Origin: Kineosporia sp. NBRC 101731
GTDB taxonomy: Bacteria > Actinomycetota > Actinomycetes > Actinomycetales > Kineosporiaceae
DNA: 47,896 nucleotides
Assembly (NCBI RefSeq): GCF_030269305.1
Contig: NZ_BSTC01000026.1
Location: forward strand, 1-47,896
Reading direction: 5' to 3'
In this document: positions 1 to 47,896 of the stretch, piece by piece
How positions within the stretch are numbered: position 1 is the first letter of the stretch
How the letters are laid out: each line of letters opens with the position of its first letter
The notes under the pieces: generated by a model
The model's database searches: none
What the model saw: the letters and a program-made list of their open reading frames with translations, nothing else
Told to the model about the DNA's origin: nothing
Translations under genes and position numbers: made by a program

Positions 1-216
1 GGAACCGAAGTGGAAAACCCGGGCAGACCGGGTCATCACTCACGCCCACGCCAGGAAATACCTGAAATCACGATCAGGAAATGACCGCACTCGGCCACTC
101 AAACCGGGTCGGCGGATCCGGGCTGAGATACCTTGCTCGCTGCAGTTGTCGGAGGGGTCAGCTCCTTGATGGCCCCGGCATTGAGGCGATTGCAGGTGCG
201 CCGTACGATCTTGATC

Positions 217-1311
217 ATGGGCGATAATGTCAAGCGGCGCCATCACACGGTTCCTAAGTTTCACCTGCGGAATTTTGCTTCCGAAAAGGAGCAGTTGACC
301 CAGCTAGATGTGGTGACAGGTCGCCAGATGACGGTGAACTTTGGTGACGCCACAGTGAGAAAGCATTTCTACACGATCGTTCTTCCCGACGGTACCCAAT
401 CACAGGCCTGGGAAGATCGACTCAGTGACCTTGAGGGTGAGATCGCGCCGGTCGTCAACAAAATCGTCAATGACCAAGTCTGGCTTCTCAGCGACCATGA
501 AAAAGACACCCTTTCTCTATGGATCGCGCTGCAATACATGCGCGGCCCCGACGCGCGTCGCCAGATGACGCAAATCGCGTCCATGGTCACGCGACTGCAA
601 GTCGGTATGGGAGGTATCGCCTACCTGCGGTACGCCATGGAGCGTGGTCTTGGTACAGAGGTGCCGGATGAGGTAGTGGAGCGAGCCTGGATCGATCTCA
701 CTGGGCCACCTGGGCCGCAGGTGACCGTTTCGGGAAACGATCACCTGAACATGATCGCTGCTTACGTTGAGCCCGCGAGGTTAATGATTCGCGATCGAAT
801 CTGGGGACGCATCAGATTTGACCGTAAATCCCTGGCCCTGGGCGACGTTCCAGTGACTCTGATAAGAGGGGACACCCCAGAGTCTCTGGAAGTTGGCCTG
901 GACAGCGCGCCATCCATCGCAGTGGCTCTTGGCCGTCACACCCTGCTCTGGCTGGATCTCCCCTCGGAGATGCGTGACCCCGACGCCAGCGATAAGACTT
1001 ATCGGAATCGTTTCCGCGATGCGGAACTTGCTCCTAGTACCAAGTTGGCGTCCGCGAATAATCTTGCGGCGGTTTTGCAGGCTGAAAGATTTGTCTATTT
1101 CCATACCGACGACGATCTCGCCCCGCGTGACTTTGAGTGGCCTCGTCCGGAACGGGTCCTGTCCGACCCCCGGACCGAAAATGATGTTAACCGCGAGCGA
1201 CCTTTACAGGACGTCCTGGATCAGATTGCGGGGCATCGAGATAACTCGGGAATGAGCCTGATAGCGGACTATATCTGGCCGATCCCCGGGTACTCGCCCC
1301 CCGTTGCCTAA
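217..1311 (+). CDS. DUF4238 domain protein
   Basis: A 364-residue protein whose N-terminus carries the DUF4238 signature, HHTVPKFHLRNFA, followed by a long helical region containing WEDRLSDLEGEI. The family has no settled biochemical role; members are scattered among accessory regions. I place the start at ATG 217 because homologues begin just before the HHxVP motif. ATG 169, with GGAGG at 151-155, is an in-frame alternative adding 16 residues, and a TTG at 133 is less likely. Codons are visibly richer in A/T at third positions than in the rest of the window, which suggests recent acquisition. The gene lies on the same side of tRNA-Leu as two recombinase genes, so it may be cargo of that element (inference). 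Confidence 0.75.
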   Translation: MGDNVKRRHHTVPKFHLRNFASEKEQLTQLDVVTGRQMTVNFGDATVRKHFYTIVLPDGTQSQAWEDRLSDLEGEIAPVVNKIVNDQVWLLSDHEKDTLSLWIALQYMRGPDARRQMTQIASMVTRLQVGMGGIAYLRYAMERGLGTEVPDEVVERAWIDLTGPPGPQVTVSGNDHLNMIAAYVEPARLMIRDRIWGRIRFDRKSLALGDVPVTLIRGDTPESLEVGLDSAPSIAVALGRHTLLWLDLPSEMRDPDASDKTYRNRFRDAELAPSTKLASANNLAAVLQAERFVYFHTDDDLAPRDFEWPRPERVLSDPRTENDVNRERPLQDVLDQIAGHRDNSGMSLIADYIWPIPGYSPPVA

Positions 1312-1691
1312 CGAACCTGGACAGGCTGCGCTCGGTATCTCCAGGCATGCGTGCTCCTGAACGCCACAGATGGCGCAGCCGGGCTGGTCATGGCGAAGGA
1401 GCCAGCGGTTCTTAGGCACGACTGGCGGGTGGTGCTCCGAATGGATGAATCGCGAGTCCGCCGTTCGCAGCCGATCGGGCCCTGCTGATGGGTCGTGCCG
1501 TGCGGGTTCGTTCGTCGGAGTTCATCGCGTCTCGCCGGGATGCGTCTGCGGATCCTCAGAGAGGTCGTCTTGACGCGAGTTGCGTTGTTGACGCTGCGGT
1601 TTCTGGCTGTTGTCATCGCTGCGTGCCTTCGATTCGAAGCCCGCTTCGGTCGAGGACAGATGCTCAGTCGGATCAGGTTCAGGAGATTTCG
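1312..1691. other. Intergenic stretch before the left recombinase module
   Basis: About 380 bases with no convincing gene. A 32-codon ATG frame starts at 1390 but has no family resemblance and no ribosome site. The visible elements are a perfect dyad at 1627-1639 and the ribosome site AGGAG at 1681-1685 that serves the GTG at 1692. It probably holds the promoter of the downstream module. Confidence 0.5.
1627..1639. promoter_or_regulatory. Perfect 13-bp dyad upstream of the left module
   Basis: CTTCGATTCGAAG reads as 6-bp arms around one central base, 53 bp before the GTG start of the AbrB-like gene. A related CTTCGATCCG lies at a similar place before the right-hand module (5000-5009, opposite strand). 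It may be an operator for the AbrB-like proteins or a recombinase contact; this is inference from position and symmetry. Confidence 0.35.
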
Positions 1692-2219
1692 GTGTCGGAA
1701 CGAGCGGGGTTGGCGGGAGCGAACGGCCAGGACATGGGAGCGCCCTCGTCTCTGTCCATGGCAGGCGGCATAGCGGCGGACACTGCGCCGGTGAGTCGAT
1801 CGCTGGGGCTTCCGCTGCCAAATGTCAGTCTCGGCGGTGGGTCGGCGTCTACGTGGGCGTTCGCGGTGTCTCCGTTGGGAGCGAAAGGGCGCATCTCCGA
1901 TGCGTTCTGTCTGCGTGAATTGGGTTGGGCCTCTGGAACACTGATCACTGTTTCTGCGGCGGCCGGCGAGGTGAGGGTCTCGCGCGGTGACGGTGATGGT
2001 GGCGGCGCGGGGCACGGGCAGCAGATTGAGCGCAGTGGTCACCTTCGTTTGCTGTCCCTGGCGCAGCGCCTGGCTGGATTCCGTTCGGGTGATCGCCTTT
2101 TGATGGTGGCAGATCTACGAGCGGAGGTCTTGCGGGTTCTGCCAGCTTCGGTCCTGGCCCGCCTCGTCCCGGACTCTTCGAGGGCGGTCGGTACTGCGGC
2201 GTTGTGGGGGGTAGCGTGA
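1692..2219 (+). CDS. AbrB/SpoVT-like protein, left module
   Basis: A 175-residue protein whose C-terminal half reads like an AbrB-type swapped-hairpin fold: LRELGWASGT (residues about 73-82), later LRLLSLAQR and the FRSGDRLLM turn typical of such proteins. AbrB-like domains usually bind DNA as dimers, so a role as repressor or accessory factor for the adjoining recombinase is likely. The start is GTG 1692, six bases after AGGAG, which also makes its length match the right-hand paralogue (170 residues). Its stop overlaps the recombinase start as GTGA (2216-2219), indicating translational coupling. The N-terminal 60 residues are low in recognisable structure. Confidence 0.6.
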   Translation: MSERAGLAGANGQDMGAPSSLSMAGGIAADTAPVSRSLGLPLPNVSLGGGSASTWAFAVSPLGAKGRISDAFCLRELGWASGTLITVSAAAGEVRVSRGDGDGGGAGHGQQIERSGHLRLLSLAQRLAGFRSGDRLLMVADLRAEVLRVLPASVLARLVPDSSRAVGTAALWGVA

Positions 2220-3292
2220 GCGTGACAGAGAGTGCCATGGTCGGACCGTCGGCGACGGATCTGCTGATGTTGCAGCAGCTGATGTCCCGGATGGGGATCA
2301 CGGCCGATCAGCTCACAGGCCAGGAACTGGCCCCGGTGGCTGGTTCGGTGGTGGTTCCGACGTTCAGTGAGTACATCGACCGGGTCGCCGAGGTGGTCAC
2401 GCCGGGGACCCGGAAAGTGTATGGCTCGTACTGGAACCGAGTCCGGGCGGAATGGGGTGATCGACGGCTGGACGAGCCGACACCGCTCGACATCTCAGCG
2501 CTGGCCGAGTCGGTCCGTTCGAATGCGTTGGTCCGGCGCAACAGTCGCGGTGGCAGGTCCGCGGCGGAGCACCTGATTGCCTCACTACGCTGCCTGTACC
2601 GGTACGCGGTCGATGACCAACTGATCCGGGAGGACCGCAATCCCTCGGTGCGGGCCCGTCAGCCCCAGCGGCTGGCCTCGACCCGGCATGCCCTGCCCGA
2701 TGGCCAACTGGCGGCGCTGGTGCACCGGGCCGGGACGACGGGCAATGATCCGCAGCTGGATTCGTTGATCTTGCGTCTTCATCTGGAAACGGCGTGCCGC
2801 CGGGGTGGGGCGCTGGCGTTGCGGCCTCGGGATCTGGATGCGCGTCAGTGTTTGATCTTGTTGCGGGAGAAGCGTGAGACCGTTCGCTGGCAGCCGGTTT
2901 CGCCGGATCTGATGGCGGCGTTGCAGGAGCATCGGGATGCTCGTGGGGATGGTGATGATGAGGGGCAGCTGTTGCGGTATCGCAATCAGCGGCCTGTGAC
3001 TGCTCGCCGGTATGACCACCTGTTTGAGCGGGTGGGTCGGTACGAGCCGTGGGTGCGTACCCAGCAGATCAGCATTCACTGGTTACGGCATACGACGCTC
3101 ACGTGGGTCGAGCGGAACTTCGGCTACGCGATCGCTCGCGGCTACGCCGGCCACGAAGGCCGAAGCGATGCAGGCAGCACTGCGACGTACGTGCGCGCCG
3201 ACCCCACCGAGATCGCGGCCGCCCTAGCCGCCATGACCGGGCAGGCCCATCCGCTGGCAGATACCCGACCGGGGGTCGATGCCCGGTCATAG
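2216..3292 (+). CDS. Tyrosine recombinase/integrase, left module
   Basis: A 358-residue phage-integrase-type recombinase. An N-terminal SAM-like core-binding domain (TFSEYIDRV, GTRKVYGSYW) precedes the catalytic domain. The catalytic set is visible: Arg195 in CRRGG, the HxxR pair His288 and Arg291 in HWLRHT, His313 in AGHEG, and the nucleophile Tyr325 in TYVRA. The box I Glu found in many family members is Gly here. The start is GTG 2216, coupled to the AbrB-like gene. Long blocks such as LETACRRGGALAL and CLILLREK are shared with the oppositely oriented recombinase at 3352-4446, so the two are paralogues. The intact catalytic residues argue that the enzyme is active. Confidence 0.88.
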   Translation: MSVTESAMVGPSATDLLMLQQLMSRMGITADQLTGQELAPVAGSVVVPTFSEYIDRVAEVVTPGTRKVYGSYWNRVRAEWGDRRLDEPTPLDISALAESVRSNALVRRNSRGGRSAAEHLIASLRCLYRYAVDDQLIREDRNPSVRARQPQRLASTRHALPDGQLAALVHRAGTTGNDPQLDSLILRLHLETACRRGGALALRPRDLDARQCLILLREKRETVRWQPVSPDLMAALQEHRDARGDGDDEGQLLRYRNQRPVTARRYDHLFERVGRYEPWVRTQQISIHWLRHTTLTWVERNFGYAIARGYAGHEGRSDAGSTATYVRADPTEIAAALAAMTGQAHPLADTRPGVDARS

Positions 3293-3335
3293 AGGAGGGG
3301 GCCCCGTCCGTCGGACGGGCCCCTCCTCGGGTTTT
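3292..3335. terminator. Strong terminator between convergent recombinase genes
   Basis: GAGGAGGGG at 3292-3300 pairs with CCCCTCCTC at 3320-3328, with further pairing of GTCCG and CGGAC inside, followed by GGGTTTT (3329-3335). It sits exactly at the end of the left recombinase and 17 bp before the end of the right one, at the mirror axis of the two modules. The T-run suits transcription from the left. Confidence 0.8.
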
Positions 3336-3351
3336 GGCGTGAATCCTTACC

Positions 3352-4446
3352 TCATGAAGGTGTCGGCGCTTGGGGGTGGGCGAGGGGGTGGGGTTCTCCT
3401 GACAGGGAGGCGAGGGCCGTGGCTACTTCTTGCTGGGTGGCCCGGACGTATAAGGCGGTGACACCGTCGCCGCTGCGACCGCCGGTGTGTCCGGCGTATG
3501 CCTGTGCGACGGCGTACCCGTGGGTGCGTTCCACCCAGGTCAAGGTGGTGTGGCGCAGCCAGTGCGCGCTCACGCCCTGTGCGGCCACCCATGGCAGATG
3601 ACGCCCGATCCTTTCCCAGAGTGAGTTGTAACGCCGCCGGGTGATCGGGTTCCCGTTGCGTTGACGCAGCAATGGCCCGGTCCCTGAGGCGCCTCTTTCC
3701 TGAGCGTGGGCCAGTAAGTGCCGCATAAGGGTCGGCGAGACGGGCTGCCACCTGCTCGTTTCTCCCTTCTCGCGAAGAAGGATGAGGCATTGCTGTTCGT
3801 CCAGGTCGCACACGCGAAGTGCCAGAGCACCCCCTCGCCGACATGCGGTCTCGGTGTGCAGGCGGATGAGCAGGGAATCCAGCACCGGATCATTGCCGGT
3901 GCTGGCGGCAATCTGATTGATCTCCGCCAACCGATCCCCGCCAACAGCCTGACGCATCGACGTCGGACGACGCGGCTTCTCCACCCGTAAGGCCGGGTTG
4001 TCAGTCACCAGGCCATCGGCAATCGCGTGTCGGTACAAGCAGCGCAACGCCGCAATGAAGTGTTCACCGGTCAATTGCCCACCGCGGCCATTGCGGCGAA
4101 CAACCCGCTGAGTACGCAACTGACCACTGAGCTGCTGAATCTGCGAGGGCGTCGGCTCATCGATGCGCCGGTCGGCCCAGTGCTCCAGCAACCGCTTCCA
4201 ATATGTGCTGTACACACGCCGGGTTCCCTCGCTCACCGCTCCCGACACCACCGGCACGTATGCCGCGAACGTCGGCGCCGGCGATCTGGACGCCGTCGTC
4301 GCTCCAGTGGCAGCGCTGGGGTCCGTCGTCAGGAGGTCCTCGACCCGGATGCCCATGCGTCCCAAGAGCAGACGGGCGGCTTCCAGCTCAGGAAGCGATG
4401 GGGCCGTACCAGCATCTGGTGCCGGATTCTGCTGAGCATCGCTCAT
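3352..4446 (-). CDS. Tyrosine recombinase/integrase, right module
   Basis: A 364-residue tyrosine recombinase on the minus strand, with the same layout as the left copy: a short helical N-terminus (LLLGRMGI), a core-binding domain (GTRRVYSTYW), then a catalytic domain with Arg in CRRGG, His and Arg in HWLRHT, His in AGHTG and Tyr in LYVRA. The start is ATG 4446, overlapping the upstream AbrB-like gene as ATGA (4443-4446). The two recombinases are clearly homologous over their full length but have diverged at many positions. This is therefore an old duplication, or independent capture of related modules, rather than a recent inverted copy. Confidence 0.88.
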   Translation of the reverse strand: MSDAQQNPAPDAGTAPSLPELEAARLLLGRMGIRVEDLLTTDPSAATGATTASRSPAPTFAAYVPVVSGAVSEGTRRVYSTYWKRLLEHWADRRIDEPTPSQIQQLSGQLRTQRVVRRNGRGGQLTGEHFIAALRCLYRHAIADGLVTDNPALRVEKPRRPTSMRQAVGGDRLAEINQIAASTGNDPVLDSLLIRLHTETACRRGGALALRVCDLDEQQCLILLREKGETSRWQPVSPTLMRHLLAHAQERGASGTGPLLRQRNGNPITRRRYNSLWERIGRHLPWVAAQGVSAHWLRHTTLTWVERTHGYAVAQAYAGHTGGRSGDGVTALYVRATQQEVATALASLSGEPHPLAHPQAPTPS

Positions 4447-4955
4447 CGGTCGTCGCCTCCGCCCCATACCCGGGCATGAGCGGCTGCCGTCATGGTGGTC
4501 AGGGATGCGGGGGGATGGATCACGAGCCACCCGCCTGAAAGGTCACCGACCAACAGGACCCGGTCCCCGGGAGTCAGTTGGCACCAGCGGCGAGCCACCG
4601 CCGGCAACAGCAAGAATCCCTGTCCGCTGACCTGGAACACCCCGCGTAGGTCAGCGGTCACCAGGATCAGCCCGGCATGCTCGGACATGTGGATACGGGT
4701 ACCCGGAGTCCATCCCAGGCGCTGAACGATCTCTCGCTCACCCAGGCGACCGGTGACACTCAGCGTGGCGAAACCGTAGACCAGATCCGGAGAAGGATCA
4801 GCGCTCGGGATCAACGGGATGGGCAAGGCCTTTGCCCCGCCAAAGGCGATTCGGCTGGCGTTGCCCTGGCCAACACGGGGAGGGACAAGACCGCTGATGG
4901 CCGGAACGGTGGGTTTCAGATTAGGCACCTGAACCACCGCCCGGCCCTTGAACAC
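4443..4955 (-). CDS. AbrB/SpoVT-like protein, right module
   Basis: A 170-residue protein paralogous to the one at 1692-2219. The second half carries the AbrB-like pattern: REIVQRLGWTPGTR, then FLLLPAVARRW and LTPGDRVLLVGD. The start is taken as GTG 4955, which gives nearly the same length as the left paralogue; the ribosome site (GGTGA) is weak. The gene ends in an ATGA overlap with its recombinase. The 92 bases between it and the tRNA hold several inverted repeats, the obvious place for binding by it or by the recombinase (inference). It could regulate its own two-gene operon or act as a directionality factor. Confidence 0.6.
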   Translation of the reverse strand: MFKGRAVVQVPNLKPTVPAISGLVPPRVGQGNASRIAFGGAKALPIPLIPSADPSPDLVYGFATLSVTGRLGEREIVQRLGWTPGTRIHMSEHAGLILVTADLRGVFQVSGQGFLLLPAVARRWCQLTPGDRVLLVGDLSGGWLVIHPPASLTTMTAAAHARVWGGGDDR

Positions 4956-4988
4956 TCACCCAGAAAAGGGCTGTTCCCGCTGGCCGAA

Positions 4989-5038
4989 CCGGACATATCC
5001 GGATCGAAGACTGTACCGCTGGGCAGTACATCGATGTA
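4989..5038. promoter_or_regulatory. Cluster of inverted repeats next to the tRNA 3' end
   Basis: Three overlapping symmetries lie in 50 bases: CCGGA-CATA-TCCGG (4989-5002), TGTAC (5012-5016) facing GTACA (5026-5030), and the perfect palindrome TACATCGATGTA (5027-5038). The cluster ends 9 bp from the 3' end of tRNA-Leu and lies upstream of the minus-strand AbrB-like gene. It could be the promoter/operator, or recombinase arm and core sites. Confidence 0.45.
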
Positions 5039-5047
5039 ACGCTTTTG

Positions 5048-5132
5048 TGTCCGAGGGGGGACTTGAACCCCCACGCCCGATAAAGGGCACTAGCACCTCA
5101 AGCTAGCGCGTCTGCCATTCCGCCACTCGGAC
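5048..5132 (-). tRNA. tRNA-Leu (GAG anticodon)
   Basis: Read on the minus strand, the acceptor arms GTCCGAG and CTCGGAC pair, with A as discriminator at 5048. The T arm is GGGGT-TCAAGTC-CCCCC, the anticodon loop contains TTGAGGT (anticodon GAG), and a long variable arm (GCCC...GGGC) marks a type II leucine tRNA. CCA is not encoded. Its 3' end points toward the recombinase modules, the usual geometry for integration into a tRNA gene. Confidence 0.95.
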
Positions 5133-5334
5133 TTACTTTTTGTTCTTCGGGGCTGCCCTCCGAACGAGGAAAACATTATCATGAGCTCGAGGTGCCTGTT
5201 GCACGCCCCGCGCCGACGGACGAGGTGGGGCGAATCGACGCTGCCCCAGCAGCACGGATCGAACGCTGGAGCAGCACGCCCACCAGCGCATCGTCACTCC
5301 GCCCCTCGCCGACCCACCAGGTTCGCGCACCCAG

Positions 5335-5724
5335 TCACAGCGGCGGTGGTGCCACCCAGCGCGGCTGGCCACCACCGTCCAGGCACCGGAGGCACCGAGG
5401 CCCCTCGATCACTGTCGCCACGTCTTCGATGGTGCCGGCCCGATAGAGCACCTGGTCCCCGGCCTCGGAGCCACCCGGACGGTAGAAGAGCAGGTCGACA
5501 GACGCAGAGCCCAGACCCTGACTGCCCGCCGACCACGGCCGGGGTCCGAGACATCGAGGCGAATCTTCTGCCAGCCCCTGTCCGGAGAGCGTCCGGTGGA
5601 CCTTCTGCGACCGCACAGACCACGACGCAGCGCCGGTTCGGCCCTTCGGCCGCGCGGCGTGGACGTCTTGCACCTTGGTCAGCTTAACCAGCACCGGACC
5701 GCGCTCCGTGGTGTCACGAGGCAC
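5335..5724 (-). CDS. Hypothetical protein downstream of the M15 peptidase
   Basis: A 129-residue frame on the minus strand starting GTG 5724. It overlaps the end of the peptidase gene by 11 bp, so it would be the second gene of that operon. Third codon positions are strongly G/C, as in real genes here. The C-terminal half (VDLLFYRPGG, then CLRCLDGGGQPRW with a CxxC pair) looks protein-like, while the first half is Arg/Ser rich and less convincing. I recognise no family. About 200 bases to its left, up to the tRNA, hold no gene. Confidence 0.4.
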   Translation of the reverse strand: MPRDTTERGPVLVKLTKVQDVHAARPKGRTGAASWSVRSQKVHRTLSGQGLAEDSPRCLGPRPWSAGSQGLGSASVDLLFYRPGGSEAGDQVLYRAGTIEDVATVIEGPRCLRCLDGGGQPRWVAPPPL

Positions 5725-6256
5725 CGTCCGTCAGCATGCGCGGACACGTCCCGCCCGGGACGGTCAGCAGTTCGTAGTGCCAGACCTCATTGACGTAGAC
5801 CTGGCACAGCCCGTACCGCGAGCCGTGCTGCGCCAGCCAGTACGCGGCATCCGTGGGGCCGATGTCGATCGCCTTGCCGACGACGTGCCGGGACTTCTCC
5901 GGCGTGCTGACCCAGCGCCTGGCCTCGGCGGGACTGCCGTATTTCTCGACCGCCTCGTCCAGCAATTTCTGCTGGTAGGCCCGACTACGCCACCCGCTGG
6001 TCACCCGGAAGGTGATGCCCTCGGCCTCAGCATCCTTCGATGCCTCCCGAACCGCCGTCAGCAGCGCGGGATCGAGCTTGGCCACGGTGGGCTGCTGATT
6101 GTCCCAGAGCCCCACCGGACCGCCACCGACCAATCCGTCGTCATGAGAGACGTCCCCCATGGGCTTCTCGACAACGGACCCCAGATGGAGGACGACGGCA
6201 CTCACCACGATCAGGAACAGGATCGTCCCGACGAGGTTGCGGTTCTTGGTGGTCAT
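5714..6256 (-). CDS. VanY-like D-Ala-D-Ala carboxypeptidase (M15)
   Basis: A 180-residue membrane-anchored peptidase. Residues about 8-24 form one transmembrane segment (VGTILFLIVVSAVV), placing the catalytic part outside the cell. The M15B metal ligands are visible in SRHVVGKAID (His and Asp) and in VWHYEL (His), together with the family motif TSGWRS. Enzymes of this type trim the terminal D-Ala of peptidoglycan stem peptides. The start is ATG 6256; a longer frame exists but adds no conserved sequence. It is divergent from a VanRS-like two-component pair, an arrangement seen in glycopeptide-response loci, so control by that pair is likely (inference). No vanHAX-like ligase genes are present, so resistance is not implied. 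Confidence 0.8.
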   Translation of the reverse strand: MTTKNRNLVGTILFLIVVSAVVLHLGSVVEKPMGDVSHDDGLVGGGPVGLWDNQQPTVAKLDPALLTAVREASKDAEAEGITFRVTSGWRSRAYQQKLLDEAVEKYGSPAEARRWVSTPEKSRHVVGKAIDIGPTDAAYWLAQHGSRYGLCQVYVNEVWHYELLTVPGGTCPRMLTDGAS

Positions 6257-6304
6257 GGCCCCAGATAAGCCGGGTGGGTGTTGCCGGGACGTCTGCGTTT
6301 TCGC

Positions 6305-6321
6305 ATACACGGGCGATACAC
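6305..6321. promoter_or_regulatory. Tandem ATACAC half-sites between peptidase and regulator
   Basis: ATACAC occurs at 6305-6310 and 6316-6321, 11 bp apart start to start, within ATACACGGGCGATACACCGGGC-like context. Two direct half-sites one helical turn apart are the usual target of OmpR-type regulators, and this pair lies just before the response regulator gene and in the divergent region to the peptidase. Confidence 0.4.
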
Positions 6322-6342
6322 CGGGCCGCCTAGGGTGACTGC

Positions 6343-7014
6343 ATGCGTGTGCTGATCGTCGAGGACGAGCCCTACCTGGCCGAGGCGCTGCGGGACGGAT
6401 TACGGCTGGAAGCGATCGCCGCTGACATCGCTCTGGACGGCGCGGTAGCCCTGGAGTTGCTGGAGATCAACGAGTACGACGTCGTCGTGCTCGACCGCGA
6501 CCTGCCGGTGGTGCACGGCGACGAGGTCGCCCGCCAGATGGCGAAACAACACAGCGGCACCCGGATCATCATGCTCACCGCGGCCGGCCTGCTCGACGAC
6601 AAGGCCAGCGGTTTCGGTCTGGGCGCCGACGACTACTTGACCAAGCCGTTCGAGATCCGCGAACTCATGCTTCGGGTCCGCGCTTTGGCGCGGCGCCCGA
6701 GCCAGGGTCTGCCCCCGGTGCTCGAGGACGAGGGCGTGCGGCTCGACGTATTCCGTCGTGAGGTGTTCCGCGACGGACGGTACATCTCGCTCACCCGCAA
6801 GCAGTTCGCCGTGCTGAATGTGCTGATCGGCGCGAAAGGCGGCGTGGTGAGCGCGGAACAACTACTGGAACGCGCCTGGGACGAGAACACCGACCCGTTC
6901 ACCAACGCCGTGCGCATCACCATCTCCTCGCTGCGCAAACGCCTGGGCGAACCACAGTTGATCCACACCCTGCCCGGAGTCGGCTACCGCTTCGGCCGGG
7001 GATCGGACGCATGA
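6343..7014 (+). CDS. OmpR/PhoB-type response regulator
   Basis: A 223-residue regulator. The receiver domain (residues 1-115) has the acidic pocket VEDEP at the N-terminus, phosphoacceptor Asp51 in VLDRDLP, and the lysine of YLTKPFE. The C-terminal winged helix (about 125-220) has the SLTRKQFAVL, NAVRITISSLRKRL and GVGYRFG motifs of the Trans_Reg_C family. It overlaps the kinase gene as ATGA (7011-7014), so the two are coupled. The divergent VanY-like peptidase is the likely target, via the tandem half-sites at 6305-6321. Confidence 0.93.
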   Translation: MRVLIVEDEPYLAEALRDGLRLEAIAADIALDGAVALELLEINEYDVVVLDRDLPVVHGDEVARQMAKQHSGTRIIMLTAAGLLDDKASGFGLGADDYLTKPFEIRELMLRVRALARRPSQGLPPVLEDEGVRLDVFRREVFRDGRYISLTRKQFAVLNVLIGAKGGVVSAEQLLERAWDENTDPFTNAVRITISSLRKRLGEPQLIHTLPGVGYRFGRGSDA

Positions 7015-8102
7015 ACGGAAAACGTCGGCCCGGCATTAGTATCCGCCTGAAACTCACCCTCAGCTACGCGGGATTCCTGACCTTCGCAGGCATCGCCCTG
7101 TTCGGCGTCATGCTGCTGGTCCTGCGCTACCTGCCTGACGAGAACCTCACGCAAGTCGGTCCGGACAGCGTCTTCGTCCCCAACCGAGGCGACCTGATCA
7201 ACGTCGCACGGCCGTTGTTCGCCTGCGGGATCGGCTTTCTCGCGTTCATCGGGTTGCTGGGAGGCTGGATCCTGGCCGGCCGGATGTTGCGTCCCCTGGA
7301 GGCGATCGCCGCAGCCGCGCACCAAGCGTCTCAAGGTTCGCTCTCCCATCGCATCGCCCTCCGCGGACGCGACGACGAACTGCGCCAGCTGGCCGACACC
7401 TTCGACCAGATGCTGGTCCAGCTGGAGACCTCGTTCGAGCAGCAGAAACGCTTCACTGCCAATGTCTCGCACGAGCTCCGCACCCCGCAGACCGTCATGC
7501 GCACGATGCTTCAGGTCGCGAGCTCCGCACCCCAGAACGTCGACGTGGTAAAACTTCTGGGACGCCTGAACGAGATGAACGAACGTTCCATCGCCACGGT
7601 GGAAGCACTGCTCCTGCTGGCCCGGGTCGAGCACGGCGACATCACCCGCGAGCGCTGCCACCTCGCGGAGATCGTCGAAGAAGCACTGGAACTCGCCCAT
7701 GAGTCCTGCACCGACGCTGATGTTCGGGTCAAGGTGGGACGTATGGGGCCGGCCGAGGTAGTCGGCAACCGTTCCCTTCTGGTTCAGCTGGCAGCCAATC
7801 TGATACGCAACGCGATGCTTCACAATCTGCCGTCGGGTGGCTGGATCCAGGTAGAGGTTGATCTGGAGGCGGGCCGCCCCCGGATGGTGGTGGCCAACAC
7901 CGGCCCGCAGGTGACACCCGAAATCGCCGCCACCCTCACCGAGCCGTTCGTACGAGCCGGAGGACGCGTGCGATCAATGGGTAGGGCCGCGGGCAGCGGG
8001 CTCGGGCTGGCGATCGTTGCGTCCATTGCCCAGGCTCATGAGGCTCGGCTGATGATCGACCCGAGGCCGGAAGGTGGGCTGGACGTGTCGGTGATCTTCT
8101 AG
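7011..8102 (+). CDS. Sensor histidine kinase
   Basis: A 363-residue membrane kinase. Two transmembrane segments (about residues 17-40 and 68-90) flank a short extracytoplasmic loop of roughly 27 residues. A HAMP domain (LRPLEAIAAAAHQ) leads to the dimerisation box NVSHELRTP with His154. The ATPase domain shows the N box (NLIRNAMLHN) and G2 box (GSGLGLAI); the usual DxGxG G1 box is altered to ANTGPQ, as in many VanS/CseC-like kinases. The loop is too short for a folded ligand domain, so it probably senses a membrane or cell-wall signal. It is paired with the regulator immediately upstream. Confidence 0.92.
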   Translation: MNGKRRPGISIRLKLTLSYAGFLTFAGIALFGVMLLVLRYLPDENLTQVGPDSVFVPNRGDLINVARPLFACGIGFLAFIGLLGGWILAGRMLRPLEAIAAAAHQASQGSLSHRIALRGRDDELRQLADTFDQMLVQLETSFEQQKRFTANVSHELRTPQTVMRTMLQVASSAPQNVDVVKLLGRLNEMNERSIATVEALLLLARVEHGDITRERCHLAEIVEEALELAHESCTDADVRVKVGRMGPAEVVGNRSLLVQLAANLIRNAMLHNLPSGGWIQVEVDLEAGRPRMVVANTGPQVTPEIAATLTEPFVRAGGRVRSMGRAAGSGLGLAIVASIAQAHEARLMIDPRPEGGLDVSVIF

Positions 8103-8108
8103 CCGATC

Positions 8109-8176
8109 AGCATCAGACCTCTGGAAGCCCTGATGCTCCGATGTGGAGCGAGGCGGGAAACAGTCTTTCCAGACTG
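8109..8176. terminator. Two hairpins after the kinase gene
   Basis: AGCATCAG (8109-8116) pairs with CTGATGCT (8130-8137), and CAGTCT-TTCC-AGACTG forms a second compact hairpin at 8161-8176. They follow the kinase stop codon by a few bases. Neither has a clear T-run, so termination efficiency is uncertain. Confidence 0.45.
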
Positions 8177-8180
8177 TGCC

Positions 8181-8214
8181 CTTCAGGGCGATAAGTCCTT
8201 CAGGGCGATAAGTC
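8181..8214. repeat. 17-bp tandem duplication
   Basis: CTTCAGGGCGATAAGTC occurs twice head to tail (8181-8197 and 8198-8214), upstream of the hypothetical gene at 8269. The two copies are identical, suggesting a recent slip or a doubled protein-binding site. Confidence 0.8.
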
Positions 8215-8268
8215 CATCAGCCGTTTCAAACCAGGACAATGAGCATCGGGCCTGTGGCAGCATGAGGT

Positions 8269-8676
8269 ATGGAAGATCCAGAGCGCTTGTTGCAAGCCGC
8301 CGTCTCTACCGGCCTACGCGTCTACGCGGGCAGGGCCTTGTCCGTGCCGCCAACCGCGATGGAGGTGAAACGGACCATCACGCATCCAAAGAACGACCTA
8401 CACGGCTTCGTCGACAAGGTTCTGATGGCCGGTATCGATCGGGAAGCTGTCAGGGCGTTCCAGGACCTGGAGGAATATGCCTTCTACTGGACCATCGATC
8501 TGGCCGACGGTCGTTCGGTCGTGTTCACGAACGACACGGAGGAATACGTGGTCTGGATGGAGGGCCCGTGGCCATTGGCGGCAACATTCAAGACGCCCAC
8601 CAGCGCCTACACCGAGGTCGACTTCGACAGTGGTGAGCTGATCAAACGGGTCGTTGCCTGGTGCAAGAGCCCTTGA
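8269..8676 (+). CDS. Hypothetical protein, 135 residues
   Basis: A compact soluble protein with no signal peptide or membrane segment. It has a mixed alpha/beta look: an N-terminal helix (PERLLQAAVSTGLRVY), then strand-rich stretches such as EYAFYWTIDLADG, SVVFTNDTEEY and WMEGPWPLAATF. No catalytic motif or family was recognised. It is a single-gene unit between a two-component system and a minus-strand secreted protein, preceded by the 17-bp tandem repeat. Confidence 0.65.
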   Translation: MEDPERLLQAAVSTGLRVYAGRALSVPPTAMEVKRTITHPKNDLHGFVDKVLMAGIDREAVRAFQDLEEYAFYWTIDLADGRSVVFTNDTEEYVVWMEGPWPLAATFKTPTSAYTEVDFDSGELIKRVVAWCKSP

Positions 8677-8688
8677 GGTGAGGAGCGG

Positions 8689-9165
8689 TCAGGCCGCCGG
8701 GGTGGGCTCAGGTGTGGGGGTGGTGGGTTCGATCTCGGGCTCGGATTCCTTGCCCTCGGCTGCGATCCGGGTCACGATAGTGGCTTCTGCGCTCTGCCGG
8801 GTCCGGACGTTGATGTGATCGCCGGTCTGAAGCTGGGCCAGGGTGACGCCTACGCCGTTGCGGGTGATCTTGACGCTGTCCGGCACGTTCAGGACCAGGG
8901 ACGTGTTGCGCACCTTCTTGTCACGTCCACCACGGACGGCGACGGTGATCGTCCCCGCTGCCGGGTCCACCGCACTCAACTTTCCCTTGTACACCACAGT
9001 CTTCGCCTTGACCGGCTTCACCGGCTTGGTGACCTTGGAGTCGTCGCCCGGGTGAACCTTCGTTGTCGTCGCCCGGGGCAGGGCCGCTGCCGAGGCTGCG
9101 GTACCCCCGGCCACGGGCAGTACCAGGGCCACGGTCAGAGCCAGGGCGGCGGAACGGTGGTTCAT
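8689..9165 (-). CDS. Secreted protein of unknown function under a riboswitch
   Basis: A 158-residue exported protein. The N-terminal signal peptide (residues 1 to about 27, ending ASAAA) is followed by a Lys/Val-rich stretch, then a beta-rich core of about 80 residues (VYKGKLSAVDPAAGTITVAV, LAQLQTGDHINVRT) resembling the OB-like DUF5666-type fold, and a Pro/Thr/Glu tail. It has no catalytic motif and no sortase or anchor signal. Translation starts at ATG 9165 after an AAGGA site that lies inside the closing stem of the c-di-GMP-I riboswitch, so output should follow cellular c-di-GMP. A matrix or surface role would fit that control but is inference. Confidence 0.75.
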   Translation of the reverse strand: MNHRSAALALTVALVLPVAGGTAASAAALPRATTTKVHPGDDSKVTKPVKPVKAKTVVYKGKLSAVDPAAGTITVAVRGGRDKKVRNTSLVLNVPDSVKITRNGVGVTLAQLQTGDHINVRTRQSAEATIVTRIAAEGKESEPEIEPTTPTPEPTPAA

Positions 9166-9170
9166 GCATC

Positions 9171-9264
9171 AGTCCTTCGGTAACCGGGCCACCTCCCCCT
9201 CGGACGGGGAGAGGTCCCTGGGCTTTGCGTCCCCGGTTCGCACCGGGTTTGCCTGGTCCAGACC
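9171..9264 (-). promoter_or_regulatory. Cyclic di-GMP-I (GEMM) riboswitch
   Basis: On the minus strand the aptamer landmarks occur in order: CCAGGCAAACC, a hairpin closed by CCGGT/ACCGG with a GCGA (GNRA) loop, GGGGACGCAAAGCC, a variable second hairpin (CTCTCCCC/GGGGGAG), then CCGGTTACCGAAGG. These match the class I c-di-GMP aptamer. The closing stem can form between GGTCT (9260-9264) and GGACT (9171-9175), which covers the ribosome site AAGGA of the secreted protein gene. This suggests translational control with ligand binding hiding the site, although the direction of the switch is inference. Confidence 0.88.
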
Positions 9265-9360
9265 CGCGCTCTTTGCGCGTTCAACAGTTCCCATGCTGCG
9301 GCCCACAGCCCGCCGGGGCATACCCGCCACCCGGGTTAGGGCTCGCTGGGCCGCCAACCC

Positions 9361-10080
9361 TCACCCGAACCTCTGGCAAACCCCAGCCACCAGCTCCGGC
9401 CGAACAGCCATGGCAATATGCCCGGCCTCCGGCACCTCCACCACCTCAGCCCCGCCCACAGACCCAGCCAGACGCTGCAGGAAAGCCGAGGAAGCAATCG
9501 GGTCGTGACTCCCCCGCATCAGCACGACCGGCGCAACAACCTGCCCCAGCCGCTCCTCCAGCGGATAGTCGAGCATGTGGCGCAACGTGCCGAAGAACGA
9601 CCGCGGTCCCCCACGCAAGTAGTCCCACAAAACCGTGGCATTGAGCCGCAGCGGCTCCCCCATGATGTCGAGAGCCAGACGCCAGCCTTGTTGAAAAGCA
9701 GTGTCCGCGGCCGGATCCACCACCGGCCCGATGAGAATCACCGCCCGGGCCAGGCCCGGATTGCGCACCGCTAGCTCGGTCACCACCTGCGCACCCATCG
9801 AATGACCGACCAGCACCGGCCGCAGCAGCCCCGAGCTCTCCAGCACAGCTTCCAGAGCCACTGCCTGCTCCGTGATGCTCAGCGCCGGACGCGGCCGTCC
9901 ACTGTCGCCGAACCCCGGCAGATCCGGGATCACGACCCGATGCGTCGACCCCAGATGCTCAGCCAGCGAGGCGTAGTAGCGCCCGGAGACTCCGATGCCG
10001 TGCACCAGCAGCACGCTCAGCTCAGAAGCCCCAGACGCCGTACCCGAGGTGCCATACCTGGCCGTGCGATCCGATGCCAT
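9361..10080 (-). CDS. Alpha/beta hydrolase
   Basis: A 239-residue hydrolase. HGIGVSG forms the oxyanion region, the nucleophile elbow is GHSMG (Ser near residue 94), the acid is in RGSHDPIA, and the catalytic His is in EAGHIAMA near the C-terminus. The DLPGFGDS motif is typical of the epoxide-hydrolase/esterase branch. There is no signal peptide, so it is cytoplasmic. The substrate cannot be inferred. The next gene on the same strand starts about 25 bp beyond the ATG, so co-transcription with the upstream serine hydrolase is likely. Confidence 0.85.
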   Translation of the reverse strand: MASDRTARYGTSGTASGASELSVLLVHGIGVSGRYYASLAEHLGSTHRVVIPDLPGFGDSGRPRPALSITEQAVALEAVLESSGLLRPVLVGHSMGAQVVTELAVRNPGLARAVILIGPVVDPAADTAFQQGWRLALDIMGEPLRLNATVLWDYLRGGPRSFFGTLRHMLDYPLEERLGQVVAPVVLMRGSHDPIASSAFLQRLAGSVGGAEVVEVPEAGHIAMAVRPELVAGVCQRFG

Positions 10081-10105
10081 GGCTCACCGTAAGTCGAATG
10101 TGGGC

Positions 10106-11380
10106 TCACCACCCGCCGGAGGTGAACCCCAGCGGCCCCACCTCACTGATCCGCTGCGGCCAGACCGAAGCCTTCACCTTCGCAACGGCAGAGGGAACCT
10201 CTTGGCCGAACATCCCACACATCGCGGTCACCTGAGCCTCGCTGTACGCGAAGGCAAACGTCTCCAACCGCGGGTCGGCCGGGTCAGCGGCGTAGAGCCG
10301 GGTGGTGGTGTCGGTGGCATACGTCCGCCCACCATCGGCCGTGGTGAACGTGGTGCTGGAATTACCCAAGGTGGCGCCGTCATGACCCCAGACCCGGCCG
10401 CAGGGTGTCTCCATCCAGTACAGCCCCAGTCCGTAGCCGCCGAAACCGCCGAACTCCTCGATATCGTCCTTGGTCTTCTGCATCTGCGCCAGCTGCGCCT
10501 TCGGCAACACCTTCCCCGCCAGCAGCGACGAGTAGAAGGTGCTCAGGTCGCGGGTCGTCGAGACGATCGCCCCCGCCGAACCCGCCCAGCTGAGCGTCCA
10601 TCCGGCGGTGTCGACGTACTCCGGCGGATCGACGCTGAGGTCGGCGATGTACCCGTGCGCGTAGCCGGGGCCGATGGTGCCCGGGAACGGGTCGGCGAAG
10701 TAGGTGTCGCGCAGATGCAGCGGCCGGGTGATGCGCCGGTCGACGAGCTGGGTCACGGGCTGGCCGGTGACCTTCGTCAGCAGCTCCCCCAGCACGATGT
10801 ACCCGGTGTTGGAGTAGGACCAGTCGGTGCCCGGCGCGAAGTTCGGCGGGTGCGAAAAGGCCGCCTTGAGGATGTCTTCCACGGCGATCGGGGTGTACGG
10901 CTGGGTGAGTGCCTGACTGATCAGGCCTGCATCCTCGGTGTAGTTGAACAAACCGCTGGTGTGCTGGAGCAGCATGCGCACCGTGATGTCCGCGCCGTTG
11001 GGCACGACCCCGGGCAGGTACTTCTCGATCGGTGCATCCAGCGCGACCTTGCGCTCGGCCACCAGCTGCAGCACCAGCACGGCGACGAAAGTCTTGGTCT
11101 GGCTGCCCGCCTCGTACTGGTCCTTGTTCTTGAGCCGGCGCCCCGTGTCGCGATCGGCCAGGCCCGCGGTAGCGGTGCGCACGCGATCACCGTCGTTCAC
11201 CCGCACCAGATACCCGACCGCACCCGCGTCCACCACCCCCTGTGCCGTGCGCTGGAGCTCGCCCGTCCGGGTCGCGGGAGCCGCACTGGCCGGCCCACCG
11301 GTGAGAGCCACCCCGGCGAGCAGCGCCGCCAGCCCCACAACGGTAGAACGACGACGATTGAGGACGCGTGAACGCACCAT
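10106..11380 (-). CDS. Secreted class C serine hydrolase (D-Ala-D-Ala carboxypeptidase/beta-lactamase fold)
   Basis: A 424-residue exported enzyme. The signal peptide runs through LLAGVALTGGPASAAPA. The class C catalytic motifs are present: SxxK as SQTK, YxN as YSNTGY, and the third motif as HDGATLG. Such proteins act as D-alanyl-D-alanine carboxypeptidases, esterases or beta-lactamases on the outer face of the membrane, and sequence alone does not separate these. The start is ATG 11380 after AAGGAGA; a longer frame upstream lacks a signal-like N-terminus. It is followed by an alpha/beta hydrolase in the same orientation. Confidence 0.87.
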   Translation of the reverse strand: MVRSRVLNRRRSTVVGLAALLAGVALTGGPASAAPATRTGELQRTAQGVVDAGAVGYLVRVNDGDRVRTATAGLADRDTGRRLKNKDQYEAGSQTKTFVAVLVLQLVAERKVALDAPIEKYLPGVVPNGADITVRMLLQHTSGLFNYTEDAGLISQALTQPYTPIAVEDILKAAFSHPPNFAPGTDWSYSNTGYIVLGELLTKVTGQPVTQLVDRRITRPLHLRDTYFADPFPGTIGPGYAHGYIADLSVDPPEYVDTAGWTLSWAGSAGAIVSTTRDLSTFYSSLLAGKVLPKAQLAQMQKTKDDIEEFGGFGGYGLGLYWMETPCGRVWGHDGATLGNSSTTFTTADGGRTYATDTTTRLYAADPADPRLETFAFAYSEAQVTAMCGMFGQEVPSAVAKVKASVWPQRISEVGPLGFTSGGW

Positions 11381-11583
11381 CGAGTTCGGCTCTCCTTCGC
11401 AACGGGACGGGGCTGACGAGGCGGCCAGGTGCGAGCATCCTCGCCGAAAAGCGCCGCTCAACGCGCATCCCACGCCGCACGGACGCTGCACCGCTCGGGC
11501 CGAGTGTTTCCGGAGGAAGCTTTCGTCGCGCCGTACCTAGACTGCCGGGACTGCCGACCCCTAATCCCCCGCTGAGGACCCAC

Positions 11584-12317
11584 ATGCCCTACCTCGAACT
11601 CCCCGACGGCCCGACCTACCACGAGGTCGCGGGCACGGGTGAACCCCTCGTGCTCCTGCACGGTGGGTTCTCCTCGCTCGAGGTGATGCGGGAGGTGCAC
11701 GACGCGCTGGCGCTGGGTTTCCAGGTGCACGGCCCGGAACGTCCTGGTCACGGGCGTACCGCGGACGCGGACGGACCGTTCTCCTACACCGCCATGGTCG
11801 AGCACACGCTGGCCTACCTGAACGCGATGGGTGTGGCCCGGGCCCACGTCGTGGGCTTCAGCGACGGGGCGATCGCCGGCCTGCTCCTGGCCCGCGACCA
11901 CCCCGACCGGGTGGCGTCGCTGGTGTCGATCAGCGCGAACCTCGACCGTCCGGATTCGTGTCCGACGAGGAGGCCGCCCACTCCATGAGCGAGCAGCAGC
12001 ACGCCCAGCTGCGGGAGGAGTACGCGCGCCTGTCCCCCGACGGCCTCGCCCACGCGGACACGGTCGTCAACAAGCTGGTCGAGCTGTGGAAGGACGAGCC
12101 GCGGATCCCTGCTCACTCGCTGGGCAGCGTCACCGCTCCCACGCTGGTGATGGCCGGCGACCGCGACATGGTGGCCCTCGAGCACACGGCCGTGATCGCC
12201 CGCAGCATTCCCGGCGCCCAGCTGTGCATCGTGCCCGGCGCCGGTCACCTGCTGATCCGCGAGTGCCCTGACCTGATCACGGCGGTGATCAACCGTTTCC
12301 TGCAGGGGACGAGGTAA
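11584..12317 (+). pseudogene. Alpha/beta hydrolase, frameshifted
   Basis: Two overlapping frames together make one hydrolase of about 243 residues. The first (from ATG 11584) has the oxyanion loop LLHGGFSS and nucleophile elbow GFSDGAIAG. The second contains the acid in AGDRDMVA and the His in GAGHLLI. The reading frame breaks between about 11945 and 11965: the first frame runs into RPDSCPTRRPPTP and stops, while the second is open from FVSDEEAAHS. One indel restores a complete protein. This is either a recent pseudogene or a sequencing error; all catalytic elements survive, so an error is possible. Confidence 0.75.
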
Positions 12318-12331
12318 CGGACGAGCGCGGG

Positions 12332-12760
12332 TCAGCCGGCTGTCGTGGGAGGAGCCGTCAGCAGGCCGGCCATTTCGTCCAGGTGGAAGAACTGGGCGAT
12401 CTCGACGGCTGAGGGAGTGCCTAGGCCGGGATCGGCGCCGGCGTCCAGCAGGGCCCGCACGATCGGCTCCGACTGGCGGAAAACGGCTGCGCCGAGAGCG
12501 GTCTGGCCCCGGTCATTGATTCTGGTGGTGTCGGCGCCCCGGGCGAGCAAGAGGTCGACGGCCGCTGCGTGCTGGTGGTAGGCCGCGAGGATGAGCAAGG
12601 TGTCGCCCGCGGAGTTGGTGAGGTTGACGGGCACCCCAGCGTCGATCCGCCGGCCCAGCACCTCGGTCTCGCCCTCCCGGGCCAGGTCGAACGTCTGCTG
12701 CAGGAACTCCAGCTCGGCCGGGGTCAGGGTCTGCGCGCCGTGTTCGGCAGCCGGGGTCAT
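12332..12760 (-). CDS. Ankyrin-repeat protein
   Basis: A 142-residue protein made mainly of three ankyrin-like repeats: AGVPVNLTNSAGDTLLILAA, then ARGADTTRINDRGQTALGAA, then DAGADPGLGTPSAVEIA, ending near residue 140. It has no signal or membrane segment. Ankyrin repeats mediate protein-protein contact; no partner is evident from the neighbours. The start is ATG 12760, where the repeat protein has a short N-terminal helix; the longer frame to 12901 is Arg/Ser-rich and not protein-like. It converges on the frameshifted hydrolase, 14 bp from its stop. Confidence 0.85.
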   Translation of the reverse strand: MTPAAEHGAQTLTPAELEFLQQTFDLAREGETEVLGRRIDAGVPVNLTNSAGDTLLILAAYHQHAAAVDLLLARGADTTRINDRGQTALGAAVFRQSEPIVRALLDAGADPGLGTPSAVEIAQFFHLDEMAGLLTAPPTTAG

Positions 12761-13043
12761 GTTCGGCCTTTCGTCGCATGTCGTCTCGTCCGGAGACTCA
12801 CGGTAGCCACTGTGCACGGATCGGCCAGCAGAAACGGCTCCTCGTTCGGCCGAGCCCTCTTTCACCGTTGTGCCCCGCCTTGCCAGGCATTGGGGCGTCA
12901 CGGTCCGCTGCCGAAGAGGGCTGGATTACTCCGGACGGGTAGACGCGGTCACCGAAGCAACACTCTGCGTCAACTTCGCGGGCCGGCGGACGATGGGAAC
13001 GGCGTCACAGGAAGCAAACCGGCCCCACCCGGAGCCGGCCCGA

Positions 13044-13057
13044 TCTGGAGGTCCAGA
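13044..13057 (+). promoter_or_regulatory. Ribosome site inside a hairpin before a TTG start
   Basis: TCTGG-AGGT-CCAGA places the core of the GGAGG ribosome site (13047-13051) in the stem and loop of a small hairpin, just before the TTG start at 13060. This layout would dampen or regulate initiation. Upstream, GCAAACC (13015-13021) and a CCGGC/GCCGG stem suggest a structured leader. Confidence 0.4.
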
Positions 13058-13059
13058 CC

Positions 13060-13641
13060 TTGCACGCAGCAACTCGCCGACGTATCGCGGTTCCGGCAGC
13101 CCTCACGTCGGGCCTGCTGCTCAGCGGACTGCTGGTCTGGCACACGTCCTACGCGGCCTTCACCTCCTCCACCGGCAACACCGCCAACACCTTCGCCTCC
13201 GGCAGCGTGACGATCGGTGACAACGACGGCGGTACGTCGCTGTTCACCGCCACGGCTCTGAAGCCCGGCTCCACGGACACCAACTGCATCACCGTCAACT
13301 ACACCGGTAGCCTGCCCTCGACCGTGCATCTCTCCGCGGCCTACACCAGCGCCGCGGCCGGTGCGAACGATCTGGCGCCGTACCTGACCTTCAAGATCGA
13401 AGACGTCTCGACCACCGGCACCTGTGCCGCCGCCACCGCCAACAGCGAGATCGCGGCCAGTTCAACCAACCTCCAGACCAAGGTCGCGGCGCTCACCGCG
13501 CCGGGCGCCACGATCGGCTGGAACAGCGCCGCCAACGGCGACTCCAAGCGCTACCGGTTCACCTACACGCTCCAGGACGTGGACGCCGCGCAGAACAAGA
13601 CCGCAGGCGTCGGCTTCACCTGGACCGCCTCCAGCAACTGA
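13060..13641 (+). CDS. SipW/TasA-type surface protein
   Basis: A 193-residue exported protein. The N-terminal segment (RRRIAVPAALTSGLLLSGLLV) and the following AAFTSSTGNTANTFASG match SipW-dependent signal peptides and the mature start of TasA/camelysin proteins. The rest is beta-rich, Ser/Thr-rich and carries two cysteines (TNCITV and GTCAAA) that may pair. TasA-like proteins form extracellular fibres or coats in Bacillus; here only the family resemblance is seen. The start is TTG 13060, seven bases after GGAGGT; no better ATG or GTG exists. No dedicated SipW peptidase lies nearby. Confidence 0.8.
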   Translation: MHAATRRRIAVPAALTSGLLLSGLLVWHTSYAAFTSSTGNTANTFASGSVTIGDNDGGTSLFTATALKPGSTDTNCITVNYTGSLPSTVHLSAAYTSAAAGANDLAPYLTFKIEDVSTTGTCAAATANSEIAASSTNLQTKVAALTAPGATIGWNSAANGDSKRYRFTYTLQDVDAAQNKTAGVGFTWTASSN

Positions 13642-13679
13642 TGCCCGTGCTACGGGGCAAGAATTGAGGACGCATCACC

Positions 13680-14330
13680 TCACCCGCGGCGGCGGGTGAA
13701 AGTCAGGTGGGTGACACCACTGGGCGAGGAGACCGATTCCACGGAGAAACGTTCCTCCAGGGATTCGAGTCCTTCCCAGAGCCGTTCGCCCCGGCCGAGA
13801 ATGATCGGCACCAGCACGACGTGCAGATGGTCGATCAGATCAGCGGCGAGGAACTGCCGCACCGTTGCCGGGCCTCCACCGATGCGCACGTCGAGGCCAC
13901 CGGCGGCCTCCTTCGCCCGCGCCAGCGCCTGCGCCGGATCGGCGTCGATGAAGTGGAAGGTCGTGCCGCCCTTCATCTCGATCGACGGCCGAGGATGGTG
14001 GGTGAGCACGAAGACCGGGGTATGGAACACCGGGTCGTCGCCCCACCAGCCCTTCCAGTCCTCGTTCTCCCACGGGCCGCGCTGAGGGCCGAACTTGTTG
14101 CGGCCCATGATCTCGGCTCCGATGCCCGGCCCCCAGCGACCGGCGAACGCCTCGTCGACCCCGTTGCTGCCGTCGTTCTCCCCGTGCATCGCACGGAAGG
14201 TGCGGGTGCCCATGAACCATTCCATCAGCCGGCCCTGAGCGTGGCCGAAGGGACTCTCCAGGCTCTGTCCCTCCCCGGCGGAGAAACCGTCGAGCGAGAC
14301 GGTGAAGTTGTGGACGCGAACCTGCGACAC
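13680..14330 (-). CDS. Dihydrofolate-reductase-like (RibD C-terminal) reductase
   Basis: A 216-residue protein of the RibD-C/DHFR-like family: VRVHNFTVSLDGFSAG at the N-terminus, the nucleotide-binding GADPA-like region (DADPAQALARAKEAAGGLD), RIGGGPATVRQFL, and the late LVPIILGRGERLWEGL motif. Members reduce pterin- or pyrimidine-like substrates with NADPH; the true substrate here is unknown. The start is GTG 14330 after AGGGGG. The last codons form a perfect 8-bp hairpin (13680-13699) overlapping the stop, probably part of a terminator. It is 34 bp downstream of the MFS gene and may be in its operon. Confidence 0.85.
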   Translation of the reverse strand: MSQVRVHNFTVSLDGFSAGEGQSLESPFGHAQGRLMEWFMGTRTFRAMHGENDGSNGVDEAFAGRWGPGIGAEIMGRNKFGPQRGPWENEDWKGWWGDDPVFHTPVFVLTHHPRPSIEMKGGTTFHFIDADPAQALARAKEAAGGLDVRIGGGPATVRQFLAADLIDHLHVVLVPIILGRGERLWEGLESLEERFSVESVSSPSGVTHLTFTRRRG

Positions 14331-14364
14331 GAATACCCCCTGAATGAGTCCGGCACGGTTCACT

Positions 14365-15612
14365 CTAGGGAGAAGTCCCGCCGATCACCGGCACCTGGAG
14401 ACGACGCACGTCGCGAACACCGACGGCGGCCAGTGACGCCCCCACGATGATCACCGCGCAACCCCCCAGAACCGTTCCGGTGCCGAAAATGTGGGCCAGC
14501 GGCCCGACCAGCGCCTCCCCCACGGGAACTGCGACGAACGAGCCGACCATGTCGTAGGAGTAGACCCGCGACAGGGCATCGCGGGGGACATGGGTCTGCA
14601 GGGACTGGTCCCAGGCGATGGCGAAGATCTCCAGAGCCACGCCGCCGACCGCGAACGCCAGGATCAGGGTGGGCAGGGCCGGGGCCACGGCGAGCGCGGC
14701 AACCGGAACGGCCGTGACGGCCATGAGCGCCACCCCGATGCCCAGAGCGTGGCGCGGTCGCCACCTCAGGGCGATGACGGCGCCGAGGGCCAGGCCGACG
14801 GTCTGGGCGGCGACCACCAGGCCCCAGCCCGTGCGCCCGAACGTCGCATCGGCCACGATCGGGCCCAGCACGGTGGTGGCTCCGACGAAAGCGGCATTGA
14901 GCAAGGTGAACTGGGCCACGACGACCCATACCCAGCGGCGGCCCGAGAACTCGCGCCACCCCTCGCGCAGGTCACTCACGACCGATGCGGCAGCCGTATC
15001 GCGGGCCGGGGCCCTCGGCACGGACATCATGGCGAAAAGGACTCCTGCGAGCGCGAAACCGGCGGCGTCCAGGGTCAGGCCCCAACCGGGTCCGAGCACG
15101 CCCACCACGCCGGCGCCGACCGAGGCGCCGAGGATGCCCGAGGCGTTCAGGCCCAGACGCAGCAGCGCGTTCGCGGGACGGAGCAGGTCGGCGGGCACGG
15201 TGTCGGGCACCAGGGCCGCGGCGGCGGGCAGGCTGACGGCGGCGACCGCGCCGTTGGCGACGCTGAGCAGGACGAGTCCGGGGATGGTCGCCGATCCGGT
15301 GAGGACGAGGGCGGCCACGGCTGCCTGCGTGGCGGCCGCGGCCAGGGAGGTGCCGACCAGGACGACGTGACGGGGCAGGCGGTCGGCGATGACGCCGCCG
15401 AGCAGGAGCACGGCCACGTTCGCGATCGAGCGGGAGGCCACGACCAGCCCGAGGTCGGTCGCCGAGCCGGTCAGGTCGAGCACGGCGAAGGCCAGGGCGA
15501 TGGGTGCGACCGCGTTGCCGAGGATGCTCGTGGTGCGGGCGGCCAGGAGCCACCGGAACGAGGCGTACTGCAACGGGCTCCGGCGCGGGGTGGCCAGGAC
15601 GGTGCCGGTCAC
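14365..15612 (-). CDS. MFS transporter
   Basis: A 415-residue membrane protein with about twelve hydrophobic segments, of the exporter type often called MFS_3/EntS-like. Markers include RWLLAARTTSILGNAV near the start, GGVIADRLPRHVVL after the second segment, and GPLAHIFGTG in the last third. It probably expels a small molecule. Its start overlaps the stop of the ArsR-type regulator as ATGA (15609-15612), so the regulator and pump are co-translated and the regulator very likely controls the pump. Confidence 0.88.
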   Translation of the reverse strand: MTGTVLATPRRSPLQYASFRWLLAARTTSILGNAVAPIALAFAVLDLTGSATDLGLVVASRSIANVAVLLLGGVIADRLPRHVVLVGTSLAAAATQAAVAALVLTGSATIPGLVLLSVANGAVAAVSLPAAAALVPDTVPADLLRPANALLRLGLNASGILGASVGAGVVGVLGPGWGLTLDAAGFALAGVLFAMMSVPRAPARDTAAASVVSDLREGWREFSGRRWVWVVVAQFTLLNAAFVGATTVLGPIVADATFGRTGWGLVVAAQTVGLALGAVIALRWRPRHALGIGVALMAVTAVPVAALAVAPALPTLILAFAVGGVALEIFAIAWDQSLQTHVPRDALSRVYSYDMVGSFVAVPVGEALVGPLAHIFGTGTVLGGCAVIIVGASLAAVGVRDVRRLQVPVIGGTSP

Positions 15613-16145
15613 GGGCGCCGCACGGGGAACAGGGCCGCGGTCATCGACACCGGGGACGTTCTCGGGGTCCGGGGTGCCTGGGCCTGGGCGTGCAGCAGGG
15701 CCGAGGCCTCCCCGACGAGGGCGACGACGCGGCGCCAGGTCTGGGGGTCGACCCAGAGTTCGGCATCGGTGTACATCTGCGGTCCCTCGTTCCGCAGAGC
15801 CGCACGACGGTGGAGTTCCTCGGCCATGGCCCCCACGTACTGGGCGTGTTCCTCGGCCGTCACGTTCACCGGCTCGGCGCTCTGGGCACGCTGCGGGTCG
15901 AAGGGCCGGGCCGAGGACTCGTGCCGGTACCGCTTGGCCTCCCCGCCCCGCAGCCGCACCACCTCCACGACCCGGATCAGGCCGGCCCGCTCGAGCACCC
16001 GCAGGTGGTAGCTGGCGCTGGCCTGCGACAACTGCAGTTCACGGCCCGCCTCGGCCGCGCTCATGGCGGTTCCGGTGAGCAGGGACAGCAGGCGCAGGCG
16101 GATGGGGTGGGCAGTCGCCCGGAGCTCGTCGAGGGAAGACACCAC
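15609..16145 (-). CDS. ArsR-type (HTH_20) transcriptional regulator
   Basis: A regulator of about 178 residues. A winged-helix domain near the N-terminus reads RATAHPIRLRLLSLL, AAEAGRELQLSQASASYHLRVLERAGLI, then a wing around EVVRLRGGEAKRY. The C-terminal 100 residues are helical and may bind an effector. No metal-binding Cys cluster is visible, so it is not an arsenic sensor in the strict sense. The start is uncertain: adjacent GTG codons at 16145 and 16142 give the natural family N-terminus, while the open frame running to 16364 crosses the divergent glycosidase start and a repeat. It forms an operon with the MFS gene. Confidence 0.82.
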   Translation of the reverse strand: MVSSLDELRATAHPIRLRLLSLLTGTAMSAAEAGRELQLSQASASYHLRVLERAGLIRVVEVVRLRGGEAKRYRHESSARPFDPQRAQSAEPVNVTAEEHAQYVGAMAEELHRRAALRNEGPQMYTDAELWVDPQTWRRVVALVGEASALLHAQAQAPRTPRTSPVSMTAALFPVRRP

Positions 16146-16289
16146 CGCAGCGTCGCACCGGGGACCGCGACCGTCAAACGATCCTTTGGGGGTAGAGATC
16201 CCGCATCGCCTGCGCGCGGGCGGCCGCCGACGATTCGCTACGGTGTGAAATCCGGTCAACCGCAGCATCCGCACCGCAATCCGCAGCGA

Positions 16290-16322
16290 ATCCGCACCAG
16301 ATCCGCACCAGATCCGCACCAG
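16290..16322. repeat. Three tandem 11-bp repeats before the glycosidase
   Basis: ATCCGCACCAG is repeated exactly three times head to tail (16290-16300, 16301-16311, 16312-16322), preceded by a related ATCCGCAGCGA copy. The array lies in the divergent region between the ArsR-type gene and the GH3 gene, ending 13 bp before the ATG, next to the AAAGGG ribosome site. The 11-bp period is one helical turn, so it may be a regulator-binding array. Confidence 0.75.
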
Positions 16323-16335
16323 AAAGGGTCCGTCG

Positions 16336-18654
16336 ATGACGACGCACGAGTCTCTGACCGGCACGCAGACCTATCTCGACCCCAGCGCACCGATCGGCGC
16401 CCGGGTCGAGGACCTGCTCGAACGGATGACCCTGGCCGAGAAGGTGGGCCAGATGCTCCAGCTGGACGCCGGCTCGGACCTGGACGAGGCGGTCCGGGGC
16501 AAGCTCGCCGGGTCGCTGCTGCACGCCTCCCCGCAGCGCATGCTCGAGGCCCGGGAACTGGTCCTGGCCACGCGCCTGCAGATTCCACTGCTGATGGCCG
16601 ACGACTGCATCCACGGGCACTCGTTCTGGCCGGGAGCGACGATCTTCCCGACCCAGCTCGGCATGGCCTGCAGCTGGGACGTCGATCTGGTCGAGGCCTC
16701 GGCGCGGGCCACGGCTCTGGAGATCGCCGCGACGGGCCTGCACTGGACCTTCTCGCCGGTGCTGTGCATCGCCCGCGACCTGCGGTGGGGACGGGTGGAC
16801 GAGACGTTCGGCGAGGACCCGCACCTGATCGGGGAGCTCGGGGTCGCCATGGTCCGCGGCTACCAGGGCACCGGCCTGGACGACCCGACCGCCGTGCTGG
16901 CCACGGCCAAGCACTTCGCCGGGTACTCCGAGACCCAGGGCGGCCGCGACGCCAGCGAGGCCGACATGTCGCCCCGCAGGCTGCGCTCCTGGTTCCTGCC
17001 GCCGTTCGAGAAGGCCGCGCGGGCGGGTTGCCGCACCTTCATGCTCGGCTACCAGGCCATCGACGGGGTGCCGGTCACGGCGAACAAGTGGCTGCTCGAC
17101 GACGTGCTCAAGGGCGAATGGGGTTTCACCGGAACCCTGGTCACCGACTGGGACAACGTCGGGCGGATGGTCTGGGAGCAGCGGGTCTGCGAGAGCGACC
17201 AGCAGGCCGCGGCGATCGCCGTCGACGCCGGCAACGACCTGGTGATGACCACCCCGCAGTTCTTCACCGCGGCCCAGGAGGCCGTGGCCGACGGAACCCT
17301 GGACGAGGCCGCGATCGACGCGGCCGTGCGCCGGATCCTCACGCTGAAGTTCGAGCTGGGACTGTTCGAGGATCCCCGGCTGCCCGACCGCACCCGCCAG
17401 GAAGAGGTCATCGGCAGCGCCGAGCACCGCGCCCTCAACCGCGAGCTCACCCGCCGCAGCCTGGTGCTGCTGCGCAACGACGGCACGCTCCCGCTGGACA
17501 CCAGCGCCGCGACCGCTCGCACCGTGCTGGTGGTCGGTCCCAACGCCGACGACGTGCACGCCCAGCTCGGCGACTGGGCCGGCGCCTCCGGGCAGGTCGA
17601 CTGGATGCCGGACGGCCACCCGCGCGAAGACACCAGCACCGTCCTGGACGGTTTCCGGCGCACCGTCCCGGCGAGCTGGACCGTGATGCACCGCCGGGGT
17701 GCCGACATCGGCGACCTGCGACCCGACCCCGAGGGGCCGACGTTCCCCGACGGCCAGCCGCGTCCGCCGTTGTTCGTCGCCGCCCCGGCCGATCCCGCGC
17801 TGCTGGACGACGCGCAGGAGGCCGCCGCGGAAGCCGACTACGTGATCGCGGTGGTGGGCGACACCGTCGCCCTGACCGGCGAGGGGCGATCCACCGCGAC
17901 CCTCGATCTACAAGGGGGTCAGATTGCCCTCGTGGAAAGGCTTCTCACCACCGGCAAGCCGGTCGTGATCGTGCTGGTGCAGGGCAAGCCCTCCACCCTG
18001 CCGGAATCTTTCCTCGGGGCGGCCGCGATCATCGAGGCCTTCAACCCCGGGATGGAAGGTGGCACGGCGATCGCCGAACTGGTGCTCGGGATGATCGAGC
18101 CCACCGGCCGGCTCCCGATCACGTTCGCCCGCCACGCCGGGCAACTTCCCGTGTACTACAACCAGATCCGGGGCCAGCACGGCAACCGCTACGCCGATCT
18201 GACCCAGGAACCGTTGTTCGCGTTCGGAGAAGGGCTGAGCTACACCCGGATCGAGTACTCCGGCCTGCGGATCCCCCGTGACCAGGTCTCCCCCGATGAC
18301 GACGTGACTGCCTTCGTCACCCTGACGAACCGGGGAGAGCGCCCGGCCCGGGAAACCGTTCAGGTGTACGTCAGCGACCTGGTCACGTCGGTGACCTGGG
18401 CCCAGCGCGAGCTCAAGGCCTTCACCCAGGTGGATGTCGACCCCGGGCAGTCGCTCGAGGTGGAGCTCACGCTCCCGGCGGCGCAGTGCTCGATCGTCGA
18501 TGCCTCCGGCCGCCGGGTGGTCGAGCCGGGCGCCTTCGAGCTACTGGTCGGACCCAGCTCCCGGGATCAGGATCTCCTGCGCTGCCCGTTCGATATTCAG
18601 CGGATCGCGGCGCGCAACGCGGCAGCGGCTGCCGACACGTCGGGGGCGCCGTAG
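16336..18654 (+). CDS. Glycoside hydrolase family 3 (beta-glucosidase/xylosidase type)
   Basis: A 772-residue intracellular enzyme with no signal peptide. The N-terminal TIM-barrel domain (about 20-350) has MTLAEKVGQM, KHFAGYSETQGGRD and the nucleophile Asp271 in VTDWDNV. The second domain (about 370-620) has LTRRSLVLLRNDG and VGPNADD. A fibronectin III-like domain closes the protein (ARETVQVYVSDLV). It hydrolyses beta-linked glucosides or xylosides, with the precise sugar not readable from sequence. An exported substrate must be taken up first, and no sugar transporter is adjacent. The gene ends 58 bp into the convergent hxlA-like gene, so no terminator separates them. Confidence 0.93.
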   Translation: MTTHESLTGTQTYLDPSAPIGARVEDLLERMTLAEKVGQMLQLDAGSDLDEAVRGKLAGSLLHASPQRMLEARELVLATRLQIPLLMADDCIHGHSFWPGATIFPTQLGMACSWDVDLVEASARATALEIAATGLHWTFSPVLCIARDLRWGRVDETFGEDPHLIGELGVAMVRGYQGTGLDDPTAVLATAKHFAGYSETQGGRDASEADMSPRRLRSWFLPPFEKAARAGCRTFMLGYQAIDGVPVTANKWLLDDVLKGEWGFTGTLVTDWDNVGRMVWEQRVCESDQQAAAIAVDAGNDLVMTTPQFFTAAQEAVADGTLDEAAIDAAVRRILTLKFELGLFEDPRLPDRTRQEEVIGSAEHRALNRELTRRSLVLLRNDGTLPLDTSAATARTVLVVGPNADDVHAQLGDWAGASGQVDWMPDGHPREDTSTVLDGFRRTVPASWTVMHRRGADIGDLRPDPEGPTFPDGQPRPPLFVAAPADPALLDDAQEAAAEADYVIAVVGDTVALTGEGRSTATLDLQGGQIALVERLLTTGKPVVIVLVQGKPSTLPESFLGAAAIIEAFNPGMEGGTAIAELVLGMIEPTGRLPITFARHAGQLPVYYNQIRGQHGNRYADLTQEPLFAFGEGLSYTRIEYSGLRIPRDQVSPDDDVTAFVTLTNRGERPARETVQVYVSDLVTSVTWAQRELKAFTQVDVDPGQSLEVELTLPAAQCSIVDASGRRVVEPGAFELLVGPSSRDQDLLRCPFDIQRIAARNAAAAADTSGAP

Positions 18655-19220
18655 ATCGCACCACCGGCGACGGCGACCTGGGCGCCCGAGTCCTGCACGG
18701 CGGCGATGGTCGTGACGCTCACGCCACCGGCGACGGAGAACGGGACGCCCGAGGTCTTGCCCGCGTCCAGCAGCGCGTCGAGGCTGTAGCCCTCCTCGGC
18801 CTGCTCGTCGAGACCGGCGTGCATCTCGACGAACTCGGCACCGAGGGCGACGACCTCCTGGGCGCGGGCGGCCTTGTCACGCACACCGATGAGGTCGACG
18901 ACGATGCCCTTGCCGTGCTTGCGCGCCGCCTTCACCGCCCCCGCAATCGTGCTGTCACCGGCCACACCGAGAACGGTGACGAGGTCGGCGCCGGCGGTGA
19001 AGGCGATGTCGGCCTCGAGCTCACCGGCGTCCATCGTCTTGAGGTCGGCGAACACCACCTTGTCGGGGTGCGCCGCCTTCACCGCGGTGATGGCGCAGAG
19101 CCCGGCGCTCTTGATGAGCGGCGTGCCGAGCTCCAGGATGTCGACGTGCGGGGCGGCCGCGGCGGCCAGCTCGAGAGCGGCGTCGGTGGTGAGCGTGTCC
19201 ATGGCGAACTGCAGCTTCAT
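18597..19220 (-). CDS. hxlA: 3-hexulose-6-phosphate synthase-type enzyme
   Basis: A 207-residue orotidine-decarboxylase-superfamily barrel: MKLQFAMDTLT, ILELGTPLIKS, the DxKxxD motif as DLKTMDAG, and VAGGVS near the end. It condenses formaldehyde with ribulose 5-phosphate to hexulose 6-phosphate, the first step of the ribulose monophosphate pathway. The main alternative, 3-keto-L-gulonate-6-phosphate decarboxylase, is less likely because the gene directly follows a hexuloisomerase gene. The start is ATG 19220 after GAGGACC. With no methanol oxidation genes in view, formaldehyde detoxification is the more likely use. Its 3' end overlaps the glycosidase by 58 bp. Confidence 0.87.
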   Translation of the reverse strand: MKLQFAMDTLTTDAALELAAAAAPHVDILELGTPLIKSAGLCAITAVKAAHPDKVVFADLKTMDAGELEADIAFTAGADLVTVLGVAGDSTIAGAVKAARKHGKGIVVDLIGVRDKAARAQEVVALGAEFVEMHAGLDEQAEEGYSLDALLDAGKTSGVPFSVAGGVSVTTIAAVQDSGAQVAVAGGAIYGAPDVSAAAAALRAAIR

Positions 19221-19257
19221 GATGGTCCTCGATACTGGGGTGTTGGTTGCGGGGTGA

Positions 19258-19827
19258 TCATTCGAGATTGGCGTGCCGGGGCCACAGTTCGTCCGCCGAG
19301 GCACCGGACTCCGACCACAGGGCGTGGAAGAGCGCGTCTCCCAGCACGACCAGTGACTGCTCGAAAAGGCTTCCGGCATACTGAATACTGACGCTCGCCG
19401 AGCGATCGAGCTTGTCGGCCGCGGGCATGATGACGCTCTCGTCGGCGAGGGCAGCCAGCGGTGAGTCCGGGGCCGTGGTGACGGCCGCGATCTGCGCCCC
19501 GGCGGCGACGGCCGTCTCCGCGGCGCGGACGATGGCCGGGGTGGCGCCGGACCCGCTGGCGACCAGGAGCACGTCGCCCTTGCCGATCGCGGGGGCCGTC
19601 ACCTCACCGACCACATGGACGACCAGGCCCAGGTGCATCAACCGCATCGCGGTCATCCGCAGGGCGAGACCGGAACGGCCCGCGCCGTGCACGAAGACCC
19701 GGTCGGCGTCGTGGAGCAACCGGGCGAACCGGTCGATGTCCGACACCGCCAGCAGGCTGGCGCAGGCGCGGAGCTCATCGGCGATGGCGATCAAGGATGC
19801 CTGTGCAGAAACCGTTTTCGTGGTCAC
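19258..19827 (-). CDS. hxlB: 6-phospho-3-hexuloisomerase
   Basis: A 189-residue SIS-domain isomerase: DRVFVHGAGRSGLALRM binds the sugar phosphate, followed by VLLVASGSGATPA and the C-terminal segment SLFEQSLVVLGDALFHAL. It converts hexulose 6-phosphate to fructose 6-phosphate, pulling formaldehyde fixation forward. It is the first gene of a two-gene operon with the synthase, 37 bp apart. The promoter region faces a divergent regulator gene across a perfect palindrome at 19882-19903, so both are probably under the same control. Confidence 0.88.
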   Translation of the reverse strand: MTTKTVSAQASLIAIADELRACASLLAVSDIDRFARLLHDADRVFVHGAGRSGLALRMTAMRLMHLGLVVHVVGEVTAPAIGKGDVLLVASGSGATPAIVRAAETAVAAGAQIAAVTTAPDSPLAALADESVIMPAADKLDRSASVSIQYAGSLFEQSLVVLGDALFHALWSESGASADELWPRHANLE

Positions 19828-19881
19828 ACCACGAGTCTGCCGATCGGGCGAGTTCCGGGCTGCTCCCCCACCGGAGCGTTC

Positions 19882-19918
19882 GTCCTACCCGTTCGGGTAG
19901 GACGGCTCGTCGGGTAGG
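19882..19918. promoter_or_regulatory. Palindromic operator between hxlB and the LuxR-type gene
   Basis: GTCCTACCCG-TT-CGGGTAGGAC (19882-19903) is a perfect dyad with 10-bp arms, followed by a third half-site CGGGTAGG at 19911-19918, just before the regulator ATG at 19928. Position and symmetry make it a strong candidate binding site for the divergent regulator, possibly autoregulatory. Confidence 0.7.
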
Positions 19919-19927
19919 TTCAGGCGT

Positions 19928-20767
19928 ATGGACGATGTGATGGACGATTCAGCGAGACTCCCGTCGCCGGCCTCGCGTCAGTTCGTGGTCGACCACGCCC
20001 GCGTGGTCGCGGAACTGGCCGACCGCCACGCGGTCACGCTGGAGTCGCTGCTGGCGGTCCTGCGCTCGCCCCGGCTGGACGACCGGGCCGCGCGCACGAT
20101 GGCCATCGACCTGGCCGCCGCGGCCCTGGTGAGCCTGCGCACGCAGACCGATCAGCAGCGCAGCGCCATCCTCGAGCCGGTGGTCGGCGCGTTCTCGCGC
20201 CTGCGCAACGACCTGCGTCCCCTGGTGCGGTTCGGTGACCTCGACGTGCAGTTCATCGAGCCGCCCGCCAAGGGGCGGGCGCTGCCCGGTGAGGTCGCGC
20301 ACGCGGCCCGCGCCATGGTGCGCACAGCCGTCCTGGCGATGGTGGACGCCGGGGAGACCCGGCGGGTGCGGATCCAGTGGGACTGCGACGGGTTGAACCT
20401 CCTGGTCCGCATCCGTGACGACGGGCGGGGGGAACTGAGCGCCCACGACGACGCACTGCGGCCGATCGCCGAGAACGTCGCGGCCCTGGACGGTCGGCTG
20501 GACGTGTCCTCGACGCCCGGCTGGGGTTCGGACCTGAGCATCACCCTGCCCCTGGACCCACCGGCGCCGGTACTGCCCCTGGAGGAGAGCATCGAGCTCA
20601 GCCCGCGCGAGCGCGAGGTGTTGCAGCTGCTGGTGGGCGGAGGGCGCAACCAGGAGATCGCCCGGGATCTGGGGATCAGCCAGAACACGGTGAAGTTCCA
20701 CGTGTCGAACCTGCTGCGCAAGGCCGGCGCCCGCACGCGGGCCGAACTGGTGGCTCTGGCCCGCTGA
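19928..20767 (+). CDS. LuxR-type regulator with a kinase-like ATPase domain
   Basis: A 279-residue protein in two parts. Residues about 100-215 resemble the ATP-binding domain of histidine kinases: a long helix with EVAHAARAMVRTAV in the N-box place, RIRDDGRGEL as G1 box, and a late TPGWGSDLSITLPL strand. Residues 220-279 are a LuxR/GerE helix-turn-helix (LSPREREVLQLL, NTVKFHVSNLLRKAG). There is no phosphoacceptor His box and no receiver domain. It could sense a nucleotide or ligand through the ATPase-like fold and bind DNA directly. ATG 19940 is an alternative start. It is divergent from hxlBA across a palindrome, so it probably regulates formaldehyde metabolism (inference). Confidence 0.8.
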   Translation: MDDVMDDSARLPSPASRQFVVDHARVVAELADRHAVTLESLLAVLRSPRLDDRAARTMAIDLAAAALVSLRTQTDQQRSAILEPVVGAFSRLRNDLRPLVRFGDLDVQFIEPPAKGRALPGEVAHAARAMVRTAVLAMVDAGETRRVRIQWDCDGLNLLVRIRDDGRGELSAHDDALRPIAENVAALDGRLDVSSTPGWGSDLSITLPLDPPAPVLPLEESIELSPREREVLQLLVGGGRNQEIARDLGISQNTVKFHVSNLLRKAGARTRAELVALAR

Positions 20768-20790
20768 GACGCCTCAGTCGGGCCGGTCTC

Positions 20791-21225
20791 CGGCCTTTCG
20801 CCGCCTCCATGACCTTCGGTGGCGCGCCGGAGGACAAGACCCGCTACCAGGGCCTGGTCGGGCTGAAGAAGGTCTACGGGCTCGACTTCAAGGAATTCAC
20901 GTCACTCGACACGGCGGGGCCCCTGACCGTCAACGCCCTCACGAAGGGCACCGTCGACGCCGCGATCCTCTACTCGACCACCCCCGAGATCGAAGACCGC
21001 GGCTTCGTCGCCCTCACCGACCCCGAGAACGTGTTCGGCGTGCAGAACGTCATCCCCCTGGTGAACACCTCATCGGTGCCGGCAGAGGCCCAGGAGGTGC
21101 TGAACTCGATCTCGAAGGCCCTCGACACCGACACCCTGACCGCCCTGAACGCCAAGGTCCAGATCGATCAGGACCCCGCGGACGAGGTCGCGAAGGAGTG
21201 GCTGCAGGAGAAGGGCCTCGTCTGA
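20791..21225 (+). pseudogene. Truncated osmoprotectant ABC substrate-binding protein
   Basis: About 140 residues matching only the C-terminal half of an OpuAC/OsmF-type glycine-betaine binding protein: MTFGGAPEDKTRYQGLVGLKKVYGL, GPLTVNALTKGTVDAAILYST, and the terminal ADEVAKEWLQEKGLV. The N-terminal lobe, signal peptide and first ligand residues are absent. Homology begins within about 25 bp of the LuxR-type stop codon, marking a deletion junction. No permease or ATPase genes of the system remain here. It cannot work as a binding protein. Confidence 0.75.
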
Positions 21226-21246
21226 GGCCCGTCACCAGCCGGCGCC

Positions 21247-21646
21247 TCAGTGCTCGTGGCGCTCGGTCACGGCCAGGCCGACCTCGAACCGGTAGGCCTG
21301 CTCCGCCTCGAAGGATCCTTCGTTCTCGTAGCGGCGGGCGCGCGTGAGGGTGTCGGGTTCGGCCGGGGTCCAGGGCATCTGGCCCGTCTTCACGAATCCC
21401 ACCCAGTCCGCGTGCAGGGTGTCGGCCAGCCCCTGGGAAGGCTTCTCGCCCAGCACGCGTTCCACCCCCTCGGCATCCAGCAGGTCGAAGGCGAAGGGGA
21501 TGTCGGTGCAGTGCTGACTGGTGCCGTCGAGGGCGCTAGCGACGCTCTCCCACCGGCGCCTGGGCGAACGGGATACCGAGGAAGGCGGTGGAACCGGGGC
21601 GGGAGAGGCCGCGCACGGCACCCCCGCGGAAACGAACGACAGACAT
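21247..21646 (-). pseudogene. Carboxylesterase remnant with internal deletion
   Basis: The two ends of a type B carboxylesterase are joined without the middle. From ATG 21646 the frame reads MSVVRFRGGAVRGL then TAFLGIPFAQAPVGERR, the family N-terminus, and meets a TAG at 21536. In another frame the family C-terminus follows: HCTDIPFAFDLL, LADTLHADWVGFVKTGQMPW, ending near 21247. The catalytic Ser, Glu and His region is missing, so roughly 350 codons were lost together with a frame change. It lies beside the truncated substrate-binding gene, so this is a decayed locus. Confidence 0.75.
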
Positions 21647-21712
21647 GCCCGGCAACCTACTCCCGCCCGGCTCGGGTGAGGTCGTGCGCGGCTCGGAACA
21701 GGCCGTCGCCGG

Positions 21713-22210
21713 TCAGTTCCCCGAGACGGTGTCTCCCCAGGCGGACTCGGCGCCGCTGTGCCCGATCCGGACCACCTGCTGACCCGTACCGATCGCCGCC
21801 ACCAGCGACAGCGCCGCGACGGCGACCAGGACGACCCGGCCGGTCGTCGAGTCCTGCTCGTCCCGGCCCTCGGAGCGTTCTGAACGTTCCCTCCACCAGC
21901 ACCAGGTGACTGCGACGGCGGCCACGGCGAGCACGATCAGCCAGGGCAGTAGACCGTCGGCGAGCTCGGCGTGCTTCTCGATGAGTGGCTCGTGCCCGAC
22001 CACCTGTTCCAGTGACTCCCCGGACTCGGTGGAGATCGGGTACAACACCAGCGAGGCCGCGGTCAGCAGCAGCGGTACCGGTCCGGCCCAACCGCGGAAC
22101 CGCGCGGACAGGGCGCTGCCCAGCACGGTGATCGCCGCGATCGGGATCATGACCACGCTCGCGTGGACGATCAGGGGATGCAGGGGCAGCCCGGCAACGG
22201 TGTCGAACAT
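21713..22210 (-). CDS. DUF2231 membrane protein
   Basis: A 165-residue membrane protein with four hydrophobic segments (about 7-30, 42-60, 85-105 and 128-145). The start MFDTVAGLPLHPLIVHASVV is typical of DUF2231; several family members bind haem or sit next to redox genes. The start is ATG 22210 after a strong GGAGGAGG. It is divergent from the two-component system at 22385 and lies beside the extracytoplasmic redox set, so a linked role in membrane redox is possible but unproven. Confidence 0.75.
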   Translation of the reverse strand: MFDTVAGLPLHPLIVHASVVMIPIAAITVLGSALSARFRGWAGPVPLLLTAASLVLYPISTESGESLEQVVGHEPLIEKHAELADGLLPWLIVLAVAAVAVTWCWWRERSERSEGRDEQDSTTGRVVLVAVAALSLVAAIGTGQQVVRIGHSGAESAWGDTVSGN

Positions 22211-22323
22211 GAATGTGCCTCCTCCGGACCGGGCCGGTGTGCCCGGCTGAGCACCTCCTGACCCGGTGACGCTGTTCAAGATCATGGAGGCTGATCTCCT
22301 CCCGGGGGCCGGACCGGCGGGTT

Positions 22324-22340
22324 GCAGAGGAAACGCAGAA
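22324..22340. promoter_or_regulatory. Possible tandem half-sites before the response regulator
   Basis: GCAGAG (22324-22329) and GCAGAA (22335-22340) recur 11 bp apart, the spacing favoured by OmpR-type dimers, about 45 bp before the regulator start. The match is short and could be chance. Confidence 0.25.
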
Positions 22341-22384
22341 GTTCCGCCGCCGCATCGCACCTCCGGCCCGGGCATGCTGGGGCA

Positions 22385-23116
22385 ATGACCTCCACCTCCT
22401 CGTCCGCCCCCGGCTCCGTCGTCCGGGCGCTCGTCGTCGAGGACGAGCAGGACCTGGCCGATGCGCTGGCCCGCATCCTCACACTGGAGGGATGGCAGGT
22501 CCGGACCGCGGGCGACGGCGCCGGGGCCGTCCGGCTGGCGGCGCAGGACCCGCCCGACATCGTCGTCCTGGACGTGATGCTCCCCGACACGACCGGCCTG
22601 GAGGTGCTGCGCGGCCTGCGCGCGGTCGACCCGGACGTGTGCGTGCTGTTCCTGACCGCCCGCGACAGCCTGGAAGACCGGGTGGCGGGTATCGCGGCCG
22701 GTGGCGACGACTACCTGACCAAACCGTTCGCCACCGAGGAACTACTGGCCCGCCTGCGAGGGCTCCTGCGCCGGGCCCGGCTCGCGTCCGACCCGGCCCC
22801 GGGCATCGGCGGGAACGGGCTCGTGGTCGGGGACCTGGTGATGGACGAGGACGCCCGTGAGGTCACCCGGGGCGGCGATCGGGTCGACCTGACCGTGACC
22901 GAGTTCGAGCTCCTGCGCTTCCTCATGCGCAACCCGCGCCGCGCCCTGTCCAAGACGCAGATCCTGGACCGGGTCTGGAACTACGACTTCGGTGGTGACG
23001 CCCACGTGGTCGAGCTGTACATCTCCTACCTGCGCAAGAAGATCGACCGGGGACGGGAACCGATGATCCACACGGTGCGCGGCATCGGGTACATCCTCAA
23101 ACCGGCCGGCCGATGA
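22385..23116 (+). CDS. OmpR/PhoB-type response regulator
   Basis: A 243-residue regulator. The receiver has the VVEDEQ acidic pocket, phosphoacceptor Asp63 in VVLDVMLPD, and the Lys in YLTKPFA. A linker leads to a winged-helix domain with DLTVTEFELLRFL, HVVELYISYLRKK and GIGYILKPAG. It overlaps the kinase gene by 4 bp (ATGA at 23113-23116). Placement directly upstream of the electron-transfer genes suggests that they are its regulon (inference). Confidence 0.93.
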   Translation: MTSTSSSAPGSVVRALVVEDEQDLADALARILTLEGWQVRTAGDGAGAVRLAAQDPPDIVVLDVMLPDTTGLEVLRGLRAVDPDVCVLFLTARDSLEDRVAGIAAGGDDYLTKPFATEELLARLRGLLRRARLASDPAPGIGGNGLVVGDLVMDEDAREVTRGGDRVDLTVTEFELLRFLMRNPRRALSKTQILDRVWNYDFGGDAHVVELYISYLRKKIDRGREPMIHTVRGIGYILKPAGR

Positions 23117-24585
23117 TCCGTCCCGGGCTTCCCCGCACCCTGCGGGGCCGGCTCATCGCCGTCCTGGCCCTGGCCCTGTCCATCGGTTTCGCCGCCACCG
23201 CGCTCGCCACCGCGCTGCTGGTCCGGCACGTCCTGCTCTCCCGTCTGGACGCCCAGCTGGAGGCTGCGGGTAACCGTTTCGCGGTCTCACTGGAGTACGA
23301 CGGCGAGAGCGACGACGACTCGGCCGACACCGCCGAGCGCTTCGGCCGGGTCGAGGGTCAGCTGGCCGGCACCCTCGGCGCCCGCCTGTACGGGGGAAAG
23401 GTCACGGACGCCGCGATCATCGGTGACGACCGCACCTCCACGCAGGTTCCCCTGACGGCCCGTCAGCGCCTCGCGCAGTTCACGGACGCGGCGGGTCCGG
23501 TCACGGTGGAGCTGCCTCGACTGGGCGACTACCGCATCGTCGTCACGGCCGGCCGGGACGGTGACCTGCTGGTCGCCGGACTGCCCGCCGAGCCGATCGA
23601 GCACACGGTCCGCGTACTCGTCCTGGCCGTGGCCGGGGTCTCCACCGTCGCCCTCCTGACCCTGGTGGTCGTGGCCGCCTCACTGGTGAGAGTCATGCTC
23701 CGGCCTCTGGCCCGGGTGTCCGCCACTGCCGCTGTGGTGGCCGGCCTGCCCCTGACCGCGCAGCAGGTCTCCCTGCCGCGCCGCCTCGACCAGCAGTCCG
23801 CCGGCAGCGAGATCGACGTTCTCATCAGTGCTTTCAATGCCATGCTGGAACAGGTCGAGTCGGCTCTGCACACCCGGGCCGACACCGAGGTGCGCCTGCG
23901 CCGGTTCCTGACCGATGCCAGCCACGAATTGCGCACACCGGTAGCCGTGATCCTCAGTCACGCGGAACTCGCCCGGCGCGAGGGGGGAGACTCCCTGCCC
24001 GAGGGGGTGAACCGATCGCTGGGACGGATCACCGCGCAGTCGCAGCGCATGCGTCACCTCGTCGACGACCTGCTGCTGCTGGCGCGCCTGGACAACGGCC
24101 GCCCCCTGGCCCACGAACCGGTCGACATCGTCCGGCTGGCCCTGGAGGCGCTCGACGACGCCCGCACCGCCAACCCCGGGCACCGGTGGAAGCTCTCCCT
24201 GCCCGATCACCCGGTCACCGTGCACGGCGACACCCACGCCCTGGCCCAGGTGCTGGCCAACCTCCTGACGAACGCGGCCACCCACACACCCGCCGGCACC
24301 ACCGTGACCCTGCACGTGCGGGAACTCAGCCGGCGCACGAGCATCGAGGTCCGGGACGACGGCCCGGGCATGCCCGCCGATCTGGTACCGCGGGCCTTCG
24401 AGCGGTTCGCGCGGGGCGACGTCCACCGCTCCGGCGGCAGCGGACTCGGGCTGGCCATCGTCGCCGCGATCGTGCAGGCCCATCTGGGTGACGTCGGACT
24501 CACCTCGACGGACGAGGGCACCACCGTGACCCTGACCCTCCCAGCCGATTCTGGTGCCACTCCCGGCTCCGTCCCAGCTTCCTGA
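23113..24585 (+). CDS. Sensor histidine kinase
   Basis: A 490-residue membrane kinase. The first transmembrane segment is at about residues 11-35. An extracytoplasmic domain of roughly 125 residues follows, then a second segment at about 165-195, a HAMP region (LRPLARVSATAAVV), the H box ASHELRTP with His271, and an ATPase domain with NLLTNAATHT, VRDDGPGMP and GSGLGLAIV. It is complete in all kinase motifs. The large outer domain could sense a redox or surface cue connected with the adjoining flavoprotein system. The next gene begins 55 bp downstream on the same strand. Confidence 0.92.
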   Translation: MIRPGLPRTLRGRLIAVLALALSIGFAATALATALLVRHVLLSRLDAQLEAAGNRFAVSLEYDGESDDDSADTAERFGRVEGQLAGTLGARLYGGKVTDAAIIGDDRTSTQVPLTARQRLAQFTDAAGPVTVELPRLGDYRIVVTAGRDGDLLVAGLPAEPIEHTVRVLVLAVAGVSTVALLTLVVVAASLVRVMLRPLARVSATAAVVAGLPLTAQQVSLPRRLDQQSAGSEIDVLISAFNAMLEQVESALHTRADTEVRLRRFLTDASHELRTPVAVILSHAELARREGGDSLPEGVNRSLGRITAQSQRMRHLVDDLLLLARLDNGRPLAHEPVDIVRLALEALDDARTANPGHRWKLSLPDHPVTVHGDTHALAQVLANLLTNAATHTPAGTTVTLHVRELSRRTSIEVRDDGPGMPADLVPRAFERFARGDVHRSGGSGLGLAIVAAIVQAHLGDVGLTSTDEGTTVTLTLPADSGATPGSVPAS

Positions 24586-24639
24586 GAACAATCACAGAGG
24601 TAGACCGGTCACCGTGGAGCCATCGAGCCAGGAGGCCCC

Positions 24640-26022
24640 ATGACCGCGATCTCACCGCCCCACCAGCACACCGCCCCGTTTCCGCCGGCTCCCGGCCGGG
24701 CCCGGATCACGCCGGTGGCCGCCCTCACACTGATCGCGCTCGGGGCTGCACCGGTGCTCGGCCTGTGGTGGCAGGACACCACCTTCGTCTCCGGTACGGG
24801 CGGGCTGCTCACCAACGCCGGGAGGATCACCGGGCTCGCCGCCGGGTACGCCGTGCTCGTGGTGCTGGCCCTGATGGCCCGGGTCCCCGCCCTGGAACGA
24901 GGCGTCGGCGCCGACCGGCTGGCCCGCTGGCACGCCGCCGGTGGCCGCTACGTGGTCAGTCTGGCCGTCGTGCACACCCTGCTGATCGTCGCCGGGTACA
25001 CGGTCGAGGGCCACACCGGGCTCCTGGCCCAGGTCCGGGCCCTGCTGACCAGCTTCGACATGCTGATGGCGACCGCCGCCCTGGGCCTCTTCCTGCTCGT
25101 CGGCGTCACCTCCGCCCGCGCGGCCCGCCGCCGTCTGGCCTACGAGACCTGGCACCTGGTGCACCTGCTCACCTACCTGGCCATCGCCCTCACCTTCACC
25201 CACCAGTTCTCCGCGGGCGCCGACTTCACCGACCGTCGGGTGCAGGTCGTGTGGCTGGCCCTGTACGCCGTGGTCGGGACCCTGCTGCTGTGGTACCGCC
25301 TACTGACCCCCCTGCTGAACCTCACCCGGCACACCCTGCGCGTCGAGAGTGTCGTGCCGCACGGCACCGACACCGTGTCCGTCACCGTGCGGGGCCGGAA
25401 CCTGGCCCGGCTCGACGCCCGGCCGGGACAGTTCTTCCGCTGGCGGTTCCTCACCCCCGGGCTCTGGGCCGCGGCCAACCCCTATTCCCTCTCGGCCCCT
25501 CCGGCCGGGGACCGGCTACGCATCACGGTCAAGACCGCCGGAACCCACAGCGCAGCACTGGCCCACCTGCGCCCCGGCACCCGGGTCCTCGCGGAGGGCC
25601 CCTACGGCTCCTTCACCGGCGACCTGGACCGGCGCTCGTCCCGGGGACGGGCCAGCGGCAAGGTGCTCCTGATCGGGATCGGCATCGGGATCACCCCGCT
25701 GAGGGCGCTCTTCGAGACGATCCCCGCCGCCCCCGGCGGCCTGACCCTCCTCTACCGTGCCCGCGACACCTCAGACCTGGTGCTGTGGCAGGAGATCCAG
25801 CAGATCGCCGCGGCCCGCGGCGCCCGTCTGGAATACCTGGTCGGCGACCGCCGATCCACCGACCATCTCTCCCGGCGGCAACTTCGATACCTTCTGCCGG
25901 ATCTGCGCGAGCACGAGGTCTACCTCTGCGGCCCGGACGAACTCGTCGGCCGGGTCATCCACAACCTGCGCCGCGAAGGTGTCCCCCGCGCCGCCGTCCA
26001 CCACGAGTCGTTCACGTTCTGA
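24640..26022 (+). CDS. Ferric-reductase-like membrane flavoprotein
   Basis: A 460-residue protein. Its N-terminal half has six hydrophobic segments with paired histidines (RWHAAG, AVVHTLL, ETWHLVHLL, FTHQFS) suited to two b-type haems, as in ferric reductases and NADPH oxidases. The C-terminal half is a ferredoxin-reductase module: RPGQFFRWRF and NPYSLSAPP for FAD, LLIGIGIGITPLRAL for NAD(P), and YLCGPDELV near the end. It should carry electrons from cytosolic NAD(P)H across the membrane. The next two genes encode an FMN-carrying protein and its flavin transferase, making an outward electron chain. Confidence 0.87.
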   Translation: MTAISPPHQHTAPFPPAPGRARITPVAALTLIALGAAPVLGLWWQDTTFVSGTGGLLTNAGRITGLAAGYAVLVVLALMARVPALERGVGADRLARWHAAGGRYVVSLAVVHTLLIVAGYTVEGHTGLLAQVRALLTSFDMLMATAALGLFLLVGVTSARAARRRLAYETWHLVHLLTYLAIALTFTHQFSAGADFTDRRVQVVWLALYAVVGTLLLWYRLLTPLLNLTRHTLRVESVVPHGTDTVSVTVRGRNLARLDARPGQFFRWRFLTPGLWAAANPYSLSAPPAGDRLRITVKTAGTHSAALAHLRPGTRVLAEGPYGSFTGDLDRRSSRGRASGKVLLIGIGIGITPLRALFETIPAAPGGLTLLYRARDTSDLVLWQEIQQIAAARGARLEYLVGDRRSTDHLSRRQLRYLLPDLREHEVYLCGPDELVGRVIHNLRREGVPRAAVHHESFTF

Positions 26023-26051
26023 CGGCACCGCGCCCCCGAAGGAGCCCCATC

Positions 26052-26504
26052 ATGAATCGCCTCGTGCTGACCAGCACGGCGACGGTCGCCGGGATCGTCG
26101 CCCTGCTGTCCCTCAAGACGCAGACCCAGAACTCACCGATCCTCACCACCACCGCGGCCGACACCTCGGGCTCCAGCGCCAGCTCGGACTCCAGCTCCGG
26201 CTCCAGCTCCAACGGATCGGCGACGTCGAGCACCTACACGGGCGACGCGGTGACCACCCGCTACGGCATCATCCAGGTACAGGTCACGGTGACGAACAAG
26301 AAGATCACCGACGTCTCGTTCGCCCAGCTCACCGCCTTCGACGGGCACTCGCAGCAGATCAACTCCTGGGCCGGCCCCGAGCTGATCCAGGAGGCGGTGC
26401 AGCAGCAGAGCGCCCAGGTGGACACCATTTCCGGTGCGACCTACACCAGCGACGGCTACCGCCAGTCCCTGCAGTCGGCCCTGGATCAGGCGGGTCTGAC
26501 GTGA
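26052..26504 (+). CDS. Exported FMN-binding domain protein
   Basis: A 150-residue protein. The N-terminal hydrophobic segment (about 4-20) is an export signal or anchor, followed by a flexible Ser/Gly-rich linker (about 38-58) and an FMN_bind domain. The flavinylation motif is DTISGATYTS, with Thr130 the likely site of covalent FMN attachment. It would accept electrons from the preceding membrane reductase and pass them to an extracytoplasmic acceptor. It overlaps the ApbE gene as GTGA (26501-26504), which fits a substrate and its modifying enzyme made together. Confidence 0.88.
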   Translation: MNRLVLTSTATVAGIVALLSLKTQTQNSPILTTTAADTSGSSASSDSSSGSSSNGSATSSTYTGDAVTTRYGIIQVQVTVTNKKITDVSFAQLTAFDGHSQQINSWAGPELIQEAVQQQSAQVDTISGATYTSDGYRQSLQSALDQAGLT

Positions 26505-27250
26505 CCACCACCAGCGCGCCGGCAGTCCACGCCGAACCCTGCATGGGCACGGTCTTCTCGTTCCGGATCACCGGCCGCGGGCTCGCGACCGGGTCTCTGG
26601 AACAAGCCCTGGCCCGGATCCATGCCATCGACGCGATGTTCTCCACCTACCGTGAGGACAGCCAGATCAGCCGCCTGCGCTCCGGCGACCTGCGGCTGCC
26701 GGACGCCTCACCGGACGTCCGCCGGGTGCTCCAGGAGTGCGAGCGCCTGGAACACCTTACCGACGGTTACTTCAGTGCCCGCCCCGACGGTGACCACCTC
26801 GACCCCTCCGGATACGTGAAGGGCTGGGCGGTCCAGGAGGCCTCCGGCATCCTGGCCGCGGCCGGGTCCCGCGACCACTGCGTCAACGGCGGAGGGGACG
26901 TCCTGTGCCTGGGCGCCCCGGAACCCGGCCGCGGCTGGCGGGTCGGGATCAGCGATCCACACGATTCCTCCCGGCTGCTGGAGACTCTCGAGGCCACCGG
27001 CCCGGTCGCGGTGGCCACCTCGGGCACGGCCCAGCGGGGCGCGCACATCCTCGACCCGCACACCGGGCGCCGCCGCACCGAACTGGCGTCGGTCACCGTC
27101 ATCGCCCCGGACATCGTCACCGCCGACGTGTACGCCACCGCCGCGGTGGCCATGGGACCCCGGCGGGCGGGCGAGTGGCTCGCCGGACAGGCCGGGATCC
27201 GGGCCGTGCTGGTGCTCGCCGACGGCCGCCGGACGGACATCCCCGGCTGA
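26501..27250 (+). CDS. apbE: FAD:protein FMN transferase
   Basis: A 249-residue ApbE-type enzyme that attaches FMN to the threonine of the neighbouring FMN-binding protein. The motifs are MGTVFSFRI at the start, DAMFSTYREDSQIS, DPSGYVKGWAVQ, the VNGGGDV region that binds FAD, and TADVYATAAVAMG with the metal-binding Asp. It is shorter than enterobacterial ApbE and lacks a lipoprotein signal, so it may act at the inner face or be exported by another route. GTG 26501 overlaps the stop of the substrate gene. Confidence 0.9.
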   Translation: MTTTSAPAVHAEPCMGTVFSFRITGRGLATGSLEQALARIHAIDAMFSTYREDSQISRLRSGDLRLPDASPDVRRVLQECERLEHLTDGYFSARPDGDHLDPSGYVKGWAVQEASGILAAAGSRDHCVNGGGDVLCLGAPEPGRGWRVGISDPHDSSRLLETLEATGPVAVATSGTAQRGAHILDPHTGRRRTELASVTVIAPDIVTADVYATAAVAMGPRRAGEWLAGQAGIRAVLVLADGRRTDIPG

Positions 27251-27292
27251 GCAGTACGCCCGCGCACCGCGGAGGGCAGAACGGGAAGCCGG

Positions 27293-28237
27293 TCAGAGCG
27301 GCGCCACGGTGATCGCCTCGCCCGCGGCCCGGGAGACGCACGGCATCACGAAGGATTCCCGTTCCTGCGCTGTCAGCACCAGGTCGCGGTGCTCGGCCTG
27401 GCCGGCGACCAGACGCAGCCGGCAGGTGCCGCAGGTGCCCGACCCGCAGGAGCTGGGGGTGCGTACTCCGCTGCGCCGCAAGGCATCCAGCGCCGTCTCG
27501 CCGGCGGCCACGCCGATCGGCTCGCCGGTGGGTTCCCAGGTCAGAGTGAACGGGGCGCTCGTGCCGCCGAGGGCGTCGACCCCGGCGAAGTCCTCGAAAT
27601 GGATGTGGGAGGGCCGCCAGTGCATGGTGAGCGCCCGCACCTCGTCCATCAGGGCCGTGGACCCGCAGCAGTAGACGTGGGTCTGGTCGTCGGGTTCGGC
27701 CAGCCACGGCCACAGGTCGGCGCGGCCGGAGACGGCGCTGTGATGGAGCACCACCACGTCCATCAGGTCCGGATGAGCGAGTTCCTCGGCGTAGGCGGTC
27801 TCCTCGCGGGTGCGGGTCAGGTACACCAGCCGCACCCGGGCCCGCGCCTGCTCGAGGAGGTGATGCAGCATCGAGCGGATCGGGGTGATGCCGATGCCAC
27901 CGGCCACGAGCAGGTAGCGCGGTGCCTCGACCAGATCGAAGGTACTGGTGGCAGCGGAAACAGTGAGCAGGGAACCGATCTCGGTGTCGTCGACCACACT
28001 CACCGAGCCACCTCGTCCGTCCGGCTGCCGGTGCACCGCGATCACGTAACGGTCGGTCTCGGACGCCGGGTTGGTGATGCTGTAGCTACGGCGCTGACCC
28101 GCCGGGGTCTCCAGCGACACGTGCGCACCGGGTGGGTGCGGCGGTAGAGCGCTGCCGGCCGGGTCACGCAGTTCGATCTCGCAGATGGACGATGTCAGCA
28201 TCCTTTTCGCGCTCACCCGGAGCCTTCGGTCGCTCAC
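27293..28237 (-). CDS. Ferredoxin-reductase-type oxidoreductase with C-terminal [2Fe-2S] domain
   Basis: A 314-residue phthalate-dioxygenase-reductase-like protein. The order is an FMN/FAD domain (RSYSITNPASE), an NAD(P) domain (LVAGGIGITPIRSM and VYCCGSTALMDEV), and a plant-type [2Fe-2S] domain with CGSGTCGTC and a fourth Cys in MPCVSRA. The start is GTG 28237, overlapping the MOSC gene as GTGA. It most likely feeds electrons from NAD(P)H to the molybdenum centre of that MOSC protein. In E. coli YcbX the MOSC and ferredoxin domains are one chain; here they are split and a flavin reductase is included. Confidence 0.88.
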   Translation of the reverse strand: MSDRRLRVSAKRMLTSSICEIELRDPAGSALPPHPPGAHVSLETPAGQRRSYSITNPASETDRYVIAVHRQPDGRGGSVSVVDDTEIGSLLTVSAATSTFDLVEAPRYLLVAGGIGITPIRSMLHHLLEQARARVRLVYLTRTREETAYAEELAHPDLMDVVVLHHSAVSGRADLWPWLAEPDDQTHVYCCGSTALMDEVRALTMHWRPSHIHFEDFAGVDALGGTSAPFTLTWEPTGEPIGVAAGETALDALRRSGVRTPSSCGSGTCGTCRLRLVAGQAEHRDLVLTAQERESFVMPCVSRAAGEAITVAPL

Positions 28238-29037
28238 CAGACCACCTCGTCCTCAATTTTGACCGCTCCACCGTCGATGACCTCGCCGTAGACGCCGATC
28301 TCGTCGGTGCCGATGTGCTGCACCAGCAGGCGCGGCAGCGGGATGTCACGACGGGCGTCGGCCGGGTTCACCTCGGTCGCCGCGCACCGGTGCGTGGTGC
28401 GCACGCCGTGCAGCCGGGCCTGGCCGATCGTGATGTCGCTGCCGACCAGACCCAGTTCGCTCCAGGCGGGCAGGCCGTCGACATAGATGTTGGCCCGCAG
28501 GCGTAACGGGTCGATCGACAGGCCGGTGCGCTGCTCCAGGTCGCGCACGGAGGCGAGGTTGATGATGGAGACCGCGTTCATCAGGGCGTCCGACACCACC
28601 GAGACGTCGGTGAACCGGCGGCCGTCCTCGCGGGCCAGCACCGGCAGCACCCCCGCCGGCAGGTCGAGCACCCGGGCGAAGAACGCCATGCTCCGCTCGC
28701 GGCCCTGCGGCGTGGTCCAGTTCTCCTGGAGGACGACGTGCTCGCGCACGCTCACGGTGAAGTTCTCGCTGTCGGCGTCCAGGTGGGTGTTCAGGCCGGC
28801 GAGCCGTTCCTCCTTCACCAGCACGAAGAACTGGTGCTTGCTCACCGGGGTGCGCCGTCCGGGGTGGTAGTCGCCTCCCGGACGGGCCAGCGCCCAGATC
28901 CGGTCGGCCGGGAAACCGGCCCCCGGCGTCAGCTCCACCTCGGACAACGGCTGCGCCGAAAGCCCTTTGACCGGATAGTGCCACAGCGAGACGACCCGCC
29001 CCACCGACGTCCCGGGTCCGTCGCGTTTGATGCCCAC
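28234..29037 (-). CDS. MOSC-domain molybdoenzyme (YcbX/mARC-like)
   Basis: A 267-residue protein with an N-terminal MOSC barrel (VVSLWHYPVKGLSAQPL), a middle stretch LRLRANIYVDGLPAWSE, and the MOSC domain with Cys218 in THRCAATEVNP, the expected molybdenum ligand. mARC/YcbX enzymes reduce N-hydroxylated compounds such as base analogues. The following overlapping gene supplies a flavin/[2Fe-2S] reductase, making a plausible two-component N-reductase. The start is GTG 29037 with a poor ribosome site, so the first few residues are uncertain. Confidence 0.87.
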   Translation of the reverse strand: MGIKRDGPGTSVGRVVSLWHYPVKGLSAQPLSEVELTPGAGFPADRIWALARPGGDYHPGRRTPVSKHQFFVLVKEERLAGLNTHLDADSENFTVSVREHVVLQENWTTPQGRERSMAFFARVLDLPAGVLPVLAREDGRRFTDVSVVSDALMNAVSIINLASVRDLEQRTGLSIDPLRLRANIYVDGLPAWSELGLVGSDITIGQARLHGVRTTHRCAATEVNPADARRDIPLPRLLVQHIGTDEIGVYGEVIDGGAVKIEDEVVW

Positions 29038-29063
29038 GCCGGGCCACTATTCCAGAAGGTTCC

Positions 29064-30611
29064 TCAGCCCGCGGCGATCGGTGGCCGATTGGTCGAGGCG
29101 AACAGGGCATCCAGCACCTCGGGCCGACCGGAGAACCCGAACAGCGGCCCCTGGGCGGAATCACAGCCCAGGGCGCGCAGAACGTCGGCCTGAGCCGGGC
29201 GTTCCACACCTTCGGCGATGACCAGGTGCCCGAGAGCGTGACCCATGCCCACCGCCGCGCCGGCGATGGCGGCCCCGGCCTCGTGCCGGTCGACGGTGGC
29301 CGTCATCGACTCGTCCAGTTTCAGCACCTGCACCGGCACGGTCCTCAGCCGGGCCAGGGGACAGGTGCCGGAGCCGAAGTGGTCCATCGCCAGCCGCACA
29401 CCCATCCGGTGCACCCCGGCCAGGTTCTGCGCGACGGCCGGGCTGTCGGCCCCGAACGCCTCCTCGACCAGCTCGATCACCAGCTGGTTGGCCGCCAGCC
29501 CGGTCTCCTGCAGCGTTTCGTTCACCAGGTCGACCACGTCGATCGCCTCGAAGGTCTGCACCGACAGGTTCACCGAGATCCGGCCCCGGCCCGGGCGCCA
29601 GTGCGCGGCCCGGCGGCATGCCTCCCGCAGCACCCAGGTGTCCAGATCGCCGATCATCCGGTACTCCTCGGCGATCGGCACGAATTCCGCGGCGGTCAGC
29701 GACGGGGAACCGGCCGGCTGCCAGTGCACCAGCGCCTCGGCGCCGATGATCTGGTGCCGGTCCAGGCGCATCACCGGCTGGTAGCGCAGGTTCAGCTGAC
29801 CGGCGGAGATGGCGGTGCGCAGCTGCGAGACGATGCGCATCTTGCGGTCGACGTCGAGCTGCATCTGGGTGTCGAAGACGCTCAGACGGGCCCGCCCGCC
29901 CCGTTTCGAGGCGTACATGGCCAGGTCTGCGCGCTGCAGGATGGTGTCGGTACCGGGACCGGGCACCGCGTCCTCCACGGTGTTCAGGGCCACGCCGATG
30001 CTCGCGCTGACCACCACCTCGCAGCTCTTGATCGTCAGCGGTCGTTCCAGCTCCACGGCGATCCGCTCGGCCAGTTCCTGCGCCCGGCCGGGGGTGGCGA
30101 ACGAGCCGGCCACGATGAACTCGTCCCCGCCCAGCCGGGCCACGACATCACCTCGGCGACAGACCGCGCGCAGCCGCTCGGCCGTCAGCACCAGCAGCTC
30201 GTCGCCGGCCTCGTGCCCCAGGCTGTCGTTGATCAGCTTGAACCCGTCGAGGTCGATGAACAGCACCGCCACCACCGGGCCGTCCTGATGCTGCGACGCG
30301 ATCAGCTGCTGCAGCCGTTCCAGCAGGGCGCGACGGTTGGGCAGGCCGGTCAGCTCGTCCATCAGCGCCGTGCGGCTCAGACTGTCGTGCAGGCCGCGCA
30401 TCTCGGTGGACGACACCTCCAGCGAGCGCTCCAGCAGGTACCGGTCCTTGTCGGCCTGCTCGTACGTGGCCGACACCACCGCCAGCAGCCGGGTCCAGAC
30501 CTCCGGCGCCGATGGCTGCTGCGGGTCCAGGCTCAGCCGGCGCAGCTGGCGGACCAGGAGCCGGTGCAGCTCGGGTTGCCGGTCCGGATCCTGCTCCGGA
30601 GGGGAGGTCAT
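29064..30611 (-). CDS. GGDEF-EAL protein (diguanylate cyclase with degenerate phosphodiesterase)
   Basis: A 515-residue cytoplasmic protein. A helical N-terminus (about 1-95) leads to a GGDEF domain with intact RLGGDEF and the inhibitory RxxD site as RRGD five residues before it. The EAL domain keeps AEALVHW, VNLS, ELVEEA, KLDES, AEGVE and QGP, but the metal-binding DDFG is MDHFG, so the second Asp is His. Cyclase activity is likely, while phosphodiesterase activity is doubtful. ATG 30611 overlaps the FIST sensor gene as ATGA, so that sensor is probably its input. It may set the c-di-GMP read by the riboswitch at 9171-9264. Confidence 0.9.
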   Translation of the reverse strand: MTSPPEQDPDRQPELHRLLVRQLRRLSLDPQQPSAPEVWTRLLAVVSATYEQADKDRYLLERSLEVSSTEMRGLHDSLSRTALMDELTGLPNRRALLERLQQLIASQHQDGPVVAVLFIDLDGFKLINDSLGHEAGDELLVLTAERLRAVCRRGDVVARLGGDEFIVAGSFATPGRAQELAERIAVELERPLTIKSCEVVVSASIGVALNTVEDAVPGPGTDTILQRADLAMYASKRGGRARLSVFDTQMQLDVDRKMRIVSQLRTAISAGQLNLRYQPVMRLDRHQIIGAEALVHWQPAGSPSLTAAEFVPIAEEYRMIGDLDTWVLREACRRAAHWRPGRGRISVNLSVQTFEAIDVVDLVNETLQETGLAANQLVIELVEEAFGADSPAVAQNLAGVHRMGVRLAMDHFGSGTCPLARLRTVPVQVLKLDESMTATVDRHEAGAAIAGAAVGMGHALGHLVIAEGVERPAQADVLRALGCDSAQGPLFGFSGRPEVLDALFASTNRPPIAAG

Positions 30612-31759
30612 GACGGCAGTTCCTGGAACGTCGTGATGGTGAGGGTCTGGTTCAGCAGCCCGGAGGTCTTCTCCCCGATCGGTGAGATCTCCCCGTAGGA
30701 GTAGAAGCCGGCGATCAGCGCGTCGGTCGGCAACCTCGACGCCACCGTCTCCAGCTCGTCCTCCGTGCGCTGGCCCAGCACCGCGCGACGCCCGACGCAA
30801 CTGATCACCAGGGTCATCACCGGGAGGCCGGGCATCAGCTCGGCCCCCTTGACCGCGTCCCCCGCCCCCTCGACCAGCTCGTCGATGTTCGCGCGCATCA
30901 GCCGGGCCACCGAGTTCTGCCGGATGTCACCGGTGAAGGCCATGCTCTGCTGCTGCTCGTCGAACGCCTGGACCGTGCGCACGACCGCGCTCTGGGCACC
31001 GTCGGGGGTGCGCACCGAGAGGGGGAACAACAACGTCGCCTCGGGGGTGTCGCCCATCTGCTCGCCGAGATAGTTGCGGTACAGGCCCAGAGCCGGCTGA
31101 CCGTCGAGCTCGTACAGCACGTTCCCCTCCGAGCGGGTGACCTTCCGCTCCGGCCCCAGGATGCTCCAGCCACCCCCGGCGCCGTGACCGATCCGCAGGT
31201 TCGGGCCGCTCAGCCCGACCACACACACCGCGCCCGTGCGGGGACGCCCGTCCACCAGCACCCAGGTCCGGTCGAACCGGTGGCCGTCCCCGGCCAGGCC
31301 ACCGGTGATCAGGGCCCGCCCCCGGCCCCCCTCGCTCAGGCCCCGGGCCAGCTCGGCGCCGTTGGCGCGCAGGCCGTCGGAGAGCACGATGATCCCCTTC
31401 AGCCCGGGATCACCGGCGGCCAGCTCCTCGGCCAGCTCCCGGCCGATCTGGTGCGAGTCGCGGGATGCGCTCATGTCCCGGGTGATCAGCTGCAGGCGGG
31501 TGCTCGCGAAGCTGGTGACGGCCACGGTGAGGGTGCCGTCCTCGACCCTCTCCCCCAGGATCTCGCCCGCGGTCGAGCAACCGATCACCACGGAGGTCGG
31601 ATAGGCCGCCAGCACCTCGGGCAGCGGGCTGCTGTCGGTGGCTTCCAGCACCGCCGCGGCACCGAAGACCATCACCAACGTCGCCGGGCCGTCCCAGGCC
31701 GGCAACGGATCCGCGTATCCCGTGCCCGCACGCCACTGACCCGTCCAGGCCCTCACCAT
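30608..31759 (-). CDS. FIST-domain sensor protein
   Basis: A 383-residue protein with FIST_N (PTSVVIGCSTAGEILGERV, GGLAGDGHRF) and FIST_C (ALGLYRNYLGE, ELMPGLPVMTLVISCVGRRAVLGQ, AGFYSYGEISPIG) regions. FIST proteins are thought to bind small molecules such as amino acids and to pass the signal to partners, often cyclic-di-GMP enzymes or kinases. The start is ATG 31759 after AAGGGGAC, a better site than the earlier TTG/GTG options. Translationally coupled to the GGDEF-EAL gene, it is divergent from the glycyl-tRNA synthetase. Confidence 0.88.
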   Translation of the reverse strand: MVRAWTGQWRAGTGYADPLPAWDGPATLVMVFGAAAVLEATDSSPLPEVLAAYPTSVVIGCSTAGEILGERVEDGTLTVAVTSFASTRLQLITRDMSASRDSHQIGRELAEELAAGDPGLKGIIVLSDGLRANGAELARGLSEGGRGRALITGGLAGDGHRFDRTWVLVDGRPRTGAVCVVGLSGPNLRIGHGAGGGWSILGPERKVTRSEGNVLYELDGQPALGLYRNYLGEQMGDTPEATLLFPLSVRTPDGAQSAVVRTVQAFDEQQQSMAFTGDIRQNSVARLMRANIDELVEGAGDAVKGAELMPGLPVMTLVISCVGRRAVLGQRTEDELETVASRLPTDALIAGFYSYGEISPIGEKTSGLLNQTLTITTFQELPS

Positions 31760-31828
31760 GTCCCCTTGCCCTCGGCAAACCTCCTTCAACCATCGGCCGG
31801 CCGGCGGGAAAGATGAGGACTGCCGGGG

Positions 31829-31939
31829 TCAGGCCACCTGCCAGATGTGGTCGTCACTGCTGGAGCAGGTGAACAGCGGGTCGCCCGGTACGTGCAGCAG
31901 GCGATGCAGACCGGGGGCGTCGATAGACTCCGCCTGCAC
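31829..31939 (-). pseudogene. Possible remnant tail of a repeat protein
   Basis: A 36-codon minus-strand frame with G/C-ending codons reads LHRLLHVPGD, then LFTCSSSDDHIWQVA and a stop. The ending resembles the last blade of a beta-propeller. A GTG at 31939 could start it, but no ribosome site is seen and no propeller body lies upstream, where the synthetase gene begins. It could be a decayed 3' end or chance. Confidence 0.25.
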
Positions 31940-31959
31940 CGCCGGCCACCCCCGTTTCG

Positions 31960-35007
<3,048 letters not shown>

Positions 35008-35012
35008 GGCAT

Positions 35013-35052
35013 CCGGTGGTTCCCGCTCACCCGGGTTGGCGGGAACCACCGG
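35013..35052. terminator. Bidirectional terminator between glyQS and the ABC permease
   Basis: CCGGTGGTTCCCGC (35013-35026) and GCGGGAACCACCGG (35039-35052) form a perfect 14-bp stem with a 12-base loop, between two convergent genes. There is no T-run on either side, as is common for actinobacterial terminators. Confidence 0.8.
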
Positions 35053-35056
35053 AAGG

Positions 35057-36466
35057 TCAGGGCGTGCGCAGGTTCTCGGGCCCCGAGCTGCTGCGGATCG
35101 TAGGGCGTACCGCCAGGGCCGCGACCAAGGCGCCGACGGTCGCGGACAGAGCTGCGGCCGCCATCGCGGCGGGTAGCGCGACCGCGAGTTTGGGCCCGAC
35201 CCCCTCGTCCTCCGAGCCGACGACCAAGACCCCGAAGACGAGCCAGCCCAGCACCGCCCCGAGCACGGTCGCCGGCACCGCGGCCAGCAGCATCTGCCGG
35301 CGCACGATCTTCGAGACGAAGGCCGGCGAGGCCGCGAGCGCCACCAGGATCGCGGTGGCGCGGGCGTTGTCGAGAACCTGCTCGGTGGCCCCCACCACCA
35401 GGGAGAACGTCGCCACCACGGCTGCAACGGCGACCGCCACCGCGGCACCGGCCATACCGACCAGGTAGAACTTCTGGTCGTGGGCGTCCGGCCCGGTGAC
35501 GTCCACCACCAGGGTCGCGATGATGCCGTACGAGATACCCACGGCCAGCATCACGCCGACGACCCGACCGGGCGTGCGCACATCGGCCATCAGGCGACGT
35601 CCGGCCATGGACGTAACCAGCCCGCGACGACGCGCGGCCAACCATCCGGTGAACAGGATCACCCACGGGCCGGAGCTGATCGCCAGGGCCACGGTGGCGG
35701 CCGCTGCACCACCGACGCCCAGTTGGTGCATGAACGAGGACCTCCACAGGAAGATCGCGATGAGGCCGGCTGAGACCACCGGTGCGACAGCATGGGCTGA
35801 GGTCAGAGGACGCTGCTGCCGGCGGGTCAGGCCCAGAGGTGACACCGCGGCCGGGCGGGCGGCCTGAGCGGCCACCAGGCCGCCGAGGGGAAACGCCGCC
35901 GCTACCATGACCAGCCAGCCGACCAGGATCGGCCATTCGGGCTGGGGAAGCATTTTCGACCCGATCGGCAGAGCCGGGCCGAGAACCAGCCAGAGCAGCA
36001 GGTAGAGCGGTCCCGCCGCGAGTGCTCCGATGACGGCCGCCCGCGTCCCCTCCAGGAAGGCCAGCCGGCGCAGGTCGCGGCGGGTGGCCCCGGCCAGACT
36101 CAGCGCGGCGAGCCGTCGTTCGCGGGCGGCCGTACCGGTGCGCAGCGCCTGGAGGGCCAGGAGCACGAAGGGCACGACCAGCAGGACCGCCCCGATGGCC
36201 GTGCCTCCGCGGAGCCCACTTTCGACCACGTAGGGAGCCAGACCTCCATCCGGGGGCCCGTTCACACCCAGGTCCGTGTAGCACCCGGAGTCGTCGCAGG
36301 TGTACGACGAGGCGGTACCGACCCGGAGGGTGAGGATCGCCAGCGCGCCGAGCAGGAGGGCACCGCTGCCGGCCACCCCGAATGCCATCCGCCGGGCCCG
36401 CTGCCGGTCGGCGGCGGAGCGGGGACGGGACAGCTGCCAGAAGATCGAACTCGCACCGGTACTCAT
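35057..36466 (-). CDS. FtsX-like ABC transporter permease
   Basis: A 469-residue membrane protein with about eight to ten hydrophobic segments. RTGTAARERRLAALSLAGATRRDLRRLA in the first FtsX domain is the usual cytoplasmic coupling stretch, and a second related domain closes the protein (AILVALAASPAFVSKIVRRQM). Such permeases work with an ATPase of the LolD/MacB class in export or mechanotransmission, often for peptides or antibiotics. An extracytoplasmic loop near residue 55-75 has two Cys (YTCDDSGCY). ATG 36466 overlaps the ATPase stop as ATGA. It is the last gene of a PadR-ATPase-permease operon. Confidence 0.88.
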   Translation of the reverse strand: MSTGASSIFWQLSRPRSAADRQRARRMAFGVAGSGALLLGALAILTLRVGTASSYTCDDSGCYTDLGVNGPPDGGLAPYVVESGLRGGTAIGAVLLVVPFVLLALQALRTGTAARERRLAALSLAGATRRDLRRLAFLEGTRAAVIGALAAGPLYLLLWLVLGPALPIGSKMLPQPEWPILVGWLVMVAAAFPLGGLVAAQAARPAAVSPLGLTRRQQRPLTSAHAVAPVVSAGLIAIFLWRSSFMHQLGVGGAAAATVALAISSGPWVILFTGWLAARRRGLVTSMAGRRLMADVRTPGRVVGVMLAVGISYGIIATLVVDVTGPDAHDQKFYLVGMAGAAVAVAVAAVVATFSLVVGATEQVLDNARATAILVALAASPAFVSKIVRRQMLLAAVPATVLGAVLGWLVFGVLVVGSEDEGVGPKLAVALPAAMAAAALSATVGALVAALAVRPTIRSSSGPENLRTP

Positions 36467-37167
36467 ACCAGCACCGCCTCGGAGGCGATCTCACCGTCGA
36501 AGAGCCGGATCTCACGATCGGCCCGGGCCGCGACGGAATTGTCGTGGGTGACGACGATCAGGGCGGCACCACTGCGCCGGGCCTCGCCGATCATCAGGTC
36601 GAGCAGTTCCCGGCCACCGATCGAGTCCAGGCTGCCGGTCGGCTCGTCGGCGAGCATCAGCTGCGGGCTGGTGATCAGCGAGCGCGCGACCGCCACCCGC
36701 TGCGCCTGGCCGCCGGACATCTCAGCCGGCTCGACCTCGGCCAGCTCCTGCGCGCCGCACCGCTCCAGCCAGCCGAGCGCGAGCCGGCGGGCTTCCTTGG
36801 GGCCGTGCCCGTCCAGCAGCAAGGGCAGAGCGACATTGTCGAGACCGGTGAGCTCGGGCACGAGCTGACCGAACTGCAGCACCAGGGAGAGTTTGCTGCG
36901 GCGCAGCCGGGCCCGCTCGTCGTCACCGGCCCCGGTCAGCGACTGGCCGAAGAGCCGCACCTCGCCACTCTGCGGCCGGATCAGCCCGGCCGCGACGTGC
37001 AGCACGGTCGACTTGCCGCAGCCGCTGGGCCCGGTGACGGCCAGGATCTCGCCCGGCTGCACGGTGAGACTGACGCCCCGGACGGCGACCGTGCGGTGGT
37101 AGGCGTGCTGGATGTTCTCCAGCACGAGAACCGGCTCGGCGGTGTCAGATACACCGATCTGACTCAT
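36463..37167 (-). CDS. ABC transporter ATPase (LolD/MacB type)
   Basis: A 234-residue ATPase with all motifs intact: Walker [10 protein letters not shown], the Q loop in [13 protein letters not shown], signature [15 protein letters not shown], Walker [13 protein letters not shown], and the switch His in VVTHD. It powers the FtsX-type permease encoded next. It is coupled to both neighbours by ATGA overlaps (37164-37167 and 36463-36466), so the three proteins are made together. Confidence 0.93.
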
Positions 37168-37844
37168 GATCGTGCTCCTTCGGCGGACGGGGTCGGTTCG
37201 GTGTTCTCAGGGTCTTCACCCTCGGCGGGCTCGTCAGATTCGGCGGGCTCGTCGGATTCGTCCGTCGCGGGGTACTCCAGAACCGCGCCGGGCAGTATGC
37301 CCACCGCCGGTGCGGGCAGTCGCCGGATGCGCTCGCCGGTCAGCTCGAGCCAGCGCAGATCGGCGTCCAGATGCAGACGCTGGAGATCACGGACACCGGT
37401 GCGGCCCAGGGCGGTCACGGAACGGTCGGTCTCACCCGAAGAGAGTTCCAGTGCCCGCATCGCCCGCAGGTGCGTCGCCCGCTGCCGGGACAACAGAGCG
37501 CCCGGGTCGGCGTGCAGACGGTAGGCCGCGAGGGTCTTGCGGATCAGCTCGTCGGCCGGTACACCGCCGGGCACCCCCGGATCGATCGGCTCGGCCAGCC
37601 AGTCCCGGGCCCGGGCCCCACCGGCGTCGGTGAGTTCGTAGACGGTCCGTTCGGGGCCGTCCCCCGCCTCGGTCTGGGCGATCTGGATCAGGTCGTCACG
37701 TTGCAGGCGGGCCAGCGTGGAGTAGACCTGCCCGAACGCGAGCGGCCGCAGACCGGCGAACCACTCGTCGTGCGTGCGTTTCAGGTCGTACCCGTGCCGG
37801 GGGCCCGGGAGAAGGAGCGCCAGGAGCGCATCGCCGATGGCCAT
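37164..37844 (-). CDS. PadR-family transcriptional regulator
   Basis: A 226-residue regulator. The N-terminal winged helix has the PadR pattern ALLALLLPGPRHGYDLKR, FGQVYSTLARLQRDDLI and YELTDAGGARARDW. A helical C-terminal domain (about 95-195) serves dimerisation, and the last 35 residues form an acidic Pro/Glu/Ser tail, unusually long for the family. I choose ATG 37844: TATAGT on the minus strand (37852-37857) lies seven bases before it, which would give a leaderless transcript; ATG 37850 is the alternative. It likely represses its own operon and the ABC exporter, releasing on binding a toxic compound. Confidence 0.88.
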   Translation of the reverse strand: MAIGDALLALLLPGPRHGYDLKRTHDEWFAGLRPLAFGQVYSTLARLQRDDLIQIAQTEAGDGPERTVYELTDAGGARARDWLAEPIDPGVPGGVPADELIRKTLAAYRLHADPGALLSRQRATHLRAMRALELSSGETDRSVTALGRTGVRDLQRLHLDADLRWLELTGERIRRLPAPAVGILPGAVLEYPATDESDEPAESDEPAEGEDPENTEPTPSAEGARS

Positions 37845-37852
37845 GATCATGA

Positions 37853-37884
37853 CTATACACTCGGTTCATACACCGGGTGTATAG
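37853..37884. promoter_or_regulatory. PadR operator overlapping the promoter
   Basis: CTATACACTCGG (37853-37864) and CCGGGTGTATAG (37873-37884) form 12-bp arms with one mismatch and an 8-base spacer; the outer eight bases pair perfectly. The site covers the probable -10 element TATAGT and adjoins the regulator start, the expected layout for autorepression by PadR. Confidence 0.75.
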
Positions 37885-37921
37885 ATCACTGCATCCCTTC
37901 GCTGACGGGCCTGACCGAGTC

Positions 37922-38839
37922 CTACACGAACACCGCCGAGATCAGCATCAGCACCGGAACGCACACCACCGTGGTCAGCAGCGCCACATCCCGCGCGATG
38001 GGCTCACCCCGGCCGTACCAGATGGCATACGTCTGCACGTTCTGCGCGGTCGGCAGGGCGGCCATTGCCACCACGGCGAACAACGCCGCCCCGTCCAGGC
38101 CCAGCAGGGGCCCGGCCACGACGAAGGCGACCGACGGCATCACCATCGTCTTGACCACGGTCGCGGTGAGCACGGGCGGCAGATCGGCACCGGCCAGGGG
38201 ACGCCTCCCCCACAGCGATATGCCGAACGCCATCAGCATGAGCGGCACCGCCGCCCCGCCGAGAATCTCCAGCGGCCCGCTGACCACGTCCGGCAGCGTG
38301 ATGCCGGCGAGAGCCACCAGCACACCGGCGAGCGTGGCCACGACAAAGGGATTTCGCACCGGGACGGTGAGGGTTCCGAGAACATCGAGGCGCCCCCGCG
38401 TCCCCAGTTCCAGGGCCGCCGTGACCGCGGGAGCCAGCACCACCAGCTGCAACATGATCAGTGGCGTGGCCGCGGCCACGTTGCCCACCACGTACGTGGC
38501 GACCGGCAGCCCGATGTTCGCGGCGTTGGCGTAGGAGGACGCGGTGACACCGATCGTGGTCTCCGCCAGCGGGCGGCGGAAGAACAGCCGGGAGAGCAGT
38601 ACGAAGATCGCACCGCTGATGATCGCCGAGATCAGGGCCACCAGCGCGGCGGACGAGGCCAGCACCGAGGGATCGCCGTGGGCCATCGTCATGAACAGCA
38701 GCGCCGGATTGGCCACGGCGTAGGCGGTCTTGCTCAGGTACCGCGCGCCCTCGGCCGGGACCACCCCGGTCGCGGCCAGGACCACCCCCGCCAGGATCAC
38801 GATCAGGATGATGGCGAAACCGGTGACCACGCCTGCCAA
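37922..38839 (-). CDS. AEC-family transporter
   Basis: A 305-residue membrane protein with about ten hydrophobic segments, of the auxin-efflux-carrier family. The markers are KTAYAVANPALLF, the ASSYANAANIGLPVA motif in the first half, and MAALPTAQNVQTYAIWYG in the second. Bacterial members move small carboxylates or other organic acids; the substrate is not readable. The start is uncertain: TTG 38839 opens the frame and GTG 38830 is close behind, and neither has a strong ribosome site. It ends 38 bp before the PadR operator. No operon partner is apparent. Confidence 0.85.
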   Translation of the reverse strand: MAGVVTGFAIILIVILAGVVLAATGVVPAEGARYLSKTAYAVANPALLFMTMAHGDPSVLASSAALVALISAIISGAIFVLLSRLFFRRPLAETTIGVTASSYANAANIGLPVATYVVGNVAAATPLIMLQLVVLAPAVTAALELGTRGRLDVLGTLTVPVRNPFVVATLAGVLVALAGITLPDVVSGPLEILGGAAVPLMLMAFGISLWGRRPLAGADLPPVLTATVVKTMVMPSVAFVVAGPLLGLDGAALFAVVAMAALPTAQNVQTYAIWYGRGEPIARDVALLTTVVCVPVLMLISAVFV

Positions 38840-39025
38840 GATTCAGAAGCCCTTCGGGTGCTGGGGCGCCTCCCCTGAAAGACTCCGGGCCTGTGATGTC
38901 CGACGAGGGCAGGCTCCAGTGACGTGTTCATGCTGGCACACACGGGTTCCCGGGTTCCCGACGGGTAGGTGATGATGGTCGATGCTGCGGACGACGTCCT
39001 CGCCGCCACCGCGGTACCCCTCGAC

Positions 39026-39783
<758 letters not shown>

Positions 39784-39787
<4 letters not shown>

Positions 39788-40770
39788 TGCCGGCCGAACC
39801 GTTCCTCGATGCGCTCCAGACCGGTGATCGCCAGAGGGCTGGGCGGTTCGGTGAAGTTGAACAGCTGCGGCATCAGGTCGCCGTTCTTCACCGCAGTCAG
39901 CTTCTCGGATCCCGGCAGGTCGGTGACGGCTCGGGTCACGTCGTCTGGATCACCGTCGGAGTAGAGCAGAACCAGGACGTCGGGGTTCAGACCGATGAGC
40001 TTCTCCAGCGTCACCTCGAACACACGCTCGTCCACGTCACCGAAGACATTGGTGAAACCGGCCGCCTCCAGCTGCGGCTGGGCCATGCTGCGAGATCCGT
40101 AGGCATAGGTGACCCCACCGCCCACGGTGGGGTAGAGCACTGCGGCGGTGCGGTTCTCGCCCTTCTCCACCGCGGCCAGGCGCTTTTTCAGGTCGGCGAC
40201 GGCCGCCGTGGCCTCGGCCTGGCGGTTGAAGACCTTGCCGTAGAAGTGCATCTGGTCGTAGACATCGTCGAAACCGGGATCTTCCAGGCCGTCACCGCAC
40301 AGGCCGGGCTCTTCCAGCAGGGGGATGCCGACGGAGGTGAGCGTGTCACGGGTGAGGTTCTGCGCCTCGCCGAGCACCAGGTCGGGTTCCTGACTGATCA
40401 CGACCTCCTGGGAGATCTGCAGATGGCCGCTGGTATCGGTCTTGTCGGTCAGGAGCGGAATCTCGTCCAGGGCCTTCTGCGTGGCCTCGTCGTAGTAGTC
40501 AGCGGGGTAGGCACCGGCCCGGGCCGTCACGTCACTGAGCACCCCGAGCGCGGAAAGATAGGGAACCGAAGCACTCTTCAGTAGCAGCACACGTTCCGGA
40601 GCGGCGGTGAAGGTCACCTCGTCACCACAGTTCCCGACGGTCAGGGGGTAGTTTCCGCTCGCGTCGGCGGCTCGGGTGGACGAGGTGGTGGACGAGGCGC
40701 CACAGCCGACGAGAAGTATCAGAGTGGTTGCGGTGAGGGCAAATTGATGGACGCGGGTGCGCGCGGACAT
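39784..40770 (-). CDS. ABC importer substrate-binding lipoprotein (TroA/FecB-like)
   Basis: A 328-residue lipoprotein. The signal peptide ends in the lipobox LLVGC (Cys near residue 23), followed by a Ser/Thr linker. The mature part has the TroA-like pattern: TAAPERVLLLKSASVPYLSALG in the first lobe, a long bridging helix, and FEVTLEKLIGLNPDVLVLLYSDG in the second lobe. Ligands of the class include ferric siderophores, haem, cobalamin and, in some actinobacteria, F420-type molecules; the sequence does not settle which. The gene lies between permease and ATPase in one operon. Confidence 0.87.
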
Positions 40771-40824
40771 GGGTGGATTCCCCGTTCGTAGGTGGTTGCG
40801 TACAACGCGTTCGTGGGCGGGGCG

Positions 40825-41901
40825 TTACGCACTGGTGGCATGCAGGCGGCGGATGAGCACGAGCAGGAAGGGAGCCCCGACGAGGGAGGTGATGATGCCG
40901 ATCGGGAGCTCCTGGGGCTGGAGCAGGGTACGGGCGATGGCGTCGGCGACGATCAGGAAGATCGCGCCGAGCAGGGCGGCGACCGGCACGGCCCGTGAGT
41001 GCGTGGCGCCCACCAGACGGCGGGCGAGGTGTGGCACGACCAGACCGACGAACCCGATGCTGCCCGAGGCCGCGACCAGCACGCCGATACACAGGGAGAC
41101 CAGCACCAGCAGTCGGGTGCGGAACCGGTCGGGTGAGATGCCCAGCGTGTGGGCGGTCTCATCGCCGATGGCCAGTGCGTCCAGACGGCGGCCCCACAGC
41201 GTCACCAGACCCACCGTGATCACGACCACCGCCACCACGACACTGATCGAGGTGCCCCACCGGGCCAGCCCCAGCGAGCCGAGCAACCAGAACATCACCG
41301 AGCGGGAGCCCTCGGCCGAGTCGGAGGCGAAGATCAGGAAGCTGGTCAGCGCATAGAGGGCGTAACCGACGGCGACCCCGGCCAGGAGCAGACGCACCGA
41401 CGTGACCCGGCCGCCGGAGCGAGCGATCAGGAAGACGAGAAAACTGGCGGCCAGGGCCCCCAGGAAAGCGCTGAAGGGCAGGGCATTCTCGCCGAACCCC
41501 GCGCCGACGCCGAAGAGGATCGCAGCCGCCGCGCCACTGGAGGCGCCGGAGTTGATGCCGAGCAGGTACGGATCGGCCAGCAGGTTGCGCACCATGGCCT
41601 GCAACGCGGCCCCGCACACGGCCAGCCCCGCCCCCACGCAGGCGCCGAGAATCACCCGCGGCAGGCGCACCTGCCACACGATCGCGTCGTGCGGCCGGCT
41701 CCAGGTCATCTCGCCGGGCACCCCGACGAGGTGATGGCCGATGATCCGGACCACCGCGCCCGGCCCGATCGCCACCGCGCCGACACCGACCCCGAGCAGC
41801 ACACTCAGCACCAGCAGCGCACCCAGCCCGATGATCCAGCTCCAGGCCCGGCGGCGCTGACCGCCCAGGCCGAGGTCGGAGACCACCGGCTGCCCCACCA
41901 T
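40825..41901 (-). CDS. FecCD-type ABC importer permease
   Basis: A 358-residue membrane protein with about nine to ten transmembrane segments. Family markers are RLPRVILGACVGAGLAVCGAALQAMVRNLLADPYLLG, then IGDETAHTLG and SIGFVGLVVPHLARRLVG near the ATPase-coupling loop. It forms the channel for siderophore- or cobalamin-class ligands. The start is ATG 41901 after GAGGGTGATGC. As the first gene of the operon it lies downstream of a dyad at 41922-41942 that may be its operator. The substrate-binding gene follows after 54 bp. Confidence 0.9.
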   Translation of the reverse strand: MVGQPVVSDLGLGGQRRRAWSWIIGLGALLVLSVLLGVGVGAVAIGPGAVVRIIGHHLVGVPGEMTWSRPHDAIVWQVRLPRVILGACVGAGLAVCGAALQAMVRNLLADPYLLGINSGASSGAAAAILFGVGAGFGENALPFSAFLGALAASFLVFLIARSGGRVTSVRLLLAGVAVGYALYALTSFLIFASDSAEGSRSVMFWLLGSLGLARWGTSISVVVAVVVITVGLVTLWGRRLDALAIGDETAHTLGISPDRFRTRLLVLVSLCIGVLVAASGSIGFVGLVVPHLARRLVGATHSRAVPVAALLGAIFLIVADAIARTLLQPQELPIGIITSLVGAPFLLVLIRRLHATSA

Positions 41902-41921
41902 GCATCACCCTCTCGTCCGAC

Positions 41922-41942
41922 TATTGCGAAGAGTATGCAATA
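41922..41942. promoter_or_regulatory. Dyad before the importer operon
   Basis: TATTGC (41922-41927) and GCAATA (41937-41942) are inverted with a 9-base spacer, 20 bp before the permease ATG. It does not match the known IdeR/DtxR iron box, so a different regulator is implied if it is real. Confidence 0.4.
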
Positions 41943-42234
41943 AGACAGGGGGCGGTGACATCGGGGTCCATTCGCCGGCTGCGTCTTCAGGCCAGAACCC
42001 GCCAGATCGGTCCGGGTTCCGTCCGGCACATCGCATGATCTCCCCGCAGCAGAAAATCTCGTGTCGCCGGACTAGACATCGATTCTCGGGCGAGGTAAAT
42101 TTTCTGTCGTCGAAGAGAACAACCCGACAGCGCGGCAGATATGAACTGCTCGCGAACGCAGTGAATGACGCAGCAAGAGAAGCAGTAAGAGAACGGGTCG
42201 GGGCCCCAGGCACGGAGGGGCCGCCCGGCCACAG

Positions 42235-42274
42235 AGTTCCAGCACGTCGTTGTCAGTTCCAGCACGTCGTTGTC
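42235..42274. repeat. 20-bp tandem duplication
   Basis: AGTTCCAGCACGTCGTTGTC occurs twice head to tail (42235-42254, 42255-42274) with no mismatch, in the intergenic region before the MerR gene. Confidence 0.85.
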
Positions 42275-42483
42275 TCAGCACGAGGGGAAAGGAACTCATC
42301 CCGTCCGATCGCCCATCCTTGCAGGGAGTTCTCCTGCCGGGGTTGGTTACCGCAGTCCCATCAGATTGAGGGGTGGTCTCCGGTCAGAATGACGCGATCC
42401 TTGCAGGGCCTCCGTTCGTGGCGGTCGCTGCAGGTGTGACCTACCGGTCTCAGGGCCGGTGGATGATGTCCGATCTTCCATCA

Positions 42484-42512
42484 GGGGCCCCGGTGCTACG
42501 CACCGGGGCCCC
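42484..42512. terminator. Strong GC hairpin
   Basis: GGGGCCCCGGTGC-TAC-GCACCGGGGCCCC gives a perfect 13-bp stem with a 3-base loop, 75 bp before the MerR-type start. No T-run follows. It could end a transcript entering from the left or act as an attenuator in the leader of the MerR gene. Confidence 0.6.
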
Positions 42513-42587
42513 CTCGACGTATGTCTACGCGTGCAGGTCCAGCCCGACTTTCTCGACGAAGTATCAGCAGCGATCGACCGGAGTGCG

Positions 42588-42911
42588 ATGAGCAGTAGAG
42601 GTAACCTTGATGACGATCACTACCCCGCGTACACGATGGGCAGAGCCGCCGAAATGATCGGCGCCACCCCCGGATTCCTGCGCAGCTTGGACGAGGCCAA
42701 ACTCTTCGTCCCCCAGCGTTCCGCGGGCGGCCACCGCCGCTACACCCGTTACCAGCTGCGTCTCGCCGCGCGGGTGCGAGCCCTGCTGGACGAGGGCACC
42801 GCCCTGGAGGCGGCCTGCCGTATCGTCATCCTCGAAGACCAACTCGCAGAGGCCCAGCGCATCAACGCCGAATACCACTCCAAGCCCGACCGGAACGGTT
42901 CTCAGCGGTAA
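42588..42911 (+). CDS. Small MerR-family regulator
   Basis: A 107-residue protein consisting of a MerR-type helix-turn-helix with wing: YTMGRAAEMIGATPGFLRSLDEAKLF then RSAGGHRRYTRYQLRLAARVRALLDEG, followed by a helix that would pair subunits. It has no effector-binding domain and no metal-binding Cys. Actinobacterial proteins of this compact type often respond to stress, but no function can be assigned. The start is ATG 42588 after GGAG. It overlaps the 3' end of the minus-strand remnant at 42902 by 10 bp. Confidence 0.87.
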   Translation: MSSRGNLDDDHYPAYTMGRAAEMIGATPGFLRSLDEAKLFVPQRSAGGHRRYTRYQLRLAARVRALLDEGTALEAACRIVILEDQLAEAQRINAEYHSKPDRNGSQR

Positions 42912-43102
42912 CGAACGCCGCGGATGAGCATCAGATCGGGGACATCCGCATGATCAGCGACGAGATCGACGTAACCGTCCGGGCGCAGGAGAAACACGGC
43001 GTCGGCCCCGGACGGGACGTCGTCATCGGCCTCCCCCACCTCGGCAGTGACCGGCGAGCTTCGTCGAACGTCGAGGATACGAAGCTGGCCTTCCTGGTCC
43101 CG
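42902..43102 (-). pseudogene. Monooxygenase-like C-terminal tail in frame after the DinB stop
   Basis: Beyond the TGA of the DinB-like gene (43103-43105) the same frame stays open for 66 codons: RDQEGQLRILDVRR, then GADAVFLLRPDGYVDLVAD, ending GVRYR and a stop at 42902. The VFLLRPDGYV block resembles the last strand-loop of the thioredoxin-like C-terminal domain of flavin-dependent aromatic monooxygenases. It lacks any start codon context or the FAD domain. It is either a fossil 3' end or an extension separated from dinB by a stop mutation. Codon use is typical of the host. Confidence 0.4.
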
Positions 43103-43582
43103 TCAAGAGACGCGGACGCCGAGATCCCCGACCGCATCGGCATAGTAGGTGCTGGAGACGTGAAAAGTGACCTGGCGCAGCGTCCAGGCCGAGTCCTCGA
43201 CGCGGTCGCGTCTCTCGTCGTCGATGCTGTTCAACCGAATGCGCCAGATCTGCGCCAACCGGGTCAGACGGCTGGTCGCCTCGTCCAGGTCTTCGTCGGT
43301 GAAGAGGGCCAGGTCAGCCGGGGTGGTGATGGCGGAGTGGTGCCACCGGTCGACCAGAGGCGCCTGCCCGGCCAGGCGAGCTTCGAGCTCGGCCAGGTGG
43401 TCGACGAGATGGTCGGCGATGCGGCGGATCGCCTTGTGAGGCGTGTAGATCCGATCGTCGGCCAGGATCGGCCGGCCATCCCAGAGCGTCCAGGTCCGGG
43501 CCAGCTGCAGCGCGTGCACCACCGATGCCTCGACCAGATGAGCTGGATCTCGGTCGTCCGTCTCCGGAACTTCATCACTCAT
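43103..43582 (-). CDS. DinB-like protein
   Basis: A 159-residue helical protein resembling the DinB/YfiT four-helix family. Histidines that could bind metal occur in IADHLVDHLAELEARL, VDRWHHSAITTP and TFHVSSTYYADAVG. In actinobacteria, related proteins are thiol (mycothiol)-dependent S-transferases or isomerases. The start is ATG 43582 after AGGAGAGA. The frame continues past its TGA into a monooxygenase-like tail (42902-43102), so the natural C-terminus may have been different. Confidence 0.72.
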   Translation of the reverse strand: MSDEVPETDDRDPAHLVEASVVHALQLARTWTLWDGRPILADDRIYTPHKAIRRIADHLVDHLAELEARLAGQAPLVDRWHHSAITTPADLALFTDEDLDEATSRLTRLAQIWRIRLNSIDDERRDRVEDSAWTLRQVTFHVSSTYYADAVGDLGVRVS

Positions 43583-43921
43583 GCGCGCGGGTCTCTCCTG
43601 TTCGGCGAACCGTGATCGGCCAGGCAGAGCAAGACCGTACGACCCGGACGGTTCAGCGGCCGCCGAACCGTGCTCGTCCCAGGAAGTCTCCACGGCAGAG
43701 CTCTTGACGGCAGAGCTCTTCGCAACCGGTCGCCGGCCCTGCGCGCGCTCCCGCTCCCGCCAGAACGCGGCCTACCGGCCGTCATGAGCCAGCAGCTCGT
43801 GGTGAGCCGGTTCCCGAGGGCGAGCGCGGCCAGGGCCACCGGCACGACGACCAGGGGAGACCAGGGGACCAGGGCTGCCGGAACTGTCCGCCGGCCGGCT
43901 GTTCAGGGCGCCGGGGCCCTG
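43583..43921. other. Intergenic region with a short direct repeat
   Basis: About 340 bases with no credible gene. ACGGCAGAGCTCTT appears at 43692-43705 and 43707-43720, a 15-bp period. Short frames on both strands are Arg/Pro-rich and have no start context. It lies upstream of the DinB-like gene and downstream of the small unknown gene, so it probably contains the dinB promoter. Confidence 0.45.
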
Positions 43922-44329
43922 TCAGCGGATGATGCTCCCGTGGAGCACCGCGTCCGTGCCCCAGCACTGGCTCAGCCCCATCCTCAGGCAGAGCTGGTGC
44001 AGGGCCTGCGAGTGCAGTTCGACGACGCGTGAAGGGCGGCCGGGGTTGTCGTCACCGTCGGAGAAGTGGCCCAGCACGTAAGGGAACTCGGGTGATCCTT
44101 CGGCTGCGACGGACCGCAGGACAGCGGTGCGGCCCAGCGGCCGGACGGCGGGAGTGCCCGGTCCGAACAGCGTGACGGTGAAGGTCGACGGTACCGCGGC
44201 CGGCGCCCCCTCCATCCCGAGCATCGCGGCGGTGACGTCGGCCCGGGCCTCCAGGCGGCGGTTGATCTCCTGCACCTGGTCGAGCTCGACGGTGTGAGTG
44301 GTAGCTGCGGGCTGGTGACGAACGGTCAT
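43922..44329 (-). CDS. Hypothetical protein, 135 residues
   Basis: A soluble protein with an N-terminal helix (VELDQVQEINRRLEARADVTAAML), a beta-rich middle (TFTVTLFGPGTPAVRPLGRTAVLRSV) and a short C-terminal helix with two Cys (LCLRMGLSQCWG). No family is recognised. The start is ATG 44329 after GGAGG, a strong ribosome site. It is divergent from the NarL-type two-component genes at 44534, which may control it. Confidence 0.65.
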   Translation of the reverse strand: MTVRHQPAATTHTVELDQVQEINRRLEARADVTAAMLGMEGAPAAVPSTFTVTLFGPGTPAVRPLGRTAVLRSVAAEGSPEFPYVLGHFSDGDDNPGRPSRVVELHSQALHQLCLRMGLSQCWGTDAVLHGSIIR

Positions 44330-44533
44330 GATGAACCTCCGGTGCCGGGGAGTCCCGTACCCGTACCCCCTTGTGCGGTTGGCCGTGCCCGGCCGCTGCG
44401 CTGGTCTTCCGGGACTCAACTGCGAAGACGTGTCCGATCATGCGCCTGCGGCGGCCCGCTGCCCTCGCCATTGACCCGCAAGCTGCTGCGGGTTTTCCGC
44501 AGTCCCCCTTCCGTCCGGTCCTACGCTGGGGTC

Positions 44534-45166
44534 GTGGAGGACGAACGGATCTGGCGCATCGTGCTCGCCGACGACCATTCGATGGTGCGCACCGGACTGC
44601 GCGCCCTGCTGGAGGCCGACCCGCGCTGTCATGTGGTCGGCGAGTGCGGCAACCTGTCGCGGCTGGCCGGTGAGGTGGACGGGACCGGGGCCGACCTGGT
44701 GGTGCTGGACATCTCGCTGGGCCGGGAGAACGGTCTGGACGCCGTGCCGGCGCTGCTCGCGCTGGTTTCCCCACCGCGTATCCTGGTGCTGACCATGCAC
44801 GACGACCCGGCGTTCGCCCGGGAGGCGTTGGGCCGGGGCGCGCACGGCTACCTGCTCAAGGAGGCTGCCGCGACCGAGCTGATCCGGGCGATCGAGCTGG
44901 TCATGGCCGGCGACACGTACCTGCAGCCGCAGCTGGGCGCCCAGCTGGCCCGGCACGAGCCGACCCCGGCCGAGCGGCTCAGCGAGCGTGAGCGTGACGT
45001 GCTGCGGTTGCTGGCGCGCGGGCACACCAACGCCGAGATCGCGCACGAGCTGTTCATCAGCCTGCGCACGGTCGAGGCGCACCGCGCCGGTCTGCGAACG
45101 CGGCTGGGTGTTCATCACCGGTCAGAATTGGTGGACGAGGCCCGCCGGCTCGGGTTGCTGGGATGA
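44534..45166 (+). CDS. NarL/LuxR-type response regulator
   Basis: A 210-residue regulator. The receiver has LADDHSMVRTGL at the start, phosphoacceptor Asp59 in VVLDISLG and the Lys in YLLKEAA. The C-terminal GerE domain has LSERERDVLRLLARG and SLRTVEAHRAGLRTRLG. The start is GTG 44534; the longer open frame upstream is not protein-like. Its stop lies in a duplicated ATGA junction before the kinase gene (45163-45183). Confidence 0.9.
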   Translation: MEDERIWRIVLADDHSMVRTGLRALLEADPRCHVVGECGNLSRLAGEVDGTGADLVVLDISLGRENGLDAVPALLALVSPPRILVLTMHDDPAFAREALGRGAHGYLLKEAAATELIRAIELVMAGDTYLQPQLGAQLARHEPTPAERLSERERDVLRLLARGHTNAEIAHELFISLRTVEAHRAGLRTRLGVHHRSELVDEARRLGLLG

Positions 45167-45183
45167 CTCAGGTGCTGGGATGA
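45163..45183 (+). CDS. Six-codon minicistron bridging regulator and kinase
   Basis: ATG at 45163 overlaps the regulator stop (ATGA 45163-45166), encodes MTQVLG, and ends at TGA 45181-45183, which overlaps the kinase ATG at 45180 (ATGA again). It arose from an imperfect 17-bp tandem duplication of CTGGGATGACTC (45158 and 45175). The peptide itself probably has no function; it can relay terminating ribosomes to the kinase start. Confidence 0.5.
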   Translation: MTQVLG

Positions 45184-46238
45184 CTCGGGTTGCTGGGCTG
45201 GGTGGCTTCGCGCGGTGGTTGCGCAGCCCGGACCGGCGACCGGTGCTGCTGGGTGCCAGCGTCGGGATCACGCTGGCCCTGGTCAGCGTGGGGATGGAAC
45301 TCACCGACGCCGAGCCGCAGCTGATGATGTGGGTCGGGGCCACGGCCGGTGCCTGTTTCCTGGCGAGTGCGCCGTGGGTGCGAGGCGACGCCGACCGGGT
45401 GATGACGGTGCGGGCCCGGCTGCTGATCGGCGCCAGCTGCTCGGCGGTGCTGGCGGTGATCGGCCTGTGGCGGGCTACGGGCCGCGACGAACCCGCGGTG
45501 CTGTTGTTGCTGGTGCCCTCGCTGCTGTTGTTCGTCACCGGGTTCCTGACCATCCGGGAGGCCGGCCTGGCCGGTCACGCGCGCCGGGTACGGCAGCTGC
45601 GGGCCCGGTTCCAGGGTCAGGAGGACGAGCGCCGTCGCTGGGCACAGGAGCTGCACGACCAGACGCTGCAGGATCTGGCCGCGATCGAGTTCTGGCTGGC
45701 GGGACTGTCACGCACCCAGGACCCGGCGAAACTGGCCGCCGGGGTGCAGGATGCGCGCGGGATGGTCCGCGAGCAGATCGGAGTGCTGCGGCACCTGATC
45801 ACCCAGATGCGCCCACTGGCCCTGGACACCCTGGGTCTGAGCGCGGCCGTGCAGGACCTGGCCCGACGCGGCGAGTCACAGGACGACGTCGAGGTCACCT
45901 GCGACGTCACCGCCCTGCCCGACGACCTGCCGCCCGACACCCAGGTCGCGATCTACCGGATCGTCCAGGAAGCCCTGACCAACGCCCTGCACCACGCCGC
46001 CGGCCGCACCGTCGACGTACGAGCCGCCCGCGACGGCGCGGCCCTGCTGATCACGGTCCGGGACGACGGCCGCGGCATCCCCGACCCGGACCTGACCGAC
46101 CCCTCGGGGGCATCGTTCGGCCGGATCGGCATGCGTGAGCGAGCCGACTCCCTGGGCGCCCGCCTGACCTGGACCCTCCCGAGCGGTGGTGGCACCTTGG
46201 TGACACTAAGAATCCCGGGTATCAGTTCCACCAGCTGA
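45180..46238 (+). CDS. NarL-partner sensor histidine kinase (HisKA_3)
   Basis: A 352-residue membrane kinase with four hydrophobic segments in the first 130 residues (about 23-40, 50-65, 80-98 and 105-122) and no sizeable outer domain. Next comes a coiled coil, then the HisKA_3 box EDERRRWAQELHDQTLQ with His159. The ATPase domain has YRIVQEALTNALHHA, VRDDGRGIPDP and GRIGMRERADSLG. The start is ATG 45180. It partners the regulator immediately upstream; the signal is unknown and likely membrane-derived. Confidence 0.9.
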   Translation: MTRVAGLGGFARWLRSPDRRPVLLGASVGITLALVSVGMELTDAEPQLMMWVGATAGACFLASAPWVRGDADRVMTVRARLLIGASCSAVLAVIGLWRATGRDEPAVLLLLVPSLLLFVTGFLTIREAGLAGHARRVRQLRARFQGQEDERRRWAQELHDQTLQDLAAIEFWLAGLSRTQDPAKLAAGVQDARGMVREQIGVLRHLITQMRPLALDTLGLSAAVQDLARRGESQDDVEVTCDVTALPDDLPPDTQVAIYRIVQEALTNALHHAAGRTVDVRAARDGAALLITVRDDGRGIPDPDLTDPSGASFGRIGMRERADSLGARLTWTLPSGGGTLVTLRIPGISSTS

Positions 46239-46310
46239 GCCGCTCGAACGAGATGCAAATATCCCAGAACGCTGCCATGCCGGAACCCTGCCCTTCTCGA
46301 ACCCTGCCTC

Positions 46311-47537
46311 CTATATTCCCGCTGAGCCGATCTCCGGCATCTTGGCCGTATCCCGCGCGAAATCGGTGGCTTTCCGGTGGAACGACGGTTGCCGGAGTAC
46401 CGTCTCGATGGCCGTCCGGAGTCGCTGCCGCAACGGGCCGTCCGCGAACGGTTCCACGGTGAGCCCGGCTCCGGCCTCGGTCACGATCCGGGCGTTGACG
46501 GGCTGATCGGCCATGAACGGCACGACCACCACCGGGACACCGTTCTCCAGGGCACCGAACGTCGTCCCCGCGCCCCCGTGGCAGACGACGACCGAGGCCG
46601 CCGCGAGCATCCGGTCCTGATCGACCCAGTCCGCAACGGTCACGTTCGGCGGAATCTCCTCCAGCGCCAACCCTCGGCCGGGTTCCAGTCCCAGACGCGC
46701 TCCGGCCCCGCCGGTCGTGAGGACGGCCCGTGCCGGCAGATCCCGCAGCGCCTCCAACGCCTCCCGGTAGACCTCAGCCGCGCCCGGGAGCGAGCTGACC
46801 ACGGTCCCGAACGACACGAACACCTGCGGCCCGGTCTCTGCGGATCCCAGGGCGTCTCGTTGTCCCAGAGTCTCGAGCTCTCCAGGATTCTCAGGTTGTC
46901 CCGGAATCTCTTGCTGCCCCAAAGTCTCGCGCCGAACCAGAGTCTCGCGTTGACCCAGTGTCTCGAGCTTCCCCAGCCCTGCATCGACCCTGACCCTGCG
47001 TGTGTCGGGGTAGGACGAGGGGTCGAGCCACCCCGGGAGCCTGGTGAAGTACGTGGATGTCCGGATCGCCTCGACCACCCCGGCAGCGCGTTCCTCCAGG
47101 ACCGGGGTGACGCCCTCCAGGGCACCGGCCTCGACCATGGCCAGACCGATGGCGATCTGCGCGTGCCGGATCCCGCAGCGGTGGGCCGCGATCGCGCCGG
47201 CAAACTCGGCGGCCTCGTGCAGCACCAGGTCGGGCTCCCACTCCCGGCAGGCTCTTTCCAGAACAGGAAGGTAGGCCGTCGTGTTCAGACCGGCGAAGAT
47301 CTCCCGGTCCACCGAGGCCGGCTGCCCGGACCGCACCCGCGACCAGACCTCCGCAACAGCGGCTTCGGGCGGATCGGGCAGGAGCAGCACCCGCGCGCCG
47401 AGAGCATCCGCCTGGTCACGGCGAACCGGTGGCACCGCCACGAGGACATCGTCCCCTCGCCTCCGCAATGCCTCCACGAACGGAATCACCGGACCGAAGT
47501 GTCCCGCACCGGACGAAGAACTGAAGAGAATTCGCAC
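46311..47537 (-). CDS. Glycosyltransferase of the MGT/UGT type with repeat-bearing linker
   Basis: A 408-residue GT-B enzyme. The N-terminal acceptor domain begins VRILFSSSSGAGHFGPVIPF. The C-terminal donor domain has the family signature VCHGGAGTTFGALENGVPVVVVPFMADQPVNA. Such enzymes transfer a nucleotide-activated sugar to natural products, macrolides or lipids. Between the domains, where others have a short linker, is a block of seven hexapeptide repeats (ETLGQR-like; bases 46839-46964). The start GTG 47537 gives the usual N-terminus; a longer frame to 47840 overlaps another gene and is rejected. No biosynthetic cluster is visible in the window. Confidence 0.85.
   Translation of the reverse strand: MRILFSSSSGAGHFGPVIPFVEALRRRGDDVLVAVPPVRRDQADALGARVLLLPDPPEAAVAEVWSRVRSGQPASVDREIFAGLNTTAYLPVLERACREWEPDLVLHEAAEFAGAIAAHRCGIRHAQIAIGLAMVEAGALEGVTPVLEERAAGVVEAIRTSTYFTRLPGWLDPSSYPDTRRVRVDAGLGKLETLGQRETLVRRETLGQQEIPGQPENPGELETLGQRDALGSAETGPQVFVSFGTVVSSLPGAAEVYREALEALRDLPARAVLTTGGAGARLGLEPGRGLALEEIPPNVTVADWVDQDRMLAAASVVVCHGGAGTTFGALENGVPVVVVPFMADQPVNARIVTEAGAGLTVEPFADGPLRQRLRTAIETVLRQPSFHRKATDFARDTAKMPEIGSAGI
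46839..46964 (-). repeat. Seven in-frame 18-bp repeats in the glycosyltransferase gene
   Basis: On the minus strand the units encode ETLGQR, ETLVRR, ETLGQQ, EIPGQP, ENPGEL, ETLGQR and DALGSA: 126 bases, exactly 7 x 18. The reading frame is kept and the array sits at the interdomain linker. Confidence 0.85.
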
Positions 47538-47656
47538 AACCTCACAACCTAGACGCTCAAACCCTGTCGGTTCCATCCGGTGCATGGCATGGCCGATGTC
47601 ACTGCTCAGGGAGGGGAACAACCTCGCGAGCGGAGCCGTGCGGCCTCCCCGTCCCC

Positions 47657-47896
47657 TCAAAAGGGCGGTTCGCCCCAGTAATGTTCGGGGATAGTGGATT
47701 TCGGTTGGATGTGCGGGCTGATGCGTTGTAGTTCCTGTTGCCATTCCTGCTGGCGGATGTGGTCTCGGTTGGTGTGGTCGGGTTCTCCGGGGAGGGGTTC
47801 GGGGATTTCGATGTGTTTCTGGCCCAGGCGGCTTTGCCATGCGATGGTTCCGGTGGGGTAGGGCTCGTCGGGTCGGGTCAGGCGGAGGGTCCAGCC
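47657..47896 (-). CDS. Hypothetical protein, C-terminal part (runs off the window)
   Basis: The last 79 codons and stop of a minus-strand gene continuing beyond the right edge. The visible part reads GWTLRLTRPDEPYPTGTIAW, a stretch KHIEIPEPLPGEPDHTN, then a Gln-rich helix and EHYWGEPPF at the end. C-ending codons dominate. No family is recognised. It lies about 120 bp upstream of the glycosyltransferase start on the same strand. Confidence 0.6.
   Translation of the reverse strand, partial: GWTLRLTRPDEPYPTGTIAWQSRLGQKHIEIPEPLPGEPDHTNRDHIRQQEWQQELQRISPHIQPKSTIPEHYWGEPPF

What the first reader, a model, noticed from the sequence alone, without database searches (positions are those of the whole stretch)
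1692..4955. Mirror-image pair of AbrB-like + tyrosine recombinase modules
Two operons of almost equal length (1601 and 1604 bp) face each other across one terminator. Each has an AbrB-like gene overlapping a tyrosine recombinase as GTGA or ATGA, and the recombinases share long catalytic blocks with all active-site residues intact. Known multi-recombinase elements (Tn554 type, recombinase-in-trio) place their genes in one direction; a convergent duplicated pair with AbrB partners is not an arrangement I know. The two could form a heteromeric integrase, one for each end, or one for insertion and one for excision.
Basis: partly seen in the sequence, partly recalled or inferred. Interest (0 to 1): 0.75.

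Follow-up and report, generated by a model that had tools for sequence, protein, structure and literature searches.

The report
Two-integrase genomic island of actinobacteria
The mirror-image gene pair is the end of a mobile DNA island inserted at a leucine tRNA gene; relatives are common in two families of soil actinobacteria, and many carry two different, apparently intact DNA-cutting integrases, each with its own DNA-binding partner, where one would normally be enough.

Summary
Two AbrB-like + tyrosine-recombinase operons (1692-3292 +, 3352-4955 -) face each other across 59 bp. The right one ('R') starts 91 bp from the 3' end of tRNA-Leu(GAG) (5047-5132 -). In 4 congeners the DNA beyond that tRNA is different and homology stops at the tRNA 3' end, so the pair is one end of an inserted island; it runs off the contig at position 1 and its far end was not found.

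The pair is not a one-off. In a 163-row tree the left copy falls in an 'X' clade (51 rows, SH-aLRT 98). No X row has the tRNA or att core upstream (0 of 51), against 76 of 112 other rows. R and X distances correlate (Mantel r 0.53; 0 of 5000 permutations; host phylogeny not controlled). X lies downstream of R: 18 pairs convergent, 18 co-directional, none divergent. In three loci the convergent partner is R's own sister, so the mirror layout seems to recur. Relatives occur in 108 of 300 and 104 of 327 genomes of two families.

Best reading: R is the tRNA-Leu integrase; X is a second recombinase acting in trans. What X does is not shown. 'One for each end' is not supported.

The parts
1692..2219 (+). 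AbrB-like (MraZ-like, double-hairpin) partner of the X recombinase; the frame is open upstream to 1488, so the start is uncertain
2216..3292 (+). X-clade tyrosine recombinase (P0002), start overlaps the partner's stop as GTGA
3292..3328 (.). strong GC-rich hairpin (16 pairs, one 2-nt bulge) between the two stop codons, probable shared terminator, no T-run
3352..4446 (-). R-type tyrosine recombinase (P0003), tRNA-proximal, the probable integrase; ATGA overlap with its partner
4443..4955 (-). AbrB-like partner of the R recombinase (P0004)
4956..5046 (-). 91 bp between tRNA 3' end and the R operon; many relatives have here a ~22-30-nt palindrome (GTGxTCAAG..CTTGAxCAC) about 30 nt from the tRNA; the window has a weaker inverted repeat about 40-60 nt from the tRNA end
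5047..5132 (-). tRNA-Leu(GAG), the attachment site; its 3' end is the island/chromosome junction
169..1311 (+). DUF4238 protein, presumed island cargo (weak match to a PADLOC DUF4238 model, E 8e-4)

Best explanation
The pair is the recombination module of a genomic-island family that inserts at the 3' end of tRNA-Leu(GAG) in actinobacteria. SHOWN by comparison: the R operon lies next to the tRNA (tRNA end about 0.5-0.8 kb upstream of the recombinase match in relatives); in this genome the insertion starts exactly at the tRNA 3' end; in a minority of relatives a second copy of the tRNA 3' end is found 11-267 kb away; X is a separate clade of recombinases with the catalytic residues in place, lying downstream of R. 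INFERRED: R cuts and joins the tRNA site (integration, and excision as a circle); its AbrB-like partner binds the palindrome beside the site, regulating the operon and/or shaping the recombination complex; X with its own partner acts in trans on the same element, most likely as the second subunit type of a mixed recombinase complex or as an excision-favouring version of R. The convergent layout gives two separately controlled operons sharing one transcription stop, and the gap between them can also take cargo.
For: R next to the site: 60 of 112 non-X rows have tRNA-Leu upstream, 11 a direct and 5 an inverted att core; 0 of 51 X rows have either (Fisher p 7e-19, nominal because rows are related). 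Junction: window homology to 4 congeners stops at the tRNA 3' end, apart from 13 further nt at 90% overall in one of them. Second att copies: 7 pairs compared, matched stretches of 25-40 nt with 22-35 identities, placed. X clade: 51 rows, SH-aLRT 98; 38 of 38 X rows one clade, bootstrap 89 / SH-aLRT 94, in a careful tree of 78 rows. Catalytic residues in all 51 X rows. Co-divergence: Mantel r 0.53, 0 of 5000 permutations; nearest neighbours agree in 16 of 39. Upstream partner ORF in 159 of 163 rows, NTGA overlap in 108; X partners group too, 48 of 49 X with 4 others, but with SH-aLRT only 76. Inverted repeat after the tRNA in 50 of 62 R sites against 11% of shuffles; none conserved upstream of X (46 of 96 windows against 40% of shuffles).
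Against: No experiment; X's role is inference. Some genomes have R without X (at least 4 of 49). 36 of 112 non-X rows have no att core found upstream. A second core copy on the same contig and strand within 300 kb was seen in only 17 of 78 genomes (8 of 35, 9 of 43), at up to 1 mismatch; contig breaks may hide others. Tree rows had to have a long open match, so broken copies were left out beforehand and 'intact in all rows' is partly by selection; searches list many fragments. Co-divergence could partly follow host phylogeny. In the window genome no second att copy was found, and the congeners' flank was not found (a search without a positive control), so the far end is unknown. R and X upstream regions share no motif.
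Confidence: 0.6

Rival explanations
1. Heteromeric integrase proper: R and X each bind one half-site of the core, as XerC and XerD do at dif (recalled), and both are needed whenever X is present.
For: Both keep the catalytic residues, co-diverge, and each keeps its own partner. Best NCBIfam models are XerC/XerA/XerD, far below their cut-offs, and the only solved structure matched is XerA (E 7e-4).
Against: R occurs without X in at least 4 of 49 genomes, so R can presumably work alone.
Confidence: 0.3
2. Division of labour: R integrates, X (with its AbrB partner) excises or controls direction, replacing a small excisionase.
For: X lies away from the att site in its own operon, so it could be switched on separately; R's palindrome is not seen upstream of X.
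Against: Directionality factors are usually small DNA-binding proteins (recalled), not a second intact recombinase; no small excisionase gene was searched for, so its absence is not shown.
Confidence: 0.25
3. X is the integrase of a second element that inserted into or merged with the R island; pairs are tandem or composite leftovers.
For: Tandem islands exist: G1241 has two att-R-X units in a row, G017 a second att and the start of another module; X is 37-255 kb from R and in the same direction in 13 of 36 same-contig pairs (coordinates).
Against: 0 of 51 X rows have an att core upstream; X co-diverges with R; 9 of 36 pairs abut within 301 bp, all convergent.
Confidence: 0.2
4. X is an inverted duplicate of R that drifts or is converted by R, without its own function.
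For: In three loci the convergent partner is R's own nearest relative: L038 74% and L036/L039 85% identical (sisters), L022 70% (sister in the 78-row tree; identities and placement).
Against: The main X clade is deep and keeps the catalytic residues in 51 of 51 rows, though broken copies were left out before the tree.
Confidence: 0.1
5. Chance juxtaposition in one strain.
For: None of the 12 other genomes of its family and only 1 other of 396 in its order sample has a match.
Against: The same pair type recurs in genera of other families.
Confidence: 0.02

Closest known systems
Actinomycete integrative and conjugative elements (AICEs, pSAM2 type; PMC3218068, passages read)
   Same: mostly tyrosine integrases inserted at the 3' end of a tRNA gene; elements sharing a site can form tandem arrays
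   Different: [quoted passage not shown] here two recombinases, each with an AbrB-like partner. Conjugation genes were not looked for systematically
GInt islands (ginABCD; PMC5385486, passages read)
   Same: island with several recombinases and a small partner protein, variable cargo
   Different: GInt genes form one operon at one end, with three putative integrases; here two opposed two-gene operons
Strand-biased circularizing elements (PMC10214605, passages read) and Tn554 (named there, otherwise recalled)
   Same: two recombinases with the catalytic motif in one element
   Different: intA-tfp-intB in one operon at the left end, in Gammaproteobacteria; other accessory proteins and sites
RIT elements (recombinase in trio; cited in PMC8138268 and PMC10214605, otherwise recalled)
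   Same: several tyrosine recombinases together
   Different: three in one direction, no AbrB-like partner (recalled)
XerC/XerD (recalled)
   Same: two related recombinases that work as a pair; nearest sequence models
   Different: host chromosome maintenance genes, not island-borne, no AbrB-like partner

Membership tests
tRNA-targeted genomic island with tyrosine integrase | integrase gene beside a tRNA 3' end | tested here: met
   window R operon 91 bp from tRNA-Leu; tRNA upstream in 60 of 112 non-X rows
tRNA-targeted genomic island with tyrosine integrase | insertion absent in close relatives, junction at the tRNA 3' end | tested here: met
   4 congeners share another flank, homology ends at the tRNA 3' end; a fifth (G006) differs from both
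tRNA-targeted genomic island with tyrosine integrase | direct repeat of the tRNA 3' end at the far end | tested here: inconclusive
   compared and present in 7 relatives; not found in the window genome, whose island runs off the contig, and seen in only 17 of 78 genomes searched
tRNA-targeted genomic island with tyrosine integrase | excision as a circle | tested here: inconclusive
   G057 C35 and C93 show divergent modules around one att core, and C35's ends overlap by 79 nt, but C93 shares the same overlap, so circle and tandem array cannot be told apart
GInt / SE / Tn554 / RIT | co-directional operon of two or three recombinases | tested here: not met
   the two recombinase operons converge in the window and in 17 other compiled pairs; in 18 pairs they point the same way but as separate operons, most of them far apart
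AICE | replication initiator and FtsK-like transfer gene on the element | not tested
   only 22 proteins were scanned with Pfam, 21 of them inside islands; none matched these, but most island genes were not scanned
AbrB / MraZ DNA-binding proteins (partner gene) | swapped-hairpin AbrB fold | tested here: met
   by sequence in 24 of 47 members only, by fold for the right window partner

The most novel reading that the evidence does not exclude
A widespread class of actinobacterial islands that encodes two obligately paired recombinases with dedicated AbrB/MraZ-type partners, assembling a mixed complex at a tRNA site; the mirror-image layout itself has been re-created several times by inverted duplication, because opposed, separately controlled integrase operons give the island a two-key lock on mobility.
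Probability: 0.25. Interest if true: 0.8.

Novelty: new variant of a known kind. Interest (0 to 1): 0.6.

Why it matters
About a third of the sampled genomes of two actinobacterial families carry this recombinase family (108 of 300; 104 of 327), yet the ten literature searches listed nothing on an AbrB-partnered pair. It would add a two-recombinase, AbrB-partnered type to the mobile islands of actinobacteria, with some defence-gene matches (GajA and others) in the gap between the two recombinases, and could offer a new tRNA-Leu integration system for strain engineering.

Tried and rejected
Phage, plasmid and viral homes: no relative in plasmids or viral contigs, only four Gordonia phage records at about 29% identity. 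Chance juxtaposition: rejected by recurrence. 'X marks the other end': an early idea after (G061 has X 262 bp from the second att core); dropped because only 4 of 51 X rows have a core within 450 bp downstream, three of them beside a full tRNA-Leu. 'The island interior flips often': considered because X is convergent in 18 and co-directional in 18 pairs; the orientations looked largely consistent within X subclades, which I judged by eye and did not count, so I do not claim a switch. A shared motif upstream of R and X: a few pairs (for example L049/L088) scored above the best of 8 shuffles, most did not. Common chromosomal gene beyond far X copies: none seen among the largest groups printed. 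Far end of the window's island: not found. Host-phylogeny control of the co-divergence: not done. The second structure prediction and the two remaining fold searches were not used. Sequence-only PDB search: one weak hit, XerA.

Dropped before counts: trees used rows with at least 285 aligned profile positions and score over 370, and left out L104p1735, giving 163 of 181 unique modules. The 39 R-X pairs were compiled by hand, pairing X with an R-side row that was not always its nearest match; 3 of the 39 are on different contigs, pairs with a partial R (G032, G1221, G1369) were left out, and one (G028, L022) has a partner that fell outside the X clade. Spacings are between profile matches, not stop codons. 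The first look scored only 5 or 6 candidates per genome, so matches per genome are lower bounds; match lists were cut.
Full report
What is in the window. The two operons are as described: AbrB-like 1692-2219 and recombinase 2216-3292 on +, recombinase 3352-4446 and AbrB-like 4443-4955 on -. The recombinases are 52% identical over 348 aa; the partners 29% over 134 aa. A strong GC-rich hairpin with one small bulge lies in the 59-bp gap, without the T-run a simple terminator scan asks for. Two facts change the picture: tRNA-Leu(GAG) at 5047-5132 (-) ends 91 bp from the right operon, and the window is a whole contig, so position 1 is a contig end.

It is an island end. Five congeners were searched with the tRNA and its chromosomal side. 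In four (G005, G007, G008, G009) the sequence after the tRNA 3' end is a shared flank; the window aligns with them through the tRNA's last base and then stops, except for 13 further nt in the alignment with G008 (90% overall). The fifth, G006, has yet another sequence there. So DNA was inserted at the tRNA 3' end in the window genome. The congeners' flank was not found elsewhere in the window genome (no positive control), nor a second core copy with up to 1 mismatch, so the far end is unknown. None of the 12 other genomes of its family has the recombinases at E <= 1e-30.

The family elsewhere. A scan of genome contigs gave 68 loci whose titles name mainly Amycolatopsis, Lentzea, Nocardia, Micromonospora, Actinoplanes, Dactylosporangium, Saccharopolyspora and related genera. 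Genome samples: 4 of 394 in the class, 2 of 396 in the order (own genome included in both), 26 of 401 in the family of G092, all 26 in one genus, 108 of 300 in the family of Micromonospora saelicesensis (all at E <= 1e-50) and 104 of 327 in the family of Amycolatopsis acididurans (E <= 1e-100). These count both recombinase types and their near relatives.

Two clades. In a 163-row tree the window's left recombinase lies in a clade of 51 rows, SH-aLRT 98; a slower tree of 78 paired rows also gives one clade of 38 X rows, bootstrap 89 / SH-aLRT 94. I call it X, the rest R; R is what is left, not a tested clade, and it is diverse. The tRNA-Leu or an att core lies upstream in 76 of 112 non-X rows (60 tRNA, 11 direct core, 5 inverted core) and in 0 of 51 X rows. 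Both groups keep the catalytic residues: R, K, H and R of H-x-x-R in all 112 and 51 rows; the Y and the second H in 111 of 112 (the other gapped) and 51 of 51. Rows had to be long and open to enter the tree, so broken copies were excluded first. An upstream partner ORF is present in 159 of 163 rows, with an NTGA start-stop overlap in 108; 149 of 157 partner proteins are matched by a two-round profile started from the window's right partner. Partner and recombinase travel together: 48 of 49 X partners group, with 4 non-X rows, though with SH-aLRT only 76.

Where X sits. From hit coordinates I compiled 39 R-X pairs: 18 convergent, 18 in the same direction, 3 on different contigs, none divergent. 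Convergent ones are close: 9 within 301 bp (the window at 66 bp between matches), all within 24 kb. Of the co-directional ones, 5 are within 9 kb and 13 are 37-255 kb away. One search lists six more opposite-facing neighbours within 10 kb by coordinates alone (G1464, G1504, G1528, G1555, and two in G1535), and also three same-direction neighbours within 25 kb (G1703, G1455, G1628). R and X distances correlate (Mantel r 0.53, 0 of 5000 permutations reach it; nearest neighbours agree in 16 of 39), without a host-phylogeny control. At least 4 of 49 genomes have a single match, on the R side.

The mirror layout recurs. In L038 (74% identical) and L036/L039 (85%), the convergent partner is the sister of R in the same genome; in L022 (70%) it is the sister in the careful 78-row tree, though quick trees placed it at the base of X or in an unresolved fork outside X. 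L034 and L078 are further convergent pairs outside the X clade. Either inverted duplication happened repeatedly or the two copies exchange sequence. I regard this as the most surprising observation.

Attachment sites. Copies of the tRNA 3' core with up to one mismatch were sought in 35 and 43 genomes. Two or more on one contig and strand, within 300 kb, were seen in 8 of 35 and 9 of 43; in the other genomes no second copy was seen under these terms. Seven tRNA/second-copy pairs compared share 25-40 nt stretches with 22-35 identities; distances run from 11 kb (G017) and 18 kb (G1404) over 42 kb (G061) to 258 kb (G1241); G028 and G1280 give 176 and 267 kb by pattern position only. About 30 nt from the tRNA end, many R sites carry a palindrome of the form GTGxTCAAG..CTTGAxCAC: 50 of 62 R sites have an inverted repeat under the criterion, against 11% of shuffles; some of the 50 are other inverted repeats, as in the window. 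No such element is conserved upstream of X.

The partner protein. Predicted from an alignment of 47 family members, the window's right partner has two beta-alpha-beta-beta halves and is closest to MraZ (E 0.002, probability 1.00; nothing at E <= 0.001). So 'AbrB-like' is right, more exactly a double, MraZ-like form.

Cargo. In the Pseudonocardia MAG island (G017) a GajA-like gene (PADLOC E 1e-175) lies between R and X. Gaps in other islands hold matches to TmtA (L074, E 1e-265) and LeoBC (L137, E 2e-51) and to DUF4238 (L131), and the window's neighbour is a DUF4238 gene. Other genes gave transposases, TPR, RHS/Hint or NucA-like domains, weak matches or none. Only 23 proteins were scanned in all, one of them outside the islands, so defence enrichment is a lead, not a result.

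Mechanism. Shown: site, junction, clade split, catalytic residues in place, correlated divergence. Inferred: that R does the integration, that the palindrome is the AbrB-like protein's site, and that X acts on the same element. Which of mixed complex or excision role applies cannot be told from sequence.

Literature. Ten full-text searches listed no title or abstract start on AbrB-partnered tyrosine recombinases; three of them returned no paper at all. 'AbrB' does not occur in the main text of the four papers I looked into by passages (PMC8138268, PMC5385486, PMC10214605, PMC3218068). Subscription papers are mostly not held, so this is weak evidence of novelty. In the passages read, GInt and SE elements keep their recombinases in one operon.

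Noticed in passing
window 9176-9263 (-): c-di-GMP-I riboswitch (Rfam 60 bits) directly upstream of the ORF 8689-9165 (-), which by eye begins with a signal-peptide-like stretch.
   Followed up: partly
window 33591-33684 (+): ARAGORN reports a 94-nt tRNA-Thr(GGT) that Rfam's tRNA model does not report; it lies within a 1015-aa ORF and is probably a false call.
   Followed up: no
L056 and L104 (G057 contigs C93 and C35): Actinoplanes subtropicus: two modules diverge from one att core without a tRNA, as expected for an excised circle or a tandem junction; C35 (85 kb) has ends overlapping by 79 nt, shared with C93.
   Followed up: partly
L165, L167, L171: X recombinase lies next to a complete tRNA-Leu, pointing at it, about 190-250 bp away, with no R between.
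   Followed up: partly
L102, L103, L107, L060: Nocardia and Saccharothrix loci with two same-direction modules within about 0.5-1 kb (those of L060 are broken into pieces), a different doubling of the module.
   Followed up: no
G1535 C1:6366946-6384000: By coordinates, two convergent pairs in a row (7.4 kb and 2.6 kb gaps) with a 3-kb divergent junction between them.
   Followed up: no
L042, L043, L055, L079, L108: In these loci (Nocardia by title or genus code) the module sits at tRNA-Leu with anticodon TAG instead of GAG.
   Followed up: partly
L191:30-6905 (+): The 18-kb G1404 island carries a 2291-aa RHS-repeat protein with a pretoxin Hint domain.
   Followed up: no
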